From Paraflavitalea sp. CAU 1676 (lineage in GTDB: Bacteria > Bacteroidota > Bacteroidia > Chitinophagales > Chitinophagaceae): DNA of 64,000 nucleotides. The stretch covers positions 558,001 to 622,000 of the forward strand of contig NZ_JARHUJ010000001.1 of the NCBI RefSeq assembly GCF_029223285.1, written 5' to 3'. Shown piece after piece: positions 1-64,000 of this stretch. Both the position numbers and the translations under genes were made by a program. The notes under the pieces are model-generated. The model saw nothing but the letters and a program-made list of their open reading frames with translations. It did not search any database and had not been told where the DNA came from. The first letter of the stretch is position 1. Each line of letters starts with the position of its first letter.

Positions 1-332
1 TGCCAGCACTGCCCGCCGATATGGAACGGCGCCTGGGTTTTGTGGGCGGAGCGTAGTTTTAAGCAGTTAGGCAACCTGGCCGTGGCCCCGCTTTACACGT
101 GGCCCGAAATTCCTTTGGTTGGTGCGGGAATCGTATCCTAAGGCGCCGCACAGTGCCCGAAATAGCACCGCAAACTGCCTCCACATGGCCTGCGCCCCTA
201 TATGCGACAGGCCCTATATTGCACCGGCCTTGTACCCTATCCAGGCGATATTTGATAGATACCGGTGAGGCCACTCGTGAATAGCCGGTGAAGTATCTGT
301 GAAGCATCCCCGGGTGTGAACCGAAGGAAGGG

Positions 333-387
333 CTCTATATATCCTCTATAAGTGCTCTGTAGAAGCTCTGTAGGTGCTCTATAGTTT
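333..387. repeat. Five 11-bp direct repeats
   Basis: Five units start with CTCT at 333, 344, 355, 366 and 377, exactly 11 bp apart, with consensus CTCT(A/G)TA followed by four variable bases. Just before them GTGAA occurs at 277, 288 and 299, also 11 bp apart. Eleven-bp direct repeats are the geometry bound by OmpR/PhoB-family regulators, but they can also be simple tandem repeats. No gene on the + strand follows, and on the minus strand the next gene would lie outside the window. Confidence 0.6.
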
Positions 388-437
388 TTGCTATATTACG
401 ATTCCTGTGATATGTTTGGCGCGCATCAATACAGCCA

Positions 438-468
438 TAAAAAAAGGCCGGCCAACCGGCCAGCCTTC
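438..468 (-). terminator. Terminator of the transketolase gene
   Basis: A GC-rich inverted repeat (AAGGC-GGCC arms around an AACC loop) lies at about 445-466. On the minus strand it is followed by a T-run, seen as the A-run at 438-445 on the + strand. It sits 20 bp past the stop of the minus-strand gene at 488-1441, as expected for a factor-independent terminator. Confidence 0.75.
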
Positions 469-487
469 CTATAGAAAGTAGTTCTGT

Positions 488-1441
488 TTATTTTCTTTTC
501 ATCACCTTCTCTGCCGCTGCTACGATATACGGCGTATCCAATCCGTATTTCTTCAACAGTTGAGTGGGGGTGCCGCTCTCACCGAAGGTATCGTTGGTGC
601 CGATGTATTCGATGGGGATGGGCAGGTGACGGGCAGCTACCTGGGCTACTGAATCGCCGAGGCCGCCGATGATGTTGTGCTCTTCTACAGTTACTGCGCA
701 TCTTGTCTTTGTGATCGACTTGAGCACTGCTTCTGTATCGAAGGGCTTGATGGTGTGGATGTTGATCACCTCTACGCTGATGCCTTTCTCCTGGAGGATA
801 ACGCCAGCTTCGATGGCTTTCCATACCATGTGGCCGCAAGCGAAGATCGATACATCGGTCCCTTCTGAGAATACCTGTGCTTTTCCGATCACAAAGTCTT
901 CTACCTTGGTGAAGATAGGCCATACAGGACGGCCGAAGCGGAGGTAAACAGGCCCCTGGTAGTCGGCGATGGCGAGGGTAGCAGCCTTGGTCTGGTTGTA
1001 ATCGCAAGGAACGATCACTGTCATACCGGGCAGCATTTTCATCATGCCGATGTCTTCGAGGATCTGGTGGGTGGCTCCATCTTCACCGAGCGTAAGGCCG
1101 GCGTGGGATGCGCATATCTTTACATTCTTACCAGAGTAGGCTACAGACTGGCGTATCTGATCGTACACGCGGCCGGTAGAGAAGTTGGCGAATGTGGTAG
1201 TATAAGGAATTTTACCGCCAATGGTCAGACCAGCAGCTATACCGATCATATTGGCTTCTGCGATACCGCACTGTACAAAGCGCTCGGGAAATTCTTTGAT
1301 GAACTGGTTGAGCTTTAATGAACCTGCGAGATCGGCTGTCAGTGCTACGATGTTGGGATTTTTGCGGGCTGCTTCTGCAATGCCATCGCCAAATCCGCTT
1401 CTTGTATCTTTTTGCCCGGTGGGCTGTATCTCTTTCAGCAT
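488..1441 (-). CDS. Transketolase, C-terminal (pyrimidine-binding) subunit
   Basis: The 317-residue protein matches the C-terminal half of transketolase/DXS-type enzymes: the pyrimidine-binding domain (about residues 10-175, with FVQCGIAEANMIGIAAGL and the GEDGATHQ stretch) followed by the transketolase C-terminal domain (about 190-310, with VTVEEHNIIGGLGDSVA). Such half-size proteins work with a separate N-terminal thiamine-diphosphate subunit in the non-oxidative pentose phosphate pathway. That partner is not adjacent here: galE lies upstream and no gene follows downstream. A longer reading from 1543 is possible, but it would overlap the end of galE, and the conserved region begins just after the ATG at 1441. 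The gene probably forms an operon with galE (38 bp gap). Confidence 0.88.
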   Translation of the reverse strand: MLKEIQPTGQKDTRSGFGDGIAEAARKNPNIVALTADLAGSLKLNQFIKEFPERFVQCGIAEANMIGIAAGLTIGGKIPYTTTFANFSTGRVYDQIRQSVAYSGKNVKICASHAGLTLGEDGATHQILEDIGMMKMLPGMTVIVPCDYNQTKAATLAIADYQGPVYLRFGRPVWPIFTKVEDFVIGKAQVFSEGTDVSIFACGHMVWKAIEAGVILQEKGISVEVINIHTIKPFDTEAVLKSITKTRCAVTVEEHNIIGGLGDSVAQVAARHLPIPIEYIGTNDTFGESGTPTQLLKKYGLDTPYIVAAAEKVMKRK

Positions 1442-1479
1442 GGTCAAAATTTGGTGGTGCAAATATATAGCCTTCCTAT

Positions 1480-2535
1480 TTAATTCAGGTCGGCGGGTTT
1501 GCTCTGGAAGAATTTTTCGTCGGTTTTCAATTTCTGCTCCCATTTCCAGGCAGTCAGCAGCATGTCTTCTAACGAATACTTCAGTTTCCAGCCAAGGGTT
1601 TTGACGGCAAAGTCGTTGTTGGCGTAAATGGCTATTACATCTCCGGGACGGCGGGGACCAATCACGTAATTGAGGTGAACGCCACTCACTTTCTCGAATG
1701 TTTTGATGGTTTCCAGTACGGTGAAGCCATTGCCGCTACCGAGGTTGAACACTTCGCAACGCTTGGTGTTTTTACCCGATTCTACCAGTTTGATGGCGAG
1801 GGTGTGCGCGTGGGCAATATCGCTCACATGGATGAAGTCGCGTACGCAGGAACCGTCTCTGGTATCGTAGTCATCGCCGAACACCTGCATCAGCGGCAGT
1901 TTGCCGATGGCGGTTTGGGTGATGGCAGGAACGAGGTTGGCAGGTTTGCCGATGGGTAATTCGCCGATCGAGATAGAAGGGTGAGCGCCCACGGGATTGA
2001 AATAGCGCAGCAGCACGCACTGGGTGCTGTTGGCCTTGGAAAACTCATTGATGATCTGCTCCCCCATTTGTTTGGTGTATCCGTAGGGAGACTCCGCGGG
2101 TTTGGGTGGTGTTGTTTCGGTAACCGGGATTTTATCGGGGTTGCCGTATACTGTGCAGGATGAAGAGAAAACGAAGTTGGGTATATTGAACTCCTGCACA
2201 CATTTGAGCAGGTTGATCAATGATACCAGGTTGTTCTCAAAGTACATCAGTGGCTGCTCTACCGATTCACCTACTGCCTTATAGGCGGCAAAGTGAATGA
2301 TGCCGGAGATGTCTTCATTTTCCTGGAAAATGGCAAAAGTGTCGTCGAAATTGCAAAGGTCGACTTTATAATTCTTGATCTTTTTGCCGGTGATCTTTTC
2401 AATGCCTTCGAAAATGCGGGGGTTGGAGCGGGAGTTATTGTCTACTGAAATAACCTCATATCCGTTTTCCACAAGGTCTACAATGGTATGCGAACCGATA
2501 TAGCCACATCCGCCTGTAACAAGAATTTTGCTCAT
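1480..2535 (-). CDS. galE: UDP-glucose 4-epimerase
   Basis: This 351-residue short-chain dehydrogenase-like enzyme interconverts UDP-glucose and UDP-galactose, feeding galactose metabolism and surface polysaccharide synthesis in the cytoplasm. It shows the N-terminal NAD-binding motif GGCGYIGSH (about residues 8-16), the SSSCTVYG serine region and the catalytic YGYTK tyrosine/lysine pair, and the length is normal for GalE. The ATG at 2535 is chosen because it directly precedes SKILVTGG; an upstream in-frame start at 2559 adds eight residues with no family support. It precedes the transketolase subunit gene on the same strand. The 231 bp up to rfbA hold no clear promoter motif. Confidence 0.95.
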   Translation of the reverse strand: MSKILVTGGCGYIGSHTIVDLVENGYEVISVDNNSRSNPRIFEGIEKITGKKIKNYKVDLCNFDDTFAIFQENEDISGIIHFAAYKAVGESVEQPLMYFENNLVSLINLLKCVQEFNIPNFVFSSSCTVYGNPDKIPVTETTPPKPAESPYGYTKQMGEQIINEFSKANSTQCVLLRYFNPVGAHPSISIGELPIGKPANLVPAITQTAIGKLPLMQVFGDDYDTRDGSCVRDFIHVSDIAHAHTLAIKLVESGKNTKRCEVFNLGSGNGFTVLETIKTFEKVSGVHLNYVIGPRRPGDVIAIYANNDFAVKTLGWKLKYSLEDMLLTAWKWEQKLKTDEKFFQSKPADLN

Positions 2536-2766
2536 CGTCTGGTAATGGTGAGTGGTCAACCTTCAACGCTTGCCGCAGTTTTGACGGGAAACCGCGTCCT
2601 ATGACAGCGCATTGAAGCTGTAATGACCTGTTTGATAATTATTTTTCTAAACAGTTTAATTAAACTCCTATAGGGGGTACGGTATTGTTCAGGAAGTGAA
2701 TATGGCCGCAAATTAGTATTAATCGTGCAAAATCCTTGCAGTTGATTTCAGTTATGCGTGTATTCG

Positions 2767-3639
2767 TTATTCACTTTTCTCGCTCAACACGTTCATCAGG
2801 TACTGGCCGTAGCCGCTTTTCAGCAGTGGCTGGGCCATTGTTGTGAGTTGTTCTTTGCTGATAAATCCTTTGCGGTAGGCTATTTCTTCAATGCAGGCGA
2901 TCTTAATGCCCTGGCGTTGTTCTATAACCTGCACAAACTGAGAAGCCTGCATGAGCGAATCGAAGGTGCCGGTATCGAGCCAGGCGGTACCACGGTCGAG
3001 GATGGAGACTGTGAGCTTCTTCCTGTTGAGGTATTCCCTGTTTACATCCGTGATCTCGTATTCGCCGCGGGGGCTGGGTTTCAGGTCGCGTGCAATCTGC
3101 ACAACATCGTTATCATAGAAATAAAGTCCGGGTACTGCGTAGTTGCTTTTGGGTTTCTCCGGTTTCTCTTCGATGGAGATTACCTGCTTATTCTTGTCGA
3201 ATTCCACTACACCGTAGCGTTCGGGATCACTTACGTGATAAGCATAAACTATACCGCCATCGGGAGTGGTATTCTTTTCGAGCTGTGCGCCGAGGCCCGC
3301 TCCATAAAATATATTATCGCCCAGTACAAGGGCTACGTTGTCGTCGCCAATGAAATCGGCCCCGATCACAAATGCCTGTGCGAGGCCATTGGGTACCGCC
3401 TGTTCGGCATAGGAGAATTTGAGCCCGAGCTTTGATCCGTCGCCCAGCAGTCTGCGGAACTGTGGAAGATCGTAGGGGGTAGAAATAATGAGAATCTCCT
3501 GTATGCCTGCGAGCATGAGGGTCGACAGGGGATAGTAGATCATAGGCTTATCATAAATGGGCATGATCTGCTTGGAAATGGCGTATGTGATCGGATGTAA
3601 CCTTGTTCCTGAACCGCCTGCCAGTATAATACCTTTCAT
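2767..3639 (-). CDS. rfbA: Glucose-1-phosphate thymidylyltransferase
   Basis: The 290-residue enzyme joins glucose-1-phosphate and dTTP to give dTDP-glucose, the first step toward dTDP-L-rhamnose for cell-surface polysaccharides. The N-terminal nucleotide-binding signature [11 protein letters not shown] (residues 8-18), followed by [18 protein letters not shown], is diagnostic of RmlA/RfbA, and the length is typical. No rfbB, rfbC or rfbD lies in the window, so the remaining pathway genes must be elsewhere. It is on the same strand as galE, 231 bp away, so it may be transcribed separately. A one-mismatch -7-like box (GACTTTTG on the minus strand) lies about 20-25 bp before the start. Confidence 0.95.
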
Positions 3640-3762
3640 TAGATGTGGTTGTTAATGCGCAAAAGTCTTGGATTATTTGCCAAAATAGCAAAAAATAAAG
3701 ATTTAAGGGTCCCGATTTACAATAAGTTGTTGTAAACCTTTGCCGGATGAGGCTTTAACGCA

Positions 3763-3794
3763 GATCGCCTGCCAGTTGTTGCTGGCAGGCGATC
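3763..3794. terminator. Perfect 13-bp hairpin downstream of the phosphate permease
   Basis: GATCGCCTGCCAG at 3763-3775 and its exact reverse complement at 3782-3794 flank a six-base loop. It lies 29 bp past the stop of the minus-strand phosphate permease. There is no clear T-run on the minus-strand side, so it may act as an mRNA end-stabilising hairpin rather than a classic terminator. Confidence 0.55.
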
Positions 3795-3823
3795 GAATCT
3801 CTTAATAAGCTATATGTGATGCT

Positions 3824-4840
3824 TTACATAACGAGGCGTACTATATAATATACAATTGCTGCGAGAATCATACTTACCGGGATGGTAAGTATCCAGGCCC
3901 AGAGGAGGTTGATGGTAACGCCCCAGCGTACGGCCGATAAACGTTTGGTAGCCCCTACACCCATGATGGCACCGGTGATGGTGTGGGTGGTTGATACGGG
4001 TATACCGAGGTGCTCGGTGAGGAACAGCGTGGCTGCACCGGCTGTTTCGGCTGCTACACCTTCCAGTGGCGTTACTTTGGTAATGCGGGTGCCCATGGTC
4101 TTTACGATCTTCCAGCCTCCGCTCATAGTTCCCAAACCAATGGCGGTGAAACAGGCGAGCGGTACCCAGTCCGGCACATGGCTCACGTTATCGAGCTTGC
4201 CACCAGCCACCATGGCGGCAGCGATCAGACCCAGTACTTTCTGGGCATCGTTACTACCGTGACCAAGGCTGAAGAGCGCCGATGATACCAGCTGCAGGCG
4301 ACGGAACCAGCTTTCTGCTTTATAGGGATTGGCTTTGCGGCATAGGTTCACGATGATCAGGGTTATGACCAATGCGACGAACATACCGATAAGTGGTGCA
4401 CCGAATATAAAGGCGAAGATGGGCAATACTACTTTGTAGTTGATAACAGTGAAGCCACCTTCCGAAAAGCCGCCTACGTGGGCCAGGGCAGCGCCCATAA
4501 AGCCTCCCAGCAGGGTGTGGGAAGAAGAGGAAGGGATCCCAAACCACCAGGTCAGCAGGTTCCAGGCGATGGCGGCTACGAGGGCCGAGAAGATCACCGG
4601 AAGCGTGATGAAGTGGGAGTTGATCGATTTCGCGAATGACATACCGATCTTGAATTCTCCGATCCAGTATTTGGCGATAAAGAAGGCTGCAAAGTTGAAT
4701 ACGGCTGCCCACAGTACCGCCTGAAAGGGGGTAAGTACTTTGGTAGAGACGATAGTGGCTATGGAGTTGGCGGCATCATGAAAGCCGTTGATATAGTCGA
4801 ATACCAGGGCCAGTATGATGATGATTACCAGGAAAGTCAT
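3824..4840 (-). CDS. Inorganic phosphate transporter, PiT family
   Basis: This 338-residue integral membrane protein should take up phosphate (as metal-phosphate, ion-coupled) across the inner membrane. Both signature repeats of the PiT/PHO4 family are visible: near the N-terminus DYINGFHDAANSIAT, and in the middle GHGSNDAQKVLGLI. A third conserved stretch, GIPVSTTHTITGAIMGVG, lies in the C-terminal half. Multiple hydrophobic segments cover most of the length. It follows a DUF47/PhoU-like gene on the same strand (79 bp gap), the usual partner of low-affinity PiT permeases. The pair is divergent from a porin O/P gene, so inner- and outer-membrane phosphate functions sit together. Confidence 0.93.
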   Translation of the reverse strand: MTFLVIIIILALVFDYINGFHDAANSIATIVSTKVLTPFQAVLWAAVFNFAAFFIAKYWIGEFKIGMSFAKSINSHFITLPVIFSALVAAIAWNLLTWWFGIPSSSSHTLLGGFMGAALAHVGGFSEGGFTVINYKVVLPIFAFIFGAPLIGMFVALVITLIIVNLCRKANPYKAESWFRRLQLVSSALFSLGHGSNDAQKVLGLIAAAMVAGGKLDNVSHVPDWVPLACFTAIGLGTMSGGWKIVKTMGTRITKVTPLEGVAAETAGAATLFLTEHLGIPVSTTHTITGAIMGVGATKRLSAVRWGVTINLLWAWILTIPVSMILAAIVYYIVRLVM

Positions 4841-4919
4841 AATTGGTTAATTTGAAAACCTGAATTGGGTGCTCGTTTTGAAAATAGCCTCAGTTCTAAA
4901 CCGGTGATTTTCAAACTAA

Positions 4920-5567
4920 TTACGCGTATTTAATGATGATGGACTCGATCACGTTGCCGGCATCTTCGCATTTGTCGGTAACGATCTCCATAACCTGGTA
5001 GATCTCTCTTTTCTTGATCACTTCCTTGGCATCGGGTTCTGTTTCGAACAGGCGGTCGATACTCATGTCGAAGATATCATCGGCCTGGTTCTCAATGCTG
5101 TTCACCTTTACGAGGGCATCGGTGATCTGGCGCATGTTGCGCATGTTGCGGAGCTCGAATACTGCGTTCTTGATCTGCTCGGAGGCCTGTTCGATCAGGT
5201 CGGCCATTTTCTGGATGCCCTGATCGTTGGGGTTTACTTTATAGAAGTTGATCTTTTTAGCAGAAGCGAAGATGTAATCTGCAATATCATCGAGCGCAGT
5301 AGCGAGGTAGTGAATGTCTTCGCGATCGAATGGGGTGATAAAGTTGCGGCCGAGCTCGGTGAAGATCTTGTGGGTGTAATCGTCGTTCACGTGCTCCATG
5401 TCCTCGATCTGGGCGATGATGGCGGCCCTTTTGTCGTAATCAGGTTCAGTTACTACGTCTTTCATCAACTTGCCCATCTGTGCCACTGTTACAGCCACCT
5501 GTTCGAACAGTGAGTAGAAGATCTTGTCTTTCGGCATGAAAATCTTCATAATTGAGTTTAAACCCAT
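4920..5567 (-). CDS. DUF47 family PhoU-like protein, partner of PiT
   Basis: This 215-residue helical protein is of the DUF47/PhoU-like family, cytoplasmic proteins nearly always encoded beside PiT permeases and thought to control them. The N-terminus MGLNSIMKIFMPKDKIFYSLFEQ is typical of the family in Bacteroidetes. The middle is rich in Asp/Glu/His helices (for example DMEHVNDDYTHKIF and EREDIHYLATALDDIADYI-like segments), which in PhoU-like folds bind metal clusters. An internal Met at 5549 is a less likely start. A TATTTTTG box on the minus strand at 5588-5595 lies about 20 bp before the start and would serve both this gene and the downstream permease. Confidence 0.9.
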   Translation of the reverse strand: MGLNSIMKIFMPKDKIFYSLFEQVAVTVAQMGKLMKDVVTEPDYDKRAAIIAQIEDMEHVNDDYTHKIFTELGRNFITPFDREDIHYLATALDDIADYIFASAKKINFYKVNPNDQGIQKMADLIEQASEQIKNAVFELRNMRNMRQITDALVKVNSIENQADDIFDMSIDRLFETEPDAKEVIKKREIYQVMEIVTDKCEDAGNVIESIIIKYA

Positions 5568-5587
5568 ATCCCATTATAATTTGGTGG

Positions 5588-5595
5588 CAAAAATA
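5588..5595 (-). promoter_or_regulatory. -7 promoter box of the DUF47-PiT operon
   Basis: Read on the minus strand the sequence is TATTTTTG, a full match to the Bacteroidetes -7 element TAnnTTTG, ending 20 bp before the ATG at 5567. Confidence 0.55.
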
Positions 5596-5632
5596 GAACT
5601 AATACCCTACTGTTAAAGTGGAGGCAAATTGG

Positions 5633-5676
5633 TAATAATTTCTTAACAATAGCCTTTTTTTCTCAATTTACCTTTG
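5633..5676 (+). promoter_or_regulatory. Porin O/P promoter with two possible Pho-type repeats
   Basis: TACCTTTG at 5669-5676 matches the TAnnTTTG -7 element and ends 18 bp before the ATG. Upstream, TAATAAT (5633) and TAACAAT (5644) are 11 bp apart and lie 36 and 25 bp before the -7 box. Two repeats of the receptor array at 7147-7186 stand at the same distances from their own -7 box. Two degenerate repeats alone are weak evidence. Confidence 0.4.
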
Positions 5677-5694
5677 CAGCAATGTTATGAATCT

Positions 5695-7005
5695 ATGAAG
5701 TTATTGTTAAGTGCACGCCGGACCGGAATTTTTATTGGATTGTTGGTATTGTCGCAAGTAGCTGAAGCACAATTCCTAATGGATATGGTGGATACAACAT
5801 CCGACGTCGGCAAAGGGTTGTTATCGCTGTATAGGAAATACGATCATCTTACCATAGGTGGGTATATGCAGCCACAGTTTCAGGTTGCCAGTTTTAAGGG
5901 GGCGGAAAGCTATAATGGGGGTGATTTTGCCCCACGTTCACAAAGCAGGTTTATGCTGCGGCGTGGTCGTATACGCCTGGAGTATGCACATTTCAATGAC
6001 AAGGACCAGCCCTCCGTGCAGTTTGTTTTCCAGTTCGATGGTACGGAGCGGGGGGTTAATATCCGTGATTTCTGGGGGCGTGTGTATGAAAATAAGTGGC
6101 AGCTTTTCACTTTTACCACGGGTATGTTTGCCCGCCCGTTCGGGTATGAGGTAAACCTGTCCTCCTCGGACCGGGAATCGCCGGAGCGTGGCCGCATGTC
6201 GCAGATCCTGATGCGCAGCGAGCGTGACCTTGGCCTGATGGCTTCCTTCGAGCCGCGCAGGCGCGGGAATTTCTGGAAATACGTAAAGCTTGATGTGGGT
6301 GCATTTAACGGCCAGGGATTGACGGGCCCGGGTGAGTATGACAGTTACAAGGACCTTATCAGCCGGTTCAGGATAAAGCCATACCCGGTTAGCAAAAAAC
6401 TTTCAGTGTCGGCCGGACTTTCTTTTCTGCAGGGAGGGTTCATTCAAAATACCAAGTATGTGTACAACGTAAAAGATGTGTCGGGTAAGAAGGAGTTTGT
6501 CGTCGATTCTTCGGATGATAACCTGTTTGATGAAGCGCCAAGGCAATACCGTGGGGCCGACATGCAATGGAAACTCACGCACAAATGGGGCGCCACGGAA
6601 CTGCGCAGCGAATATTGGTGGGGCACTCAAACGGCTACGGCCTTATCGTCGGAAACACCAGGGCTATTATTGACGACTCCTTATTATGTTAGAAAATTCA
6701 ATGGAGGCTTTTTCATTCTGCTGCATAATATCGTTAACAGCAAGCATCAGTTGGGCGTAAAGTTCGACTGGTACGATCCCAATACCGATGTAAAAGGTAG
6801 GGAGATCGGTGCACCAGGTACGCATCTATCCATTGCCGATATCCGTTACGATACCTGGAGCTTTGGCTATAACTATTATATCACCGATCACCTCAAGATG
6901 TTTGTGTGGTATGATGTGGTGAAAAATGAATCGACCTTATTGCCCGAATACACCAGCAACCGCCGTCCCAATGTGTTCACCTGGCGATTGCAGTTCAGGT
7001 TTTAA
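5695..7005 (+). CDS. Porin family O/P (phosphate-selective porin)
   Basis: The 436-residue protein has a clear signal peptide (MKLLLSARR..., cleavage near AEAQ). An alternating amphipathic, aromatic-rich beta-barrel sequence ends in ...FTWRLQFRF, a C-terminal Phe typical of outer-membrane barrels. Segments such as GGYMQPQFQVASFKG, FMLRRGRIRLEYAHF, FQFDGTERGVNIRDFWGRV and GMFARPFGYEVNLSSSDRESPERGRM are typical of the porin O/P (OprP/OprO-like) family. A TTG start at 5674 would add seven residues before the signal peptide, so the ATG at 5695 is preferred. It is divergent from the PiT-DUF47 pair, supporting a role in phosphate or polyphosphate passage. Selectivity cannot be read from sequence. 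Confidence 0.88.
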   Translation: MKLLLSARRTGIFIGLLVLSQVAEAQFLMDMVDTTSDVGKGLLSLYRKYDHLTIGGYMQPQFQVASFKGAESYNGGDFAPRSQSRFMLRRGRIRLEYAHFNDKDQPSVQFVFQFDGTERGVNIRDFWGRVYENKWQLFTFTTGMFARPFGYEVNLSSSDRESPERGRMSQILMRSERDLGLMASFEPRRRGNFWKYVKLDVGAFNGQGLTGPGEYDSYKDLISRFRIKPYPVSKKLSVSAGLSFLQGGFIQNTKYVYNVKDVSGKKEFVVDSSDDNLFDEAPRQYRGADMQWKLTHKWGATELRSEYWWGTQTATALSSETPGLLLTTPYYVRKFNGGFFILLHNIVNSKHQLGVKFDWYDPNTDVKGREIGAPGTHLSIADIRYDTWSFGYNYYITDHLKMFVWYDVVKNESTLLPEYTSNRRPNVFTWRLQFRF

Positions 7006-7030
7006 TGGAAGGCGTCACAATACTTGTCTT

Positions 7031-7063
7031 GAAGGAGCGATTTTGGTCGCTCCTTCTTCATTT
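7031..7063 (+). terminator. Terminator of the porin gene
   Basis: A perfect 10-bp inverted repeat, GAAGGAGCGA at 7031-7040 and TCGCTCCTTC at 7047-7056, with a six-base loop and a T-rich tail (TTCATTT). It starts 26 bp after the porin stop and ends 10 bp before the 11-bp repeat array of the next gene, separating the two units. Confidence 0.8.
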
Positions 7064-7074
7064 GGGGCCTTTGG

Positions 7075-7125
7075 TAACATTGACGAAACATTGCGGTAAC
7101 ATTGACGTAACATTCGCTTAACATT
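7075..7125 (+). promoter_or_regulatory. Upstream Pho-box-like array, five 11-bp repeats
   Basis: The heptamer (T/A)AACATT occurs at 7075, 7086, 7097, 7108 and 7119, each exactly 11 bp after the last, with spacers rich in G and C. OmpR/PhoB-family regulators bind such 11-bp direct repeats (E. coli CTGTCAT-N4; Bacillus PhoP TTAACA-N5), and this heptamer is close to the Bacillus form. It lies upstream of the TonB receptor gene at 7224. Confidence 0.7.
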
Positions 7126-7146
7126 GGAGCTGCAAACAGGGCCAGT

Positions 7147-7186
7147 TAATGATTCCTTAACATTGCAGTAATATGGCGGTAATATG
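7147..7186 (+). promoter_or_regulatory. Proximal Pho-box-like array, four 11-bp repeats
   Basis: TAATGAT (7147), TAACATT (7158), TAATATG (7169) and TAATATG (7180) are spaced exactly 11 bp apart. They form a second array out of phase with the first (39 bp between 7119 and 7158). The last unit lies 14 bp before the -7 box at 7194-7201, a position suited to activation by a PhoB-type response regulator. Confidence 0.65.
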
Positions 7187-7193
7187 ACGCTGA

Positions 7194-7201
7194 TACTTTT
7201 G
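7194..7201 (+). promoter_or_regulatory. -7 promoter box of the TonB receptor operon
   Basis: TACTTTTG is a full match to TAnnTTTG and ends 22 bp before the GTG start at 7224. No good -33 TTG element is seen at the usual distance, which fits an activator-dependent promoter. Confidence 0.6.
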
Positions 7202-7223
7202 CCCGCACATTAAATAGACTGTT

Positions 7224-10022
7224 GTGAGCAAAAAGTACGCCCTATTAGTGGTATTTATATTTGTAGCTTTTGTTTCCTTCGCCCAGTCCGGTAAGATTGC
7301 CGGTAAGGTCCTTAACAGTAAGAATGAACCCCTCCAGGGCGTATCGATCAAGATCGCCGGTGCTCCGGGAGGTACAACTACGGATGTTGAAGGACGGTTT
7401 TCCCTTACACTCTCTACTGGTAAAAAGTATGAACTGAATTTTACGGCTGTAGGATATGCTGCCAAGGTGGTGAATGATGTGGAGGTTACTGCAGGCCAGG
7501 TGAATGAACTTTCCATTATCATGGAGCGCGGTGGCGCAGAGCTGGGTGCCGTAACGGTGACCAGCCGCCGTACGGCGGCCCGCCTGGAATCCGTTAATGC
7601 GGTGATCGCCTTTCAAAAGAATACAGGCACCGTTGCTTCTGTCGTTTCTGCTGAAACGATCCGCCGCTCTCCCGATCGTAACACAGGTGACGTTTTGAAA
7701 AGAACGCCCGGTGCGAGCTTGCAGGAGGGTAAATTCCTGGTGGTTCGTGGTTTGGCCGACAGGTATAACCAGGCGATGCTGAACGGCATTCTCCTCACCA
7801 GTACCGAGCCCGATCGCAAGACTTTTTCGTTCGATCTGATCCCCGCTCCGATGATCGACAATATCGTGATCAACAAAGCCTTCCTGCCGGAGTATCCCGG
7901 CGAGTGGGCCGGTGGTTTGATCCAGGTGAATACCAAAGACATTCCTTCTCAATCGTTCCTGAACGTGCAGGTGGGTACCGGTTTCAATACCCAAACCATC
8001 GGTAAGGACTTTTATAAAGCAAAAGGTGGTAAATGGGATTGGCTGGGTATCGATGATGGTACCAGAGGTTTACCTCCCGGCTACACGACCAAATCCGACT
8101 TCGACATTTTGACGCCCGCTGAGAAAACGGCCTTAGGCAAGCAAATGGCGAATAACTGGACTGCTACCAGTAACAATGCTCCCCTCGACGTTTCATTCCA
8201 GGCCAATGGCGGTTTTGTTTCCAAATTGTTCAAGAAAACCGTGGGAGGCACTTTCGGTGTCACTTATAATAAGCGTAACAGGTATATCGATATGTTGAAC
8301 CAGCGCAACAGCATTTTGGGTTCTTCCGTATCGAAAAATTATTCTTATGATGACGATCGTTTTACACAGGATGTACTGGCTGGTGCGCTGGCGAGCCTGA
8401 GTATGCAGATCAATCCCCGCAACAAGGTGTCGGTGAAATCGATCATCAACGTAAACTCCACGAACTATTTCACCAACCGTTCCGGTCTGGATTTCGATCG
8501 TGGCAACGACGTGAGAGCTTCTGAAATCACTTTCAAGCAAAATACTTTCTTTACCACCCAGCTTAGTGGTGAGCATACGCTGGTTGCTCCCCTGCGTTTA
8601 AAATGGTATGGCGCCTTTAATATCCTGGATGGCTATATTCCCGATCAGCGCAGGATCGTTTACGCCCGCAATACAGGTACAAACAATCCTTACGGCATGC
8701 TGGTGGCCAACTCACTTTCTCAGGAAAGTGGTAGCCGCATCTTCCAGAACCTGAGCGACTATATCTATACTGCAGGTGGCGACCTTACTTATAACTTCGA
8801 CCTGTTTGGTCAACGCCAAACTGTAAAGGGTGGTTATATGTTGCAAATCAAAGATCGCCTTTACGATGCGAAACTGTTTGCCAACTATCTGCCCCGCGAC
8901 AATGCTTCTTTGCGTTTGTTGCCTGCCGACAAGATCTTTGCACCGGAAAACTTCGGTGATGGTGCTCCCAACAGCACATTGTTTGCTTTCGATGCGATCA
9001 AGGGTAACTCTTTCCGCTACCTCGCCAATACCATCCTGAATGCCGGTTTCATCCAGTTCGACAACCAGCTCAGCGACAAGTTCCGTGTGGTGTGGGGTGT
9101 GCGTGTTGAAAACTATGACCAACTGGTGGGTAGCGTTAAAAAATACGATCCACGCCATACTCATAGCGAGGTGCTCGACTGGCTGCCCGGTTTGAATGCT
9201 ACCTATAAATTAAATGACAAGACGAATCTCCGCCTGTCTGGTTCACAAACCGTGATCAGACCCGAGTTAAGAGAGCTTTCTTTCCTCAACCTGTATGATT
9301 TCGAGCTGAATGCTTCTGTACAGGGTAATCCTGACCTGCAGCGTACCAAGGCTACCAACTTCGATCTGCGTTATGAACTGTACCCAAGAGCTGGTGAAGC
9401 CATCACTTTCGGTGTGTTCTATAAGAACTTCGATAAAGCCATCGAGCAGATCTATAACGAAGGCAGCGGTGGTGCGAGCACATTCAATTTCCAGAATACC
9501 GATAAGGCCGAAAACTACGGTGTTGAGTTGGAATTCCGCAAACGCCTCGATTTCATCACCAGCCTGAAGAACTTTACGCTGACTGCCAATGCCGCTTATA
9601 TCAAGAGCCGGGTACAGGCAGATATACAGGGCGTAAAGATCGACCGGCAGATGCAGGGTCAATCGCCCTACCTGCTCAACCTCGGTTTGAACTATGACCT
9701 GCAGAAGCATGGTTTCAACGCAACCTTGTTGTTCAACCAAATCGGGGAGCGTATTTACCTCGTGGGAGATATCAGTGCCGGTGCCGGATCACCTGACATT
9801 TATGAGGCGCCTCGCGCTGTACTGGATTTTCAAATGGCTAAAAAGCTGTTGAAGAATAAAGGTGAGATCCGCCTGAATGTTACAGATATCCTGAACCGTA
9901 CTCAATACTTTTATCAGAATGCAGAAAGCAAGGACACTTTCCAAAAGAACAAAGATCCTTACCGCTTCACCAGAACATTCGGTACATCTATCGGTGTGAC
10001 TTTTAACTACTCTATATTATAA
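7224..10022 (+). CDS. TonB-dependent receptor, possibly phosphate-starvation inducible
   Basis: This 932-residue outer-membrane receptor has a signal peptide (VVFIFVAFVSFAQS), then a carboxypeptidase-like regulatory domain (about 22-100, with GKVLNSKNEPLQGVSIKI). A plug domain follows (about 125-240, with VLKRTPGASLQEGKFLVVRG and PEYPGEWAGGLIQVNTKDIP), then a long beta-barrel ending in ...IGVTFNYSIL. It imports a large or scarce substrate using TonB energy; the substrate is not visible in sequence. The start is GTG at 7224, 22 bp after a -7 box. It is followed after 26 bp by a lipoprotein gene rather than a susD, so this is not a classical SusC/SusD pair. Nine Pho-box-like repeats and the neighbouring phosphate transport genes suggest a phosphorus-containing substrate, which is inference. 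Confidence 0.9.
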   Translation: MSKKYALLVVFIFVAFVSFAQSGKIAGKVLNSKNEPLQGVSIKIAGAPGGTTTDVEGRFSLTLSTGKKYELNFTAVGYAAKVVNDVEVTAGQVNELSIIMERGGAELGAVTVTSRRTAARLESVNAVIAFQKNTGTVASVVSAETIRRSPDRNTGDVLKRTPGASLQEGKFLVVRGLADRYNQAMLNGILLTSTEPDRKTFSFDLIPAPMIDNIVINKAFLPEYPGEWAGGLIQVNTKDIPSQSFLNVQVGTGFNTQTIGKDFYKAKGGKWDWLGIDDGTRGLPPGYTTKSDFDILTPAEKTALGKQMANNWTATSNNAPLDVSFQANGGFVSKLFKKTVGGTFGVTYNKRNRYIDMLNQRNSILGSSVSKNYSYDDDRFTQDVLAGALASLSMQINPRNKVSVKSIINVNSTNYFTNRSGLDFDRGNDVRASEITFKQNTFFTTQLSGEHTLVAPLRLKWYGAFNILDGYIPDQRRIVYARNTGTNNPYGMLVANSLSQESGSRIFQNLSDYIYTAGGDLTYNFDLFGQRQTVKGGYMLQIKDRLYDAKLFANYLPRDNASLRLLPADKIFAPENFGDGAPNSTLFAFDAIKGNSFRYLANTILNAGFIQFDNQLSDKFRVVWGVRVENYDQLVGSVKKYDPRHTHSEVLDWLPGLNATYKLNDKTNLRLSGSQTVIRPELRELSFLNLYDFELNASVQGNPDLQRTKATNFDLRYELYPRAGEAITFGVFYKNFDKAIEQIYNEGSGGASTFNFQNTDKAENYGVELEFRKRLDFITSLKNFTLTANAAYIKSRVQADIQGVKIDRQMQGQSPYLLNLGLNYDLQKHGFNATLLFNQIGERIYLVGDISAGAGSPDIYEAPRAVLDFQMAKKLLKNKGEIRLNVTDILNRTQYFYQNAESKDTFQKNKDPYRFTRTFGTSIGVTFNYSIL

Positions 10023-10048
10023 TCTCTTTAAAATACAAATACAAGAAT

Positions 10049-11509
10049 ATGAAAAAGAAGATTTTTTTTCTCGCCGCATTTTCGGCACTTATCATAACAG
10101 GCTGCCGTAAAATAGAGATGGACGGAGAAAAAGAAGTGATCATTGTACCCGGTGGCGGAGGCGGTAACAACGGCCAGACTATTACCCTGAAAGGCCGTAT
10201 CGATGCCGATACCATTCTTCGTAAAAACAACACTTATATCCTGAGCGATAAAGTGTACATGGTAGGAAATCATACCATGACCATTGAAGCGGGCACAACG
10301 ATCAAAGGTGCTTATTCAGGTTCTGAAGTAGCTGTATTGATCATCAGCCGTGGTTCTAAGCTCGTGGCTAACGGCACTGTAGACAACCCAATCGTATTTA
10401 CTTCCAACTCACCCAATCCTGCTTCAGGCGACTGGGGTGGTATCATTCTCTGCGGTAAAGCAAGCATCAACACTTCTTTTGCCGGTACTGGTGGTGGCGT
10501 AGGTATCCTGGAAGTAGAAGGTGGTGTTAACAATGCCAATGGTGATGCTTTGGCCGGCGGTGGTGCAACTCCCAACGACGACGACAGCTCTGGCGTATTG
10601 AAATATGTGCGTATTGAATATGCCGGTTACGCTTTCCAACCCGATAAAGAAGTTAACAGTCTTACTATGGCTGCTGTAGGCCGCAAAACTGTGATCGATC
10701 ACGTACAGGTTGCTTATGCCAAGGACGATGCTTTCGAGTGGTTTGGTGGCACTGTAAACTGTAAATACCTGATCGCTTACAAAACGCAGGACGATGATTT
10801 CGATACCGACAACGGTTTCAGCGGCAGCGTTCAGTTTGGTTTGATCGTTCGTGATTCTGCCATTGCCGACGTTTCCAAATCAGAAGCTTTTGAAAGCGAT
10901 AATAACGTTAACGGCGACGTTATCAATCCACAAACAAAGGCTGTATTTTGTAACGTATCAGCTTTTGGTCCGCTGGCTACTTTGAGCAATGTGGGTAACA
11001 GCAACTTCCTGGGTTCTGCTGCCCAGATCAGAAGGAACTCGTCTATCTCTATCTTCAATACTGCTATCGTTGGCTGGCCTTCTGGTATCGAGATCAGTGC
11101 AGCGACTGGTAATGCTACCGATAAGAACATCACTGCCGGTACGCTGCAATTGAGCGGCATCGTAATCGCTGGTTGCAGGAAGCCTGTTGTATATGTCGAC
11201 AAATCTACTCCCACCGGTTATTCTGAAGCTCTTTTAACAGACTGGTTCAAGGAAGCTGGCCGCAAGAACCAAATTTTGAATACTGTAGACGAAATCCGTT
11301 ACACACGTCCTTTCGATTACAACAATCCAGATTGGGTTCCTTTCGGTAACTCTACCCTGGTACTTGGTACTCAAACCAAACCAAATACCTACTTCGAAGA
11401 TCCGATCCTGACAGCACGTATGCCTTTCATCGAGAAAGTTGACTTCCTGGGTGCTATCGCCCCAGCTGGTGCCTATGCAAACTGGCACAAAGGATGGACA
11501 AAGTTCTAA
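10049..11509 (+). CDS. Beta-helix-like surface lipoprotein paired with the TonB receptor
   Basis: The 486-residue protein has a lipoprotein signal peptide with lipobox (ALIITGC, Cys at about residue 19). The body has repeated short strands such as TMTIEAGTTIKGAY, LIISRGSKLVANG, NPIVFTSNSP and GDWGGIILCGKA, a pattern of right-handed beta-helix proteins widespread in Bacteroidetes. Blocks like GGGATPNDDDSSGVLKYVRI and KTQDDDFDTDNGFSG are rich in Asp and may bind calcium. No T9SS C-terminal domain is seen. It lies 26 bp behind the TonB receptor gene, with a terminator after it, so both form one operon. It may be the substrate-capturing partner of the receptor, in place of SusD; this is inference from position. 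Confidence 0.8.
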   Translation: MKKKIFFLAAFSALIITGCRKIEMDGEKEVIIVPGGGGGNNGQTITLKGRIDADTILRKNNTYILSDKVYMVGNHTMTIEAGTTIKGAYSGSEVAVLIISRGSKLVANGTVDNPIVFTSNSPNPASGDWGGIILCGKASINTSFAGTGGGVGILEVEGGVNNANGDALAGGGATPNDDDSSGVLKYVRIEYAGYAFQPDKEVNSLTMAAVGRKTVIDHVQVAYAKDDAFEWFGGTVNCKYLIAYKTQDDDFDTDNGFSGSVQFGLIVRDSAIADVSKSEAFESDNNVNGDVINPQTKAVFCNVSAFGPLATLSNVGNSNFLGSAAQIRRNSSISIFNTAIVGWPSGIEISAATGNATDKNITAGTLQLSGIVIAGCRKPVVYVDKSTPTGYSEALLTDWFKEAGRKNQILNTVDEIRYTRPFDYNNPDWVPFGNSTLVLGTQTKPNTYFEDPILTARMPFIEKVDFLGAIAPAGAYANWHKGWTKF

Positions 11510-11532
11510 GGTCTTCGTTAACCAATATATAC

Positions 11533-11566
11533 ATCAGGGCCGCTCTTACAGGGCGGCTCTTTTTAT
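11533..11566 (+). terminator. Terminator of the receptor-lipoprotein operon
   Basis: The inverted repeat GGGCCGC...GCGGCTCT followed by TTTTTATT lies 24 bp after the stop of the lipoprotein gene and before the convergent gene at 11626-12828. Confidence 0.75.
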
Positions 11567-11625
11567 TCAGGTATGTGCAAGGGCTTTTTGAGACGCACGA
11601 GCCGCAAGTAATTCTGAACGCCTCG

Positions 11626-12828
11626 TTATTGCGGGGAGTATTGATAAACCACCTGATAGTGGGTCTTTCGTAGGCTGGCGAGCATTTTACCAATGGGGAG
11701 GTCTTCCTTTTGTGGGGTAGGTTCGCAAATGGAATATTTATTGCCGTTGTATTCAATGGTCTTCCCTTTCGGCTTATCGAATTGTACAGCGATCGTAACG
11801 TGTTTGGGATATTCCAATACGATCATTGGCAGGTTGTAGATCTCTTTGACCAGGTAAAAGAAGAGGGCCACCCGGTCCTCGCAATCGCTTTGCTCAAAGA
11901 AAAGGGTTTGCTCGGGCGAAAGCCGCTTCTCAGTACCAAAGCTTTTGGTGTCTACTTCAAACAGAAAAGCGTATCGTGTAAACCGCATCAGGTAGTCTAC
12001 TCCTTTTTTAACACTCATGCCTTTTACGTTTTTCTTCAGGAGCGGTATCAGCGATAAATAGGTTTCCTGGCTAAGCGGAATATTCAATTGGGAGGCATAA
12101 TCGACTGTGGGGTAGTTGTTGAACAGCGTAATTAGCTGGGGATTCAATTTTACCTTGAAATGGTAGTCGTTATCATAATAGGTGAAATGGAGGTCTTTCT
12201 CCTGGTAATCCTGCGGGGAGAAGCTGGGCAGGTTTTTGATCTTATAGGAGAACACTTGTTTGGCCGATGCTTCCGGTACCGTCGTTTGTACAAAATGCAG
12301 TAAAGTGAAGTCTATGGCACCGTAGTCATGATAATTGAGGCAAACATACTGCCGGCCATCATTCACCCGGACAGGGATATCATACACTTCCTCGTCGCTC
12401 CGGATGTACAGGAGCAGCTTTTCGCCGGAGACGGTGATATACGCATCATACCCGGTTTTGATCAGCAGGAACCATTTGTACATGGTGTAGCGGGTATAGT
12501 CTTCGGATTTGGGGCTTATGATCTGGGCCGTTTTCCTGATAAGCTGATAAAACAGCCAATCATCCGGGTGGTATTTCTCTTTATAAGCCTGCAGGGCGGC
12601 GATCATTGATTGATAGGGGCTGGCATTGACCCGTATGTAAAAATCCGCCACAGTCTGTTGGGAGAGGGTACAGGCGCTTTGCTGCAAACTTTCTTTATTG
12701 AATGAAAAATGAAGTGGGGTACCGCAAAAGTCGTAGTGGATGGTAGATACACCTGGTTCGTTCTGTGACTTTGCTGGTTGGAAGCTTATCGCCAATAAGA
12801 GCCATAATATAGTACGTTGGTACATCAC
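11626..12828 (-). CDS. Secreted transglutaminase-like protein
   Basis: This 400-residue protein of unknown function has a signal peptide (WLLLAISFQPAKSQ). In the C-terminal third, the stretch FFEQSDCEDRVALFFYLVKE, then LPMIVLEYPKHVTIAV and later YSICEPTP, matches the Cys, His and acidic positions of the transglutaminase-like (papain-like) superfamily. The Cys lies in SDCEDRV and the His in KHVTIA. The N-terminal two thirds show a mixed strand/helix pattern without a recognised family. It probably acts in the periplasm or at the surface as a peptidase or crosslinking-type enzyme. It stands alone, convergent with the receptor operon, and no promoter motif was found. Confidence 0.65.
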   Translation of the reverse strand: MMYQRTILWLLLAISFQPAKSQNEPGVSTIHYDFCGTPLHFSFNKESLQQSACTLSQQTVADFYIRVNASPYQSMIAALQAYKEKYHPDDWLFYQLIRKTAQIISPKSEDYTRYTMYKWFLLIKTGYDAYITVSGEKLLLYIRSDEEVYDIPVRVNDGRQYVCLNYHDYGAIDFTLLHFVQTTVPEASAKQVFSYKIKNLPSFSPQDYQEKDLHFTYYDNDYHFKVKLNPQLITLFNNYPTVDYASQLNIPLSQETYLSLIPLLKKNVKGMSVKKGVDYLMRFTRYAFLFEVDTKSFGTEKRLSPEQTLFFEQSDCEDRVALFFYLVKEIYNLPMIVLEYPKHVTIAVQFDKPKGKTIEYNGNKYSICEPTPQKEDLPIGKMLASLRKTHYQVVYQYSPQ

Positions 12829-12942
12829 GGCAAGCCCTTGTATTCCTAATTTACTAAAAAAAGCTGAAACTGACAGTTTTTTTGACCAGCATTCTTAACA
12901 GTAGTATAAACTTCCGGTAAGGCTCTCATAACAAGGGCGGTC

Positions 12943-13058
12943 TACCTTGCCCTTCCAAATCCATGTAATCGATCGATTTCCAGTAAATAGCTTTTTTAGC
13001 GTAGATTTTTCTCATGTGACTTGTAGCCGTGCGATCTTTATCGTGACGGCTTTTTTGT
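12943..13058 (+). ncRNA. Candidate small RNA, copy 1
   Basis: TACCTTGC at 12943-12950 (a degenerate -7 box) is followed by TTCCAAAT, a leader of about 50 nt, CTCATGTGAC at 13011-13020 and a hairpin whose arms GCCGT (13026-13030) and ACGGC (13046-13050) are extended by a GAT/ATC pairing. It ends in a T-run at 13051-13056. The same order and much of the sequence recur at 13230-13330. It is not a recognised family. Confidence 0.5.
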
Positions 13059-13229
13059 GCGCTTAGCGTGGGTATTCGTAATTATACTAGTAGTGCTTGT
13101 GGTATCCTGAATGTTTTTTCATCCTCCAAAATTGCCCGGTCACACAATTATTTTGACCGGTTAGCCAGAATGTTGGCACCTATTTTTATCATGAAATGAA
13201 ATAGTTAGACATTTGTGTTGACAGCTACT

Positions 13230-13330
13230 TACCTTTGTTCTCCAAATAGCTAATTACAACTCTTTATAAGTGAGAGGATTTCTCTCATGTGACTGACGCC
13301 GTTCGATTTCTATCGTGACGGCTCTTTTAT
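13230..13330 (+). ncRNA. Candidate small RNA, copy 2
   Basis: TACCTTTG at 13230-13237 is a perfect TAnnTTTG box, followed by CTCCAAAT as in copy 1. CTCATGTGAC lies at 13284-13293, and a hairpin with arms GCCGT (13298-13302) and ACGGC (13318-13322) is followed by TCTTTTAT. A transcript would be about 85 nt. Leaders differ between the copies, while the decamer and hairpin arms are kept. Confidence 0.55.
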
Positions 13331-13510
13331 TTTACGGCCGTCTATAAAGGCCTATTACTTCGTACATATATTGTGGTTATTGTTCCCCGTAATGCGGAAT
13401 CGTTTTTCACTCTTCATCGCGTATATCCCGGATTGAAACATCATCCGGATTTATCTGGTACAGTGCTTGTAATGTACTAGCCTATTGTATAACTATTAAA
13501 TGGATAATCT

Positions 13511-13711
13511 ATGAAAACACTTCTTATTGCAGGTGCTGCCTTGTTTTTTACCGTTTCCCTTAGTGCACTGAATACCGATCACCCGTCTATTCCCCCCGGT
13601 GATGAGACTTACTCTGCGAACTTCCAGGATAGCACTAAGAAAAAGAAAGACAAGAAGAAAAAAGACTCTACCGATAGAAAGGACACCGCATTTGTACAGT
13701 ATCATCGTTGA
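13511..13711 (+). CDS. Small secreted Lys/Asp-rich protein
   Basis: The 66-residue protein has a good signal peptide (MKTLLIAGAALFFTVSLSA, cleavage near residue 20). A mature part of about 45 residues is dominated by Lys, Asp, Ser and Thr, including a DSTKKKKDKKKKDSTDRKD block. It matches no family I know. It has its own terminator at 13739-13776 and is bordered by the two small-RNA-like units upstream, so it is probably a single-gene unit. The highly charged tail suggests binding to nucleic acid, polyanion or envelope surfaces, but nothing more can be said. Confidence 0.6.
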   Translation: MKTLLIAGAALFFTVSLSALNTDHPSIPPGDETYSANFQDSTKKKKDKKKKDSTDRKDTAFVQYHR

Positions 13712-13738
13712 CGCGATGGTGCATGGGATCAAAAGGAG

Positions 13739-13776
13739 AAAGTCGTACAGGCAAACGCTTTGTACGACTTTTTTAT
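13739..13776 (+). terminator. Terminator after the small secreted protein
   Basis: AGTCGTACA (13741-13749) pairs with TGTACGACT (13761-13769), followed by a T-run. It starts 28 bp after the stop of the 66-residue gene. Confidence 0.8.
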
Positions 13777-13794
13777 TTAAGGAAAAATGGCGGC

Positions 13795-14829
13795 TTAATT
13801 AAAGATCAGATCGGGATAAGGGATGTCGAGTTCATACCGGAGATTGGTACAGCGCATCATCAGTATATTGATGATGGCCTCGGTGGAGTATTTATAGCTG
13901 ATGGTGGGCGTGTGCGGATCGTTGACCCAATCGTTAAAGGTATCCGGGAAATCGTCGTCCAGTTTATCGAGCGTTTTGATCCCGATCTTCTTCAGCGCTG
14001 CGGCATTACATTGTTGCTCATACTGTCCCTGTATGGGGATAGCGATCATTTTCTTCCTGAGGTGGATAGCTTCGGCCGGCGTTTCGAACCCGGCTCCGCA
14101 TATAATACCATGGCAACTGATAAGGCTTTGATTGAAATTCTCTTTATTGACGGGTGTCAGGGTGATATTTCCTTCGGTGCGGGGCGCTTTGGTTTGGCGG
14201 GAGAATACTTCAAAGCGGTGATCCTTGAAGGGGGCCAGCAGGGCCATCAACTCGTTGTCGCAATAGGAAGGCAGGTATACGGTGATATGGCCATCGTTGG
14301 TGGGCTCAGCCTGAAGTATCTCGGTTTTGATAACCGGTGAATAGATAAAATCATCGTACGATTCAAAATGGAGCCCGATGTACTGGCTGGCTTTGGCGTA
14401 GTTCTGCAAAACCCATTCTCCGACCTTGCTGGGCTTTTCGGGGCGCGGTGTTTTGGGGGATAGAAAGCTGGCCTGGTGTCCAAAATTGACCGAGGGCACT
14501 TTCTTTTTAGCACAGGCTATCGAGGTAATGCACTCAAAATCGTTTAATACGAGATCATATTTCTCTACCGGCAGGTCTCTTGCTTCTTTCATCATACGAA
14601 ACGGGGAGATGCTGCGGGTGAGTTTCCAATAGTCGAGTGAACCTTTGCAGGTATAAAAAAGGCTTAGTCCCTGGCTGCGGTATTTTACCGGAGCGTCGAG
14701 GGGCAGGGTGCTGTTGGCGCCGCTGAGAAAGAGGTCGACGGTGCCATAGTTTTGTAAAAAGGGCAATAGTTCCATGGCACGGCTGATATGCCCGTTGCCT
14801 GTTGCCTGCAATGCGTAGAGTATTTTCAT
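13795..14829 (-). CDS. MurG-like glycosyltransferase
   Basis: The 344-residue protein looks like a GT-B fold glycosyltransferase. The N-terminus MKILYALQATGNGHISRAMELL has the Gly-rich acceptor-side loop of MurG-like enzymes. The C-terminal half carries GIICGAGFETPAEAIHLRKK and MIAIPIQGQYEQQCNA, the nucleotide-sugar binding region. It should transfer a sugar from an activated donor to a lipid or glycan acceptor in the cytoplasm or at the inner membrane. It follows an LpxH-like phosphoesterase gene on the same strand by 14 bp, so both are probably co-transcribed and act on lipid or glycolipid. Donor and acceptor are unknown. Confidence 0.78.
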   Translation of the reverse strand: MKILYALQATGNGHISRAMELLPFLQNYGTVDLFLSGANSTLPLDAPVKYRSQGLSLFYTCKGSLDYWKLTRSISPFRMMKEARDLPVEKYDLVLNDFECITSIACAKKKVPSVNFGHQASFLSPKTPRPEKPSKVGEWVLQNYAKASQYIGLHFESYDDFIYSPVIKTEILQAEPTNDGHITVYLPSYCDNELMALLAPFKDHRFEVFSRQTKAPRTEGNITLTPVNKENFNQSLISCHGIICGAGFETPAEAIHLRKKMIAIPIQGQYEQQCNAAALKKIGIKTLDKLDDDFPDTFNDWVNDPHTPTISYKYSTEAIINILMMRCTNLRYELDIPYPDLIFN

Positions 14830-14843
14830 GTTGTCGGTGCTGG

Positions 14844-15680
14844 TTAGATGGCCAGTGAATTGATGTAAAAGTTGATCTCGTCGGTTACTACACTTACTTT
14901 CCTGCTCATGTCCGTGGCAGGGATATGTTGAAATTCCTTTTCGTCGTACTCAAATATTTTCCATTCGTTGTGGCTGTATTCAAGCGCGGTGAGGTGCTCG
15001 ACCCAATCACCGGAATTGAGGTAGGTTACTTTGCCCTGCTCATTTTCTACTACCCGTTTCTGTGGCTGGTGGATATGACCGCAGATCACATAGTCATATT
15101 TCTTTTCGATGGCCAGCTCGGCGGCGATCATTTCGAAGTCATTGATCTTGGTTACTGCTTTGTTGACCTCGGCCATTACTTTTTTGGAGATGGACAGTTT
15201 TTCCCGGCCAAACAGTTTAAGGACAAAGTTTACGAAACGGTTGAAGAGGATCAGCATGCCGTAGCCGCTGCTTCCCAGCTTGGCCAGGAATTTGGCGCCT
15301 CCCTTGGTGGTATTGTCAAACACATCTCCATGAAAGATCCAGGTCATCTTATTGTCGATCTCCAGCACAAGTTTATCGGTGAGGGTAAAATTGCTGAGTT
15401 GGAAATCGGCATAGCGACGTAACAATTCATCGTGGTTGCCGGTAATGTAGAAAACGCGGGTGCCCTTGGTCATAAGGTTGAGTACTTCCTTAATGACTGC
15501 CATATGAGAGGCAGGGAAATAGCGTTTTGAGAATTGCCAGCCGTCGATGATATCCCCGTTTAGGATGAGAATATTGGGTGCGATACTTTTTAAGTAGGCC
15601 ACCAGTTCGCGGGCATGGCATCCATAAGTGCCCAGGTGAACATCAGAGATTACGACTACGTCTACAGGACGTTTTTCCAT
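14844..15680 (-). CDS. LpxH-like metallophosphoesterase
   Basis: This 278-residue calcineurin-like phosphoesterase belongs with the UDP-2,3-diacylglucosamine diphosphatase-like group. All metal-binding blocks are visible: VVVISDVHLG, ILNGDIIDGW, FYITGNHDELL, WIFHGDVFD and YVICGHIHQP, followed by YLNSGDWVEHLTALEY. It probably cleaves a phosphoanhydride or phosphoester in lipid A or related lipid metabolism in the cytoplasm. An upstream in-frame ATG at 15707 adds nine residues; 15680 is preferred because MEKRPVDVVVISD is the usual beginning. It is the first gene of a pair with the glycosyltransferase and is divergent from the XRE-cupin regulator gene. The palindromic operator at 15785 lies between the two promoters. 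Confidence 0.82.
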   Translation of the reverse strand: MEKRPVDVVVISDVHLGTYGCHARELVAYLKSIAPNILILNGDIIDGWQFSKRYFPASHMAVIKEVLNLMTKGTRVFYITGNHDELLRRYADFQLSNFTLTDKLVLEIDNKMTWIFHGDVFDNTTKGGAKFLAKLGSSGYGMLILFNRFVNFVLKLFGREKLSISKKVMAEVNKAVTKINDFEMIAAELAIEKKYDYVICGHIHQPQKRVVENEQGKVTYLNSGDWVEHLTALEYSHNEWKIFEYDEKEFQHIPATDMSRKVSVVTDEINFYINSLAI

Positions 15681-15784
15681 GGAGCGCGGGTTTTGCAAAT
15701 ATCCCATGGTAGTGTTACCTCAATTTTAAGCGGACGTTAAGTAATTGTTTTCTATATGAGCTAGGTATTAGCCGATTATGAGAA

Positions 15785-15800
15785 TTTAACTGGAGTTTAA
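15785..15800. promoter_or_regulatory. Palindromic operator candidate, regulator-proximal copy
   Basis: TTTAACTGGAGTTTAA has the symmetric pattern TTnAACTnnAGTTnAA. A second palindrome with the same core and a compensating outer pair, CTTAACTCCAGTTTAG, lies at 16488-16503 before susC. Copies before the regulator gene and before its likely target are the usual layout for an autoregulated XRE repressor or activator. Confidence 0.6.
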
Positions 15801-15879
15801 TTGCAACGGGAGCCCCTGCAGAATGGCTGGTTTATATTTTACCTAATATTGTATTCCACCTTAACGTATCTGTTTTATC

Positions 15880-16449
15880 ATGCAGGAAGACCTCATTTTA
15901 CTGATCGGTGAGCAACTCAAATCAAAAAGGACCCAAAAGAATATCACTTTAGAAGATCTTGCCAACCGGGCTGGTGTTACAAAGGGCTTGATTTCGCAGA
16001 TCGAGAACAACAGAACGGTTCCTTCGTTGGCCGTTTTGTTCAACCTGATCCATTCGCTGGGCGAGGACCTGAAGAGCTTTTTTGAAGATATGCATGAGCA
16101 TTTCATTAATGGGCATGTGTTGATCGTTCGGAGTGGCGAAGAAAAGCCGTTCGAGAAAGAACCGGTTAAAGGGTTTTCTTATAAACGCATCCTTACCAAG
16201 AGTGTGATAGCACAAGCCGTCGACATCGCCTTGTTGGAATTGAAGAAAGGGGCGGCCCGGAAACAGATGATTCAAACTGATGCCTTCGAGTGTAAACATA
16301 TATTAAAAGGCAGCGTTGAATACCAGATAGAAAAAGAGAAATTTATCCTCAATGCCGGCGATACGCTCTTCTTCGACGGCCGTGCCAAGCACCGTTTACG
16401 TAACGCCGGTAACACCGATGCAGCCATCCTCGTCGTTTACCTGTTCTAA
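15880..16449 (+). CDS. XRE family regulator with C-terminal cupin domain
   Basis: The 189-residue cytoplasmic DNA-binding protein has two domains. The N-terminal helix-turn-helix of the XRE/Cro type covers about residues 7-65 (IGEQLKSKRTQKNITLEDLA..., VTKGLISQIENNRTVPS). The C-terminal cupin covers about residues 105-189, with KHILKGSVEYQIEKEKFIL and LNAGDTLFFDGRAKHRLRN. Cupins in such regulators bind a small-molecule ligand, so this is likely a ligand-responsive regulator. Palindromes with the same core before this gene (15785-15800) and before susC (16488-16503) suggest it controls itself and the SusC/SusD genes that follow. The ligand is not known; a phosphonate or its product is possible from context. 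Confidence 0.88.
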   Translation: MQEDLILLIGEQLKSKRTQKNITLEDLANRAGVTKGLISQIENNRTVPSLAVLFNLIHSLGEDLKSFFEDMHEHFINGHVLIVRSGEEKPFEKEPVKGFSYKRILTKSVIAQAVDIALLELKKGAARKQMIQTDAFECKHILKGSVEYQIEKEKFILNAGDTLFFDGRAKHRLRNAGNTDAAILVVYLF

Positions 16450-16487
16450 GGAAATGAGCATCAGGGGGGGCGACTTATTTAATACTA

Positions 16488-16503
16488 CTTAACTCCAGTT
16501 TAG
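16488..16503. promoter_or_regulatory. Palindromic operator candidate, susC copy
   Basis: CTTAACTCCAGTTTAG shares the AACTnnAGTT core and the outer symmetry of the palindrome at 15785-15800. The outermost pair changes from T-A to C-G and the central GG becomes CC, so symmetry is kept while sequence varies. It lies about 60 bp before a degenerate -7 box (TATTTTCG, 16565-16572) and 115 bp before the susC ATG. Confidence 0.6.
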
Positions 16504-16618
16504 TATTTATAAACAATTAATGCTTTGTTAAAACAGGCATAACCTTTCCTTTACACGGCACTTCTATTTTCGCTGCTCAATTTTTAACATCACGCTCTCC
16601 ATCTAAAATTTCTGTTTT

Positions 16619-19600
16619 ATGAGTAAATGCTACCTTATTGTAAGGGTGGTAACGGCATGCCTATTGCTGTCCTTACCATTTCTCTCGCTCGCTCAAAATC
16701 CGGTTTCGGGTAAAGTAATTTCTGTAAAGGACCAGTTGCCTGTTGCTGGCGCTTCTGTCGTGGTGAAAGGAACTGCTACAGGTTCGTCTACTGCCGGCGA
16801 CGGTGCTTTCACCATTGTCGCTAAAACCGGCGACGTGCTGGTCGTAAGCGGAGTAGGGTTTCTGACCAAAGAAGTGGCGGTAAAAGGAAGTTCACTGGAA
16901 GTGGCTTTGGAAGTAGATGCCCGTTCGCTCAACGAAGTGGTGGTGACTGCTTTGGGTATCAAAAAAGACAAGAAGAAACTGGGATATGCGGTACAGGAAG
17001 TAAAAGGCGAAGACCTCGTGAAGGCAAGAGAGCCTAACCCCATCAACTCATTGGTGGGTAAAGTGGCGGGCCTTACAGTAGGTGCCTCCGCTGAAATGCT
17101 GGCGGCTCCCCAGTTGGTATTGCGTGGGTCGGGCATTGGCCTTTTCGTAGTGGATGGCGTTCCCATCAACTCCGATACCTGGAATATCAGTCCTGATGAT
17201 ATTGAATCTTATACTGTGTTGAAAGGCGCAACTGCTTCAGCGCTCTATGGTTCCCGCGGCCAGTATGGTGCAGTTATGATCACTACAAAAAGAGGAAGCC
17301 GCGACAAACGTGGTTATTCGATAGAATTCAATTCCAGCACCATGTTCGAAAGTGGTTTCAACGCCATTCCCAAGGTGCAGGACGAGTACGGTCCCGGCGA
17401 CCATGGCAAATATGCTTTTAAAGACGGTAAGGGCGCTGGCTCGAACGACGGCGACTACGACGTATGGGGGCCCAAGTTCGAAGGTCAGCTGATCCCTCAA
17501 TACGATAGTCCTGTAGATCCTGTTACGGGCGTTCGCCAGGGTACGCCCTGGGTGGCCCGCGGAAAGGATAACCTGAAGAGGTTCCTGCAAACAGGTTTGC
17601 TGTCTACCAACAATATCGCTGTTTCATCACATGGTGATAAATATGATCTGCGTTTTTCGCTGTCGCATACCTATCAGAAAGGGATAGTGCCCAACATGAA
17701 GATCAATATCACCAATTTCAATATTTCTGCCGGCTACAAGTTCTCGGACAAAGTGCGTATGGATGGTTACCTCAACTACAATCGCCAGTACACACCCAAC
17801 TTCCCCGATGTGAATTATGGTCCCAACAGTTTGATCTATAATATCGTGATCTGGGCCGGCGCCGATTGGGATGTTGACCAGATGCGCAATTACTGGCAGC
17901 CTGGCAAGGAAGGGGTGCAAAGTATCTATGCTGAATACCAGCGCTACCATAATCCCTGGTTCATGGTCAAGGAGTGGCTGCGTGGTCACTATAAGACGGA
18001 TGTGAACGGTTATGCCAAACTTACCTACGAACCTGTTAGACATGTGGAACTGATGGCACGTACCCAGGTAACTACCTATGACCTGTTCAGGAACGAGAAG
18101 ATGCCTTTTTCGGCACATCCATATCAGCGTGAAGAAGGTCGTGGTGACTACCGGGAAGATAAGAGGACTTTGTTCGAGAACAATACCGATATCCTGGCTA
18201 CCTATACCAACAAGTTCAGGGGCGATATCGATGTAAAGGGATCTGTAGGTGGTAATATCCGCAGTTTCCGGTACAACTCCAGCTTTGTGACCACCGACTA
18301 CCTGAACGTACCAGGCTGGTATAATTTCAATAATACGCGCAATCCGTTGCGTGCTTCAAACTTCACGGCAGATCTGCTGACGCTGAGTGCTTACAGCTAC
18401 CTGGACGTATCGCTTAACAAGTATGCCAATATCTCCCTGACCGGTCGTTTTGATAAATTATCTACCCTGCCTTCCGGTAATAACGTTTACTTCTATCCAT
18501 CTGCCGCGTTGAGCACCGTGGTAACAGACTATGTGCAGCTTCCCGAAGCAATCTCCTTCCTGAAGTTGCGTGGGTCATATGCCAATGTAAAAGGTGGTTT
18601 AACGGCTTCTACGATCGGCGCCACACCACAGGCCAGCTATCCACTCGGTTATGGTTCGGAATATTATTCCAGCTACGATGGTCCTTCTTACACGAACTCA
18701 ATTGCCTATACTACGCCGCCTGTATACAACAACCAAACCGGTGCGTACTATTCAACAACGCTGAATAACCCCGATATCAAGCCTTTGAGCAGCACTGTGT
18801 ATGAAGTAGGTGGCGATGTTCGCTTTCTCAACAATAAGATCGGGCTGGATGTAACCTATTTCACAACGAAAGATGGTCCGGCTATCTTTACTTCGCCTTT
18901 GTCGCAAACCACTGGTTATACCGGAGCGCTGCAAAATGGTATCACTACGAAGAAGACAGGCTGGGAAGTGTCGCTGAATGCCACACCAATTACCAACCGC
19001 AGCGGTTTCAGCTGGAATACCATGGTCAACTGGTCGACCTTCAAGGAAGTGTATACCAAGATCTACGGCGACCTTACCCAATTGGATATTTATAGAAAGA
19101 TAGGTACCCGTGTTGATCAGTTTGTAGGTTCGGCATTTGTGAAAACGCCCGATGGTAGGATCATCAACGATGCCGGTGGCCGGCCTATCCGCAACCCGGT
19201 TTCTCAGCTGCAGGGATATACCAATCCTGACTGGGTTTGGAGCTTTATCAACAATGTAAGCTACAAGAACTTCCGCCTGGGCTTCCAGTTCGATGGTCGT
19301 GTAGGTGGTCATATGGTGAACTATATTCAACAGCAAACGTACCGCGGTGGCCGCCATATCAATACCGTACAAGGTAAAATGGGAGAGGCCCGCTTCCAGG
19401 ATTACAAAGGTGTGAAATCATGGGTTGGTGAGGGTGTTGTTGTTAGCAACAATACTGCTATCGAATATGATAACCTGGGTAATGTAACGAACTATGCCAA
19501 GTTGCAGTTTGCCCCCAACACTACGCCTACCTACCTGCAGGATTACATCAGCTTCTACTACAATACCAATGAGGCAAACCTGATCGAAAAGACCTTTGCC

Positions 19601-19819
19601 AAGCTGCGTGAAGTGACGCTTACCTATAGCCTGCCACAAGCGGTGCTGGGTAAAACTTTCATGAAGCAGGCGAGTATATCGCTGATCGGCCGCAATCTGC
19701 TGTATTTCTCGAAGTATAAGGATCTGGATATTGATCAGTATGCAGGAAGTCAGGGAAGTTCAAGCCTGCAAACGCCCACGGCGAAGCGATATGGTGTGAA
19801 CATCAATATCACCTTTTAA
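16619..19819 (+). CDS. SusC/RagA family TonB-linked outer-membrane protein
   Basis: The 1066-residue transporter has a signal peptide (ACLLLSLPFLSLAQ), a carboxypeptidase-like regulatory domain (about 27-105), and the SusC linker ending in LNEVVVTALGIKKDKKKLGYAVQ. A plug domain follows (about 115-230, with VLKGATASALYGSRGQYGAVMI), then a large barrel ending in ...RYGVNINITF. It imports an unknown substrate across the outer membrane together with the SusD-like lipoprotein encoded 23 bp downstream. A palindromic operator candidate lies upstream. No glycoside hydrolase or protease is nearby. The following genes are a PhnZ-like oxygenase, a transporter and an FAD enzyme, so an organophosphonate substrate is an attractive but unproven guess. 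Confidence 0.95.
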   Translation: MSKCYLIVRVVTACLLLSLPFLSLAQNPVSGKVISVKDQLPVAGASVVVKGTATGSSTAGDGAFTIVAKTGDVLVVSGVGFLTKEVAVKGSSLEVALEVDARSLNEVVVTALGIKKDKKKLGYAVQEVKGEDLVKAREPNPINSLVGKVAGLTVGASAEMLAAPQLVLRGSGIGLFVVDGVPINSDTWNISPDDIESYTVLKGATASALYGSRGQYGAVMITTKRGSRDKRGYSIEFNSSTMFESGFNAIPKVQDEYGPGDHGKYAFKDGKGAGSNDGDYDVWGPKFEGQLIPQYDSPVDPVTGVRQGTPWVARGKDNLKRFLQTGLLSTNNIAVSSHGDKYDLRFSLSHTYQKGIVPNMKINITNFNISAGYKFSDKVRMDGYLNYNRQYTPNFPDVNYGPNSLIYNIVIWAGADWDVDQMRNYWQPGKEGVQSIYAEYQRYHNPWFMVKEWLRGHYKTDVNGYAKLTYEPVRHVELMARTQVTTYDLFRNEKMPFSAHPYQREEGRGDYREDKRTLFENNTDILATYTNKFRGDIDVKGSVGGNIRSFRYNSSFVTTDYLNVPGWYNFNNTRNPLRASNFTADLLTLSAYSYLDVSLNKYANISLTGRFDKLSTLPSGNNVYFYPSAALSTVVTDYVQLPEAISFLKLRGSYANVKGGLTASTIGATPQASYPLGYGSEYYSSYDGPSYTNSIAYTTPPVYNNQTGAYYSTTLNNPDIKPLSSTVYEVGGDVRFLNNKIGLDVTYFTTKDGPAIFTSPLSQTTGYTGALQNGITTKKTGWEVSLNATPITNRSGFSWNTMVNWSTFKEVYTKIYGDLTQLDIYRKIGTRVDQFVGSAFVKTPDGRIINDAGGRPIRNPVSQLQGYTNPDWVWSFINNVSYKNFRLGFQFDGRVGGHMVNYIQQQTYRGGRHINTVQGKMGEARFQDYKGVKSWVGEGVVVSNNTAIEYDNLGNVTNYAKLQFAPNTTPTYLQDYISFYYNTNEANLIEKTFAKLREVTLTYSLPQAVLGKTFMKQASISLIGRNLLYFSKYKDLDIDQYAGSQGSSSLQTPTAKRYGVNINITF

Positions 19820-19842
19820 TCAATCAACACAAACTTCACGTC

Positions 19843-21417
19843 ATGAAATTTAGAAATATAGCTTTTGCAATTTCCGTGTCGGCACTGGCTGCAGCTGGTT
19901 GCCAGAAGAAATACGACCAATATCTTGAAAACCCCAATAAGCCTACGGCAGTGTCGCCCAACCTGATCCTGACCGGGGTACTATCGGATCTGAATAGCGA
20001 TAAACCCTGGAGTCTGGTGACCCGTTGGTGCCAGTTTGATGCCTGTAATTATAACTATTACGGTGATCAGCGTTATGACTGGACGGGTGCGGGACTTAAC
20101 TATCAAACCCTCGAGAATGTGGTGCGCATGGAAGTGGAAGCCAAGCGTGTAGGCGAAGCCGATCAGAATGTGTATGCCACTTTGGGAAAGTTCTTCAGGG
20201 CCTATTTCTTTTACCGCATGACTAATCTGGCCGGTGATCTTCCTTTGAAGGATGCGCTGAAGGGATTGGAGATGACCACTCCAGCTTATGATAGCCAGAA
20301 GGAGGTATTCGTTCAGGTGCTTAAGTGGCTGGATGAGGCGAATGTTGAAATGGCTGCGCTGATCGCTAAATCGGGCGATGGCAAGATCGATGGCGACTTT
20401 TATTTCGGAACCAAATCGGCCTGGCAGCGTACCATCAACGCATTCCGCCTGCGGGTATTGATTGCGCTGAGTAAAAAGACCGGCGATGCTGATCTTAAGG
20501 TTACACAGAGTTTTGCGGCTATTGTGGCTGATGGGGCAAAGTATCCGCTGCTGCGCAATACAGGTGATAACCTGCAGTATGTGTATTCTTCGTACAACAA
20601 GTATCCCAGCAATCCCGATAATCTTGGTTTTGATGCTACGCGTTATAATATGTCTGCCACGTACCTTAATGCGTTGGTGGCTATAAAGGATCCCCGTGCG
20701 TTTGCTACTGCAGAGCCCGCTACCAAGCAATTGAGCAATGGTAAAACGCCGGCGGATATTACCGCTTATGTGGGCGCTCCATCGGGAGAGGACCTGGCGG
20801 CCATGTCGTCAAAAATGGCAGACGCCGTTAATGCAGAGTACTCATTGCGCAGCCGCAGCCGTTACTATGCCAATTACAATGCTGAGCCGGGTGTACTGGT
20901 GGGTTATGCTGAAATGTGTTTCAATATTGCGGAAGCCATCAACCGGGGCTGGGCTACCGGTAACGCTGAAGACTGGTACAAAAAAGCGATCAAAGCATCC
21001 ATCGGTTCTTATGGCATTCCTGTAGACGCTGCGGGTAGTTTTAATAAGGTATATCCTTATGGGGCTACCAACGCGGTAACCTACCCGATCAGCTTCGATT
21101 TCGACAATACTTATTATCAGCAGGCGTCGGTGAAATATTCAGGAAACAATGCTACCGGTCTTCAACAGATCCTGCTGCAGAAGTACCTGGCGTTTTTTCA
21201 GAATTCAGGATGGGAAGCTTATTTCAACTGGCGCAGAACCGGTGTGCCTGATTTTAATACGGGTACAGGTACCGGTAATAGCGGTCGTATTCCGAAGCGT
21301 TTCCAGTATCCTACCAATGAACGTACAACCAATCTTAGCAACTGGGAGAAAGCGGTTAAGAATCAATTCGGTGGCACTACCGATGATATCAACGGCGATA
21401 TGTGGTTGATTAAATAA
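19843..21417 (+). CDS. SusD/RagB family substrate-binding lipoprotein
   Basis: The 524-residue protein has a lipoprotein signal (SALAAAGCQKKYDQYLENPN, Cys near residue 20). The helical, TPR-like body is typical of SusD-like proteins of the shorter-helix subgroup, for example TLGKFFRAYFFYRMTNLAGD with the conserved DLPL segment and YAEMCFNIAEAINRGW. It sits on the cell surface as the lid and substrate-capturing partner of the SusC protein encoded 23 bp upstream. The C-terminal part contains EAYFNWRRTGVPDFNTG, usual for SusD proteins near their end. No clear terminator follows; 248 bp separate it from the HD oxygenase gene, so co-transcription is uncertain. Confidence 0.93.
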   Translation: MKFRNIAFAISVSALAAAGCQKKYDQYLENPNKPTAVSPNLILTGVLSDLNSDKPWSLVTRWCQFDACNYNYYGDQRYDWTGAGLNYQTLENVVRMEVEAKRVGEADQNVYATLGKFFRAYFFYRMTNLAGDLPLKDALKGLEMTTPAYDSQKEVFVQVLKWLDEANVEMAALIAKSGDGKIDGDFYFGTKSAWQRTINAFRLRVLIALSKKTGDADLKVTQSFAAIVADGAKYPLLRNTGDNLQYVYSSYNKYPSNPDNLGFDATRYNMSATYLNALVAIKDPRAFATAEPATKQLSNGKTPADITAYVGAPSGEDLAAMSSKMADAVNAEYSLRSRSRYYANYNAEPGVLVGYAEMCFNIAEAINRGWATGNAEDWYKKAIKASIGSYGIPVDAAGSFNKVYPYGATNAVTYPISFDFDNTYYQQASVKYSGNNATGLQQILLQKYLAFFQNSGWEAYFNWRRTGVPDFNTGTGTGNSGRIPKRFQYPTNERTTNLSNWEKAVKNQFGGTTDDINGDMWLIK

Positions 21418-21665
21418 TAATTCCTTAATCAACGAAATGGCTGCGCATTACAGTTCTTTGGTAGTTTCGAGCCCGGTTACCGGTGCTGCACGTTGAGTGG
21501 CAGTTTCCTTCCGGACAACTCTATAATACTGATCTTTTCTACAAATAATAAGCAATCGTAGCAGTTTCTTAATGTTGACGGCGGAGCTTTTCTAAGTTTC
21601 GCCCTTTTTTTTCTCCTCCTGACGCCCGATCCTATTTCTTCCGTATATTCAAAATAAACTTGTGT

Positions 21666-22250
21666 ATGAATACCCAACAGGCCACCTCTATAGCTACCGA
21701 GATCATCGACCTTTATGCACATCATGGCGGTGCGGAATACGCCGGTGAGCAGGTCACCCAGCTGGAGCATATGGTGCAGGCCGCTCAACTGGCCGAGCAA
21801 CAAGGCTTTGACGAAGAGGTGATCCTGGCGGCCTTCCTTCATGATATTGGACATATCTGCGTGTCGGCAGCGGGCGACAATGAAATGGACGGATTTGGTA
21901 TCAAGGACCATGAAGAAGTGGGTGGCGAATTCCTGCAGGAGCGCGGCTTCTCCAAAAGGTTGATCAGGCTGGTAGAAGCCCATGTAGAAGCCAAGCGTTA
22001 CCTTACCTGGAAGTCTCCCGCTTATTATGAACAATTGTCGGAAGCCAGTAAACGTACACTGGAATTTCAGGGAGGTCGTATGGGTGATGATGAGGCGCAT
22101 GCGTTTGAGCAGTATCCCTTGTTTGACCTGATCATTAAGATGCGCCTGTGGGATGAAGAAGCAAAGATTGAAGGCCTTCCGGTGCCCGATCTGAATAAGT
22201 ATCACGGAATGATGGTGCGACACTTGTCGCGCGATGCAATTGCCGGCTGA
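21666..22250 (+). CDS. PhnZ-like HD-domain phosphonate oxygenase
   Basis: The 194-residue HD-domain protein resembles PhnZ, the mixed-valent di-iron oxygenase that cleaves the C-P bond of 2-amino-1-hydroxyethylphosphonate. Likely metal ligands are His35, His59-Asp60 (FLHDIGH), His82 (DHEEVGG), His106 (EAHVEAK) and Asp163 (RLWDE). The substrate-loop motif Y-x-G-E (Tyr25, Glu28) separates oxygenases of this group from HD phosphatases. Lys110 and the SxxSKRTLEFQGG segment also match the PhnZ pattern as I recall it. The ATG at 21666 is preferred to a TTG two codons upstream. It precedes a transporter and a sarcosine-oxidase-like FAD enzyme, the usual companions. The related trimethylaminoethylphosphonate enzyme (TmpB) is an alternative. 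No alpha-hydroxylase is nearby. Confidence 0.82.
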   Translation: MNTQQATSIATEIIDLYAHHGGAEYAGEQVTQLEHMVQAAQLAEQQGFDEEVILAAFLHDIGHICVSAAGDNEMDGFGIKDHEEVGGEFLQERGFSKRLIRLVEAHVEAKRYLTWKSPAYYEQLSEASKRTLEFQGGRMGDDEAHAFEQYPLFDLIIKMRLWDEEAKIEGLPVPDLNKYHGMMVRHLSRDAIAG

Positions 22251-22294
22251 TCATTTACAGCCCGAAAGTTCAAATCATTAAAACACTGTTCCTT

Positions 22295-23581
22295 TTGTCA
22301 ACTATTACTGCCAACGTTGCTACGCTTACCCGGAAACAGGTGCTAACTGCCCTGTATGCCGCTACCGTCGCATTTCTTACTTATGCTTCGATATATGCTT
22401 ATCGAAAACCGTTTACGGTGGCCACTTTTGAAGGTCTTAGTTTCTGGGGCGTAAAGTACCAGGTGCTGCTCATCATCAGTCAGGGGTTGGGCTATATGTT
22501 CAGCAAGTTTTACGGCATCAAGTTCATTGCCGAACTGAAAAGACTGGGGCGCTGGAAAACAAGCGCTGTGCTGGTAAGTGCCTCGTGGTTATGTCTCCTG
22601 GTATTTGCTCTGGTGCCTGCACCCTGGGGTATGGTGTGTATGTTCGTGAACGGCTTTATGCTGGGGTTTATGTGGGGTATCGTATTCAGTTATGTGGAGG
22701 GCCGCAAAACAACCGACTTCATTGGCGCCACTATGGCGGTGAGCTTCATATTTGCCGGCGGCTTTACCCGTTCGATCGCATTGTGGTTACGTGACAGCTG
22801 GCAGGTTCCCGAACAATGGCTGGCATTCATGACCGGATTGATCTTTGTGGTACCGCTCATTGTTTTCCTCTACCTGATGGAGCGGATCCCCGCCCCCGAC
22901 CAGGATGATATCGAAGAACGTACTGCGCGACTGCCGATGACCAAGGAGCAGCGACTTAAATTTCTCCGGATGTTCGGGATGGGCACCATTGCCATTATCA
23001 TTACCTATTTATTCCTCACCATCATGCGTGACGTTAGGGATAATTTTATGTCGAACCTATGGAGCGAGCTGGGGTACGGGGCCAAGCCTGCCATCTTTAC
23101 CAAAACAGAAACGATCACTTCCGTGGTGATCCTTATCATGATCAGCCTGCTGGTGGGTATCCGGAAAAATATCCGGGCTTTCAGGCTGGTGCATATTATG
23201 GTGATCGCCGGCTTCCTGCTGGCGGGTGTATCTTCTGCTTTGTTTCTGGCAGGGATCATGGAAGGGGCCATCTGGATGCAACTGGTGGGGCTGGGGCTGT
23301 ATATGGGATACATTCCTTTTAACTGCATCTTTTTTGAGCGGCTCATTGCAACTTTCAAAATAGCCGGTAATGTAGGCTTTCTTATTTACCTCGTTGATGC
23401 GTATGGATACCTCGGCAGCACGATGGTGATGCTCTCGAAAGAAATATTTCAAATAAAATTAACCTGGTCTCAGTTCTATCCTGCAGGGGTAGTGATATTT
23501 TCGGTAATAGGAATTGCCGGTACTATCTATTCTTTGTTTTATTTTAACCGGAAATTTGAATTGTTAAAAACCGACCGATGA
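22295..23581 (+). CDS. MFS-like transporter (DUF5690 type) of the phosphonate cluster
   Basis: The 428-residue inner-membrane protein has about 11-12 hydrophobic segments and the general look of a major facilitator, resembling the DUF5690 family common in Bacteroidetes. It begins with TTG at 22295 (protein start MSTITANVATLTRKQVL...); no better ATG precedes the first transmembrane segment. Its stop overlaps the ATG of the FAD enzyme by 4 bp (ATGA), showing tight coupling. It lies 44 bp behind the HD oxygenase gene. It probably carries the phosphonate or a product across the inner membrane; direction and substrate are unknown. Confidence 0.82.
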   Translation: MSTITANVATLTRKQVLTALYAATVAFLTYASIYAYRKPFTVATFEGLSFWGVKYQVLLIISQGLGYMFSKFYGIKFIAELKRLGRWKTSAVLVSASWLCLLVFALVPAPWGMVCMFVNGFMLGFMWGIVFSYVEGRKTTDFIGATMAVSFIFAGGFTRSIALWLRDSWQVPEQWLAFMTGLIFVVPLIVFLYLMERIPAPDQDDIEERTARLPMTKEQRLKFLRMFGMGTIAIIITYLFLTIMRDVRDNFMSNLWSELGYGAKPAIFTKTETITSVVILIMISLLVGIRKNIRAFRLVHIMVIAGFLLAGVSSALFLAGIMEGAIWMQLVGLGLYMGYIPFNCIFFERLIATFKIAGNVGFLIYLVDAYGYLGSTMVMLSKEIFQIKLTWSQFYPAGVVIFSVIGIAGTIYSLFYFNRKFELLKTDR

Positions 23582-24702
23582 GTAAGCCGTCAGCTATTGT
23601 TATTGGCGCAGGCATTGTAGGACTGGCCACCGCACGCGCCCTTGCGGTAAAAGGGTATGCCGTAAAAGTATTCGAGCGTACACATAAAGCAGTGGGGGCC
23701 TCCGTCCGCAATTTTGGAATGGTATGGCCTATCGGGCAGCCCGGTAAATTGTATGACCGTGCCCTCCGTAGCCGGGAGATATGGAAGGAAATGGGTGATG
23801 ATGGTGCTTTCTGGTACGATCCCGCAGGAAGTCTCCACCTGGCGTATCATCCCGACGAATGGCAGGTGTTGCAGGAGTTATATGAGCAGTTCAAGGGTGA
23901 GCGCCCGGTAGAATTACTGAATGCACAGCAGGTAGCCGGGCGATCGGGTGCGGCAGTGCAGCAGGGTTTACTGGGGGGCCTTTATAGTGCCGATGAATTG
24001 ATCGTTGACCCACGGGAGGCCATTTGGGCTATTCCAGGATACCTGCAGGGGAAGTATGGCGTAGAGTTTTTCTGGGGCAGGTGTGTTAGCTATATTTCCG
24101 ATAATACCGTTTATATTGGTAATGATGAAGAGTATGAAGGGGATGTAATCTTTATTTGCAGTGGCGCCGATTTCGAAACCCTTTACCCCGAAGCGTTTGC
24201 TGCTTATCCGCTTACCAAGTGCAAACTTCAGATGATGCGTTTTGCTTCACAGCCCGATAGCTGGCGCATTGGACCTCCTTTATGCGGCGGTTTATCGTTG
24301 ATCCATTATAAGAGCTTTACGGCTTCAAATTCGATGGCCACTTTGAAGAAGCGGTATGAGGCTGAAATGGCGGAGTACCTGGAATGGGGCATCCATGTGA
24401 TGGTTTCGCAAAATGGCCGGGGAGAACTGACGGTGGGCGACTCGCACGAATACGGACCTACGCACGATCCTTTCGATAAGGATTTCATCAATACAATGAT
24501 CGTTCAATACCTGCGCACTTTCGCGCAGTTCAAAGACAGCCGCATCATTGAAACCTGGAACGGTACTTATCCTAAGCTCACGAATGGCGAAACCGACCTG
24601 TTCTTTTCGCCCGAGCCGGCCGTTTATGTTTTGAACGGCTTGAGTGGAGCTGGCATGACCCTTTCCTTTGGACTGGCCGAAGAGTCGACAGCTTTTCTGT
24701 AG
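23578..24702 (+). CDS. FAD-dependent oxidoreductase, phosphonate-associated type
   Basis: The 374-residue flavoenzyme of the glycine/sarcosine oxidase superfamily has an N-terminal dinucleotide-binding motif AIVIGAGIVGLATARALA (about residues 6-23), followed by GASVRNFGMVWPIGQPG, the pattern of the TIGR03364 group. That group is repeatedly found in phosphonate degradation clusters. The C-terminal FAD contact region VYVLNGLSGAGMTLSFGLAE is present. It may oxidise an amine such as an N-alkylated aminoethylphosphonate, delivering substrate to the HD oxygenase; this is inference from family context. Translation is coupled to the transporter by a 4-bp overlap. No clear terminator follows; PAP2 starts 127 bp later. 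Confidence 0.85.
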   Translation: MSKPSAIVIGAGIVGLATARALAVKGYAVKVFERTHKAVGASVRNFGMVWPIGQPGKLYDRALRSREIWKEMGDDGAFWYDPAGSLHLAYHPDEWQVLQELYEQFKGERPVELLNAQQVAGRSGAAVQQGLLGGLYSADELIVDPREAIWAIPGYLQGKYGVEFFWGRCVSYISDNTVYIGNDEEYEGDVIFICSGADFETLYPEAFAAYPLTKCKLQMMRFASQPDSWRIGPPLCGGLSLIHYKSFTASNSMATLKKRYEAEMAEYLEWGIHVMVSQNGRGELTVGDSHEYGPTHDPFDKDFINTMIVQYLRTFAQFKDSRIIETWNGTYPKLTNGETDLFFSPEPAVYVLNGLSGAGMTLSFGLAEESTAFL

Positions 24703-24829
24703 ATAGAGATCCCAGGCTTGCCTGGCGCGGTAAGGTGCATGACTCCACGTGACTTGTTCACAGTTCAATAATCTTTAAGTAATAGAGGGGTTACATGTGG
24801 ATATTAGGTTTGTGTAACCTTTAAACAAC

Positions 24830-25498
24830 ATGAACCCTCTTATTCGCACCCTGTGTGGCAGCAGGAGGTATTTTATTGCCTTTACCGTCTATTTGCTGCT
24901 CTCCTTTATTTTCTGGAGCCTTCACTCCAAAGCCGATGGTTTTATATTGATGAATGGAAAGCATTCTGCTGGCACGGAATTGTTTTTCTCTTGGTTCACT
25001 CACCTGGGCGATGGCCTGTTCACCTTGCTTTTATTTGTTTTATTGTTGCTGGCGCGGCAACTGTTGCAGGCGGTGCATTTGCTGCTTGCCTACGTCTATT
25101 CGGGTTTGTTGGTACAGCTGATCAAACATGTTACTCACATGCCGCGGCCCAAAGTGTTCCTCCATGCCAATCAATACGATCAGTTTATTGAGGGTATATC
25201 CCGTGGCGGCTGGTCGAGCTTTCCTTCGGGGCATACCACCACTGCTTTTGCTGTTGCGACCGTCCTTGCCCTTTATGCGAGCAATAAGTGGTGGCGTACA
25301 TTCTACCTGATGGCGGCAATCCTTGTAGGATATTCCCGCATCTATCTGGGGCATCATTTCCTCGAAGATGTGCTGGCCGGATCGATCATGGGTGTTTTTA
25401 TTGCTGCCTGTGTGGTGGCCTGGATGCCCGAATTGAAACTTTTTGGCCGCCGGGTTACCGGTCCGCTGTCTTCAACACCTGTTGTATACAATAATTAA
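24830..25498 (+). CDS. PAP2 family membrane phosphatase
   Basis: The 222-residue integral membrane protein contains all three phosphatase motifs of the PAP2 superfamily: KHVTHMPRP (KX6RP), FPSGHTT (PSGH) and SRIYLGHHFLED (SRX5HX3D). Five to six hydrophobic helices are visible. Family members remove phosphate from lipid phosphates such as undecaprenyl diphosphate or phosphatidic acid on the periplasmic side, or act on lipid A. It precedes a GT39-type transferase gene by 11 bp, so the two likely act on lipid-linked substrates together. An inverted repeat GGTTACA/TGTAACC (24789-24819) lies just upstream but has no parallel elsewhere. Confidence 0.9.
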   Translation: MNPLIRTLCGSRRYFIAFTVYLLLSFIFWSLHSKADGFILMNGKHSAGTELFFSWFTHLGDGLFTLLLFVLLLLARQLLQAVHLLLAYVYSGLLVQLIKHVTHMPRPKVFLHANQYDQFIEGISRGGWSSFPSGHTTTAFAVATVLALYASNKWWRTFYLMAAILVGYSRIYLGHHFLEDVLAGSIMGVFIAACVVAWMPELKLFGRRVTGPLSSTPVVYNN

Positions 25499-25509
25499 CT
25501 TTACCCTGC

Positions 25510-27069
25510 TTGAACTATCGAAACCGGGTCATATGGCTGATCATTGTGGCTTCGCTGGTGCGTATGATCGTGGCAGCTGTTACCGAACTGTCGAATGATG
25601 AGGTGTACTACTGGACCTACGCACAACATCTTCAATGGAATTATTTCGATCATCCTCCCCTGATCGCTGTGTTGATCAGGGTCTTTACCGGCAATCTGTT
25701 GGTACAGGAAGAATTCTTTGTACGCCTGGGAGCCATCGCCTGCGGAGCGGTGAATACCTGGCAAATGTATTTGCTGGGAAGGCAATTGAAGAATGAATAT
25801 GCTGGATGGCTGGCAGCCTGCTTGTTTACTGCTTCGGTATATGGTAGTATCCTGGGCGGTCTGATGATATTACCCGATGCACCTCAAATGGTTTTCTGGT
25901 TATGGGGGGTGTTGCTGCTGGTGAACATTTTCAATGAAGTTTCTGAAGGGGCTCGTTCCAATAAACGCTGGTTGTTGTTTGGCCTGGTGGCGGGCTTATG
26001 CATCATGAGCAAAGTGCACGGTGTTTTTTTGTGGGGAGGCGCCGGTTTGTATATAATGATCTACAGGCGGTCTTTGCTGAAGAATCCGTTTCTCTACCTG
26101 GCTTTATTGATCACTGTAGTATTGATCTCGCCTATCTACTGGTGGAATCGTGCGCATGACTTCATCACCCTCAATTATCATGGCAACCGGGTTGGCTTTT
26201 TCGGTGCGGTGCAATGGGATAGTTTTTTCAGACAACTGATCGGGGAGTTCCTCTATAATAATCCGGTCAATGTCGTATTGCAGTTCATGGCGCTCCATGC
26301 CATGCGAAAAATGCCTTTGTTGTCCACTACGGCCAATCAGCGAATACTGCTGATGCTAAGTTTGCCATTGGTGGCGGTTGTTTGGTTCATGGCTTTGTTC
26401 AAAGACACCTTGCCCCATTGGACAGGCCCTGCCTACTCAACGCTCATTCCCCTTGCAGCCGCTTACCTGGCGCAACGCCTGGAGCGTCGGCAATTGTTAC
26501 CCCTATTTCCGAAGGTGATGAGGTATTCACTGGCCCTGCCTGCCATCCTGTTGATTGTGCTGGTCACTTCGATCCAGTGGTTGCCGGTTGGCTTAGGTAG
26601 TAAAGATGATCAAAAGCTGGGTTCGGGCGACCTGCTGCTGGATATGAGTGGCTGGCATCAAATGGGCCGTGCATTCGACAGCTTGTATAAACGGGATGTT
26701 GCGCAAGGGATCATGAAGCCGGGCGCTTATCTCATCACTGATTATTGGTTTCCTGCTGCGCATGTGGATTACTATGTGGCGAGGCCGGCGAAAATGCCCT
26801 TGATCGCAGTAGGGTCCTATGCTAATATTCATCATTATGCCTGGTTGAATAGGCACAAGGCGCCATTACAACCGGGGCAGGATGCTTATTATATGGCGGT
26901 TTCCAACTACTATGATCCTCTATCTCCCTCCATTAAAAATACATTCCATAGCATTGAGCCACCCGTAATGATCGATCAATTGCGCGCGGGAAAGGTGGTG
27001 CGGCATTTTTATGTTGTCCGGCTACGGGGATACCAGGGAGGTATTCCTCATAGTGGGGTATTGCCTTGA
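25510..27069 (+). CDS. GT39/ArnT-like membrane glycosyltransferase
   Basis: The 519-residue protein has many hydrophobic segments. The N-terminal periplasmic loop ELSNDEVYYWTYAQHLQW followed by NYFDHPPLIAVL is the acidic-loop signature of the PMT/ArnT-type (GT39/GT83) transferases. These use lipid-linked sugars such as undecaprenyl-phosphate-sugar as donor and transfer the sugar to lipid A, glycolipids or proteins in the periplasm. It begins with TTG at 25510, 11 bp after the PAP2 gene, so the two form an operon. The acceptor cannot be read from sequence. Confidence 0.88.
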   Translation: MNYRNRVIWLIIVASLVRMIVAAVTELSNDEVYYWTYAQHLQWNYFDHPPLIAVLIRVFTGNLLVQEEFFVRLGAIACGAVNTWQMYLLGRQLKNEYAGWLAACLFTASVYGSILGGLMILPDAPQMVFWLWGVLLLVNIFNEVSEGARSNKRWLLFGLVAGLCIMSKVHGVFLWGGAGLYIMIYRRSLLKNPFLYLALLITVVLISPIYWWNRAHDFITLNYHGNRVGFFGAVQWDSFFRQLIGEFLYNNPVNVVLQFMALHAMRKMPLLSTTANQRILLMLSLPLVAVVWFMALFKDTLPHWTGPAYSTLIPLAAAYLAQRLERRQLLPLFPKVMRYSLALPAILLIVLVTSIQWLPVGLGSKDDQKLGSGDLLLDMSGWHQMGRAFDSLYKRDVAQGIMKPGAYLITDYWFPAAHVDYYVARPAKMPLIAVGSYANIHHYAWLNRHKAPLQPGQDAYYMAVSNYYDPLSPSIKNTFHSIEPPVMIDQLRAGKVVRHFYVVRLRGYQGGIPHSGVLP

Positions 27070-27145
27070 CCCGGGGCACTGCCTGGCATACCTTTTTACA
27101 CGAGCTAAGGGGCAGCATGCCGGCTAAAGTGTTGCCCGCCTGATT

Positions 27146-27934
27146 ATGAACCTCGACAAATTGTACGACAAAGCGATGGATTGGATCATCACCATGGGGC
27201 CCAGGATACTGGCTGCCTTGCTCGTATTACTGGTAGGACTGTGGATGATCCGGTTACTCAAAAGATGGACACGCACCCGCATCCAAAAACGGGCTATTTC
27301 CTCCACACTGGCTCCTTTTCTCCAAAGCCTGGTAATATCTCTGCTGTATGTATTGCTGGTATTGTTACTGATGCAGATTCTCGGTATTCAGATGACCTTG
27401 TTTGCTGCGATTATTGGCGGCGTTACCGTAGCGGCCGGCCTGGCCTTATCGGGCACCATGCAGAATTTTGCCAGCGGTATTTTGATCCTGCTGCTGAAGC
27501 CTTTCCGTATTGGTGATAATATCGTTACGCAAGGGCAGGAGGGCACTGTAACAGCCATTCAGATTTTTTATACGGTCATCACCACCTTCGATAACAAAAT
27601 AGTGATCGTGCCCAATAGCAAACTTTCGAATGAGATCATCATCAATACCAGCCGGGAGGGTAAGCGAAGAATGGATATTGAATTGAAGTTGAATTATGGG
27701 ATCGATATCGGGAAAGTGCGTTTTATTATTGAAGGTATCGTGCAGGACGATAAAGACATCCTGAACCAGCCGGAGCCACGGGTAGGGGTTTCGTCGCTCG
27801 ATTCCGACGGTTATAAGGTAATGGTCAATGCCTGGGTGAAGCCGCACGGCTTCCACGATGAACGAATGGGATTGCAGGAGAAAATAATTGACGGTATTAA
27901 GCGGGCGGGGATCAAGCTGCCGGGTATGGCTTAG
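27146..27934 (+). CDS. Small-conductance mechanosensitive channel (MscS family)
   Basis: The 262-residue inner-membrane channel protects against osmotic downshock. Three N-terminal hydrophobic segments (about 15-105) end in the pore-lining, Gly/Ala-rich helix VTVAAGLALSGTMQNFASGI. Then comes the conserved beta-domain start LLLKPFRIGDNIVTQGQEGT with VPNSKLSNEIIINTS, typical of MscS. The length is close to E. coli MscS (286). Its TAG stop overlaps the stop of the convergent histidine kinase gene by 4 bp (TTAG at 27931-27934). It is 76 bp behind the GT39 gene and may be a separate unit. Confidence 0.93.
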   Translation: MNLDKLYDKAMDWIITMGPRILAALLVLLVGLWMIRLLKRWTRTRIQKRAISSTLAPFLQSLVISLLYVLLVLLLMQILGIQMTLFAAIIGGVTVAAGLALSGTMQNFASGILILLLKPFRIGDNIVTQGQEGTVTAIQIFYTVITTFDNKIVIVPNSKLSNEIIINTSREGKRRMDIELKLNYGIDIGKVRFIIEGIVQDDKDILNQPEPRVGVSSLDSDGYKVMVNAWVKPHGFHDERMGLQEKIIDGIKRAGIKLPGMA

Positions 27935-28986
27935 GCATTGTCCCGCCTGGCTTCCAGCGAAAACCCAATAGTGGTGCCCACATCGGGTGTGCTGCGAGCG
28001 TGGATACTTTGACCATGTGCTTCGATAATGTGCTTGCAGATGGCCAGGCCCAATCCGGTGCCGCCCTTATCACGGCTGCGGGCCGTATCGGTGCGGTAGA
28101 AGCGTTCGAAGATGCGGTGCAGGTGCTCGGGTTCAATGCCGATGCCATCATCGCCTATTTCAACCAGCACATGGCTGTCGTCGGTTTTATAAACACTTGC
28201 GACTATAGTTCCATAGGGCCGTCCATACTTGGTAGCATTCTCAACGAGGTTGATCAATACCTGCTTGATCTTTTCCTTGTCAGCAAAAACGGTAATGGGT
28301 GCTTCGCAGCCTTTTTTGATCGTGGTCTTGATGTTCTTTTCCTGGATCTTGATCGACAGAGAATCATAGATCTCCCTGATCAGGTCCTGTATCACGAAGT
28401 TCTGCTTGTATAACAATTGCTCTCCGCTTTCGAGACGGGATATTTCATCCAGGTCATTGACGAGGTTTACCAAACGGTCGACATTCTTGGAAGTGTTTTC
28501 CAGGAACTTCTTGCGGATTACCTCTTCATCCATCGCGCCGCCGAGCAGGGTGTCTACATATCCCTGGATGGCGAATATGGGGGTCTTGATCTCGTGGGCC
28601 AGGTTTTGAAGAAACTCTTTGCGGTAGGCCTCATTCTTCTGAAGCATTTCTATTTCCTTGTTCCGGCGTTCACCCCAGGCTTCCACATCGGCCCTTACTT
28701 CATCGATACTTTTCTGAGGAAGTATGTATTTGAAATAGACCTCTTCTTTCTTGGTCGCCTTGGTTTGATAGATCAGCTTATAGATCAATTTGATCTTCCG
28801 GTAGATAAACTTCTCCAGGGTAAAAATGATCAACGCATAGCTTCCGGCAAATACCAGGGCAAACGAGCCCAGCCCCACCCGCCAGTCGAAGGTGAACAGG
28901 AAGATGCCGATGGCGATGGGTATCGATAAAATACCTGCTGTAAAAGCGGCCAGCTGCCGGGGAGAAAGGTTTTTGGTGGAGAACAT
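27931..28986 (-). CDS. Sensor histidine kinase, PhoR-like
   Basis: This 351-residue membrane kinase has two transmembrane helices at about 13-32 and 38-57 with almost no periplasmic loop, then a linker. The HisKA domain carries His131 in LAHEIKTP, and the C-terminal ATPase domain has VLINLVENATKYG (N box), IGDDGIGIEPEHLHRIFERF and GTGLGLAICKHI. It phosphorylates the response regulator encoded just upstream (46 bp gap). The short N-terminal sensor without a large input domain resembles PhoR-type kinases, which sense through partner transporters, so a role in phosphate signalling is plausible given the neighbourhood. That is inference; osmotic or envelope sensing is equally possible. Confidence 0.88.
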   Translation of the reverse strand: MFSTKNLSPRQLAAFTAGILSIPIAIGIFLFTFDWRVGLGSFALVFAGSYALIIFTLEKFIYRKIKLIYKLIYQTKATKKEEVYFKYILPQKSIDEVRADVEAWGERRNKEIEMLQKNEAYRKEFLQNLAHEIKTPIFAIQGYVDTLLGGAMDEEVIRKKFLENTSKNVDRLVNLVNDLDEISRLESGEQLLYKQNFVIQDLIREIYDSLSIKIQEKNIKTTIKKGCEAPITVFADKEKIKQVLINLVENATKYGRPYGTIVASVYKTDDSHVLVEIGDDGIGIEPEHLHRIFERFYRTDTARSRDKGGTGLGLAICKHIIEAHGQSIHARSTPDVGTTIGFSLEARRDNA

Positions 28987-29032
28987 GCCCCTTGCTTATC
29001 TACGTTTTGATGTGGTACGAATTTACGGGGAT

Positions 29033-29719
29033 TTATACGTCAAACTTATAACCTACCCCTTTTACTGTTGTAATGCAGTCGATGCCAAGCTTTTGACGCA
29101 CTTTACGAATGTGTACGTCGATGGTGCGGTCGCCTACGATCACATCGTTGCCCCACACCTGGTTCAGTATTTCGTTGCGGAGGAATACCCGGCCTGGCTT
29201 GGATGCCAGCAGATACAGTAATTCAAATTCCTTTTTGGCCAGTACGACGGATTTGCCATCGACTTTGGCTTCAAACTTAACAGGGTCGATTTCCAGGTTG
29301 TCGATACGTATCACTTTTTCGCCTTCCGGTTCTTTGGCGGCTGTACGGCGAAACAGTGCATTTACCCTGCTAACCAATATTTTAGGGCTAACGGGTTTGC
29401 TGATATAGTCGTCTGCTCCGGTTTCGAGGCCCTTTACATGGGAGCCTTCATCGCTCAGGGCAGTCAGGAACAATATGAGGGTATCCTTAAACGAAGGTTG
29501 CGACCGCAGTATCTCACACACTTCCACACCGTTCTTCTTGGGCATCATAATGTCCAGCACGATCAGGTCCGGGTTATTGGAACGGGCTTTTGTAAGGGCC
29601 TCGTCTCCGTCCTTGGCCGTCAGCACGTCATATCCTTCCTTTTGCAGGTTGTATTGTATGATTTCCAGGATGTCCGGCTCATCATCAGCGATCAGGATCT
29701 TCTTACCTTTAGAATCCAT
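29033..29719 (-). CDS. Response regulator, OmpR/PhoB family
   Basis: The 228-residue regulator has a receiver domain with acidic pocket Asp12-Asp13, phosphoacceptor Asp56 in LIVLDIMMP, the conserved Thr in FLTALSD and Lys in DDYISKPVSPK. A C-terminal winged helix follows, with RNEILNQVWGNDVIVGDRTIDVHIRKVR-like content and KGVGYKF. OmpR/PhoB regulators bind direct repeats with 10-11 bp spacing, which matches the arrays before the TonB receptor at 7224 and possibly the porin. The start at 29719 (MDSKGKKILIADDE) is chosen over an in-frame codon at 29740. It is co-transcribed with the kinase gene at 27931-28986. Whether it is PhoB itself cannot be settled by reading. Confidence 0.9.
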   Translation of the reverse strand: MDSKGKKILIADDEPDILEIIQYNLQKEGYDVLTAKDGDEALTKARSNNPDLIVLDIMMPKKNGVEVCEILRSQPSFKDTLILFLTALSDEGSHVKGLETGADDYISKPVSPKILVSRVNALFRRTAAKEPEGEKVIRIDNLEIDPVKFEAKVDGKSVVLAKKEFELLYLLASKPGRVFLRNEILNQVWGNDVIVGDRTIDVHIRKVRQKLGIDCITTVKGVGYKFDV

Positions 29720-29844
29720 GTTAACAATAAATTTACGCAAAGTTAATTTTCCAGCGCACGCGGCAAGGGGTGAACCAATTATGAAATTGTTAACTGATGT
29801 TATACCGCAGGCATTGATTTTCCGTTCTATACAACCAATTGGTA

Positions 29845-29852
29845 GTATTTTT
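29845..29852 (+). promoter_or_regulatory. -7 promoter box of the secreted 736-residue protein gene
   Basis: TATTTTTG matches TAnnTTTG and ends 35 bp before the ATG at 29888. It lies in the divergent region with the response regulator gene. Confidence 0.5.
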
Positions 29853-29887
29853 GCTCTTCTTATTGATGCAGATAGCTGGAATATCGT

Positions 29888-32098
29888 ATGAAACCATATT
29901 TACTTGCAAGCTCCCTTTTACTGTTGATTGCCCAGGCCGGACTGGCTCAAACGACCGCATATCCGTACAAGATTGCCATGCAACGGGTATTGTGGCACGA
30001 AAACATTGATAAACAACAGATAAAGCTGTTTGCCAGCATCAACAAATCAGTTCCCGACGAATCAGTTTCGCTCCAGATAACCGACGCCACCGGGCGCCAC
30101 GTAGATGAGTTACAGGAACAGATTGAAACTGACTCAATCCTGAGCAGCCAGTCAAAGATCAAGTATTTGCGAAATGTGGAATCCACGCTACAACAATTTT
30201 CCTATTGGCGCGGTCAGAAGGATTTCCCGGCTACCAGTGCACCGGCCCTGATCAAAGGCCTGGCGGAATGTATCGAACTTGACAGAAAGGGGCAAAGTAT
30301 AGAGCCGGTTATTGAAAGCAGTGATTATGGAGTGGCCAGAATGCTGGTGGACGGTCTTGCCTTTTCGAAAGACAATCCAGGTATGGCGAACTCGAGGGTA
30401 ATCCTCACCAGAAAATACCTGGGCCTGCATCCCGATGAAATTCTCCTGGAACTGCGGAAGCAGCCGAATCTCCCGTTTGCCGATAGTATACTAAAGGTGG
30501 CAGCCCATCGTGATGTGCGCAAATTTTACGACTATGCGCAGGCGAGGGGCCCGCTCAGCAATCGTATCGCGAGCCACCCGGATACCCTGGTGCGCACGAT
30601 AGGCCAGATGGCGGGCAGCCGCAACGGCCAGTTGTATTTTCCATTTCTCGATAACCTCATTCGCGGAAAGATCACGATCCGTGAAATTGATAGTGTAAAG
30701 GACAATGATTTCAGTTATTTCCGTTTGTTGGTGCGTACCCGTATCGAGTATGCCGGTCGCCTGTTGCCGCCGGTACGTGATACGGCTACCGAATTGAATG
30801 CATTGACGGAAATGATGGCCCGCAAGGCGCGTCAATTGTTTGTGCGGGAGATCAATGCCCTGCATGATGTGAATGACCTCAACGTCCGCTTCAGGTCGCT
30901 CGAAAGACTCACGCCGCAGGAGCTGTATTATGTGGCTGTGTTGAGCGAAGACGAGATCTATACGTCGAGTTATGTGAGCGGTGTTTATCCGCGGATCTTT
31001 CAACGGATGACCAACCCCCGGGGCGATAGTCTGCTGATGAGTGTAAATGGCGACTACTTCCGTAAGTTTATCAAGATGGCTGCCGGATACAATACCCTCA
31101 ATCATTTTCTGGGTACGATGGGTAAGGAAGAAGCGGAAACCTTGATGAAAGCTTTCGTGATCGGCCTGGAACGAAAAAAGAATGACCGCAACGATGACCT
31201 CGAAGATGCGGTGGATGTGGCCGACTCGTACAGCAGCATCATGGATAAGAATAAGGAGCTGGCTGGTTTTATTCTCAACGAGGTAAAGTGGAACTATGAC
31301 AAGAACGTTCAGGATAACAATAAGCGCGGCGTAGTGATCTATAAGTTGCTGAAGATACTTTTTGAATCAGCCGATACTGCGTCACGAAAGATGGACCTGT
31401 CTACGATGCTTGGCATCCCCTCCATTTATGCGCAGGATTACAAGTCGCTTACGGATGATAGCGGCCGCGTTGTGCAACAGGTATTCTTTTACGGCGATGA
31501 GGATAAAGATGGACAAAACTCCTTTGTGAATTTCATGGGCATGTTCCGTGGCAAGGCCGAGTGGAAAATCGATGACAAACCCGAGTGGGTTTCCATCCGG
31601 TCTACCCGCGGGAAGCCTGTGTACATATATGCCAATAAGCCATTATATAAACCTGAAGAAGACCTGGACGAGAAAGCACAGGTGAAACTGATCGAATACC
31701 TCGACAGTAAAAATCTTCGCCCAACAGTGGTCGTACACCGCGGACATAGTTATCACCTGCCCTATACGCTGAAGAAACTGGCACCCACAGCGCGAATCGT
31801 TGTGCTGGGCTCCTGCGGTGGCTATAATAACCTCAATGAGGTGTTGACGATCTGCCGGGATGCGCACATCATTTCCTCCAAGCAGGTGGGTACCAAAACT
31901 GTGAACGAACCGATCCTGGAAGCGATCAACGCTAACCTGGTAGCAGGCCGTAACATCGACTGGATCAACATGTGGAAAGAGCTGAGTGGCCGTTTCAGGA
32001 CGGGGCCTGCCAAAGAAAAATTCGATGATTATATTCCTCCCTACAAGAACCTCGGCGCCATCTTCATCAAGGCCTATCGCAATGCGATGGGTGAATAA
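29888..32098 (+). CDS. Secreted protein of unknown function with a possible His/Cys peptidase-like end
   Basis: The 736-residue protein has a signal peptide (LASSLLLLIAQAGLAQ) and no recognised domain over the first 580 residues, which look mostly helical and charged. The C-terminal part has VVVHRGHSYHLPYTL (His617, His620), then a helix, then the strand-like RIVVLGSCGGYNNL (Cys643). A His-Gly-type motif followed by a strand ending in Cys recalls clan CD peptidases (caspase, gingipain, CHAT), but the spacing of 23 residues between His620 and Cys643 is shorter than usual. It could be a degenerate or novel relative. It is divergent from the two-component pair and upstream of an ABC exporter (174 bp). 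Confidence 0.6.
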   Translation: MKPYLLASSLLLLIAQAGLAQTTAYPYKIAMQRVLWHENIDKQQIKLFASINKSVPDESVSLQITDATGRHVDELQEQIETDSILSSQSKIKYLRNVESTLQQFSYWRGQKDFPATSAPALIKGLAECIELDRKGQSIEPVIESSDYGVARMLVDGLAFSKDNPGMANSRVILTRKYLGLHPDEILLELRKQPNLPFADSILKVAAHRDVRKFYDYAQARGPLSNRIASHPDTLVRTIGQMAGSRNGQLYFPFLDNLIRGKITIREIDSVKDNDFSYFRLLVRTRIEYAGRLLPPVRDTATELNALTEMMARKARQLFVREINALHDVNDLNVRFRSLERLTPQELYYVAVLSEDEIYTSSYVSGVYPRIFQRMTNPRGDSLLMSVNGDYFRKFIKMAAGYNTLNHFLGTMGKEEAETLMKAFVIGLERKKNDRNDDLEDAVDVADSYSSIMDKNKELAGFILNEVKWNYDKNVQDNNKRGVVIYKLLKILFESADTASRKMDLSTMLGIPSIYAQDYKSLTDDSGRVVQQVFFYGDEDKDGQNSFVNFMGMFRGKAEWKIDDKPEWVSIRSTRGKPVYIYANKPLYKPEEDLDEKAQVKLIEYLDSKNLRPTVVVHRGHSYHLPYTLKKLAPTARIVVLGSCGGYNNLNEVLTICRDAHIISSKQVGTKTVNEPILEAINANLVAGRNIDWINMWKELSGRFRTGPAKEKFDDYIPPYKNLGAIFIKAYRNAMGE

Positions 32099-32252
32099 GG
32101 CTTCGTGGTAGGAAAGAAGGGTGCAGCCCTGAATATCTCTGTTATTCCAACTTTTCTGTTAACAGACTGTTACATCTACACCGATCGATGCATTGATCCC
32201 GCGTTTTGGCCGTAAAACCAGAAAGCCGGGGTCGGAAACACGAAACTGTCGT

Positions 32253-32260
32253 TATCTTTG
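32253..32260 (+). promoter_or_regulatory. -7 promoter box of the ABC exporter gene
   Basis: TATCTTTG matches TAnnTTTG and ends 12 bp before the ATG at 32273, so the 5' leader would be very short. Confidence 0.55.
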
Positions 32261-32272
32261 CCCGCTTCCATT

Positions 32273-34084
32273 ATGTCAGCAAAAGGTTCAGAGAAGAAAA
32301 TATTTGACTTCAGCTTGCTTCGCCGGGTGTTCCGGTTTGCGGCCCCGTACAAGAAGAAATTCTATATTTCTCTCGCACTGGCGATCCTGTTGGCAATTCT
32401 TTCTCCTATTCGCCCCTGGCTGATACAGGTTACTATCAATGACTGGGTGCCCAAAGGCGCAGCTGCGACGGTATTGGAAAAAACCGGCATCATCGAAGTG
32501 GTGATGTGGATCACGGTGATCCAGGTAGGGTTGTTGTTGCTGGAAGTCTTCTTTCGTTTCTATTTCTCTTTTCTTACTGCCTGGCTGGGACAAACCGTAG
32601 TGAAAGACCTTCGGGTAAAAGTGTACAGAAAAGTGCTTGGCCTCAATCTTTCACAGTTCGACACTACACCGATCGGTACGCTCACTACGCGGACCATCAA
32701 CGATATCGAGGCTATTAACGATATTTTTGCTGAAGGGCTTATTCCCATCATAGCCGATCTGTTGTCGATCATAGCCATTTTGGTGTTCATGTTCTGGGTC
32801 GACTGGCGGCTTACCCTTATCAGCCTGGCGCCTTTTCCTTTCCTGATCATTGCTACTTATTATTTCAAAGAGAGTGTGAACAAATCGTTCATCCGCGTAC
32901 GGAATGCCGTTGCCAGTTTAAATGCTTTTGTTCAGGAGCATATTACAGGTATGGGTATTGTGCAGGCATTTGCGGCGGAAGAAAGAGAGTTCAATAAGTT
33001 TAAGAGGATCAATAAGGAGCACCGCAATGCCAACATCAAAGCAATCTTTGCTTACTCGGTCTTCTTTCCGCTGGTGGAAATTGTACTGGCAGTAGGGACT
33101 GGTCTGATGGTTTGGTGGGCGGCTACACACGCTTTGAAGCTGGAGGGTGTAGAAGCGCAGAGCCTGGTAGGTAAAATGATCTCGTTCTATTTGTGTTTGA
33201 ACCTGCTGTTCCGCCCGCTGCGGGTAATTGCCGATAAATTCAATGTGTTGCAGATGGGCATGGTGGCCAGCGAGCGGGTTTTCAAAGTGCTGGACAACGA
33301 CGATTATATTAAAAGCGAAGGCAATTATGCTCCCACACAGGTGAAGGGTAAGATCGTTTTTGACCATGTATCTTTTGCCTATGTCGAAGACAGGTATGTG
33401 CTGAAGGATATTTCCTTTACTGCACTACCGGGCGAAACCATTGCGATCGTGGGGCACACCGGCAGTGGTAAAACGTCCATCATCAGTTTGCTCAACAGGT
33501 TGTACCATATCCAAAAGGGGACATTGACGATCGACGATGTAAAGATCGACGAGTACAAATTAGATGCTTTGCGTAAGAATATCGGTGTGGTGCTGCAGGA
33601 TGTGTTCCTGTTTTCCGGTTCGGTGCTGGATAATATCACCCTGCGGAACCCTGCCATCAGCCGGGAGCAGGTGATCGCTGCCGCTAAGATGATCGATATG
33701 CACGATTTTATCATGCAGTTGCCGGGGGGCTACGATTACAATGTGATGGAGCGGGGCAGTAGCCTGTCGCTCGGTCAAAGACAGTTGTTGTCGTTTATCC
33801 GGGCTTTGCTGTACAATCCGTCCATATTGATCCTGGACGAGGCAACCTCCTCGGTTGATACGGAAAGTGAGATATTAATACAAAATGCTATAGATAAATT
33901 GATCGCTGGCAGAACTTCTATCGTTATTGCCCACCGCCTTTCTACTATCCGCAAGGCCAGCAAGATCATCGTACTTGATAAAGGGGAGATCAAAGAGATC
34001 GGTAACCACGAGGAGCTGATGAAGAACCAGGGTTTCTACTACAAATTGCACCAGATGCAGTTTGAGAAACAAGGAGTTATGTAG
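32273..34084 (+). CDS. MsbA-like ABC transporter, fused permease and ATPase
   Basis: The 603-residue half-transporter, expected to dimerise, has six N-terminal membrane helices (about 20-320). The ATPase domain holds Walker A GHTGSGKTS, the signature LSLGQRQLL, Walker B ILILDEATSS and the switch His in IVIAHRLST. Resemblance is to MsbA-type lipid or peptide exporters of the inner membrane. The ATG at 32273 is preferred because a TTG reading from 32258 starts inside the -7 box region. It is the only gene between the unknown secreted protein and the ATP synthase genes, so no substrate is implied by context. Confidence 0.92.
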   Translation: MSAKGSEKKIFDFSLLRRVFRFAAPYKKKFYISLALAILLAILSPIRPWLIQVTINDWVPKGAAATVLEKTGIIEVVMWITVIQVGLLLLEVFFRFYFSFLTAWLGQTVVKDLRVKVYRKVLGLNLSQFDTTPIGTLTTRTINDIEAINDIFAEGLIPIIADLLSIIAILVFMFWVDWRLTLISLAPFPFLIIATYYFKESVNKSFIRVRNAVASLNAFVQEHITGMGIVQAFAAEEREFNKFKRINKEHRNANIKAIFAYSVFFPLVEIVLAVGTGLMVWWAATHALKLEGVEAQSLVGKMISFYLCLNLLFRPLRVIADKFNVLQMGMVASERVFKVLDNDDYIKSEGNYAPTQVKGKIVFDHVSFAYVEDRYVLKDISFTALPGETIAIVGHTGSGKTSIISLLNRLYHIQKGTLTIDDVKIDEYKLDALRKNIGVVLQDVFLFSGSVLDNITLRNPAISREQVIAAAKMIDMHDFIMQLPGGYDYNVMERGSSLSLGQRQLLSFIRALLYNPSILILDEATSSVDTESEILIQNAIDKLIAGRTSIVIAHRLSTIRKASKIIVLDKGEIKEIGNHEELMKNQGFYYKLHQMQFEKQGVM

Positions 34085-34267
34085 GTTTTGGCTTCACCTG
34101 GTAGACTTTAAAAAGCGGAAGATCGACCCAAAGACAAGCTTTATGTCGAAGTATTTGAAATGATCAAACATATGCGCAAGAAATAGGGTAGCCGCCTATC
34201 CCCATTCCCATTTCGGGCAATTCTTCAAAATACTTCTTTACGGCGATGGATTTTGACACCCCATGCT

Positions 34268-34275
34268 TATCTTTG
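34268..34275 (+). promoter_or_regulatory. -7 promoter box of the ATP synthase operon
   Basis: TATCTTTG is a full TAnnTTTG match and ends 20 bp before the atpB ATG at 34296. Confidence 0.6.
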
Positions 34276-34295
34276 CGCCAAATTTCAGGAACAGT

Positions 34296-35387
34296 ATGGC
34301 TTTCAAACGTTTCAAATCCTTATCAGTAGCGGTTTTCAGCCTTTTTTTAGTACTTATTTCCGGTTCGGCCTTCGCGAATGAAGGAGAAGGTGCTAAAGGC
34401 AAGTTTGACCCAGGTAAGGAAATGTTGGATCACATTGCAGACGCGCACGAGTTTCATTTTTTCACTATTAAGCATGAGGGCGGCCATGATTTCCATGCCA
34501 CCCTGCCTCTTCCCGTTATCCTGTACTCTCCCCAAAAGGGCCTGAGTGTATTCATGTCTTCTGCTTTCCACCACGGCGAAGAAGTGCATGAAGGATACAA
34601 ACTGGTGGGTCACGATATCGTTCCGGTAAAAGAAGACGGTTCTGTTGACGAAAGCGTTAAAGTATACGATTTCTCCCTCACCAAGAACGTGGTACAAATG
34701 TTCCTGGCGCTGATCATCCTGTTCTTCATCCTGACCAACATTGCCAAGAAATACAAAGCAGGTCAGGGACTTACCTCTGCTCCCAAAGGGTTGCAGAATG
34801 CCGTAGAGCCTGTTATCCTGTTTGTGCGTGACGATGTGGCCAAGCCCAACCTGCACCACAAGGCCGATAAATACCTGCCTTACCTGCTCACATTGTTCTT
34901 CTTTATCCTGATCAATAACCTGTTTGGCTTGCTGCCTGGCAGCGCCAACGTAACCGGTAATATCGCCTTTACGATGGTATTGGGTATCATATCCCTTATC
35001 GTAATCCTGTTCAGCACCAACGCCCACTTCTGGGGTCATATCTTCTGGTATCCTGGTGTACCTGTGGGTGTTAAGTTTCTGATGCTGCCGGTAGAACTGA
35101 TGGGTGTATTCACCAAGCCTTTCGCCCTGATCATTCGTCTTTTTGCAAATATGACAGCGGGCCACATCATCATCCTGAGCTTTGTGAGCCTGATCTTCAT
35201 TTTTGCTGAAATGACCAAAGTAGCGGGTATTGCTTTCACGCCGGTTTCTATCGCTTTTGCAGTATTCATCTACCTCATCGAGGTGCTGGTGGCCTTTATC
35301 CAGGCTTATATCTTTACCAACCTGACTGCTGTTTTCATCAGCCAGGCCATCGGGGATCATCATTTCCAGGAAGATCCTCATCACTAA
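34296..35387 (+). CDS. atpB: ATP synthase F0 subunit a
   Basis: This 363-residue membrane subunit of the F-type ATP synthase forms the proton half-channels against the c-ring. The conserved helix with the essential arginine is ALIIRLFANMTAGHIIIL, and a second conserved helix is LIEVLVAFIQAYIFTNLTAVF. Compared with the roughly 270-residue E. coli protein it has an N-terminal extension with a signal-like segment (VAVFSLFLVLISGSAFA) and a charged periplasmic region rich in His, usual in Bacteroidetes. The ATG at 34296 is preferred over a codon at 34263 that lies upstream of the -7 box end. It is first gene of atpB-E-F-H-A. Confidence 0.95.
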   Translation: MAFKRFKSLSVAVFSLFLVLISGSAFANEGEGAKGKFDPGKEMLDHIADAHEFHFFTIKHEGGHDFHATLPLPVILYSPQKGLSVFMSSAFHHGEEVHEGYKLVGHDIVPVKEDGSVDESVKVYDFSLTKNVVQMFLALIILFFILTNIAKKYKAGQGLTSAPKGLQNAVEPVILFVRDDVAKPNLHHKADKYLPYLLTLFFFILINNLFGLLPGSANVTGNIAFTMVLGIISLIVILFSTNAHFWGHIFWYPGVPVGVKFLMLPVELMGVFTKPFALIIRLFANMTAGHIIILSFVSLIFIFAEMTKVAGIAFTPVSIAFAVFIYLIEVLVAFIQAYIFTNLTAVFISQAIGDHHFQEDPHH

Positions 35388-35678
<291 letters not shown>

Positions 35679-35698
35679 TCATACTTCCCAAACTTAGT

Positions 35699-35731
35699 AC
35701 TGCACCTGAAGCACAGGGCGGAGGGTGCAGT
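35699..35731 (+). terminator. Hairpin between atpE and atpF
   Basis: ACTGCACC (35699-35706) pairs with GGTGCAGT (35724-35731). No T-run follows, so it is more likely an mRNA-stabilising or processing element than a full terminator, in line with the higher demand for subunit c. Confidence 0.45.
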
Positions 35732-35772
35732 TACTTTCAAACATTGAACTAAAGCTTTATAATACTTTTTCT

Positions 35773-36267
35773 ATGAGTTTGTTAACTCCCCATCTTGGTT
35801 TTTTTGTCTGGACGCTGATCTCCTTTATCGTATTGTTTTTCTTATTGAAGAAGTTTGCCTGGAAACCCATCCTGAAGTCACTGAAGGAACGTGAAACAGG
35901 TATCGCCGAGTCTTTGGCTTCTGCCGAGAAAGTAAAGGCTGAAATGGCCCAGTTGAAGAACGAGAACGAAGCTCTGCTGGCAAAGGCCCGTGAAGAAAGA
36001 GCTCAATTGTTGAAAGAAGCCCGCGACACGAAAGACAAGATCATCAACGAAGCTAAAGAACAAGCTAAAGTTGAAGCCAATAAGATCATCGCTGAGGCGC
36101 AGGCTGCTATCCAGAACCAAAAGATGGCTGCAATTACCGAGGTGAAGAACCAGGTGGGTGCACTCGTGATCGAAGTTGCTGAGAAGGTGCTGCGTCGTGA
36201 ACTGACCAACAAGGGCGAACAGGAAGGCTTCATCAAACAACTGACGAACGAAGTAAAATTGAATTAA
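35773..36267 (+). CDS. atpF: ATP synthase F0 subunit b
   Basis: This 164-residue stator subunit has one N-terminal membrane helix (GFFVWTLISFIVLFFLLKKF) followed by a long charged coiled coil (about 30-135), including LASAEKVKAEMAQLKNENEA and TKDKIINEAKEQAKVEANKI. It holds F1 against F0 together with the delta subunit. A TTG-started reading from 35725 would add 16 residues with no membrane or coil character; the ATG at 35773 gives the expected length and start. It sits between atpE and atpH in the standard order. Confidence 0.94.
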   Translation: MSLLTPHLGFFVWTLISFIVLFFLLKKFAWKPILKSLKERETGIAESLASAEKVKAEMAQLKNENEALLAKAREERAQLLKEARDTKDKIINEAKEQAKVEANKIIAEAQAAIQNQKMAAITEVKNQVGALVIEVAEKVLRRELTNKGEQEGFIKQLTNEVKLN

Positions 36268-36343
36268 TTCAAGGCCAGGGTAGGAGAGACCGGGGAGCTG
36301 AAACCTTCCATTAATTCCGAACCAGGCCAAAGTTTAAATAAAT

Positions 36344-36907
36344 ATGCTTAATCCACGGTTAGCAGGTAGGTACGCAAAGAGTTTGATTGATCTCGCTATC
36401 GAGCGCAATCAACTGGAAGATATTTATAAAGACATGCTGTTCATGCAGGCTGTTTGCAAAGGCAGTCGTGAATTCGTGGCGTTATTGAAAAGTCCGGTAG
36501 TAGCTTCCGATAAAAAGGATGCTATTCTGAAAGCCATTACAGACGGTAAAGTGAGCGAGATCACTACAGTATTCAATAAGCTGTTGGTGAATAAGGGTCG
36601 CGAATCCGGATTGCCCGAGATCATCACCGCTTTCATCGCGCAGTACAAGAAGCACAAAGGTATCCATACCGTAAAGCTGACGACTGCCGTGCCGGTTGGT
36701 GAAGATGTTAAACAGCAGATCATCAGCAAGATCCAGGAGCAAACCCCCATGAAGAATGTGGAACTGGAAACAGCCGTGAAAGATGAGTTGATAGGTGGCT
36801 TTGTACTGGAGCTGGGCGGTACCCTGGTTGATGGCAGCATCCTTTATGATCTCAACAAGATCAAGAGCCAGTTCATGAACAACGACTTTATTTATAAGAT
36901 AAGATAG
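36344..36907 (+). CDS. atpH: ATP synthase F1 subunit delta
   Basis: The 187-residue subunit links the b-subunit stator to the top of F1. The N-terminal AGRYAKSLIDLAIERNQL and the C-terminal DELIGGFVLELGGTLVDGSILYDLNKIKSQF are typical of the OSCP/delta family. It lies 76 bp after atpF and 93 bp before atpA, in the standard order. Confidence 0.95.
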   Translation: MLNPRLAGRYAKSLIDLAIERNQLEDIYKDMLFMQAVCKGSREFVALLKSPVVASDKKDAILKAITDGKVSEITTVFNKLLVNKGRESGLPEIITAFIAQYKKHKGIHTVKLTTAVPVGEDVKQQIISKIQEQTPMKNVELETAVKDELIGGFVLELGGTLVDGSILYDLNKIKSQFMNNDFIYKIR

Positions 36908-37000
36908 TGAGCGGGCGGCGCCCGTCGGTTAATGCCGTACAGATGCCAACCGTTGACAGGATGTAACTAAAACAAACAACAAAACTATAAACAGTTAGAT

Positions 37001-38578
37001 ATGGTAGACATTAAGCCTGATGAAATATCAGCGATATTACGCCAGCAGCTGAGCAACTTCAATGCGGCTGCCGATCTCGAAGAGGTTGGTACCGTACTGC
37101 AGGTGGGCGATGGTATTGCCCGTGTTTACGGGTTAAACAATGTAAGCTCCGGTGAGCTCGTAGAGTTCGAGAACGGAGTACGTGCAATTGCCCTTAACCT
37201 GGAAGAAGATAACGTGGGTGTGGTATTGATGGGTGAAAGCGGTGATATTAAAGAAGGCGCTAAAGTACGCCGTACCGGTAAGATCGCTTCTATCAACGTA
37301 GGCGAAGGTATGCTGGGTCGCGTGGTAAATACATTGGGTGCACCGATCGACGGAAAGGGCCCTATCTCCGGTCAGCTGTATGAAATGCCCCTGGAGCGTA
37401 AAGCCCCCGGTGTTATCTTCCGCGAGCCTGTAAAGGAGCCTCTCCAAACAGGTTTGAAGGCGATCGACGCGATGATCCCCATCGGCCGTGGTCAGCGTGA
37501 GTTGATCATCGGTGACCGCCAAACCGGTAAAACGGCTATCGCGATCGATACCATCATCAACCAAAAAGAATTCTTTGAAGCTGGCAAGCCAGTTTATTGT
37601 ATATACGTTGCGATCGGTCAGAAAGCCTCTACCATTGCCGGTGTGATGAAAACACTGGAAGATTATGGTGCTATGGCTTATACTACCATCGTTGCGGCTT
37701 CTGCTTCTGATCCTGCTCCGCTGCAGTTCTACGCTCCGTTCGCCGGTGCTGCCATCGGTGAGTTCTTCCGTGATACCGGACGTCCTGCCCTGATCATCTA
37801 TGATGATCTGTCTAAGCAAGCGGTAGCTTACCGTGAGGTGTCTCTGCTGCTGCGTCGTCCCCCAGGCCGTGAGGCTTATCCTGGTGACGTATTCTACCTG
37901 CACAGCCGTCTTCTCGAGCGTGCTGCAAAAGTTATCAATGATGATGGCGTTGCCAAAAATATGAACGACCTGCCTGAGTCTATCAAGCACCTCGTAAAAG
38001 GTGGTGGCTCTTTGACCGCTCTGCCGATCATCGAAACACAGGCTGGTGACGTATCTGCTTATATCCCTACAAACGTGATCTCGATCACCGACGGTCAGAT
38101 CTTCCTGGAAGGTAACCTGTTCAACAGCGGTATCCGTCCGGCGATCAACGTAGGTATCTCCGTTAGCCGTGTAGGTGGTAACGCGCAGATCAAGTCGATG
38201 AAGAAAGTAGCAGGTACCCTGAAGCTCGACCAGGCCCTGTACCGTGAAATGGAAGCGTTCTCCAAATTCGGTGGTGACCTCGATGCTGCTACCAAGATGG
38301 TAATCGACAAAGGTGCCCGTAACGTGGAGATCCTGAAACAACCTCAATACACGCCATTCACTGTAGAGAAGCAAGTTGCTATCATTTACCTGGGTACACA
38401 AGGTTTGCTGCGTGAAGTAGCCGTTAAGAAGGTGAAGGAATTTGAAGAGCACTTCCTGCTGGAACTGGAGAATAAATTCCCAGATATCCTGGCGCAGTTC
38501 AAGAAAGGTAACCTGCCCGAAGATGGTATCAAGAAGATGGTAGAGCTGGCTAAGTCTATCATGCCTCAGTACAAGTAA
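37001..38578 (+). CDS. atpA: ATP synthase F1 subunit alpha
   Basis: The 525-residue nucleotide-binding subunit of F1 has the usual three domains: a beta-barrel (about 25-95), a central ATP-binding domain with the P-loop [13 protein letters not shown], and a C-terminal helical domain. The conserved ATPase alpha signature region [19 protein letters not shown] is present. The length matches the family (about 510-525). The gene is followed by a strong terminator (38597-38633). No atpG (gamma), atpD (beta) or atpC (epsilon) follows, so the F1 genes are split between loci. Confidence 0.97.
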
Positions 38579-38930
38579 TCACTTACCTGATATAGAAAAG
38601 CCCCTTCGTAAATACACGAAGGGGCTTTTTTTTATTGCTGTAAATCAATGCACAACCGAAATCCATTCGACATAAGTCAAAAAAAGTTGGTGCTGCCTAT
38701 TGCATCTCTCAGTTTTTGTTTCAATCTTTGACCCACGATCAACAACAACGATCACCTCCTCCAAGTCCGATACAAACCGTACCAATCTCCCAGACAAACC
38801 GTACCTAAGTCCCCCATCCTATTCCATCATTTGGTTCCGTGTGTAATAGCCCAATCCTTACGAAAATAACCGGTTCGTTTCCAACTCCTGTGGACAAATA
38901 CTTAGCTATTCCGTCCCTAAAATATAAGTT
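38579..38930. other. Intergenic region after atpA
   Basis: Apart from the terminator at 38597-38633 this stretch holds no supported gene, repeat or strong promoter box; it is CA-rich and unstructured. It separates the ATP synthase operon from the T9SS cargo gene. Confidence 0.6.
38597..38633 (+). terminator. Strong terminator of the ATP synthase operon
   Basis: A 14-bp perfect stem (AAAAGCCCCTTCGT against ACGAAGGGGCTTTT) with a short loop, followed by TTTTTTT. It lies 19 bp after the atpA stop, so atpA is the last gene of the transcript. Confidence 0.9.
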
Positions 38931-39596
38931 ATGAAAACGTACCTGTACCTGACTGCTGACCCAAAACCCATTACTCTTCAACATATATTCAGGTGGCTGT
39001 TATTGCCGCTGTTGTTATTAACCTGGTCATTGACCAGCTTTTCTCAGAACGTAAAATCAAATGGCGGTAAGAAGATTGTGCTGAACTGGTCTACTGCTGT
39101 AGATGACAATTACAGCCATTTTGTAATAGAGCGCAGCATTGATAATACAACGTTCTCTGAAGTAGGATATTTGTTCACCGGAGAAGAAGAAGCTGCCGGT
39201 CGCAATGTAAGCTATAGTTTTTCGGACGATGTAAAGAATGTGCGTAAGGGTTATATCTACTATCGCATCAATATGGTGGATATGAAAGGACGTGTGCAGA
39301 AATCGGTGAAGCATACGGTTTATACGGCCGAGCATAAAGCAACGCCTACGGTAAAAGTTTCACCAAACCCGATGATCAATGAGCTGCGCGTTGCACTGCC
39401 CGCAGCCTGGAAAGGGAAGTTTGTTTCGATAGAACTGATCAATAATCTCAACGGACAAGTTGCGAAATATGTGTTGAACCAACAGGCATTACTCACCGAA
39501 ATACTGCCTGTAGCGGAACTGACGGAAGGTATTTATATCCTTCGTGTGTCGAATGGCAATGAAACGATCATTCAACGGGTTGTTAAATCCAAATAA
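38931..39596 (+). CDS. Secreted protein with T9SS type A sorting domain
   Basis: The 221-residue protein has an N-terminal signal region (hydrophobic LLLPLLLLTWSLTSFSQ). A fibronectin-like segment follows (IVLNWSTAVDDNYSHFVIER and YIYYRINMVDMKGRVQKS), then a C-terminal T9SS sorting domain of about 75 residues beginning VKVSPNPMINELRV and ending GIYILRVSNGNETIIQRVVK. The T9SS machinery would cleave this domain and place the protein at the surface. Its function is unknown; it has little room for a catalytic domain. It is a single gene followed directly by the first of three small-RNA-like elements. Confidence 0.85.
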   Translation: MKTYLYLTADPKPITLQHIFRWLLLPLLLLTWSLTSFSQNVKSNGGKKIVLNWSTAVDDNYSHFVIERSIDNTTFSEVGYLFTGEEEAAGRNVSYSFSDDVKNVRKGYIYYRINMVDMKGRVQKSVKHTVYTAEHKATPTVKVSPNPMINELRVALPAAWKGKFVSIELINNLNGQVAKYVLNQQALLTEILPVAELTEGIYILRVSNGNETIIQRVVKSK

Positions 39597-39597
39597 G

Positions 39598-39665
39598 ATA
39601 TTCAACGTTTTTTAAAGGGTACGATCAACAAACGCCGTCCCGGTTCCCCGGGATGGCTCTTTCTG
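39598..39665 (+). ncRNA. Repeated small-RNA-like element, copy 1
   Basis: A conserved T-rich run, then AAAGGGTACGATCAACAAA, is followed by a 10-bp stem at 39634-39657 with a TTCC loop and a short pyrimidine tail. It begins one base after the stop of the T9SS gene, so it could be that gene's terminator or a short RNA. Copy 3 shares the 5' ATATTCAA as well. Confidence 0.55.
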
Positions 39666-39850
39666 AAGCTTTAACATGATTTTTGAGTACCCGGTGTAGG
39701 GGTTTCATGAGTTCAAATGTCTATAAAGAAACCCCTGGTGTGAGTGAAAGAGTAGAGGGAGCCAGACGACGCAAGTACACGGTGATATCCATAGAGATTG
39801 TTAGTGAAGCAGGAAATGGTGCGATTTAATTGATTAAGACATCTATATAA

Positions 39851-39912
39851 GAGTTTATTTTAAAGGGTACGATCAACAAATGCCGTCCCGATTCTTCGGG
39901 ATGGCTTCCTTA
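39851..39912 (+). ncRNA. Repeated small-RNA-like element, copy 2
   Basis: The same AAAGGGTACGATCAACAAA block lies at 39862-39880, followed by a 10-bp stem at 39882-39905. Its top base pair is A-T where copy 1 has G-C, a compensatory change that supports the RNA stem. The tail is only weakly T-rich. No gene lies directly upstream, so it cannot be explained as a gene's terminator. Confidence 0.6.
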
Positions 39913-39963
39913 AACTGCTACTTGTACCAGTGCAGTCTGTAACCCAAACCAACTGCTTATTAA

Positions 39964-40033
39964 AATATTCAAGATTTTTTAAAGGGTACGATCAACAAAC
40001 GGCCAGGCTTTTCTAAGCCAGGCCTTTATTTTT
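39964..40033 (+). ncRNA. Repeated small-RNA-like element, copy 3
   Basis: ATATTCAA, a T-run and the AAAGGGTACGATCAACAAA block are followed by a different hairpin. GGCC (40001-40004) pairs with GGCC (40021-40024), and a further five pairs stack inside across one A-A mismatch; a long T-run follows. The block is conserved while the hairpin sequence is replaced, so the conserved part is likely the functional segment. Confidence 0.6.
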
Positions 40034-40051
40034 TTAATACCGTATATCGGC

Positions 40052-40059
40052 TAAGTTTG
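40052..40059 (+). promoter_or_regulatory. -7 promoter box of the TPR gene
   Basis: TAAGTTTG is a full TAnnTTTG match and ends only 4 bp before the ATG at 40064, so the mRNA may be leaderless or start within a few bases of the codon. Confidence 0.5.
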
Positions 40060-40063
40060 CAGT

Positions 40064-41002
40064 ATGATGCGTCATATCCTTTCATCAGTTCTATTCATCG
40101 TTTTACTGGCACCCCCCAGCGTGCTGGCTTGCCTCAATGATAGTCATAGAACGCTTATGCCTTTTGTGGACAATAAGATTGACCTGCAGGCATTGTTGAA
40201 CAAAAAGGATGGTGAACCACCCTATTGGAAGTATGGGTTTATCGACGAAGAGATAATGAGTAGAAAGGATTCACTGTTTCGAATTGGGTTGGACAAGCTG
40301 AACTATCAAAGCCTTAGCGATTATGCATCAATCGTGCTGAGGGTGGGGGACAAAGCAGAAGGTGTGAAGATACTTGAAGGGCTTTATACCAAACACCCCA
40401 ACGATTATTCAATTGTGGCCAACCTGGGCACGGCTTATGAACTCACGGGCAATGATGAAAAGGCGCTCGAGCTGATCCGTAAGGCCGTGGCCATTAATCC
40501 CAATTCTCATTATAACTCCGAATGGATCCACGTACGTATCCTCGAAGAGAAGGTGGGAAAGAAGCAATACGACAAGATCATTGAGCTTGGCTTTACTGAT
40601 TATTCGAAGTGGATCGTTGATAAACAATATGTTTTTGTGCGCAATGCAGACTCATTGAAAGTGCAGATTGCCTATCAACTGCATGAACGCATTGGCTTTA
40701 TCGCCCCTCCCGATGATATCGTGGGTCAACTGCTGTTGAATTTCGCGGATATCGTCGCCAAGAGTGACTCGAGAGACGAAGCGATTCCTTTCTATGAAGA
40801 GGCTCAACGATATGGTGCTTCCCTGGAGAAAACGGTTGCTGCCCGTAAGAAGGCTATTCGGGAGGAGAAGGAAGAAGTTAGTGGTACGTTCCGTTGGGCG
40901 AGCATGGTGTGGGCATTACCACTGTTGGCTTTCTTTGCCATCTTGTTTGCCTGGATGCGCACTATCAAAAGAAACAAGCAGGCGGAACAGGAGCGCAGGT
41001 AA
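40064..41002 (+). CDS. Membrane-anchored TPR protein
   Basis: The 312-residue protein has an N-terminal signal sequence (HILSSVLFIVLLAPPSVLA). Tetratricopeptide-like repeats cover about residues 85-170 (for example NDYSIVANLGTAYELTGNDEKALELIRKAV-type content with NPNS turn), and a C-terminal membrane helix (MVWALPLLAFFAILFAWM) precedes a short basic tail. It is likely an envelope scaffold or interaction protein; no enzyme motif is seen. An adjacent second Met (40067) is an equal alternative start. A -7 box lies 4 bp before the ATG. It is convergent with mfd. Confidence 0.75.
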   Translation: MMRHILSSVLFIVLLAPPSVLACLNDSHRTLMPFVDNKIDLQALLNKKDGEPPYWKYGFIDEEIMSRKDSLFRIGLDKLNYQSLSDYASIVLRVGDKAEGVKILEGLYTKHPNDYSIVANLGTAYELTGNDEKALELIRKAVAINPNSHYNSEWIHVRILEEKVGKKQYDKIIELGFTDYSKWIVDKQYVFVRNADSLKVQIAYQLHERIGFIAPPDDIVGQLLLNFADIVAKSDSRDEAIPFYEEAQRYGASLEKTVAARKKAIREEKEEVSGTFRWASMVWALPLLAFFAILFAWMRTIKRNKQAEQERR

Positions 41003-41091
41003 GCGCGATGTGGTTGATGGATGATGGGAGTTTCGGAAATGATTAAGGGTGGGTCAGGTTAATCAATGCCAGCAATACTGTAAAAAAGCAT

Positions 41092-44000
41092 CTACGCTTT
41101 TTGCCCGGCAGTTTCGGTTTCGCTCTTCACGTAGTTCCTCATCCTGCTGAGGAAGGTAGTCAGCTGCTGCATGTCTTTGATATTGTCGGCGATCAACAGG
41201 AAGAGCTTGCCGGTTTGTTTCAGCTTAGCGTTATTGGTATACTTCTGAATATAAGTAAGTATTTCTCTAAAGGTATCCGATTCGAAATAGGGAGAATCGG
41301 CTTTATTGATAAAGAAGAACTTCACCGTTTCATCCCTCAATAACATCTTTTCAAAGCCCAGTTCCACCGCCAATTTGCGGCTACGGACCGTGTCGAACAG
41401 GTCTTCCACCTGCTTGGGGATGGGGCCAAAGCGGTCGGTGAGTTCATTAGCAAAATCCTTCAGCGCTTCTTCGTCCTCACAATTATCCAGCCGGGTATAG
41501 AGAGAAAGCCTTTCTGTAATGCTTTCTACATAACTATCGGGGATCAGTATCTCCAGGTCGGTATCGATGGTACAATCCTGTACATAATCTTCCTGTTTGG
41601 AGATCTCCTCTTTGAAGAGTGCACGGAATTCGGTTCGCTTCAGTTCTTTAATGGCCTCGTCCAGGATCTTTTGGTACATCTCAAAACCAATCTCGGCCAT
41701 GAATCCACTTTGTTCGCCACCCAACATATTGCCCGCGCCACGGATGTCGAGATCGCGCATGGCGATCTGGAACCCGCTGCCCAGCTCACTGTGTTGCTCA
41801 AGTGTTTGCAGGCGCTTGCGCGAATCGTTGGGCAGGGTGCTCATCGGCGGTGCCAGCAAATAACAGAATGCTTTCTTATTGCTACGACCTACACGCCCGC
41901 GTAGCTGGTGCAGGTCGCTGAGGCCAAACTGGTGCGCATTGTTGACGATGATGGTATTGACGTTGGCGATGTCTACACCGCTTTCTACGATATTGGTACA
42001 AACAAGTACATCGTATTTCTTATCGATGAAGTCTAATATCCTTTCTTCCAGGTGGTGCCCTTCCATTTGACCGTGAGCAGTTCCAATGCTAAGGTCGGGG
42101 CATAGGCCCTGTATAAGACCGGCCATTTCACCAAGTCCCATCACGCGGTTGTGAATGAAGAACACCTGTCCGCCCCGCTCCGTTTCAAAATAGATGGCGT
42201 CGCGGATCATGTCTTCATTGAACACGGCTACTTCCGTTTGAATAGGCTGCCGGTTGGGCGGCGGCGTATTGATAATGCTCAGGTCACGCGCACCCATCAG
42301 GCTGAACTGTAGTGTTCGTGGTATAGGTGTAGCCGTAAGCGTAAGCGCATCTACGTTGGTACGCAGGGTCTTGATCTTCTCCTTGTGGGCCACGCCAAAC
42401 TTCTGTTCCTCATCGATCACCAGCAGACCGAGGTCTTTGAATTTAACCTCCTTACCCAGGATGCCGTGTGTGCCAATGATGATATCGATCTTACCTTCTT
42501 CGAGTCGCTTCAGGGTGTCTTTCTTCTCTTTGCTCGACTTGAATCGGTTGATATAGTCTACGGTAACAGGAAAATCCTTCAACCGCTCTTTGAATGTTTT
42601 GTAATGCTGGAACGCCAGGATGGTGGTGGGTACCAATACAGCGGCTTGCTTATTATCGCAGCAGGTCTTGAAGGCAGCACGCACCGCTACTTCTGTTTTG
42701 CCAAAGCCTACGTCGCCGCAAACCAGGCGATCCATCGGCGAGGGCTGCTCCATATCTTTTTTTACGTCGGCCGAAGCCTTGCTTTGATCGGGCGTATCCT
42801 CGTAAATGAACGATGCTTCCAGCTCGGTTTGCATGTAGTTATCCGGCGAGTGCTGGAACCCCTGTTGGGCTTTCCGTTGGGCATAAAGCTTGATGAGATC
42901 GAAGGCGATCTCCTTCACCTTTACCTTGGTCTTTTCTTTCAGCTTGGTCCAGGCATCGCTGCCGAGCTTGTTAACCTTGGGTACGGTGCCTTCCTTGCCG
43001 GTATACTTGGATATCTTGTGCAGGGAGTTGATGTTCACATACAGGATATCGCTATCCTTATACAGAATACGAACGGCCTCCTGCATCTTACCATTCACTT
43101 CAATTTTTTGCAGACCGCTATACGTACCCACGCCGTGATCGATATGGGTTACATAATCGCCGGGCTGCAATTCGCGCAGGGTACGTAAAGTGAGGGCTTT
43201 GTTCTTGTTATAAGCCTGCTTCACCTTGTACTTGTGGTAACGCTGGAATATCTGGTGGTCGGTATAACAAACCACCTTGGCATCTTCATCGATAAATCCC
43301 TGGTGAATGGAAGTAGGTACCGGGGTAAACTGGATCTCTGCTTTCAGGTCTTCAAAGATGCTGTTCAACCTTTCCAGCTGGCGTGGATTCTCTGCGAACA
43401 AGTAAAGAGCAAATCCTTTACCCAGCCACTGTTTCAGGTCACGGATCAGCATATCGAACTGCCGGTTGAAAGCAGGCTGATCTTTGGTATTGAAAAGGAT
43501 GGTATGCGCTTCCTCGCCTGTAAAAAAGGGGAAGGAGCCTTCATGACCAAACTCAACGATATGTCTTTGCTGTAGTTGTAATTCAAGCATATCGGCCGGT
43601 ACAAAATCGTCGGCCTTTACACTGGCTTTCACCAGTCTTGTCTCATCTTCATCCCATTCCCGTTCTTTGGCAGCGCGTGCCTCCTTGCTTTTCGGATTAG
43701 CGGCGGCCGTAGCAGCTGCTTCCTGCTGCAGGTTCATGAACAGCTGGAGGTCTTCCTCCTGGGTAATGAGCTTTTCTTTGGTAAGCGCCCAGTCCTGTAT
43801 CCACACAACCGTATTCTCGGGGAGAAAATCGAACAGGGATGTTTTTTCATCACTGTCGAACTGGGTCTCCACATTGGGGATGATGGTTACCTGCAGCAGC
43901 TTGCGTTCGCTCAGCTGCGATTCCGGATCGAATATGCGGATGGAGTCGACGTCATTCCCAAACAACTCTACCCGGTAGGGTTTTTCGTTGCCAAATGAGT

Positions 44001-44586
44001 ATATATCGAGGATACCTCCGCGCAGGGCAAACTGTCCGGGTTCGTACACAAAGTCGGTGCGTTGGAAGCCGTAGCTCACCAGTTGCTCCATGAGGCCATC
44101 GACATTGATGTTGTCGCCCGTTTTGAGGTAAATAATATTGCCGGATAACGAATCGGGCAACACTACTTTTTCATACAAGGCTTCGGGATAAGTTACCAGC
44201 AGACCGGTGCGGTTACCTTTTCCGGCAGCCTGGGCCGCAAAGCGGGTCAGGGCTTCTGTGCGCAGCATTACGTGCGAAGAATTGAGCAGCTTGAAGTTCT
44301 TCCGGTTCTTGAATGAGGAAGGGAAGAAATATACGTTCAGTGCATTGGTGAGGTTTTCCAGTGAATTCTGCAGGTAGGCGGCAGATTCCTGGTCTTCACA
44401 AATGATGACGTGATTGAGCTGGCTGCAGGAAGGGTGCTGAAAAATGGTGCCGATAACAAAGGCGGAGGCGCTTCCGCGAAGATGGCTGCAGTAAATATGT
44501 TGAGGTTGGGAAAAAGAGAGCCTGTCCGCCAATTGAAATAGGCGGGGGTTGTTCTTAAATGTATCCATCAACGTCTGCAAGTTCAT
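41092..44586 (-). CDS. mfd: Transcription-repair coupling factor
   Basis: This 1164-residue DNA translocase removes RNA polymerase stalled at lesions and recruits UvrA. Visible parts are an N-terminal UvrB-like region (about 20-300), the RNA polymerase interaction domain (around ELQPGDYVTHIDHGVGTYSG) and the helicase domains with Walker A GDVGFGKTEVA, motif II VIDEEQKFGV, motif III LTATPIPRTLQ and VCTNIVESGVDIANVNTI. A C-terminal TRCF domain follows (FGPIPKQVEDLFDTVRSRKL). The length is normal. A minus-strand TATCTTTG box (44598-44605) lies 11 bp before the ATG. The gene stands alone between the TPR gene and a ferredoxin-NADP reductase-like gene. Confidence 0.97.
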   Translation of the reverse strand: MNLQTLMDTFKNNPRLFQLADRLSFSQPQHIYCSHLRGSASAFVIGTIFQHPSCSQLNHVIICEDQESAAYLQNSLENLTNALNVYFFPSSFKNRKNFKLLNSSHVMLRTEALTRFAAQAAGKGNRTGLLVTYPEALYEKVVLPDSLSGNIIYLKTGDNINVDGLMEQLVSYGFQRTDFVYEPGQFALRGGILDIYSFGNEKPYRVELFGNDVDSIRIFDPESQLSERKLLQVTIIPNVETQFDSDEKTSLFDFLPENTVVWIQDWALTKEKLITQEEDLQLFMNLQQEAAATAAANPKSKEARAAKEREWDEDETRLVKASVKADDFVPADMLELQLQQRHIVEFGHEGSFPFFTGEEAHTILFNTKDQPAFNRQFDMLIRDLKQWLGKGFALYLFAENPRQLERLNSIFEDLKAEIQFTPVPTSIHQGFIDEDAKVVCYTDHQIFQRYHKYKVKQAYNKNKALTLRTLRELQPGDYVTHIDHGVGTYSGLQKIEVNGKMQEAVRILYKDSDILYVNINSLHKISKYTGKEGTVPKVNKLGSDAWTKLKEKTKVKVKEIAFDLIKLYAQRKAQQGFQHSPDNYMQTELEASFIYEDTPDQSKASADVKKDMEQPSPMDRLVCGDVGFGKTEVAVRAAFKTCCDNKQAAVLVPTTILAFQHYKTFKERLKDFPVTVDYINRFKSSKEKKDTLKRLEEGKIDIIIGTHGILGKEVKFKDLGLLVIDEEQKFGVAHKEKIKTLRTNVDALTLTATPIPRTLQFSLMGARDLSIINTPPPNRQPIQTEVAVFNEDMIRDAIYFETERGGQVFFIHNRVMGLGEMAGLIQGLCPDLSIGTAHGQMEGHHLEERILDFIDKKYDVLVCTNIVESGVDIANVNTIIVNNAHQFGLSDLHQLRGRVGRSNKKAFCYLLAPPMSTLPNDSRKRLQTLEQHSELGSGFQIAMRDLDIRGAGNMLGGEQSGFMAEIGFEMYQKILDEAIKELKRTEFRALFKEEISKQEDYVQDCTIDTDLEILIPDSYVESITERLSLYTRLDNCEDEEALKDFANELTDRFGPIPKQVEDLFDTVRSRKLAVELGFEKMLLRDETVKFFFINKADSPYFESDTFREILTYIQKYTNNAKLKQTGKLFLLIADNIKDMQQLTTFLSRMRNYVKSETETAGQKA

Positions 44587-44597
44587 AACAACGGGCG

Positions 44598-44605
44598 CAA
44601 AGATA
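44598..44605 (-). promoter_or_regulatory. -7 promoter box of mfd
   Basis: On the minus strand the sequence is TATCTTTG, a full match to TAnnTTTG, ending 11 bp before the ATG at 44586. Confidence 0.55.
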
Positions 44606-44866
44606 CGAAAAAGCGGGCAGTATGGGAAACGGAGAAACGGGTGATTGGGGGAGCCTGCACAAAATTACCCGGGTGACATTTGCCGGAGAGCCTGGCCGGG
44701 AGCTATCCAATTGTGTTGCTAAAACATTTTAGCCTTGACGACGGTCAAGCGATTGCAACAGCTTAAGGTATAGTTACTTAATATGGAAATATAGTAATGC
44801 ACTTACGTGGAAATAAATATCCTGGGAATAGCGCGGCGTGAGTAAAAAATACTATACTTTAGCACC

Positions 44867-44926
44867 CGACTCGATTGCTTGCCATTAAGGCACTATAGGA
44901 GCAGCTCAGCTGCTCCTTTTTTTTGC
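44867..44926 (+). ncRNA. Possible small RNA ending in an orphan terminator
   Basis: GGAGCAGCTCAGCTGCTCC (44898-44916) forms a perfect stem followed by eight T residues, a textbook factor-independent terminator, yet no + strand gene lies upstream. TACTTTAG at 44855-44862, one mismatch from TAnnTTTG, would give a transcript of about 55 nt. Not a recognised family. Confidence 0.4.
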
Positions 44927-45121
44927 CCCTGGTTGAAGATGCTTTCTGCCGCTGTTTGAAGATGCTTTGTGGCGTTGTTGGAAGGACTTCCTGAGTCCGG
45001 CGCTGCAATCGGTAAACCATCGCCATTACCTTGACTGCCATCCCCCAATTACCGGTTACTCCTGCTTTGCCGCCTGCACTTAATCCGTAGGGATTTTTGT
45101 ATATTTAGTAAAATACATCCA

Positions 45122-45880
45122 ATGTTACAGCCCTGGCGAACTGGTAAGGTTATACGCATTGCGGATGAAACGTCCATCACGAAAAGGTTCTGGATACAGG
45201 TGCCTGAGTTGAACGCCTTTGATTTCACTCCGGGGCAATTCGTAACGCTGGACCTCCCCATTCACGAGAAACCGGCCAAGCGATGGCGTAGTTATTCAAT
45301 AGCCTCCTGGCCCGATGGGAGTAATGTTTTCGAATTAGTCATTGTGTTATTGGAAGGCGGAGCTGGTACGCATTATTTATTCAATGAGATCAGGGAGGGG
45401 TCAGAGATCACTTTGCGTGGCCCGCAAGGGGTGTTTGTTTTACCGGAGCCGGTAGACCGTGACCTTTTCTTCATCTGCACAGGTACCGGCGTAGCGCCGT
45501 TCCGTTCGATGAGCTACCATATACTCAATAAACAGGTTCCACACCAAACCATTTACCTGGTTTTTGGCTGCCGAAAGTTTGGGGATGCGCTCTATGGACA
45601 AGAGTTGAAGGAATTGGAATCTAAAGTGTCGAGCTTCCGGTACATACCCACTTTTTCCCGGGAAGAACCAGGCGCTTATTGCACGGGTTATGTACACGGG
45701 GTATATGAAAAGATATGTAAGGAAAACAGGTTTCCCGCTCCAGGCGATCCTGCACTCCTGATGCCGAAGCCCGCCTACTTCTTTCTATGCGGCTGGAAAG
45801 ATATGATCGATGAAGCCAAGCAGCGTATACAGGACCTGGGATATGATAAGAAATCCATTCACCAGGAATTATACGGGTAA
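45122..45880 (+). CDS. Ferredoxin-NADP reductase-like flavoprotein
   Basis: The 252-residue cytoplasmic enzyme of the ferredoxin-NADP reductase superfamily has an FAD-binding domain (about 1-105, with FDFTPGQFVTLDLP and the FAD motif KRWRSYSIAS). The NAD(P)-binding domain (about 110-252) has FICTGTGVAPFRSM and the C-terminal YFFLCGWKDMIDEAKQRI. It moves electrons between NAD(P)H and a small redox carrier. No ferredoxin gene is adjacent. The only close -7-like box has one mismatch (GATTTTTG). Confidence 0.88.
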   Translation: MLQPWRTGKVIRIADETSITKRFWIQVPELNAFDFTPGQFVTLDLPIHEKPAKRWRSYSIASWPDGSNVFELVIVLLEGGAGTHYLFNEIREGSEITLRGPQGVFVLPEPVDRDLFFICTGTGVAPFRSMSYHILNKQVPHQTIYLVFGCRKFGDALYGQELKELESKVSSFRYIPTFSREEPGAYCTGYVHGVYEKICKENRFPAPGDPALLMPKPAYFFLCGWKDMIDEAKQRIQDLGYDKKSIHQELYG

Positions 45881-45951
45881 ACGACCTTCTTTCGCATTCC
45901 AATACTGGAGAACGTTATTTCAAACCTATAGCCAGATAAGTAAGTGCGGAA

Positions 45952-46311
45952 TTAATGCTGACTTCCGCTGCCTGTTTGTTGTGCAAGTTTCCGCTTGGTA
46001 ATATCCTGCACTTTGGAATTGCTTTCTTCTTTAGATGAGATGGGAATAACAGGGATGTGATGCTCCTTTAATTTTTGCTCAAGACTAGCTTTTTCTTTCT
46101 GGAGATCCAAAATGTCGGCATGATTGCTGAGCATTTCGTTTTCCAGTTCCAGGACTTTCATCTTAAGTTTCTTCAGTTGACTCTTCCGTACAATGAACCC
46201 TGCCAGGAATGCCGAAAGAATAAGGCCACCAAACAAGTACACATTCACAGGAATGATGATTGCAAGCATAAACAGCTTTTTAGGGTAAAAGAACCTCTGG
46301 TTAATGTTCAC
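45952..46311 (-). CDS. Small membrane protein with coiled coil
   Basis: The 119-residue protein has a hydrophobic segment from about residue 15 to 40 (LAIIIPVNVYLFGGLILSAF). A predicted coiled coil covers about residues 45-85 (QLKKLKMKVLELENEMLSNH and LQKEKASLEQKLKEH), and a polar tail ends in SGSGSQH. The layout resembles LapA-domain-like or other small envelope proteins, but no specific family is clear. It may start at the Met at 46269 instead. It is convergent with the reductase gene and divergent from nothing nearby, so probably monocistronic. Confidence 0.65.
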   Translation of the reverse strand: MNINQRFFYPKKLFMLAIIIPVNVYLFGGLILSAFLAGFIVRKSQLKKLKMKVLELENEMLSNHADILDLQKEKASLEQKLKEHHIPVIPISSKEESNSKVQDITKRKLAQQTGSGSQH

Positions 46312-46545
46312 CGGCTGTCCTTCATATAGGGGTAAGGTCCTACTGACAAGTCAATAATTTGACCTATGTCAATAAGGCAGTTATCCTATAACGGATAGCC
46401 AAATAAATTATTTTAAGCTACTAAATCAAATAGAGCCTAATAGGGGGTGTGTTTTCAAAAGGACTAGCGGTACTTCAAAAAAGGAGAGAGGTCTTTCAGG
46501 AATTAAACCTTTACTATACTTGATGTTGCAGAGTCAAATTTAGAA

Positions 46546-47985
46546 TTAATTAATCTGTTTTTGAACAATTTCCAGGATTTTATTTATCGGAATTCGTTCT
46601 TGTTGCATAGAATCCCGATACCGGATGGTAACGGTATTGTCTTCTTTCGTCTGATGGTCGACAGTTATGCAGAACGGCGTTCCGATCGCATCCATACGAC
46701 GATAACGCTTGCCGATGGCGTCCTTTTCCTCATAAAAACAGTAAAAATGAGGTTTGCAGGTATCCATGATCTGGCGGGCAATCTCCGGTAAACCGTCTTT
46801 TTTCAACAAGGGCAATACGGCCAACTTGATAGGAGCCAGCTTAGGTGGAAACTTCAGCACTACCCGGCTGTCTTGCTTTTCAGGGGTGCTAAGATCCTCT
46901 TCAGTATATGCTTCGCTAAGTACCAGTAAGATGGTTCTATCCAAACCGATAGAAGTCTCGATCACATATGGTACATAGTTCTGATTGATCTCATTATCAA
47001 AGTATTGCAGTTTCTTTTTGCTATAGAGCTGATGTTGGCTCAGGTCAAAGTCACCTCTTGAGTGTATACCTTCCACTTCTTTGAAACCAATCGGGAATTC
47101 ATATTCGATGTCGCAGGCCGCTTTGGCGTAGTGTGCGAGCTTTACGTGGTCATGGTAACGGTATCTTTCGGCTGGAATACCCAAGCTCAGGTGCCATTTC
47201 AGGCGTTCAGCCTTCCAGTATTCATACCACTGGTCTTCTGTGCCAGGGCGTACAAAGAACTGCATCTCCATCTGCTCAAACTCACGCATGCGGAACACGA
47301 ACTGGCGGGCGACGATCTCGTTACGGAAGGCCTTACCGATCTGGGCGATACCAAAAGGTATCTTCATACGGCCGGTCTTCTGCACGTTGAGGAAGTTCAC
47401 GAAAATACCCTGGGCCGTTTCCGGGCGCAGGTAGATCTCACTGGCCTCATCCGATACGCTGCCCAGCTGGGTTGAGAACATGAGGTTAAACTGGCGCACA
47501 TCCGTCCAGTTGGCTGTGCCGCTTACCGTACATTTTATCTTACTGTCTTCAATCAGTGTCTTCAATCCAGCCAGGTCGTCCTTGGCCAGCAGGGCATCCA
47601 TCGACGCCAGTAAAGCATCTGCTTCTGCCTTTTTGCCCTCTTTCTCCAACAGATCGGCATGCGCCTCGATCAGGTGGTCTACCCGGTAGCGCTTGTTGCT
47701 GTCCTTGTTGTCGATCATCGGGTCGCTGAAATTATCAACGTGGCCGCTCGCCTTCCAGGTAGTGGGGTGCATGAAAATAGCCGCATCGATACCAACGATG
47801 TTCTCGTGCATCTGGGTCATGCTCTTCCACCAATAGTCGCGAATGTTCTTCTTTAGCTCGCTGCCCCATTGGCCGTAATCATAAACTGCACTCAAACCGT
47901 CATAGATCTCACTCGATTGGAAAATGAATCCGTATTCCTTGCAATGCGAAATGATCGCCTGAAACTTGTTGGTATCTGTTGCCAT
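46546..47985 (-). CDS. glyS: Glycyl-tRNA synthetase, single-chain class II type
   Basis: This 479-residue enzyme attaches glycine to tRNA-Gly; it is the single-chain dimeric type, not the two-subunit type. Class II motif 2 is in FRNEIVARQFVFRMREFEQM, motif 3 in YVIETSIGLDRTILLVL, and the C-terminal anticodon-binding domain covers about 370-479 (LAPIKLAVLPLLKKDGLPEI). The ATG at 47985 is preferred to a codon three residues upstream that lies inside the -7 box. The minus-strand TATCTTTG box (47992-47999) is only 6 bp from the start. Confidence 0.97.
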   Translation of the reverse strand: MATDTNKFQAIISHCKEYGFIFQSSEIYDGLSAVYDYGQWGSELKKNIRDYWWKSMTQMHENIVGIDAAIFMHPTTWKASGHVDNFSDPMIDNKDSNKRYRVDHLIEAHADLLEKEGKKAEADALLASMDALLAKDDLAGLKTLIEDSKIKCTVSGTANWTDVRQFNLMFSTQLGSVSDEASEIYLRPETAQGIFVNFLNVQKTGRMKIPFGIAQIGKAFRNEIVARQFVFRMREFEQMEMQFFVRPGTEDQWYEYWKAERLKWHLSLGIPAERYRYHDHVKLAHYAKAACDIEYEFPIGFKEVEGIHSRGDFDLSQHQLYSKKKLQYFDNEINQNYVPYVIETSIGLDRTILLVLSEAYTEEDLSTPEKQDSRVVLKFPPKLAPIKLAVLPLLKKDGLPEIARQIMDTCKPHFYCFYEEKDAIGKRYRRMDAIGTPFCITVDHQTKEDNTVTIRYRDSMQQERIPINKILEIVQKQIN

Positions 47986-47991
47986 AGCGGG

Positions 47992-47999
47992 CAAAGATA
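47992..47999 (-). promoter_or_regulatory. -7 promoter box of glyS
   Basis: The minus strand reads TATCTTTG, a full TAnnTTTG match ending 6 bp before the ATG at 47985, implying a nearly leaderless mRNA. Confidence 0.5.
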
Positions 48000-48177
48000 A
48001 GACGGGCTAATATTATCTGTTTCAGACGCTTGAAAAAATAGTATGTATATAATAAATCAGGGAGCCGAATGGGGCATATCGGCCAATTAGTTGGTTTACA
48101 GCAGCAGATACTTGAAATTATTCAGCTATTGCGGTTGCCGGCACCCGCCGCTATCTTTAAGCTCCTAAATCCACCCC

Positions 48178-48510
48178 ATGACAAACAATGAGACCATCCG
48201 CATCGAGATCGACAAACAGATCGCCGCCGGATTTTCGGCCGATGAGATCAGGAGCAACCTCCTTTCTCAAAAATACCATCCCGATGAAGTGAACAGCGCC
48301 ATGCGGCAAACCGGCGCAGCTGCGCGGGCAAATTCTCCCGCCGGATTCGGCATCGCCTCGGTACTTGTTTCCATTTTCCTCATCATCAGCGGTATCATGA
48401 AAGTGAACCGGTACGAGTCGGGGAGTATCAGTTACATCTTCGGCTTCATCATGTTGATCGGAGGGATCGGTGGTTTGATCTTCAAAGTGGTTGATATGTC
48501 GCGCCGCTAA
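48178..48510 (+). CDS. Small membrane protein of unknown function
   Basis: The 110-residue protein has a charged N-terminal half (about 1-50, IRIEIDKQIAAGFSADEIRSN), then two hydrophobic helices at about 56-75 (FGIASVLVSIFLIISGIM) and 84-102 (ISYIFGFIMLIGGIGGLIF). The N-terminal part resembles a small helical domain seen before membrane segments in other Bacteroidetes proteins, but I cannot name a family. It is an isolated + strand gene between glyS and a convergent hypothetical gene. A weak TATCTTTA box lies about 20 bp before the ATG. Confidence 0.65.
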   Translation: MTNNETIRIEIDKQIAAGFSADEIRSNLLSQKYHPDEVNSAMRQTGAAARANSPAGFGIASVLVSIFLIISGIMKVNRYESGSISYIFGFIMLIGGIGGLIFKVVDMSRR

Positions 48511-48623
48511 GCGAACTGTTGCCTGCAAATTGCCTGAAAGTTGTTTTCACGATATTCCCTTTCTCGGTAGGCCACCTGTGGCTGCTGAAAAAGGGAATAT
48601 CCCGTAACATAAGTTTATAGCCG

Positions 48624-49643
48624 TCACCGCAATGTTAGGTCAGTTGTGTTTGCCATTCGTTCTGCCATGATCCGTTTGTACTTCCGGGCCCGGAATTGTC
48701 GATAGGTTAAGAACAGTCCACCCATGACGGCAAAAATCATGATAAAATTCCCAATGTTCTTTTTATTCTCTTTATTGACGGCCATGTTCCTTGCCGCCAA
48801 ATCTGCATAGGGCAGGCCTTTCTTCGCAATGTTAAAAATCGTGAAGATCTTGCCGGTATCCTGCTGGTGAGGAGACATTTCATGATCCCTCCTGTATCGG
48901 ATGGTAAGTACATCACCTGGTTCCAGGCTGTCTATATCATATGTTGCCATTCGATATTTGACATATTCTTCATCGAAGCGGTATATGTTCGGGTCTTTGA
49001 GGAAGGAAAAATAGTAAACGTAAAACCTATTATCATTGTCAGATATATAAGATTTCCAAGGCTTTTTATGTAAGATCTTTGGAGCAGAAGTCTCCAGCCT
49101 TGTTTCATCAATTGTTCCCTCCCCCGACACGTAGCTATAAATAGGCCAAATGATAAATATAGATGCGAAACTTATCGATACAAATAAGTACACCTTAAAT
49201 TTATCTCCTTTGCTCCCAAGATATCGGGGCAGATGAGGTTTAGCTACCTGCTTCCGGTTCTTCTCTATCCAATTACTGATGATTATGATCACGGAGTTAA
49301 GTGCAGGCAAGGCAAACAGGATAGAAAGCAAGATCATTGCCGTGCCAATTCCTTTGCCCGACATTTCTTTGCCCATGAAAAAATAAGTCAATGCGAAAAT
49401 AAGGGAGGTGACTCCTGCGGCCAGCGCCGCAATATTTTTCTTGTTGATCGTTTTCTTATAAGTTGCCGCATGGTCCTGCCGCATTTTTTCATAGGCCTGC
49501 CGGGCCTCTTCGTGTGCAAGATTGAACATGGTACTTAATTCCACTACAATCTCTTCTACCGCCAAATCATCCGCTACCAACATCAAGGCATATTCTGAAG
49601 CGCGTGCTATTCGTTCTTCTTTGGGTAAGGTTTGGTAATCCAT
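48624..49643 (-). CDS. Membrane protein of unknown function
   Basis: The 339-residue protein has several hydrophobic helices: two close together around residues 70-120 (IAALAAGVTSLIFALTYFFM and AMILLSILFALPALNSVIII), one near 150-170 (VYLFVSISFASIFIIWPIYSY) and one near the C-terminus (NFIMIFAVMGGLFLTYRQF). The N-terminal 60 residues are helical and charged. A soluble stretch of about 120 residues precedes the last helix and is rich in Tyr/Asp. No family is recognised. It lies 45 bp behind the MazG-like gene, so dtd, the MazG-like gene and this gene may be one transcript. Confidence 0.65.
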   Translation of the reverse strand: MDYQTLPKEERIARASEYALMLVADDLAVEEIVVELSTMFNLAHEEARQAYEKMRQDHAATYKKTINKKNIAALAAGVTSLIFALTYFFMGKEMSGKGIGTAMILLSILFALPALNSVIIIISNWIEKNRKQVAKPHLPRYLGSKGDKFKVYLFVSISFASIFIIWPIYSYVSGEGTIDETRLETSAPKILHKKPWKSYISDNDNRFYVYYFSFLKDPNIYRFDEEYVKYRMATYDIDSLEPGDVLTIRYRRDHEMSPHQQDTGKIFTIFNIAKKGLPYADLAARNMAVNKENKKNIGNFIMIFAVMGGLFLTYRQFRARKYKRIMAERMANTTDLTLR

Positions 49644-49688
49644 CCGGGCTATTTCATGGTAGGATATGGTCCTATAATTCCAAAATGA

Positions 49689-50021
49689 TTATTTCAACTT
49701 CTCATTATCCTGGTGCCGGTTGGCATCACGGATATTCTTCTTCTCGAAATTCTTGTGCAATGCATCGGTGAGGTTGACGCCCGTTTGATTGGCCAGGCAT
49801 ATCAATACCCACAACACATCGGCCATTTCATCGGCCAGGTGCTTGTTCTTATCACTCTCTTTAAACGATTGCTCCCCGTAGGTGCGCACCATCAGTCTTG
49901 ATAGTTCGCCCACCTCCTCCATCAGGATACCCAGGTTGGTAAGTTCATTGAAATAACGCACACCCACGGTTTTGATCCATTGGTCCACCTGTTGCTGCGC
50001 TTCGTTCAGCGTAATATCCAT
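49689..50021 (-). CDS. MazG-like nucleotide pyrophosphohydrolase
   Basis: The 110-residue all-alpha enzyme of the MazG/dUTPase-like superfamily hydrolyses NTPs or dNTPs to monophosphates, probably for nucleotide housecleaning. The metal-binding pattern is EEVGELSRLM (ExxE) followed by DEMADVLWVLICLANQ (ExxD), and the length fits short single-domain MazG proteins. It lies 27 bp behind dtd on the same strand and is probably co-transcribed with it. Substrate preference is not readable. Confidence 0.85.
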   Translation of the reverse strand: MDITLNEAQQQVDQWIKTVGVRYFNELTNLGILMEEVGELSRLMVRTYGEQSFKESDKNKHLADEMADVLWVLICLANQTGVNLTDALHKNFEKKNIRDANRHQDNEKLK

Positions 50022-50048
50022 ATTGCTGTTTTTATGATTTGAGGCAAT

Positions 50049-50501
50049 CTATTCCTTGTTCTTCGAATCGATAATGATCGTAACCGGACCATCATTGAGC
50101 AGGCTCACCTTCATATCGGCCCCAAACTCGCCGGTGCCGATCCCTTTGCCCAGGTCCTTTTCAAGCTGGGCGATCATTTTTTCATACAATGGGATCGCAA
50201 TATCGGGTTTGCTCGCCCGGATATAGGAGGGGCGGTTGCCCTTTTTGGTGGCCGCGTGCAGGGTAAACTGGCTTACCAATATAATATCGCCCCCATTTTC
50301 TTTGACCGACACATTCATCACCCCCTGGTCATCGTTGAATATGCGCAGGTTCACGATCTTATTGCTGAGCCACTCGATGTCTTCTGCAGTATCTGCATCT
50401 TCAATTCCTACGAGCACCAACAAACCATTTCCGATGCTTGAGCGTATTATATTATTGATCGTTACACTTGCCATACTGACGCGCTGGATTACTGCCCGCA
50501 T
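50049..50501 (-). CDS. dtd: D-aminoacyl-tRNA deacylase
   Basis: The 150-residue enzyme removes D-amino acids wrongly attached to tRNA. The start MRAVIQRVSMASVTIN, the SQFTLHAATKKGNRPSYIRA block and the C-terminal LLNDGPVTIIIDS with the Gly-cis-Pro motif are diagnostic of Dtd. The length is typical. It is the first gene of a likely dtd, MazG-like, membrane-protein transcript and is divergent from arfB, another translation-quality gene. Confidence 0.95.
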   Translation of the reverse strand: MRAVIQRVSMASVTINNIIRSSIGNGLLVLVGIEDADTAEDIEWLSNKIVNLRIFNDDQGVMNVSVKENGGDIILVSQFTLHAATKKGNRPSYIRASKPDIAIPLYEKMIAQLEKDLGKGIGTGEFGADMKVSLLNDGPVTIIIDSKNKE

Positions 50502-50563
50502 ATTTATAGGTTAGTGTGTAAATTTATGGGAAGAAAGGGCAACCGGCAAAATGCCCGTGTATT

Positions 50564-50974
50564 ATGAATAAGATAGATATAACTAAAGAGATTGAGTTCC
50601 AAACGGCACGTAGTGGCGGCAAAGGAGGGCAAAACGTTAATAAAGTAGAGACCATGGTGGAGGGGTATTTCCATATTGATAAGTCATTGATACTGAGCAA
50701 TCAGCAGAAGGAGATATTGAGCAGGAAGCTAGCCTCCAGAGTAAATTCGGAAGGGTTTTTGCAAGTGAAGAGCCAGGTTCACCGTTCGCAGCTGGAGAAC
50801 AAGCAGGAAGTAGTAGAAAAGATGCATCTCCTGATAGAGCAGGCCCTGAAAAAGGAAAAGAAACGCATCGCTACAAAACCTTCCAAGGCAGCAAAGGCAA
50901 AACGGCTGGACTCGAAAAAGAAGCAATCGGGCCACAAACAAAACCGTCAGAAGATCCGCCCGGCCGATCATTAA
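50564..50974 (+). CDS. arfB: Alternative ribosome-rescue factor
   Basis: The 136-residue peptidyl-tRNA hydrolase (ArfB/YaeJ type) frees ribosomes stalled on mRNA without a stop codon. The release-factor catalytic motif is in ARSGGKGGQNVNKVET (GGQ), and the C-terminal tail is long and basic (KKEKKRIATKPSKAAKAKRL), as needed to enter the empty mRNA channel. The codon-recognition domains of normal release factors are absent, as expected. It is divergent from dtd and 42 bp before the MbnP-like gene. Confidence 0.95.
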   Translation: MNKIDITKEIEFQTARSGGKGGQNVNKVETMVEGYFHIDKSLILSNQQKEILSRKLASRVNSEGFLQVKSQVHRSQLENKQEVVEKMHLLIEQALKKEKKRIATKPSKAAKAKRLDSKKKQSGHKQNRQKIRPADH

Positions 50975-51016
50975 CCTAAATCCGTGCAAATGCAACCACG
51001 CCAGCCAAACACGTCC

Positions 51017-51790
51017 ATGCTTAACAGAATAGCCAGTTGCCTTTTGCTGATCTCCGTACTGGCATCCTGCCAGAAAGAGCTCAAAATGGACGCTACGGCT
51101 ATTCACAATATTGAGCTGCGGTTTAAACCAGTGGTGCTGTTTGACACGGTCGAAATGAAGTTCGACACCGTTACCTACAAAAATGCCTTCAATGAATCCT
51201 TCAAAGTAAGTGCCTTTAAATTCTACGTACATGCCTTTGAACTTTTCAATACCGATTCCAACAGGATATCCCGTGCCGGCGACCAGGACTACTACCTCGT
51301 CGATTTTGCCGACAGCAACTCCACCGTCATCAAACTGAATGTGGTTCCGTATAAATACAACGTTCTCGCATTCACCATGGGGGTTGATAGCGTGCTGAAC
51401 GTAAGTGGCGCCCAAACCGGGGTACTTGACCCCGCTAAAGGGATGTTCTGGGAATGGAATACGGGTTACATCATGTCGAAGCTGGAAGGAACATCGCCTG
51501 TTTCTACCGCACCGGCCAACAGTTTCAAATACCATATCGGCGGATTCCGGCAGGCCGAAAGCGTAATAAAAAAGATAACTTTGTTGTTCCCTTACCCGGA
51601 AGTCATCGATATGAAGCCTGGTAAGAAAACCGTGATCGACATCACGGCCGATGTATATGACTGGTTCAACAATCCGCACGACATCCGTATCGGAACCAAT
51701 GCGGGGGTGATGTCGCCGGGTACCCTGGCACAGCAGATCGCTGAAAACTATTCCAAAATGTTTGCGGTCGTGAAAGTCAAAAATGATTAA
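51017..51790 (+). CDS. MbnP-like copper-binding lipoprotein
   Basis: This 257-residue protein has a lipoprotein signal (IASCLLLISVLASC, Cys18). The body resembles MbnP, a periplasmic protein paired with the di-heme enzyme MbnH in methanotrophs, where a Trp is turned to kynurenine and helps bind copper. The family block KGMFWEWNTGYIMSKLEG with Trp145 and Trp147 is present, as are IELRFKPVVLFDTVEM and FKYHIGGFR segments. An earlier start at 50984 or 50990 would put residues before the signal peptide. The gene encoding the MbnH-like partner begins three bases after its stop. Confidence 0.82.
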   Translation: MLNRIASCLLLISVLASCQKELKMDATAIHNIELRFKPVVLFDTVEMKFDTVTYKNAFNESFKVSAFKFYVHAFELFNTDSNRISRAGDQDYYLVDFADSNSTVIKLNVVPYKYNVLAFTMGVDSVLNVSGAQTGVLDPAKGMFWEWNTGYIMSKLEGTSPVSTAPANSFKYHIGGFRQAESVIKKITLLFPYPEVIDMKPGKKTVIDITADVYDWFNNPHDIRIGTNAGVMSPGTLAQQIAENYSKMFAVVKVKND

Positions 51791-51792
51791 CG

Positions 51793-52839
51793 GTGGCCAT
51801 CAGGTGGACTATACGGTTTGTATTACTTTTCTTACTGGGAACAGTATGGATACAGGCGTGTAAGAAATCGAATGGCGACAAATCGGGGCCCACACCCATC
51901 AGTTTTGCCATCCCTGCAGGATTTCCCACTCCGCAATACCAGTTTACCACCAATGCATTGACCGAAGAAGGGTTTGAACTGGGACGAAAACTCTTTTACG
52001 ATGGCAAGCTCTCGAAAGACGGCAATTTTCCCTGTGCTTCCTGTCACCAGCAGTTTGCTGCTTTTGCCACCTTCGATCATAACTTCAGCCATGGCTTCAA
52101 TAACCAGTTCACCACCCGCAATGCGCCGGCTTTGTTCAACCTCGTGTGGCAAAAGCAAACCCATTGGGATGGTGGCATCAATAACCTCGAGGTGCAGCCG
52201 TTGGCGCCGCTCATGGCTCCCAACGAAATGGCAGAAGATATTAATAGTGTGCTGGGCAAATTGAACCAGGATGCTACGTATAAACAAATGTTCAAAGCTG
52301 CCTTTGGTGATGAAACCATCAATAGCCAGCGCATGTTGTATGCCCTCACGCAGTTTGTGGGCTCGCTGGTGTCGGCCGATTCCAAATACGACCGCGTGAA
52401 AAAAGGGCTGGCTGCCTTTACGCCACAAGAGCAGATGGGATATACCTTGTTTCAGTCGAAATGCAATAGCTGCCATGCCGAACCATTGTTTACCGATAAT
52501 AGTTTCCGCAATACCGGGCTGCCGGTAGATCCAACCATCAATGATAGGGGACGCATGCGCATCACCCAGAACAGGGCCGATTCGCTGAAGTTTAAAGTAC
52601 CCAGCCTTCGTAACCTGTACCTTACTTTCCCATATGGTCATGATGGCCGATTTATATCGGTAAACCAGGCCTTGGAGCATTACAATAGTGGCGTGCAGCA
52701 AAGCGCCACCGTAGATCCGCTGGTTCAGCATGGCATAGCCCTCAGCACCAACGATAAGAACTACCTGCAATTATTTTTACGCACGCTCACCGATTCCACC
52801 TTTATCAAAAACAAACGTTTTGCGCCGCCGGGCAGTTAG
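51793..52839 (+). CDS. MbnH/MauG-like di-heme cytochrome c peroxidase lipoprotein
   Basis: The 348-residue protein has a lipoprotein signal (FLLGTVWIQAC, Cys23) and two heme c motifs, CASCH at residues 81-85 and CNSCH at 224-228, with the conserved FNLVWQKQTHWDGG and PSLRNLYLTFPYGHDGRF segments of the bacterial peroxidase/MauG family. In MbnH relatives the enzyme modifies a Trp of MbnP. It begins with GTG three bases after the MbnP stop, so translation is coupled. Its stop overlaps that of the convergent epimerase gene by 4 bp. Confidence 0.88.
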   Translation: MAIRWTIRFVLLFLLGTVWIQACKKSNGDKSGPTPISFAIPAGFPTPQYQFTTNALTEEGFELGRKLFYDGKLSKDGNFPCASCHQQFAAFATFDHNFSHGFNNQFTTRNAPALFNLVWQKQTHWDGGINNLEVQPLAPLMAPNEMAEDINSVLGKLNQDATYKQMFKAAFGDETINSQRMLYALTQFVGSLVSADSKYDRVKKGLAAFTPQEQMGYTLFQSKCNSCHAEPLFTDNSFRNTGLPVDPTINDRGRMRITQNRADSLKFKVPSLRNLYLTFPYGHDGRFISVNQALEHYNSGVQQSATVDPLVQHGIALSTNDKNYLQLFLRTLTDSTFIKNKRFAPPGS

Positions 52840-53240
52840 CCCTTCTTCTCCTGGCACAGTTCTATCAACACACTATTGGTTCCTTTGGGATGTAAGAAGC
52901 AAACCAGCTTATTATCTGCCCCCTGCTTCGGTGTGGTGTTGAGTAATGTGAAACCTTCTCCCTGTAATCTCTGCATTTCCGCCTCAATATCGGCCACTTC
53001 AAATGCGATGTGGTGAATGCCTTCCCCTTTCTTCTCGATGTACCGGGCAATTACCCCTTGCGGGTCGGTGCTCTCCAAAAGTTCGATCTTGGTTTCACCC
53101 TGGCGAAAAAAAGCAGTGGTTACCTGCTCGCTGGCTACCGCTTCCTGCTTATAGCAGGGCGTGTTGAGCAGTTTTTCGAACAGGGGAATGGATCGAGCCA
53201 GGTCTTTCACGGCAATGCCGATATGTTCAACTTTCAGCAT
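52836..53240 (-). CDS. mce: Methylmalonyl-CoA epimerase
   Basis: The 134-residue glyoxalase-fold enzyme interconverts (R)- and (S)-methylmalonyl-CoA in propionate metabolism. The start VEHIGIAVKDLARSIPLFEKLL, the KGEGIHHIAFEV block and the ending NSVLIELCQEKK carry the metal-binding His and Glu residues. The frame stays open to 53927, but that extension runs antisense to the cysteine desulfurase gene, so the ATG at 53240 is the start. A minus-strand TATCTTTG box (53261-53268) lies 20 bp before it. Confidence 0.94.
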   Translation of the reverse strand: MLKVEHIGIAVKDLARSIPLFEKLLNTPCYKQEAVASEQVTTAFFRQGETKIELLESTDPQGVIARYIEKKGEGIHHIAFEVADIEAEMQRLQGEGFTLLNTTPKQGADNKLVCFLHPKGTNSVLIELCQEKKG

Positions 53241-53260
53241 AAGTAGTTTTTGAAGTAGCT

Positions 53261-53268
53261 CAAAGATA
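53261..53268 (-). promoter_or_regulatory. -7 promoter box of the epimerase gene
   Basis: The minus strand reads TATCTTTG, a full TAnnTTTG match, 20 bp before the ATG at 53240. It supports the short gene rather than the long open frame. Confidence 0.55.
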
Positions 53269-53292
53269 CTTCCACCTTCCAACCATTCGCGG

Positions 53293-53300
53293 TAAATTTG
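53293..53300 (+). promoter_or_regulatory. -7 promoter box of the cysteine desulfurase gene
   Basis: TAAATTTG matches TAnnTTTG and ends 15 bp before the ATG at 53316. It is back-to-back with the epimerase promoter in a 75-bp divergent region. Confidence 0.5.
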
Positions 53301-53315
53301 TGTTAGGATAAGCGT

Positions 53316-54488
53316 ATGCTGCATTTTCCCATATACCTCGACTACAATGCTACCACCCCCTGCGATCCGCAGGTGGTAGAAGCCATGCTGCCCTACTTTA
53401 CCACTCAGTTTGGCAATGCTGCCAGCCGGCAACATGCCCTCGGCTGGCAGGCCGAAGAGGCGGTAGACTATGCACGAAAGCAAGTGGCGGCACTGATCGG
53501 GGCCGATGTTACCGAGATCGTTTTTACTTCGGGCGCCACCGAAAGCAATAACCTGGCGTTGAAAGGGTTGGCAGAAATGTATGCGGCCAAAGGCAATCAT
53601 ATCATAACCTGTGTAACTGAGCATAAAGCGGTACTGGACGCCTGCAAGCACCTCGAAAAGCAAGGTGTACTGGTAACCTATTTGCCGGTCGATAGAGAAG
53701 GGTTTATCAGCCTGGAGCAACTGGAAGCAGCCATCACTCCACAAACCATCCTTATCGCCATCATGTATGCGAATAATGAAACAGGGGTGATACAGCCGGT
53801 GGAGGAGATTGGCCGGATCGCTAAGCAGCATGGTGTGATCTTCTTCAGCGATGCTACCCAGGCCGTCGGAAAGATTCCGGTAAATGTATTGGCCGACGGG
53901 ATAGACCTTATGAGTTTTTCTGCCCACAAATTATATGGTCCCAAAGGGGTAGGAGCACTTTACATACGCCGCAAAAATCCCAGGGTGCGCATCACCGCCC
54001 AGATAGACGGCGGTGGCCATGAACGAGGTGCGCGCAGCGGTACCCTCAATGTGCCCGGCATCGTAGGCCTGGGCAAAGCGGCCGAATTATGCCGCCTGCA
54101 CTTGCAAGCGGAAGGAGGCCGGTTGAGCCAATTGCGCGATCAGCTGGAACAAGGCCTGTTGCTGCTGGAAGGTGTGCAGGTAAATGGAGGGGCTGATAAC
54201 CGGCTGCCGCATGTCAGCAACCTTGCTTTTCCCAACGTGGATGGCAATGCCCTGATGTTGGGCTTCAATAAAAATATTGCCGTAGCCACCGGCTCGGCCT
54301 GTACCTCGGCCTCCATGGAGCCCAGCTTTGTATTAAAAGCCCTGGGCCTGCCCGACGACCTGGCCCGCAGTTCCCTCCGCTTCAGCCTCGGCCGGTTCAC
54401 TACCGTCGCCGAGATCGAATACACCATTCAACGAGTTTCCGAAACTGTGCGCTCTTTGCGGGCTCTCGATCCGTTTTCTGCATCTTAA
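53316..54488 (+). CDS. Cysteine desulfurase (NifS/IscS family)
   Basis: The 390-residue PLP enzyme takes sulfur from cysteine for iron-sulfur clusters and thiolated tRNA. The PLP lysine is Lys205 in SFSAHKLYGPKG, the conserved His in TEHKAVLDAC, and the catalytic loop Cys is Cys329 in ATGSACTSAS. It is the IscS/NifS-like type by the long active-site loop and length. No iscU or sufU partner is adjacent. It is divergent from the epimerase gene, and a terminator (54575-54603) follows. Confidence 0.93.
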   Translation: MLHFPIYLDYNATTPCDPQVVEAMLPYFTTQFGNAASRQHALGWQAEEAVDYARKQVAALIGADVTEIVFTSGATESNNLALKGLAEMYAAKGNHIITCVTEHKAVLDACKHLEKQGVLVTYLPVDREGFISLEQLEAAITPQTILIAIMYANNETGVIQPVEEIGRIAKQHGVIFFSDATQAVGKIPVNVLADGIDLMSFSAHKLYGPKGVGALYIRRKNPRVRITAQIDGGGHERGARSGTLNVPGIVGLGKAAELCRLHLQAEGGRLSQLRDQLEQGLLLLEGVQVNGGADNRLPHVSNLAFPNVDGNALMLGFNKNIAVATGSACTSASMEPSFVLKALGLPDDLARSSLRFSLGRFTTVAEIEYTIQRVSETVRSLRALDPFSAS

Positions 54489-54791
54489 GAAGAAGCTGTC
54501 CCTTTTTTGGGGCTATGAAGGCCGTTTCAACAGCTAATAAATTGACATATCCTTACGGCTGGACCTCCTAAAAAGCAAAAACTCTCCGGGGGGAGAGCTT
54601 TTGGTGCAGTAGGTTATGGTTATCTGTGTAAAATATATGTATGGCTAAGCCGTTAATAATCACGGATAGTTCTACAATAGGAAATGGATTTTTGTGTTTG
54701 GGAGACAGCGAATATAGGTAAATCCTCTTTTCGTAGATCACTATCAACCGGTTTTCTTTTTATGTAGGTATAATCTCTTATTTTCGTACGC
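54489..54791. other. Intergenic region between the desulfurase gene and gldF
   Basis: It holds the terminator at 54575-54603 and otherwise no supported feature. A box with one mismatch (TATTTTCG, 54779-54786) lies 5 bp before the gldF ATG. Confidence 0.55.
54575..54603 (+). terminator. Terminator of the cysteine desulfurase gene
   Basis: CTCTCC (54582-54587) pairs with GGAGAG (54592-54597) around a GGGG loop, followed by CTTTT. The stem is short, so confidence is moderate. Confidence 0.55.
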
Positions 54792-55514
54792 ATGTGGCCT
54801 GTTTGTAAAAAAGAATTTCGACAATTCTTCAGTAGTCTCACCGGGTATATTGCCATTGTGGTGTTCCTGTTGCTGAATGGATTGTTCCTGTTTGTGTTTC
54901 CCGATACCAATATCCTTGATTTTGGGTATGCTACGCTTGATAAATTTTTTGAATTGGCACCCTGGATCCTCCTATTGCTGATCCCCGCCATCACCATGCG
55001 CAGCTTTGCCGACGAATTCAAAGGTGGCACTTTCGAGATCCTGCAAACCAAACCGCTCTCCCGCTGGCAGGTAGTGGGGGGCAAATATTTCGGCGCCCTC
55101 CTGGTGGTGCTGATCGCCCTGCTACCCACGCTCGTTTACATCATTACCATACTGCAGTTGTCCGAATCGGGCGGTATCGACACCGGGGCCATCATCGGGT
55201 CCTATATCGGTCTCCTTTTCCTCGTGGCTGTTTTTGTCGCCATCGGCATTTGCTGCAGCAGCTTTACCAATAATGCCGTAGTGGCGTTCATCGTGAGTGC
55301 ATTTGTGTGTTTCCTGCTGTACAGCGGGTTCAATGCTATCAGCCGCATACCGGCCCTCGAATCGGGCGCCGATTATTACGTTGGCATGGCGGGTATCGAT
55401 TTCCATTACCGCAGCGTGAGCCGCGGCGTGGTCGACAGCCGGGATATCATTTATTTCCTCGGCATTATCGGCTTCTTTTTGACATTTACAGCTAAGAACT
55501 TATTGAAACGATAA
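54792..55514 (+). CDS. gldF: Gliding motility ABC transporter permease GldF
   Basis: The 240-residue membrane protein has six hydrophobic helices and matches GldF, the ABC-2 type permease of the GldA-GldF-GldG complex needed for gliding in many Bacteroidetes. Typical blocks are CKKEFRQFFSSLTGYIAI at the N-terminus and ITMRSFADEFKGGTFEIL with TKPLSRWQVVGGKYFGA in the middle. gldG follows after 64 bp; gldA (the ATPase) is not in the window. It fits an organism with gliding and T9SS secretion. Confidence 0.92.
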   Translation: MWPVCKKEFRQFFSSLTGYIAIVVFLLLNGLFLFVFPDTNILDFGYATLDKFFELAPWILLLLIPAITMRSFADEFKGGTFEILQTKPLSRWQVVGGKYFGALLVVLIALLPTLVYIITILQLSESGGIDTGAIIGSYIGLLFLVAVFVAIGICCSSFTNNAVVAFIVSAFVCFLLYSGFNAISRIPALESGADYYVGMAGIDFHYRSVSRGVVDSRDIIYFLGIIGFFLTFTAKNLLKR

Positions 55515-55578
55515 ACCAATGGTATCGGGCCGCAGCCGGCCCTTTAACTGATGGAAGTCTGAGAGATCATTAATGACT

Positions 55579-57288
55579 ATGAAAAAACTGTTTGCTACAA
55601 AATACTGGTGGATTTATTTGCTGATCGTACTGGTGGGTGTCAATTACCTCGCCTCCCAATTCCATTTCCGCCTGGACCTTACCCAGGAAAAACGATTCAC
55701 TTTATCTACCCCCACGAAAAAGCTGTTGAGCAACCTCAACGATCCCGTAACGGTTACCGTATTCCTGGATGGCGACATGCCTGCCGGCTTTAAACGTCTC
55801 GCCAACAGTACCCGCGAACTGTTGCAGGAGTTCAAAGAGAACGGAAAGGGCAATATCCATTTCCGCTTTCAAAGACCGGGGTCGGATAAGGCAGACACCG
55901 CCGGCGTGTATTCGATGGACTCCCTGATGAGCCTGGGCCTCAAGCCTACCAACGTTCGCGTTAAAGCCAAAGAAGGAGAGGGGGAAGAACAGCGCTACCT
56001 GTTTCCGGGTGCTATCGTTACCTATCACGATCGCATTGTACCCGTCGACTTTCTACAGAGTTCAAAAGTGAACGACGGCGATCCTTTCAGCACTCTGAAT
56101 AATGCAGACGCCCTACTCGAGTTTAAGCTGGCGCACGCGATCCAGAAAATAACCGCCGAAACAGTGCCTGCCGTTGGTTACCTGCTGGGTAATGGCGAAC
56201 CCATGACCTATAATGTATACGACCTCATAGAAGGAGCCCTGAAACCCAACTATGGATTTGGATTTGTACCCATCGACAGTGTGAAAGTGATACCGCAGTA
56301 TTTCAATGCGCTGGTGGTGATGAAGCCCACGAAAGCCTTCACCAACGAACAAAAGCTGAAGATCGATCAATATATAATGCATGGCGGTAAGGTGATCTGG
56401 CTGCTCGATAAGCTGGATGCCAATCTCGATAGCCTGATGCGTAAGAACGGCGATTTTGTGGCCTTCGATTTTGGTCTCAATCTCGACGACCAGTTCTTCA
56501 AATATGGCGTGCGGATCAATGCCGACCTGGTGCAGGACCTCCAATGCGACCGCATCCCCATGGTGGTAGGCAGCATGGGCGACAAGCCGCAAACCGAATT
56601 GCAATCCTGGCCTTATTTCCCCTTATTGTCTTCCTACAGCAACAACCCCATCGCGAAAAACATGGACCAGGTGCTGTCACTGTTCCCCAGTTCGATCGAT
56701 ACGGTGAAAGCGCCCGGCATTCAAAAGACGGTGCTGCTGGCAACCTCCTCCAACGCACGAACACTCAGCACACCGGCTATCGTGTCGCTTAATAGCATCA
56801 AAACGGAAGAAGATATGAAGACCTTCAACAAGGCCAACATACCTGTAGCCGTATTACTTGAGGGGAAGTTTTCATCTTTGTTCACCAACCGCCTTTCGCA
56901 AGCGACCATGGATACCATGGCGGGCCTTTACAAGCAGCCATTCCGCGCGGCGCCGGCGGAGGATAATAAAATGATCGTGATCGCCGATGCGGATATCGCC
57001 ACCAATGTGTTCTCTCAGGCACAGGGGCCGCTGCCCATGGGCTTCAACCAGTTTACTAATTATCAATATGCCAATAAGGATTTTATCCTCAATTGCATTG
57101 AATACCTCGTTAATCCCTCCGGTATTCTTGAAACGCGTTCCAAAGATTATACCCTGCGCCTCCTCGATCCCGAAAAGGTAGAGACCCAAAAAACTACCTG
57201 GCAGCTGGTCAATATCGGGGTGCCGGTTTTGTTGGTCCTGCTATTTGGGTTCATTTATCAGGCTATCCGGAAAAGAAAATACCAGTAG
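55579..57288 (+). CDS. gldG: Gliding motility-associated protein GldG
   Basis: The 569-residue protein has an N-terminal membrane helix (YWWIYLLIVLVGVNYLASQF), a large periplasmic part and a C-terminal helix (TWQLVNIGVPVLLVLLFGFIYQAI). The periplasmic region starts RLDLTQEKRFTLSTPTKKLL, usual for GldG/ABC-type uncharacterised transport proteins, and contains YLLGNGEPMTYNVYDLI. It works with GldF in the gliding ABC complex. The Met at 55579 is favoured over 55573. A TerC-family gene follows after 165 bp with its own promoter box. Confidence 0.9.
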   Translation: MKKLFATKYWWIYLLIVLVGVNYLASQFHFRLDLTQEKRFTLSTPTKKLLSNLNDPVTVTVFLDGDMPAGFKRLANSTRELLQEFKENGKGNIHFRFQRPGSDKADTAGVYSMDSLMSLGLKPTNVRVKAKEGEGEEQRYLFPGAIVTYHDRIVPVDFLQSSKVNDGDPFSTLNNADALLEFKLAHAIQKITAETVPAVGYLLGNGEPMTYNVYDLIEGALKPNYGFGFVPIDSVKVIPQYFNALVVMKPTKAFTNEQKLKIDQYIMHGGKVIWLLDKLDANLDSLMRKNGDFVAFDFGLNLDDQFFKYGVRINADLVQDLQCDRIPMVVGSMGDKPQTELQSWPYFPLLSSYSNNPIAKNMDQVLSLFPSSIDTVKAPGIQKTVLLATSSNARTLSTPAIVSLNSIKTEEDMKTFNKANIPVAVLLEGKFSSLFTNRLSQATMDTMAGLYKQPFRAAPAEDNKMIVIADADIATNVFSQAQGPLPMGFNQFTNYQYANKDFILNCIEYLVNPSGILETRSKDYTLRLLDPEKVETQKTTWQLVNIGVPVLLVLLFGFIYQAIRKRKYQ

Positions 57289-57426
57289 GGCAACAGGCCG
57301 GCATGGCGATGCTGCCCGGTCTTTTCGATTTAACTTTCTTTTAAGACCCGGTAAACGCCCATAATTCCCCTGATTTGTACAATTGCAGACCCACTGTAGA
57401 CATGCCCTTAAACCGGCATTGGCCCC

Positions 57427-57434
57427 TATCTTTG
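57427..57434 (+). promoter_or_regulatory. -7 promoter box of the TerC-family gene
   Basis: TATCTTTG matches TAnnTTTG and ends 19 bp before the ATG at 57454. Confidence 0.6.
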
Positions 57435-57453
57435 CTGCCATCAACAACTAAGC

Positions 57454-58416
57454 ATGACAAGGGATCAAATCACTTACCTGGTCTTTGGAATTGTTCTGAT
57501 ACTGGCTATCGTCATTGACCTCGGACTTTTCAGCAAGCGATCTACCCACGTATCGCTTAAGAAGGCATTTTGGGTAAGCGTGTTCTGGGTGGCACTGGGT
57601 CTCAGCTTTGGCGTATTCATCTGGTTCGAGCTGGGTAAAGGCATGGCACTGGAATACATCAGTGCTTACCTGATGGAAAAAAGCCTCAGCATTGACAACA
57701 TATTTGTCTTCATCCTCCTTTTCAATTTCTTCTATGTCAAAGAAGAGTATTACGCCCGGGTATTGCTCATCGGCATCTTGATGGCCATCGTATTCCGGGT
57801 GCTGTTCATCACCGTGGGCGTTGAACTGGTGAACCGTGTGCATTGGGTGCTCTATATATTCGGCGCCTTCCTGGTTTGGACAGGTTACAAAATGTTTACG
57901 CACGAAAAAAGTGTTGAGTTCAACCCCGAGAAAAGCCCTGTATACAAATGGCTGCGGAAGATCCTGCCCATCAGTATGGACGATTTTGGTGGCCGGTATA
58001 TCGTGAAGGTCAATGGCAAACGCATGTACACCTCCCTGTTTGTGGTGGTGGTGATGCTGGCCACGACAGATATTGTATTCGCGGTTGATTCCATACCCGC
58101 AGTAATGGGGGTGTCTAAGCATCCACTGGTGATCTATACCAGTAATATATTCGCCATCCTCGGTTTGCGTTCCTTATTCTTTTTGCTGAAAGGAGCCGTC
58201 GATAAATTCAGTCACCTGCAGCAGGGCATTGCCTTTGTGCTCATTTTTATTGGTTTGAAGATGCTGGTGGAGTTTTTCCATATCGAAATACCGATCTATG
58301 TTTCGCTCCTGGTGATACTGGTAAGCATTGCCGCATCGATGGTCTATTCAGTGGCATTGGCAAACCGTGAAAAGAATGGTAATAACGACGCCGGACACAA
58401 CAGAGACCTCCACTAA
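57454..58416 (+). CDS. TerC family integral membrane protein
   Basis: The 320-residue protein has about nine hydrophobic helices. TerC-family acidic motifs within membrane segments are visible: MEKSLSIDNIFVFILLF and VVVVMLATTDIVFAVDSIPA, typical of the Alx/TerC proteins. These act in manganese export, and in metal loading of secreted proteins or stress resistance. The C-terminal tail is short and charged. The gene is 8 bp before murF-alr, suggesting co-transcription from the promoter at 57427. Confidence 0.92.
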   Translation: MTRDQITYLVFGIVLILAIVIDLGLFSKRSTHVSLKKAFWVSVFWVALGLSFGVFIWFELGKGMALEYISAYLMEKSLSIDNIFVFILLFNFFYVKEEYYARVLLIGILMAIVFRVLFITVGVELVNRVHWVLYIFGAFLVWTGYKMFTHEKSVEFNPEKSPVYKWLRKILPISMDDFGGRYIVKVNGKRMYTSLFVVVVMLATTDIVFAVDSIPAVMGVSKHPLVIYTSNIFAILGLRSLFFLLKGAVDKFSHLQQGIAFVLIFIGLKMLVEFFHIEIPIYVSLLVILVSIAASMVYSVALANREKNGNNDAGHNRDLH

Positions 58417-58424
58417 TCAACACC

Positions 58425-60923
58425 ATGAAATACCATATAGAAGATATTACGGGCATTGTGAAAGGAAAGCTGGTTCAGCAGCACGACAATGCTTTTATTG
58501 AACACCTGCTCATCGATAGCCGCAAAATGATCTTTCCGGATACATCGCTGTTCTTTGCCATGAAAGGCCCCAGGCGCGACGGTCATGTTTTTCTGCCGGC
58601 ACTTTATGAAAAGGGGGTCAGGAACTTTGTGGTGAGTGAAGACACGGATGCAAGCAAACTGTCGCAGGCCAATATTATCCAGGTAAAGGATGTGTTGCAA
58701 GCGCTTCAACTGCTGGCGGCCCATCACCGGAAACAATATTCCTTGCCCGTCATCGGCATCACCGGCAGCAACGGTAAAACCATCGTCAAGGAGTGGCTCA
58801 ACCAATTGCTCGATGATCAGTACTCGATCATCCGCAGTCCGCGCAGTTATAATTCGCAAATCGGCGTACCCCTGAGTGTGTGGCCCATGAATGATACCCA
58901 CGAACTGGGCATCTTCGAAGCAGGCATCTCGCAAAGCGGTGAAATGGACCGGTTGCAAAAGATCATTCAGCCTTCCATCGGTGTTTTCACCAATATCGGC
59001 GAAGCCCATAGTGAAGGTTTTCTCAACCGGCGGCAGAAGGTGAACGAGAAGCTCCGGCTGTTTACCCATGTCAAAACCCTGGTGTATTGTAAGGATGCCC
59101 CCGAGATCAATGAAGGGGTGGCCGCGTTGTGGCAGCAGTTCAACAAAGGGGGCCAGGGCAGCTTTGAGATATTCAACTGGAGCACGGTTACCGAAGCTAC
59201 CCTCCAGGTGCTCACTGTTTATAAAGAGGAAGGCACTACGTTGATCACCGCGCTTTACAAAGAACAAACGATCGCCATCAAGATACCTTTTACCGACGAT
59301 GCTTCGGTAGAGAATGCCATTCATTGCTGGTGTGTATTGCTGCATCTTGGGGTGGCTGCAAAGGCAATCGCCAAAAAGATGTTGCAGCTGGGCCCCGTGG
59401 CTATGCGGCTGGAGCTGAAGAAGGGGATGAACAACTGTTCTATCATCAACGACAGTTACAGTGCCGACCTCAGTTCCTTCAACATTGCCCTCGATTTCCT
59501 GGCGCAGCAAAGTCAGCACGACCGCAAAACGGTGATCCTGTCCGACATCCTGCAAAGCGGCCGCAACGAAAAGGAGTTGTACAAAGAAGTGGCGCAGGCG
59601 CTTGCCCAGCGGGGTATTGCGCGCCTCATTGGCATTGGCGAAAAGATGATCCAGCACCAGGCCGTCTTCCGCCTGTCGCCCATACCCGAACTCGTGTTCT
59701 ATCCTTCGGTAGAATCGTTTATACACGACTTTCATCACCTCAGTTTCCGCGACGAGACCATCCTGCTCAAAGGCGCCCGTGTATTTGAGCTGGAGCAGAT
59801 AGATAGGCTGCTGGAACAAAAGGTACACCAAACCGTGCTGGAAATAGACCTCAATGCATTGGGGCATAACCTGCGTCAATACCAGCAATTGCTGCAGCCC
59901 ACCACAAAGCTGATGGCCATGGTGAAAGCTTTTTCCTATGGCAGCGGCAGCTACGAGATCGCGAATGCGCTGCAGTTCCACAAGGTCGATTACCTCGCGG
60001 TGGCCTATGCCGATGAAGGGGTCGAGCTGCGCAGGGGAGGTATCAACCTGCCCATCATGGTCATGAATGCCGACCCCTCTACCTTCGACGTATTGGTGCA
60101 ATACAACCTGGAGCCTGATCTGTATTCGCCAGCCTTGCTGCGCTCGTTCGAAGCGTTCCTGAAACGGCAGGGTATACGCCAGTTCCCCGTGCACATTGAA
60201 CTGGAAACAGGGATGAACCGGCTGGGCTTTTCGCCCGAGGAGCTCGATACGGTGCTGGAAGTGCTGAAGGGGGACCTGTTTATCGTGAAGAGCGTGTACA
60301 GCCATCTTGCGGCGAGCGAAGATCCCCAGCATGATGCCTACACCCGCCGGCAAGCTTCCATATTTCATGGCATGGTCGAAAAGTTGCAGCAGGTGATCAC
60401 GTATCCTTTCCTGCGGCATATTTCCAATACGGCTGGTATTGCCCGCCATCCCGATCTTCAGCTCGATATGGTACGCCTGGGCATCGGTTTGTATGGTATC
60501 GACAGTGCCAATACACACCGCCTGGAGTTGAAAGAAGTATCTACCCTTATTGCCACGATAGCACAGATCAAGCACCTGAAAGCGGGCGATACCGTGAGCT
60601 ACGGCCGGCGAGGCGTGGTAGAGCGCGATACGCTGGTGGCTACCGTCCGCATTGGTTATGCAGATGGATACCCGCGCAATTTGAGCAATGGGGTGGGAAA
60701 GATGTGGGTGAACGGGAAGCTGGCGCCTGTAATTGGAACGGTATGTATGGATATGGTGATGATCGATATAACCGGTATTCCGCATGTGCAGGAGGGTGAT
60801 GATGTGATCCTTTTTGGAAAGGAGCTGCCGGTAGGGCAGGTGGCCCATTGGGCGCAAACGATTCCTTACGAGATGCTTACGGGCATATCGCAAAGGGTAA
60901 AAAGGGTCTATTTCGAGGAGTAA
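58425..60923 (+). CDS. murF: Bifunctional MurF ligase / alanine racemase
   Basis: The 832-residue fusion covers two steps of peptidoglycan synthesis. Residues about 1-455 are MurF, UDP-MurNAc-tripeptide:D-Ala-D-Ala ligase, with P-loop GITGSNGKTIVKEWL near residue 110 and the domain 3 region ILSDILQSGRNEKELYKEVA. Residues about 465-832 are a PLP-dependent alanine racemase: LEIDLNALGHNLRQYQQLL, the PLP lysine in MVKAFSYGSGSYE near residue 500, and the C-terminal catalytic region GYADGYPRNLSNGVG with VCMDMVMIDIT. Fusion is common in Bacteroidetes, so D-Ala is made and used by one polypeptide. No racemase gene is seen elsewhere in the window. Confidence 0.96.
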   Translation: MKYHIEDITGIVKGKLVQQHDNAFIEHLLIDSRKMIFPDTSLFFAMKGPRRDGHVFLPALYEKGVRNFVVSEDTDASKLSQANIIQVKDVLQALQLLAAHHRKQYSLPVIGITGSNGKTIVKEWLNQLLDDQYSIIRSPRSYNSQIGVPLSVWPMNDTHELGIFEAGISQSGEMDRLQKIIQPSIGVFTNIGEAHSEGFLNRRQKVNEKLRLFTHVKTLVYCKDAPEINEGVAALWQQFNKGGQGSFEIFNWSTVTEATLQVLTVYKEEGTTLITALYKEQTIAIKIPFTDDASVENAIHCWCVLLHLGVAAKAIAKKMLQLGPVAMRLELKKGMNNCSIINDSYSADLSSFNIALDFLAQQSQHDRKTVILSDILQSGRNEKELYKEVAQALAQRGIARLIGIGEKMIQHQAVFRLSPIPELVFYPSVESFIHDFHHLSFRDETILLKGARVFELEQIDRLLEQKVHQTVLEIDLNALGHNLRQYQQLLQPTTKLMAMVKAFSYGSGSYEIANALQFHKVDYLAVAYADEGVELRRGGINLPIMVMNADPSTFDVLVQYNLEPDLYSPALLRSFEAFLKRQGIRQFPVHIELETGMNRLGFSPEELDTVLEVLKGDLFIVKSVYSHLAASEDPQHDAYTRRQASIFHGMVEKLQQVITYPFLRHISNTAGIARHPDLQLDMVRLGIGLYGIDSANTHRLELKEVSTLIATIAQIKHLKAGDTVSYGRRGVVERDTLVATVRIGYADGYPRNLSNGVGKMWVNGKLAPVIGTVCMDMVMIDITGIPHVQEGDDVILFGKELPVGQVAHWAQTIPYEMLTGISQRVKRVYFEE

Positions 60924-60964
60924 AAACAGGGGTGCCCGGCTAAGGAACTCCAGAGGTAAAGCAT

Positions 60965-60972
60965 TATCTTTG
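60965..60972 (+). promoter_or_regulatory. -7 promoter box of lspA
   Basis: TATCTTTG matches TAnnTTTG and ends 20 bp before the GTG start at 60993. Confidence 0.55.
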
Positions 60973-60992
60973 AAAACTAAATTTCTTGTAAG

Positions 60993-61670
60993 GTGAAGAT
61001 CAGATCGGTCGCTTTAATAATAATAGGCATCATAGCTATAGACCAGATTTTGAAGATCTGGGTAAAGACCTCCATGAATTACGGAGAACAAATCCCATTG
61101 ATCGGCAGATGGTTCCGTCTGTTCTTTATCGAAAATGAGGGCATGGCCTGGGGTTGGAAATTTGGTGGCGAATGGGGTAAGCTGGCGCTTACGTTGTTCA
61201 GGCTGGTGGCCGTGATCTTCGGCGTATTCTACATCCGCAGTATCGTTCGTAAGAAATATCACCGTGGCTTCATCATCTGTGTAGCCATGATCTTTGCCGG
61301 CGCTTTGGGTAATCTCATCGATAGCATGTTCTACGGTATGATTTTTGGACCCAGTTCCGAGGAATTGCCGAAAGCTGTATTGTTCCCCTCAGGTGGCGGC
61401 TATGCCAGCTTCCTGCACGGAAAAGTGGTTGATATGATCTATGTACCGATCATTGAAAATAAAACACTGCCAACCTGGATCCCATTCTGGGGAGGCGAAC
61501 GGTTCACTTTCTTTTCCCCGATCTTTAACATTGCCGATGCATCTATTTCGGTAGGCGTTATTGTCATCTTATTGTTCCAGCGTCGCTTTTTCAAAAAGCA
61601 CCCCCACGAAGAAACCCGCACAACTGTAGAAACCAATTCTCCGGTCAACGATACTGTACAGGTATTGTAA
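60993..61670 (+). CDS. lspA: Lipoprotein signal peptidase (signal peptidase II)
   Basis: The 225-residue inner-membrane aspartic protease cleaves signal peptides of diacylglyceryl-modified prolipoproteins. Four hydrophobic helices are seen; the catalytic aspartates lie in GALGNLIDSMFYG and FNIADASISVGVIVIL, and the N-terminal helix has IIAIDQILKIWVKT. It is longer than the E. coli enzyme (164), with an insertion of about 50 residues between the catalytic motifs and a hydrophilic tail, as usual in Bacteroidetes. The start is GTG with an AAGG-type ribosome site just upstream. The many lipoproteins in this window depend on it. Confidence 0.94.
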   Translation: MKIRSVALIIIGIIAIDQILKIWVKTSMNYGEQIPLIGRWFRLFFIENEGMAWGWKFGGEWGKLALTLFRLVAVIFGVFYIRSIVRKKYHRGFIICVAMIFAGALGNLIDSMFYGMIFGPSSEELPKAVLFPSGGGYASFLHGKVVDMIYVPIIENKTLPTWIPFWGGERFTFFSPIFNIADASISVGVIVILLFQRRFFKKHPHEETRTTVETNSPVNDTVQVL

Positions 61671-61793
61671 TTGATCCCGGCAGGGTACGATGGTTTAATG
61701 ATTATTACTTCCTTCCTAACAGAGGTAATGGTGTGCGCATGGATGTAGCCTGTGGGTATCAATGGTCTTTAATGGACTATTAAACCCGTGGTT

Positions 61794-63047
61794 ATGAAGC
61801 GAATACATTGCATTGGACTGTTAATGGCATTAATGGTGGGCATCTTTATGCCTGCCTGTAAAAAAGAGTTAAGTTACGAAGGTGGTTATGTGGCACCCAT
61901 TGGTACCGAAGCCTGGGAATTCAAGCAGGGAAGTGCGGCCTACCTGGGGCCCATCGATACCGCCTATTATCTAAATACCGGCAGCGTAAACTCACTGGTG
62001 CTGGAAGGCACTTCTACCGACAAGACCGGCAATTTTTACCTCGAGATCATTGGCGCTAATATTATTACCGGTAATTACGCCACACCTTCTGTCGTATTTG
62101 GGTATTATAACAACGGCACACTGATATATAGCAACGATCCTCTTGCCGCCAACAAATTCAGTGTAACCATTACCAGTATCGATACGGCCGGCGTAAGTGG
62201 TACCTTCACTGGTGAGGTCCTCGATACCACAGGCGCAGTAGTAACAGTAACCGACGGTAAGTTTGCTGCAAAATTCACCAGCACAACGCCAGGTCCCGTC
62301 CCAACTGGCTGCCGCATCAGCAATGTGGCCAGTTATGAATTGACCAATGGTGATAAGATCGGCGCCATTACCAGCTACTTCAATAGCCAGGAACAGGTTA
62401 TAAAAACCGAGGTCATCGATAGTACGGCGCAAACCTCCGGTACCGTCACCAACACCTTCAACATCACCTATTCGCCTACACAGATCAAGGTAGACACCGA
62501 CCAGTATTTTACGCTCGATGGTAGCGGCCGCATCAGTTCCTTCCATGGGTACTTCGACCCATCAGACAATTCATCGCCGGCCCTGGTCATTGATTATACC
62601 TACGATGCCAATGGCTATATGGTGAAGGCCGAGGCCGGTTTACAGGCATTCCCGGCATTGAAGATTGCAAAGTCGGAGTACACATGGACAAATGGCAACC
62701 TCACCCAGGTAAAGATCACCGACAATATTGTGGGCAATGCCACGACAGTCACCTACGAATACGACCTTACGGAAGAAGGGAATGTCTTCCTGGCATTTCA
62801 CCCCAATCCTGAGATCCTGATGTTCCAGAATGCCATCAATTACGGCAAGAACTCGGTAAACGTGCCAGTGAAATCAACCCGCACCGACACCGACAGCGGC
62901 GGTACGCCGACAGGCCCTTCCACCACGGCAGAGTTCATAAATTATGAATTCGACGCCAACCACAATGTCACCAGCTTTGAAGCGACTGGCCAGGAGTCGG
63001 TGTACGGCGTGGATGTAAAGCATGTACTCACCTATAGATGCAAATAG
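61794..63047 (+). CDS. Lipoprotein of unknown function
   Basis: The 417-residue protein has a lipoprotein signal (GLLMALMVGIFMPACKKE, Cys near residue 23). The body is rich in Thr, Ser, Asn and Asp with repeated short strands, including FTGEVLDTTGAVVTVTDG and VIDYTYDANGYMVKAEAG, and a C-terminal YEFDANHNVTSFEA. These Tyr-Asp-x-Asn-Gly turns resemble RHS/YD-type repeats, but there are only a few and no family can be named. It is likely surface exposed. GTG at 61788 is an alternative start two codons upstream. A shared terminator separates it from the convergent T9SS gene. Confidence 0.7.
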   Translation: MKRIHCIGLLMALMVGIFMPACKKELSYEGGYVAPIGTEAWEFKQGSAAYLGPIDTAYYLNTGSVNSLVLEGTSTDKTGNFYLEIIGANIITGNYATPSVVFGYYNNGTLIYSNDPLAANKFSVTITSIDTAGVSGTFTGEVLDTTGAVVTVTDGKFAAKFTSTTPGPVPTGCRISNVASYELTNGDKIGAITSYFNSQEQVIKTEVIDSTAQTSGTVTNTFNITYSPTQIKVDTDQYFTLDGSGRISSFHGYFDPSDNSSPALVIDYTYDANGYMVKAEAGLQAFPALKIAKSEYTWTNGNLTQVKITDNIVGNATTVTYEYDLTEEGNVFLAFHPNPEILMFQNAINYGKNSVNVPVKSTRTDTDSGGTPTGPSTTAEFINYEFDANHNVTSFEATGQESVYGVDVKHVLTYRCK

Positions 63048-63065
63048 CGACGCAGTCTAAATAGA

Positions 63066-63106
63066 TTCGGGCCAGGCCGGGGGAGTAACCTTTAGCCTGG
63101 CCCGAA
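63066..63106. terminator. Bidirectional terminator between convergent genes
   Basis: TTCGGGCCAGGC (63066-63077) pairs with GCCTGGCCCGAA (63095-63106), a 12-bp perfect stem between the stops of the lipoprotein gene and the T9SS gene. It can serve both directions. Confidence 0.75.
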
Positions 63107-63130
63107 GCATTTTATCAGGTGCATGGTTGA

Positions 63131-64000
63131 TTATTCTCTTTTCAGTTTCAACACCTGCCTGGTGATTACGGCATCCTGTTGCTGCAACTGGATAATGTAA
63201 TTGCCTGGCTGCACATTGCTAAGACCGGTGATGCTAACCGTGTTGTATCCTTTACTCACTACAGTAGATACCTTCCGGATAAGCCGGCCGTATCCATCCA
63301 TCAATGAAATCACCAGCGGCATGTTATCGGGCGATGTAAGGTCGATGTTGATCTTATCCTGGAAGGGGTTCACAATGGAACGCACCGCGAAATCGGGCAC
63401 ACCATTCGATACCTGTATGATACGGCTGTACTTGCTGGCCTTGCCATCGGTGATGATAATGCGGTAATAACGTACACCACTTATGGGCTGGGGATCGGTG
63501 AAGTGATAGGTTTGACTGCCGGTTGAAGTACCGGGCACCTCGCCGATCCTCGTAAAGTTCGTTTTATCGAAACTGCTTTCTATGATGTACCTCGTGCCTT
63601 CTTCTTCATTGATCGTGGTCCATTGAAGTTGGGTATGGTCGTTGACGGCTCTGCCTGCGAACGACTGCAGATCGGTTTGCACCAGTACATTACAATTGAC
63701 CGTAGTGATCGTGATGAGTGTGGTGGCCATGTAAGAACAGTTGTCGTTGCTCAGGTTGCCAGGCATGGAAGCGATCCGCACGCGGTAGCGGTGGCCATTG
63801 ACAACCGCTCCCGCCAGAAAGGTAGGGTAGGTCGCTTTGTACTCATATTCTCCGCCCACCAATACCGGCGTACCCGTTCCACTAACACCTGTATTGGCCC
63901 AGGTGGTGCCGCCATCCGTACTTCTTTCCCAGCGCCAGTGAATATAGTTGGGGAAGTAACAGCGGATATTGGCATACATGTCGATCACCTGCCCATCACA
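63131..64000 (-). CDS. T9SS type A sorting domain protein, N-terminus cut by window edge
   Basis: The frame is open past 64000, so only the C-terminal 289 or so residues are present. A first segment looks like an Ig- or fibronectin-like domain (YIHWRWERSTDGGTTWANTG, YKATYPTFLAGAVVNGHRYRV). A second follows (LQWTTINEEEGTRYIIESSF with VRYYRIIITDGKASKYSRI). The C-terminal T9SS domain (FAVRSIVNPFQDKINIDLTS to the end, NYIIQLQQQDAVITRQVLKL) directs secretion through the T9SS and surface attachment. The catalytic or binding domain, if any, lies outside the window. Confidence 0.85.
   Translation of the reverse strand, partial: CDGQVIDMYANIRCYFPNYIHWRWERSTDGGTTWANTGVSGTGTPVLVGGEYEYKATYPTFLAGAVVNGHRYRVRIASMPGNLSNDNCSYMATTLITITTVNCNVLVQTDLQSFAGRAVNDHTQLQWTTINEEEGTRYIIESSFDKTNFTRIGEVPGTSTGSQTYHFTDPQPISGVRYYRIIITDGKASKYSRIIQVSNGVPDFAVRSIVNPFQDKINIDLTSPDNMPLVISLMDGYGRLIRKVSTVVSKGYNTVSITGLSNVQPGNYIIQLQQQDAVITRQVLKLKRE

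Follow-up and report, generated by a model that had tools for sequence, protein, structure and literature searches.

Nine phased Pho-box-like repeats in two registers before a TonB receptor operon of Paraflavitalea and its relatives

Upstream of a TonB-dependent receptor operon in Paraflavitalea sp. CAU 1676, nine heptamers lie at 11-bp spacing in two phases, which raises the question of what reads them and in response to which signal. A preliminary description of the window (the whole 64,000-nucleotide stretch analysed here) likened the repeats to Pho boxes and saw in the receptor and its lipoprotein partner a phosphate-starvation system. Our analysis favours this reading with a probability of roughly nine in ten: the repeats are very probably Pho boxes, targets of the PhoB-type regulator whose gene lies at 29033-29719, and would switch the receptor operon on at phosphate starvation. 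We infer from the sequence that PhoB binds here and that the operon answers to phosphate in this strain, and likewise what the distal repeats do. The reading as a whole draws on a conserved array and register, a fixed distance to the -7 box, recurrence before phosphate genes, a phosphate-induced counterpart in F. johnsoniae, and the genome's best PhoB match, which has orthologues in the neighbourhood of the operon in relatives.

Geometry of the array and its place in the promoter

The distal array (7075-7125, plus strand) comprises five heptamers, TAACATT at 7075, 7097, 7108 and 7119 and AAACATT at 7086, and the proximal array (7147-7186, plus strand) comprises four, TAATGAT at 7147, TAACATT at 7158 and TAATATG at 7169 and 7180; three of the nine deviate from (T/A)AACATT. 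The pitch is 11 bp everywhere inside each array, and the 28-bp step from 7119 to 7147 places the two arrays in different registers, separated by a 21-bp spacer (7126-7146, plus strand) whose length is kept and whose sequence is partly kept (68% identity). Seven base pairs past the last heptamer, which ends at 7186, lies the -7 box TACTTTTG (7194-7201, plus strand), and the GTG start of the receptor gene follows at 7224. The preliminary description had reported the heptamer positions, their exact spacing, the nine units in two phases and the 7-bp distance to the box, and all of these were confirmed on the sequence. We take TACTTTTG to belong to the Bacteroidota TAnnTTTG class of -7 boxes; the proximal array would lie where a -33 element is normally found. 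Further upstream, a perfect 10-bp inverted repeat with a 6-nt loop (7031-7056, plus strand) may be the terminator of the preceding porin gene.

Chance is excluded as the origin of the array. In 40 first-order Markov simulations of the 64-kb window, with both strands searched and a unit counted at 5/7 matches or more, the frequency of three-unit chains was 0.425 per 64 kb, and none of four or more units arose. The window itself holds one other chain of at least four units, which runs from 15750 on the minus strand and precedes a phosphoesterase gene. The composite of three units plus TTTG occurs without mismatch at a single place in the 8.84-Mb genome, namely the array at 7075-7201.

The arrangement shares with the PHO box of E. 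coli PhoB its direct repeats (at least two) of seven conserved and four variable nucleotides, its 11-bp pitch and its fixed position directly before the core promoter, here 7 bp from the -7 box, and both stand before phosphate genes. It differs in its word, TAA(C/T)ATT here versus CTGTCAT in E. coli (according to passages of PMC4415409), and in its extent, the E. coli box having two 11-nt units and the present operator nine in two registers, followed at a constant distance of 7 bp by a Bacteroidota -7 box. Streptomyces PhoP operators, as described in passages of PMC7866108, likewise consist of several units with graded conservation and give rise to several bound complexes; pitH2 has four core and two weaker units, and glpQ2 has five. 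Published Streptomyces operators thus reach six units, beyond the two to four that the preliminary description had called usual. The operator studied here exceeds these in unit number and adds a second register at a conserved 28-bp step, a feature absent from the passages of PMC7866108.

Conservation and recurrence of the array

Receptor relatives were compared in a named set of 17 loci, 14 of which have upstream DNA; the nearest is that of Paraflavitalea pollutisoli, with 88% receptor identity. A phased array of at least four units is present in all of the 11 closest orthologues with upstream DNA, and a box ending TTTG stands exactly 7 bp after the array in ten of these, L052 having TACTTTTA (TTTA) instead. 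Across the window and these 11 orthologues, the third position of the word is invariably A (67 of 67 units). Flavobacterium lacus (L060) shows 4/5 phased units at 18 bp (7+11) from TTTCTTTG, and inspection of the upstream DNA of two distant relatives revealed no convincing array in L058 and none in L059.

Within the family, a receptor relative is present in 91 of the 147 genomes searched. A weight matrix trained on the 11 named orthologues, with the window left out, was used to score the promoters of the best 30 of these 91 relatives, a set that includes the window and shares some genomes with the training set. Scores of at least 24, with three to six units counted, were obtained for 27 of the 30. 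In 100 simulations of the 64-kb window no site scored above 23.0. The misses were L095, whose upstream DNA is cut off, and L105 and L106, whose upstream DNA is present and contains no good array.

The distance to the box was evaluated in 31 promoters by placing the array without using the box, which gave a clear array in 29. The first TTTG lay at 7 bp in 21 of these 29. In L090, L108, L109 and L110 the blind placement fell on the distal array, and the proximal one is 7 bp from the box; in L107 one false last unit was counted, without which the distance is 7 bp; in L092 one TTTG stands at 2 bp and another at 7 bp; L086 carries TTTC instead of TTTG at the box position; and in L099 the placement fell on a far site, the near array having 7 bp in the family scoring. 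Overall, the 7-bp distance from array to -7 box is nearly invariant.

Under the same matrix, three promoters of the window outscore all 100 simulations: those of the receptor (42.5), the porin (site at 5644, 30.1) and the phosphoesterase (site at 15717, 28.0). The porin promoter carries a two-unit Pho-box-like site (5633-5676, plus strand), with TAATAAT at 5633 and TAACAAT at 5644, 18 bp (7+11) before TACCTTTG at 5669-5676; the gene (5674-7005, plus strand) encodes a Porin_O_P family porin (30.7 bits, cut-off 20.9). The phosphoesterase is preceded by a degenerate four-unit array (15696-15750, minus strand), with units from 15750 to 15711, then 7 bp and GATATTTG at 15703-15696. From its family match, this calcineurin-like protein (14844-15707, minus strand) is a putative PlcP-like enzyme; its real start is probably a later ATG, directly after the -7-like box. 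It adjoins a Glyco_trans_1_3 glycosyltransferase gene (13795-14829, minus strand; family match). The pair resembles the PlcP-glycosyltransferase lipid-remodelling operons described in passages of PMC4796936, in which a phosphoesterase also stands beside a glycosyltransferase with an upstream Pho box, but the window's pair is assigned purely by family and neighbourhood.

A SusCD-like pair and a PAP2 phosphatase are also encoded downstream of the receptor operon. Weak Pho-box-like sites lie at 16551, before the SusCD-like pair (16619; score 20.3), and at 24791, before the phosphatase (24830; score 18.6), both above most, not all, simulations; simulated sites occur at 0.03 per 64 kb for scores of at least 20 and 0.08 for scores of at least 18.

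The preliminary description had proposed scanning the organism's own genome to see whether such repeats precede phosphate genes. A two-unit pattern with three mismatches was too lax, the control outnumbering the real matches (472+539 versus 291+328). Three units without the box gave 13 matches versus 5 in the control, five of the 13 falling within the window's arrays; the other eight have no clear phosphate gene beside them, as judged by eye from their ORFs, and the ORF tested among them (L040) matched no Pfam family. Three units plus the box, with three mismatches allowed, gave 5 matches versus 0 in the control, one being the window's own; the other four, judged by eye, showed nothing convincing, and one of them precedes an LPG_synthase_TM gene. 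The two-unit-plus-box pattern was not enriched (15 versus 12 in the control), and the proposed scan gave no support in the organism's own genome.

Sixty genomes of the family were scanned with the three-unit-plus-TTTG pattern at up to two mismatches, the reversed pattern serving as control, and yielded 51 matches, one of them the window, versus 6 for the control. As downstream ORF we took the longest of at least 90 aa within 450 bp, and a receptor orthologue was defined by at least 150 bits. Forty-eight matches have such an ORF, and three (G045:C1, G049:C83 and G033:C30) have none in the available DNA. The ORFs include 16 receptor orthologues, 6 PlcP-like phosphoesterases and 4 beta-helix lipoproteins (one at 149 bits), which together make up 26 of the 48. 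Eight further matches, from seven genera and with two before one gene, precede Oar-like OMP_b-brl_4 receptors (L140, L116, L142, L118, L123, L127 and L133), which are likely a second phosphate-regulated receptor family. Four, from four genera, precede a Pfam-less family of ~400 aa with 46-54% identity that appears porin-like by eye (L121, L148, L138 and L139). The others comprise two other Plug receptors, one SusC-like protein, one type I phosphodiesterase, two related proteins (one with a CHU_C domain) and, for the remaining four, a short family-less protein, a weak OMP_b-brl match, a Band_7 protein and a GH1 protein. Both in the window and in the 60 genomes, then, the array recurs before phosphate-starvation genes.

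This recurrence also bears on a reading that dispenses with a regulator, in which the repeats would be a structural element of phased bends or a simple tandem repeat. Tandem Repeats Finder does report 7073-7126 as a tandem repeat, but the word, the pitch and the -7 box distance recur before unrelated genes and across genera while the linkers vary, and we give such a reading hardly any weight.

Receptor operon, regulator and phosphate sensing

The operon encodes a 932-aa TonB-dependent receptor with CarboxypepD_reg-like, Plug and beta-barrel family matches (7224-10022, plus strand) and a 486-aa lipoprotein with a lipobox-like ITGC (10049-11509, plus strand), for which a pectate-lyase-like beta-helix fold is weakly suggested. 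The lipoprotein has no sequence match in Pfam, NCBIfam or PDB; its structure model is of medium confidence (mean pLDDT 75.8), and when it was compared with PDB folds, a pectate lyase and an alginate lyase came out best, with no match below E 0.001. The probable cargo of the receptor is a phosphorus compound, which the lipoprotein would bind or process. A 400-aa protein without Pfam match is encoded at 11626-12828 on the minus strand and retains its place next to the operon in L044 and L047.

In its gene content, the receptor operon appears to correspond to the phoBR-linked TBDT/lipoprotein pair of F. johnsoniae, with the protein comparison made via F. lacus, whose layout matches the locus-tag order of Fjoh_0543-0546; the F. 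lacus homologues are 31% (receptor) and 37% (lipoprotein) identical to the window's proteins. In the PUSIV / phoBR cluster of F. johnsoniae (Fjoh_0541-0549), as described in passages of PMC8115612, a receptor and a beta-helix (IPR011050) lipoprotein are similarly clustered with an OprP porin, a glycosyltransferase, PhoR and PhoB. In contrast, the window's phoBR lies ~16 kb away from the operon, and the operator is absent from those passages. For phosphate depletion, the transcriptome column 'FC' in the same passages (scale taken as log2) gives 8.02 for the TBDT Fjoh_0545, 9.91 for the lipoprotein Fjoh_0546, 3.06 for PhoB Fjoh_0544 and 8.59 for PlcP Fjoh_4577, whereas neither OprP from the phoBR cluster (-1.3, FDR 0.245) nor PhoR (0.76) changed significantly. 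By analogy, the strongly induced pair supports the earlier proposal that the receptor and beta-helix lipoprotein form a phosphate-starvation system; the case for the window's porin as a regulon member is weaker, since the F. johnsoniae OprP was not induced.

The response regulator encoded at 29033-29719 (minus strand) is the genome's best PhoB match, with 224 bits against the Bacteroidota PhoB model and 178.7 for the next best protein, and a histidine kinase with a PhoR/PnpS-like family match is encoded at 27931-28986 (minus strand). Because the regulator scores below the curated cut-offs of the PhoB models (NCBIfam TIGR02154 / NF053854; 234.3 versus 296.2 and 224.3 versus 270), we call it PhoB-like; the F. 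lacus homologue encoded in the phoBR arrangement, at 214.5 and 205.1 bits, likewise falls below both. The DNA-binding domain of the window's regulator aligns with that of E. coli PhoB (3t72, E 5.1e-18), which ranks fourth behind three entries for other OmpR-family proteins. For phoB itself the weight matrix gave no significant site, and a site at its start (29723, score 15.5) was dropped, the -7 box being absent.

The missed cut-offs, together with 11 matches in the genome that span the whole PhoB model, speak for an alternative in which a different member of the OmpR family, one that prefers TTAACA-like sites and answers to another signal (e.g. redox), occupies the array, phosphate being at most one input. 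According to passages of PMC9603813, R. anatipestifer PhoP binds a motif with the core TTTAACA, reported to be similar to that of E. coli ArcA, and a role in oxidative stress was proposed. Against this stand the phosphate genes behind arrays in many genera, the phosphate-induced operon counterpart of F. johnsoniae (passages of PMC8115612) and the gene neighbourhood: in L049 and L052 the orthologues of the 29033-29719 regulator (68 and 76% identity) are encoded a few kb from the operon, while PhoR-PhoB of F. lacus (L060) runs divergently from the homologues of the window's receptor and lipoprotein. We consider such a regulator improbable and retain the PhoB-type protein of 29033-29719 as the likely reader of the array.

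When phosphate runs out, the kinase of 27931-28986 would phosphorylate PhoB, and PhoB~P would fill the four proximal units head to tail, replace the -33 element and hold RNA polymerase at the -7 box, such that the TonB receptor and the beta-helix lipoprotein would be switched on. Recruitment of the polymerase by PhoB~P is suggested by geometry, since the proximal units occupy the -33 place.

Phosphate sensing may be less conventional. The genome (99.97% complete) has no PstB above the cut-off (best 178.3 versus 343.2 bits) and no match to PhoU (PF01895), and the same searches on 14 control genomes found PstB in all 14 (13 over the cut-off) and PhoU in 13. As judged by the PstB and PhoU models, this is not a canonical Pst/PhoU-controlled Pho regulon. 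A PHO4 family, PitA-like phosphate transporter (3824-4840, minus strand; family match) and a PhoU_div protein (DUF47, PitR-like; 4920-5567, minus strand; family match) form a pair (3824-5567) located 1.5 kb away from the array. S. aureus PitR, a PitA-linked regulator, is reported to repress PhoR (passages of PMC13170248). Given this precedent and the PstB and PhoU results, the PitA/PitR-like pair may be the sensor partner of the Pho system.

The two-register operator

Conservation of the distal array was assessed by column identity among four genus promoters (window, L044, L079 and L109), leaving out L108, which repeats L044, and L110, which has a deletion. Distal heptamers are 85% identical, compared with 43% for their linkers and 40% for the DNA upstream; in the proximal array the heptamers are 93%, the linkers 88% and the box 100% identical. 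Of 10 promoters compared, from two genera with ~57% receptor identity, 9 retain the 28-bp register (8 of 9 distinct ones), and in 8 of the 10 no step scores better than 28 bp; in L090 a step of 39 scores slightly above 28 (30.5 versus 29.7) and preserves the same register. This conservation supports selection on the distal array. Since 28 bp corresponds to ~2.7 helical turns, the two arrays would face different sides of the DNA.

A distal array that is a functionless leftover of unit duplication, with only the proximal four units mattering, would also be compatible with the Pho-box reading. An 11-bp pitch favours gain and loss of units by slippage, and the distal array of L110 is short by exactly one 11-bp unit, which indicates that unit number varies stepwise. 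In the sister genus, L173 lacks a distal array at the 28-bp step and carries just one pair 44 bp upstream, in phase. Among the 30 family promoters, those from outside the two genera showed no second register of this kind. However, drift alone sits poorly with distal heptamers that are far more conserved than their linkers and flank, and with a register held across two genera at ~57% receptor identity; a leftover is thus possible but the doubtful option. Two further genomes of the second genus yielded no receptor orthologue at the threshold used. The receptor of L173 (G151, genus g3) is 74% identical to the window's, compared with 57-58% for its congeners, and gene exchange is possible. The distal array was also considered as a second promoter and rejected, the TTTG box being absent from the right place.

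Most likely, then, the five distal units at their fixed 28-bp step serve as an upstream loading site for PhoB~P, which would raise occupancy and sharpen the response. A bolder joint reading, which we put forward only tentatively, is a two-register operator in which PhoB arrays on different DNA faces, locked by the 28-bp step, would together form a counting device that sets threshold and steepness of the phosphate response, in a regulon without Pst and PhoU that is run by a PitA/PitR-type sensor.

In searches of an open-licence library, judged mostly from titles and abstract starts, we recognised no description of these arrays. New here are the Chitinophagaceae Pho-box rule, the array length, and the two-register operator with its 28-bp step kept in two genera. 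The conserved two-register array raises the question of what role the extra PhoB sites play, and a genome with no PstB above the cut-off and no PhoU match raises that of how PhoR senses phosphate without Pst. For the family, the analysis ties an outer-membrane receptor and a beta-helix lipoprotein to phosphate scavenging, and the rule, several TAA(C/T)ATT units at 11 bp followed after 7 bp by the -7 box, would make phosphate regulons predictable in many Bacteroidota.
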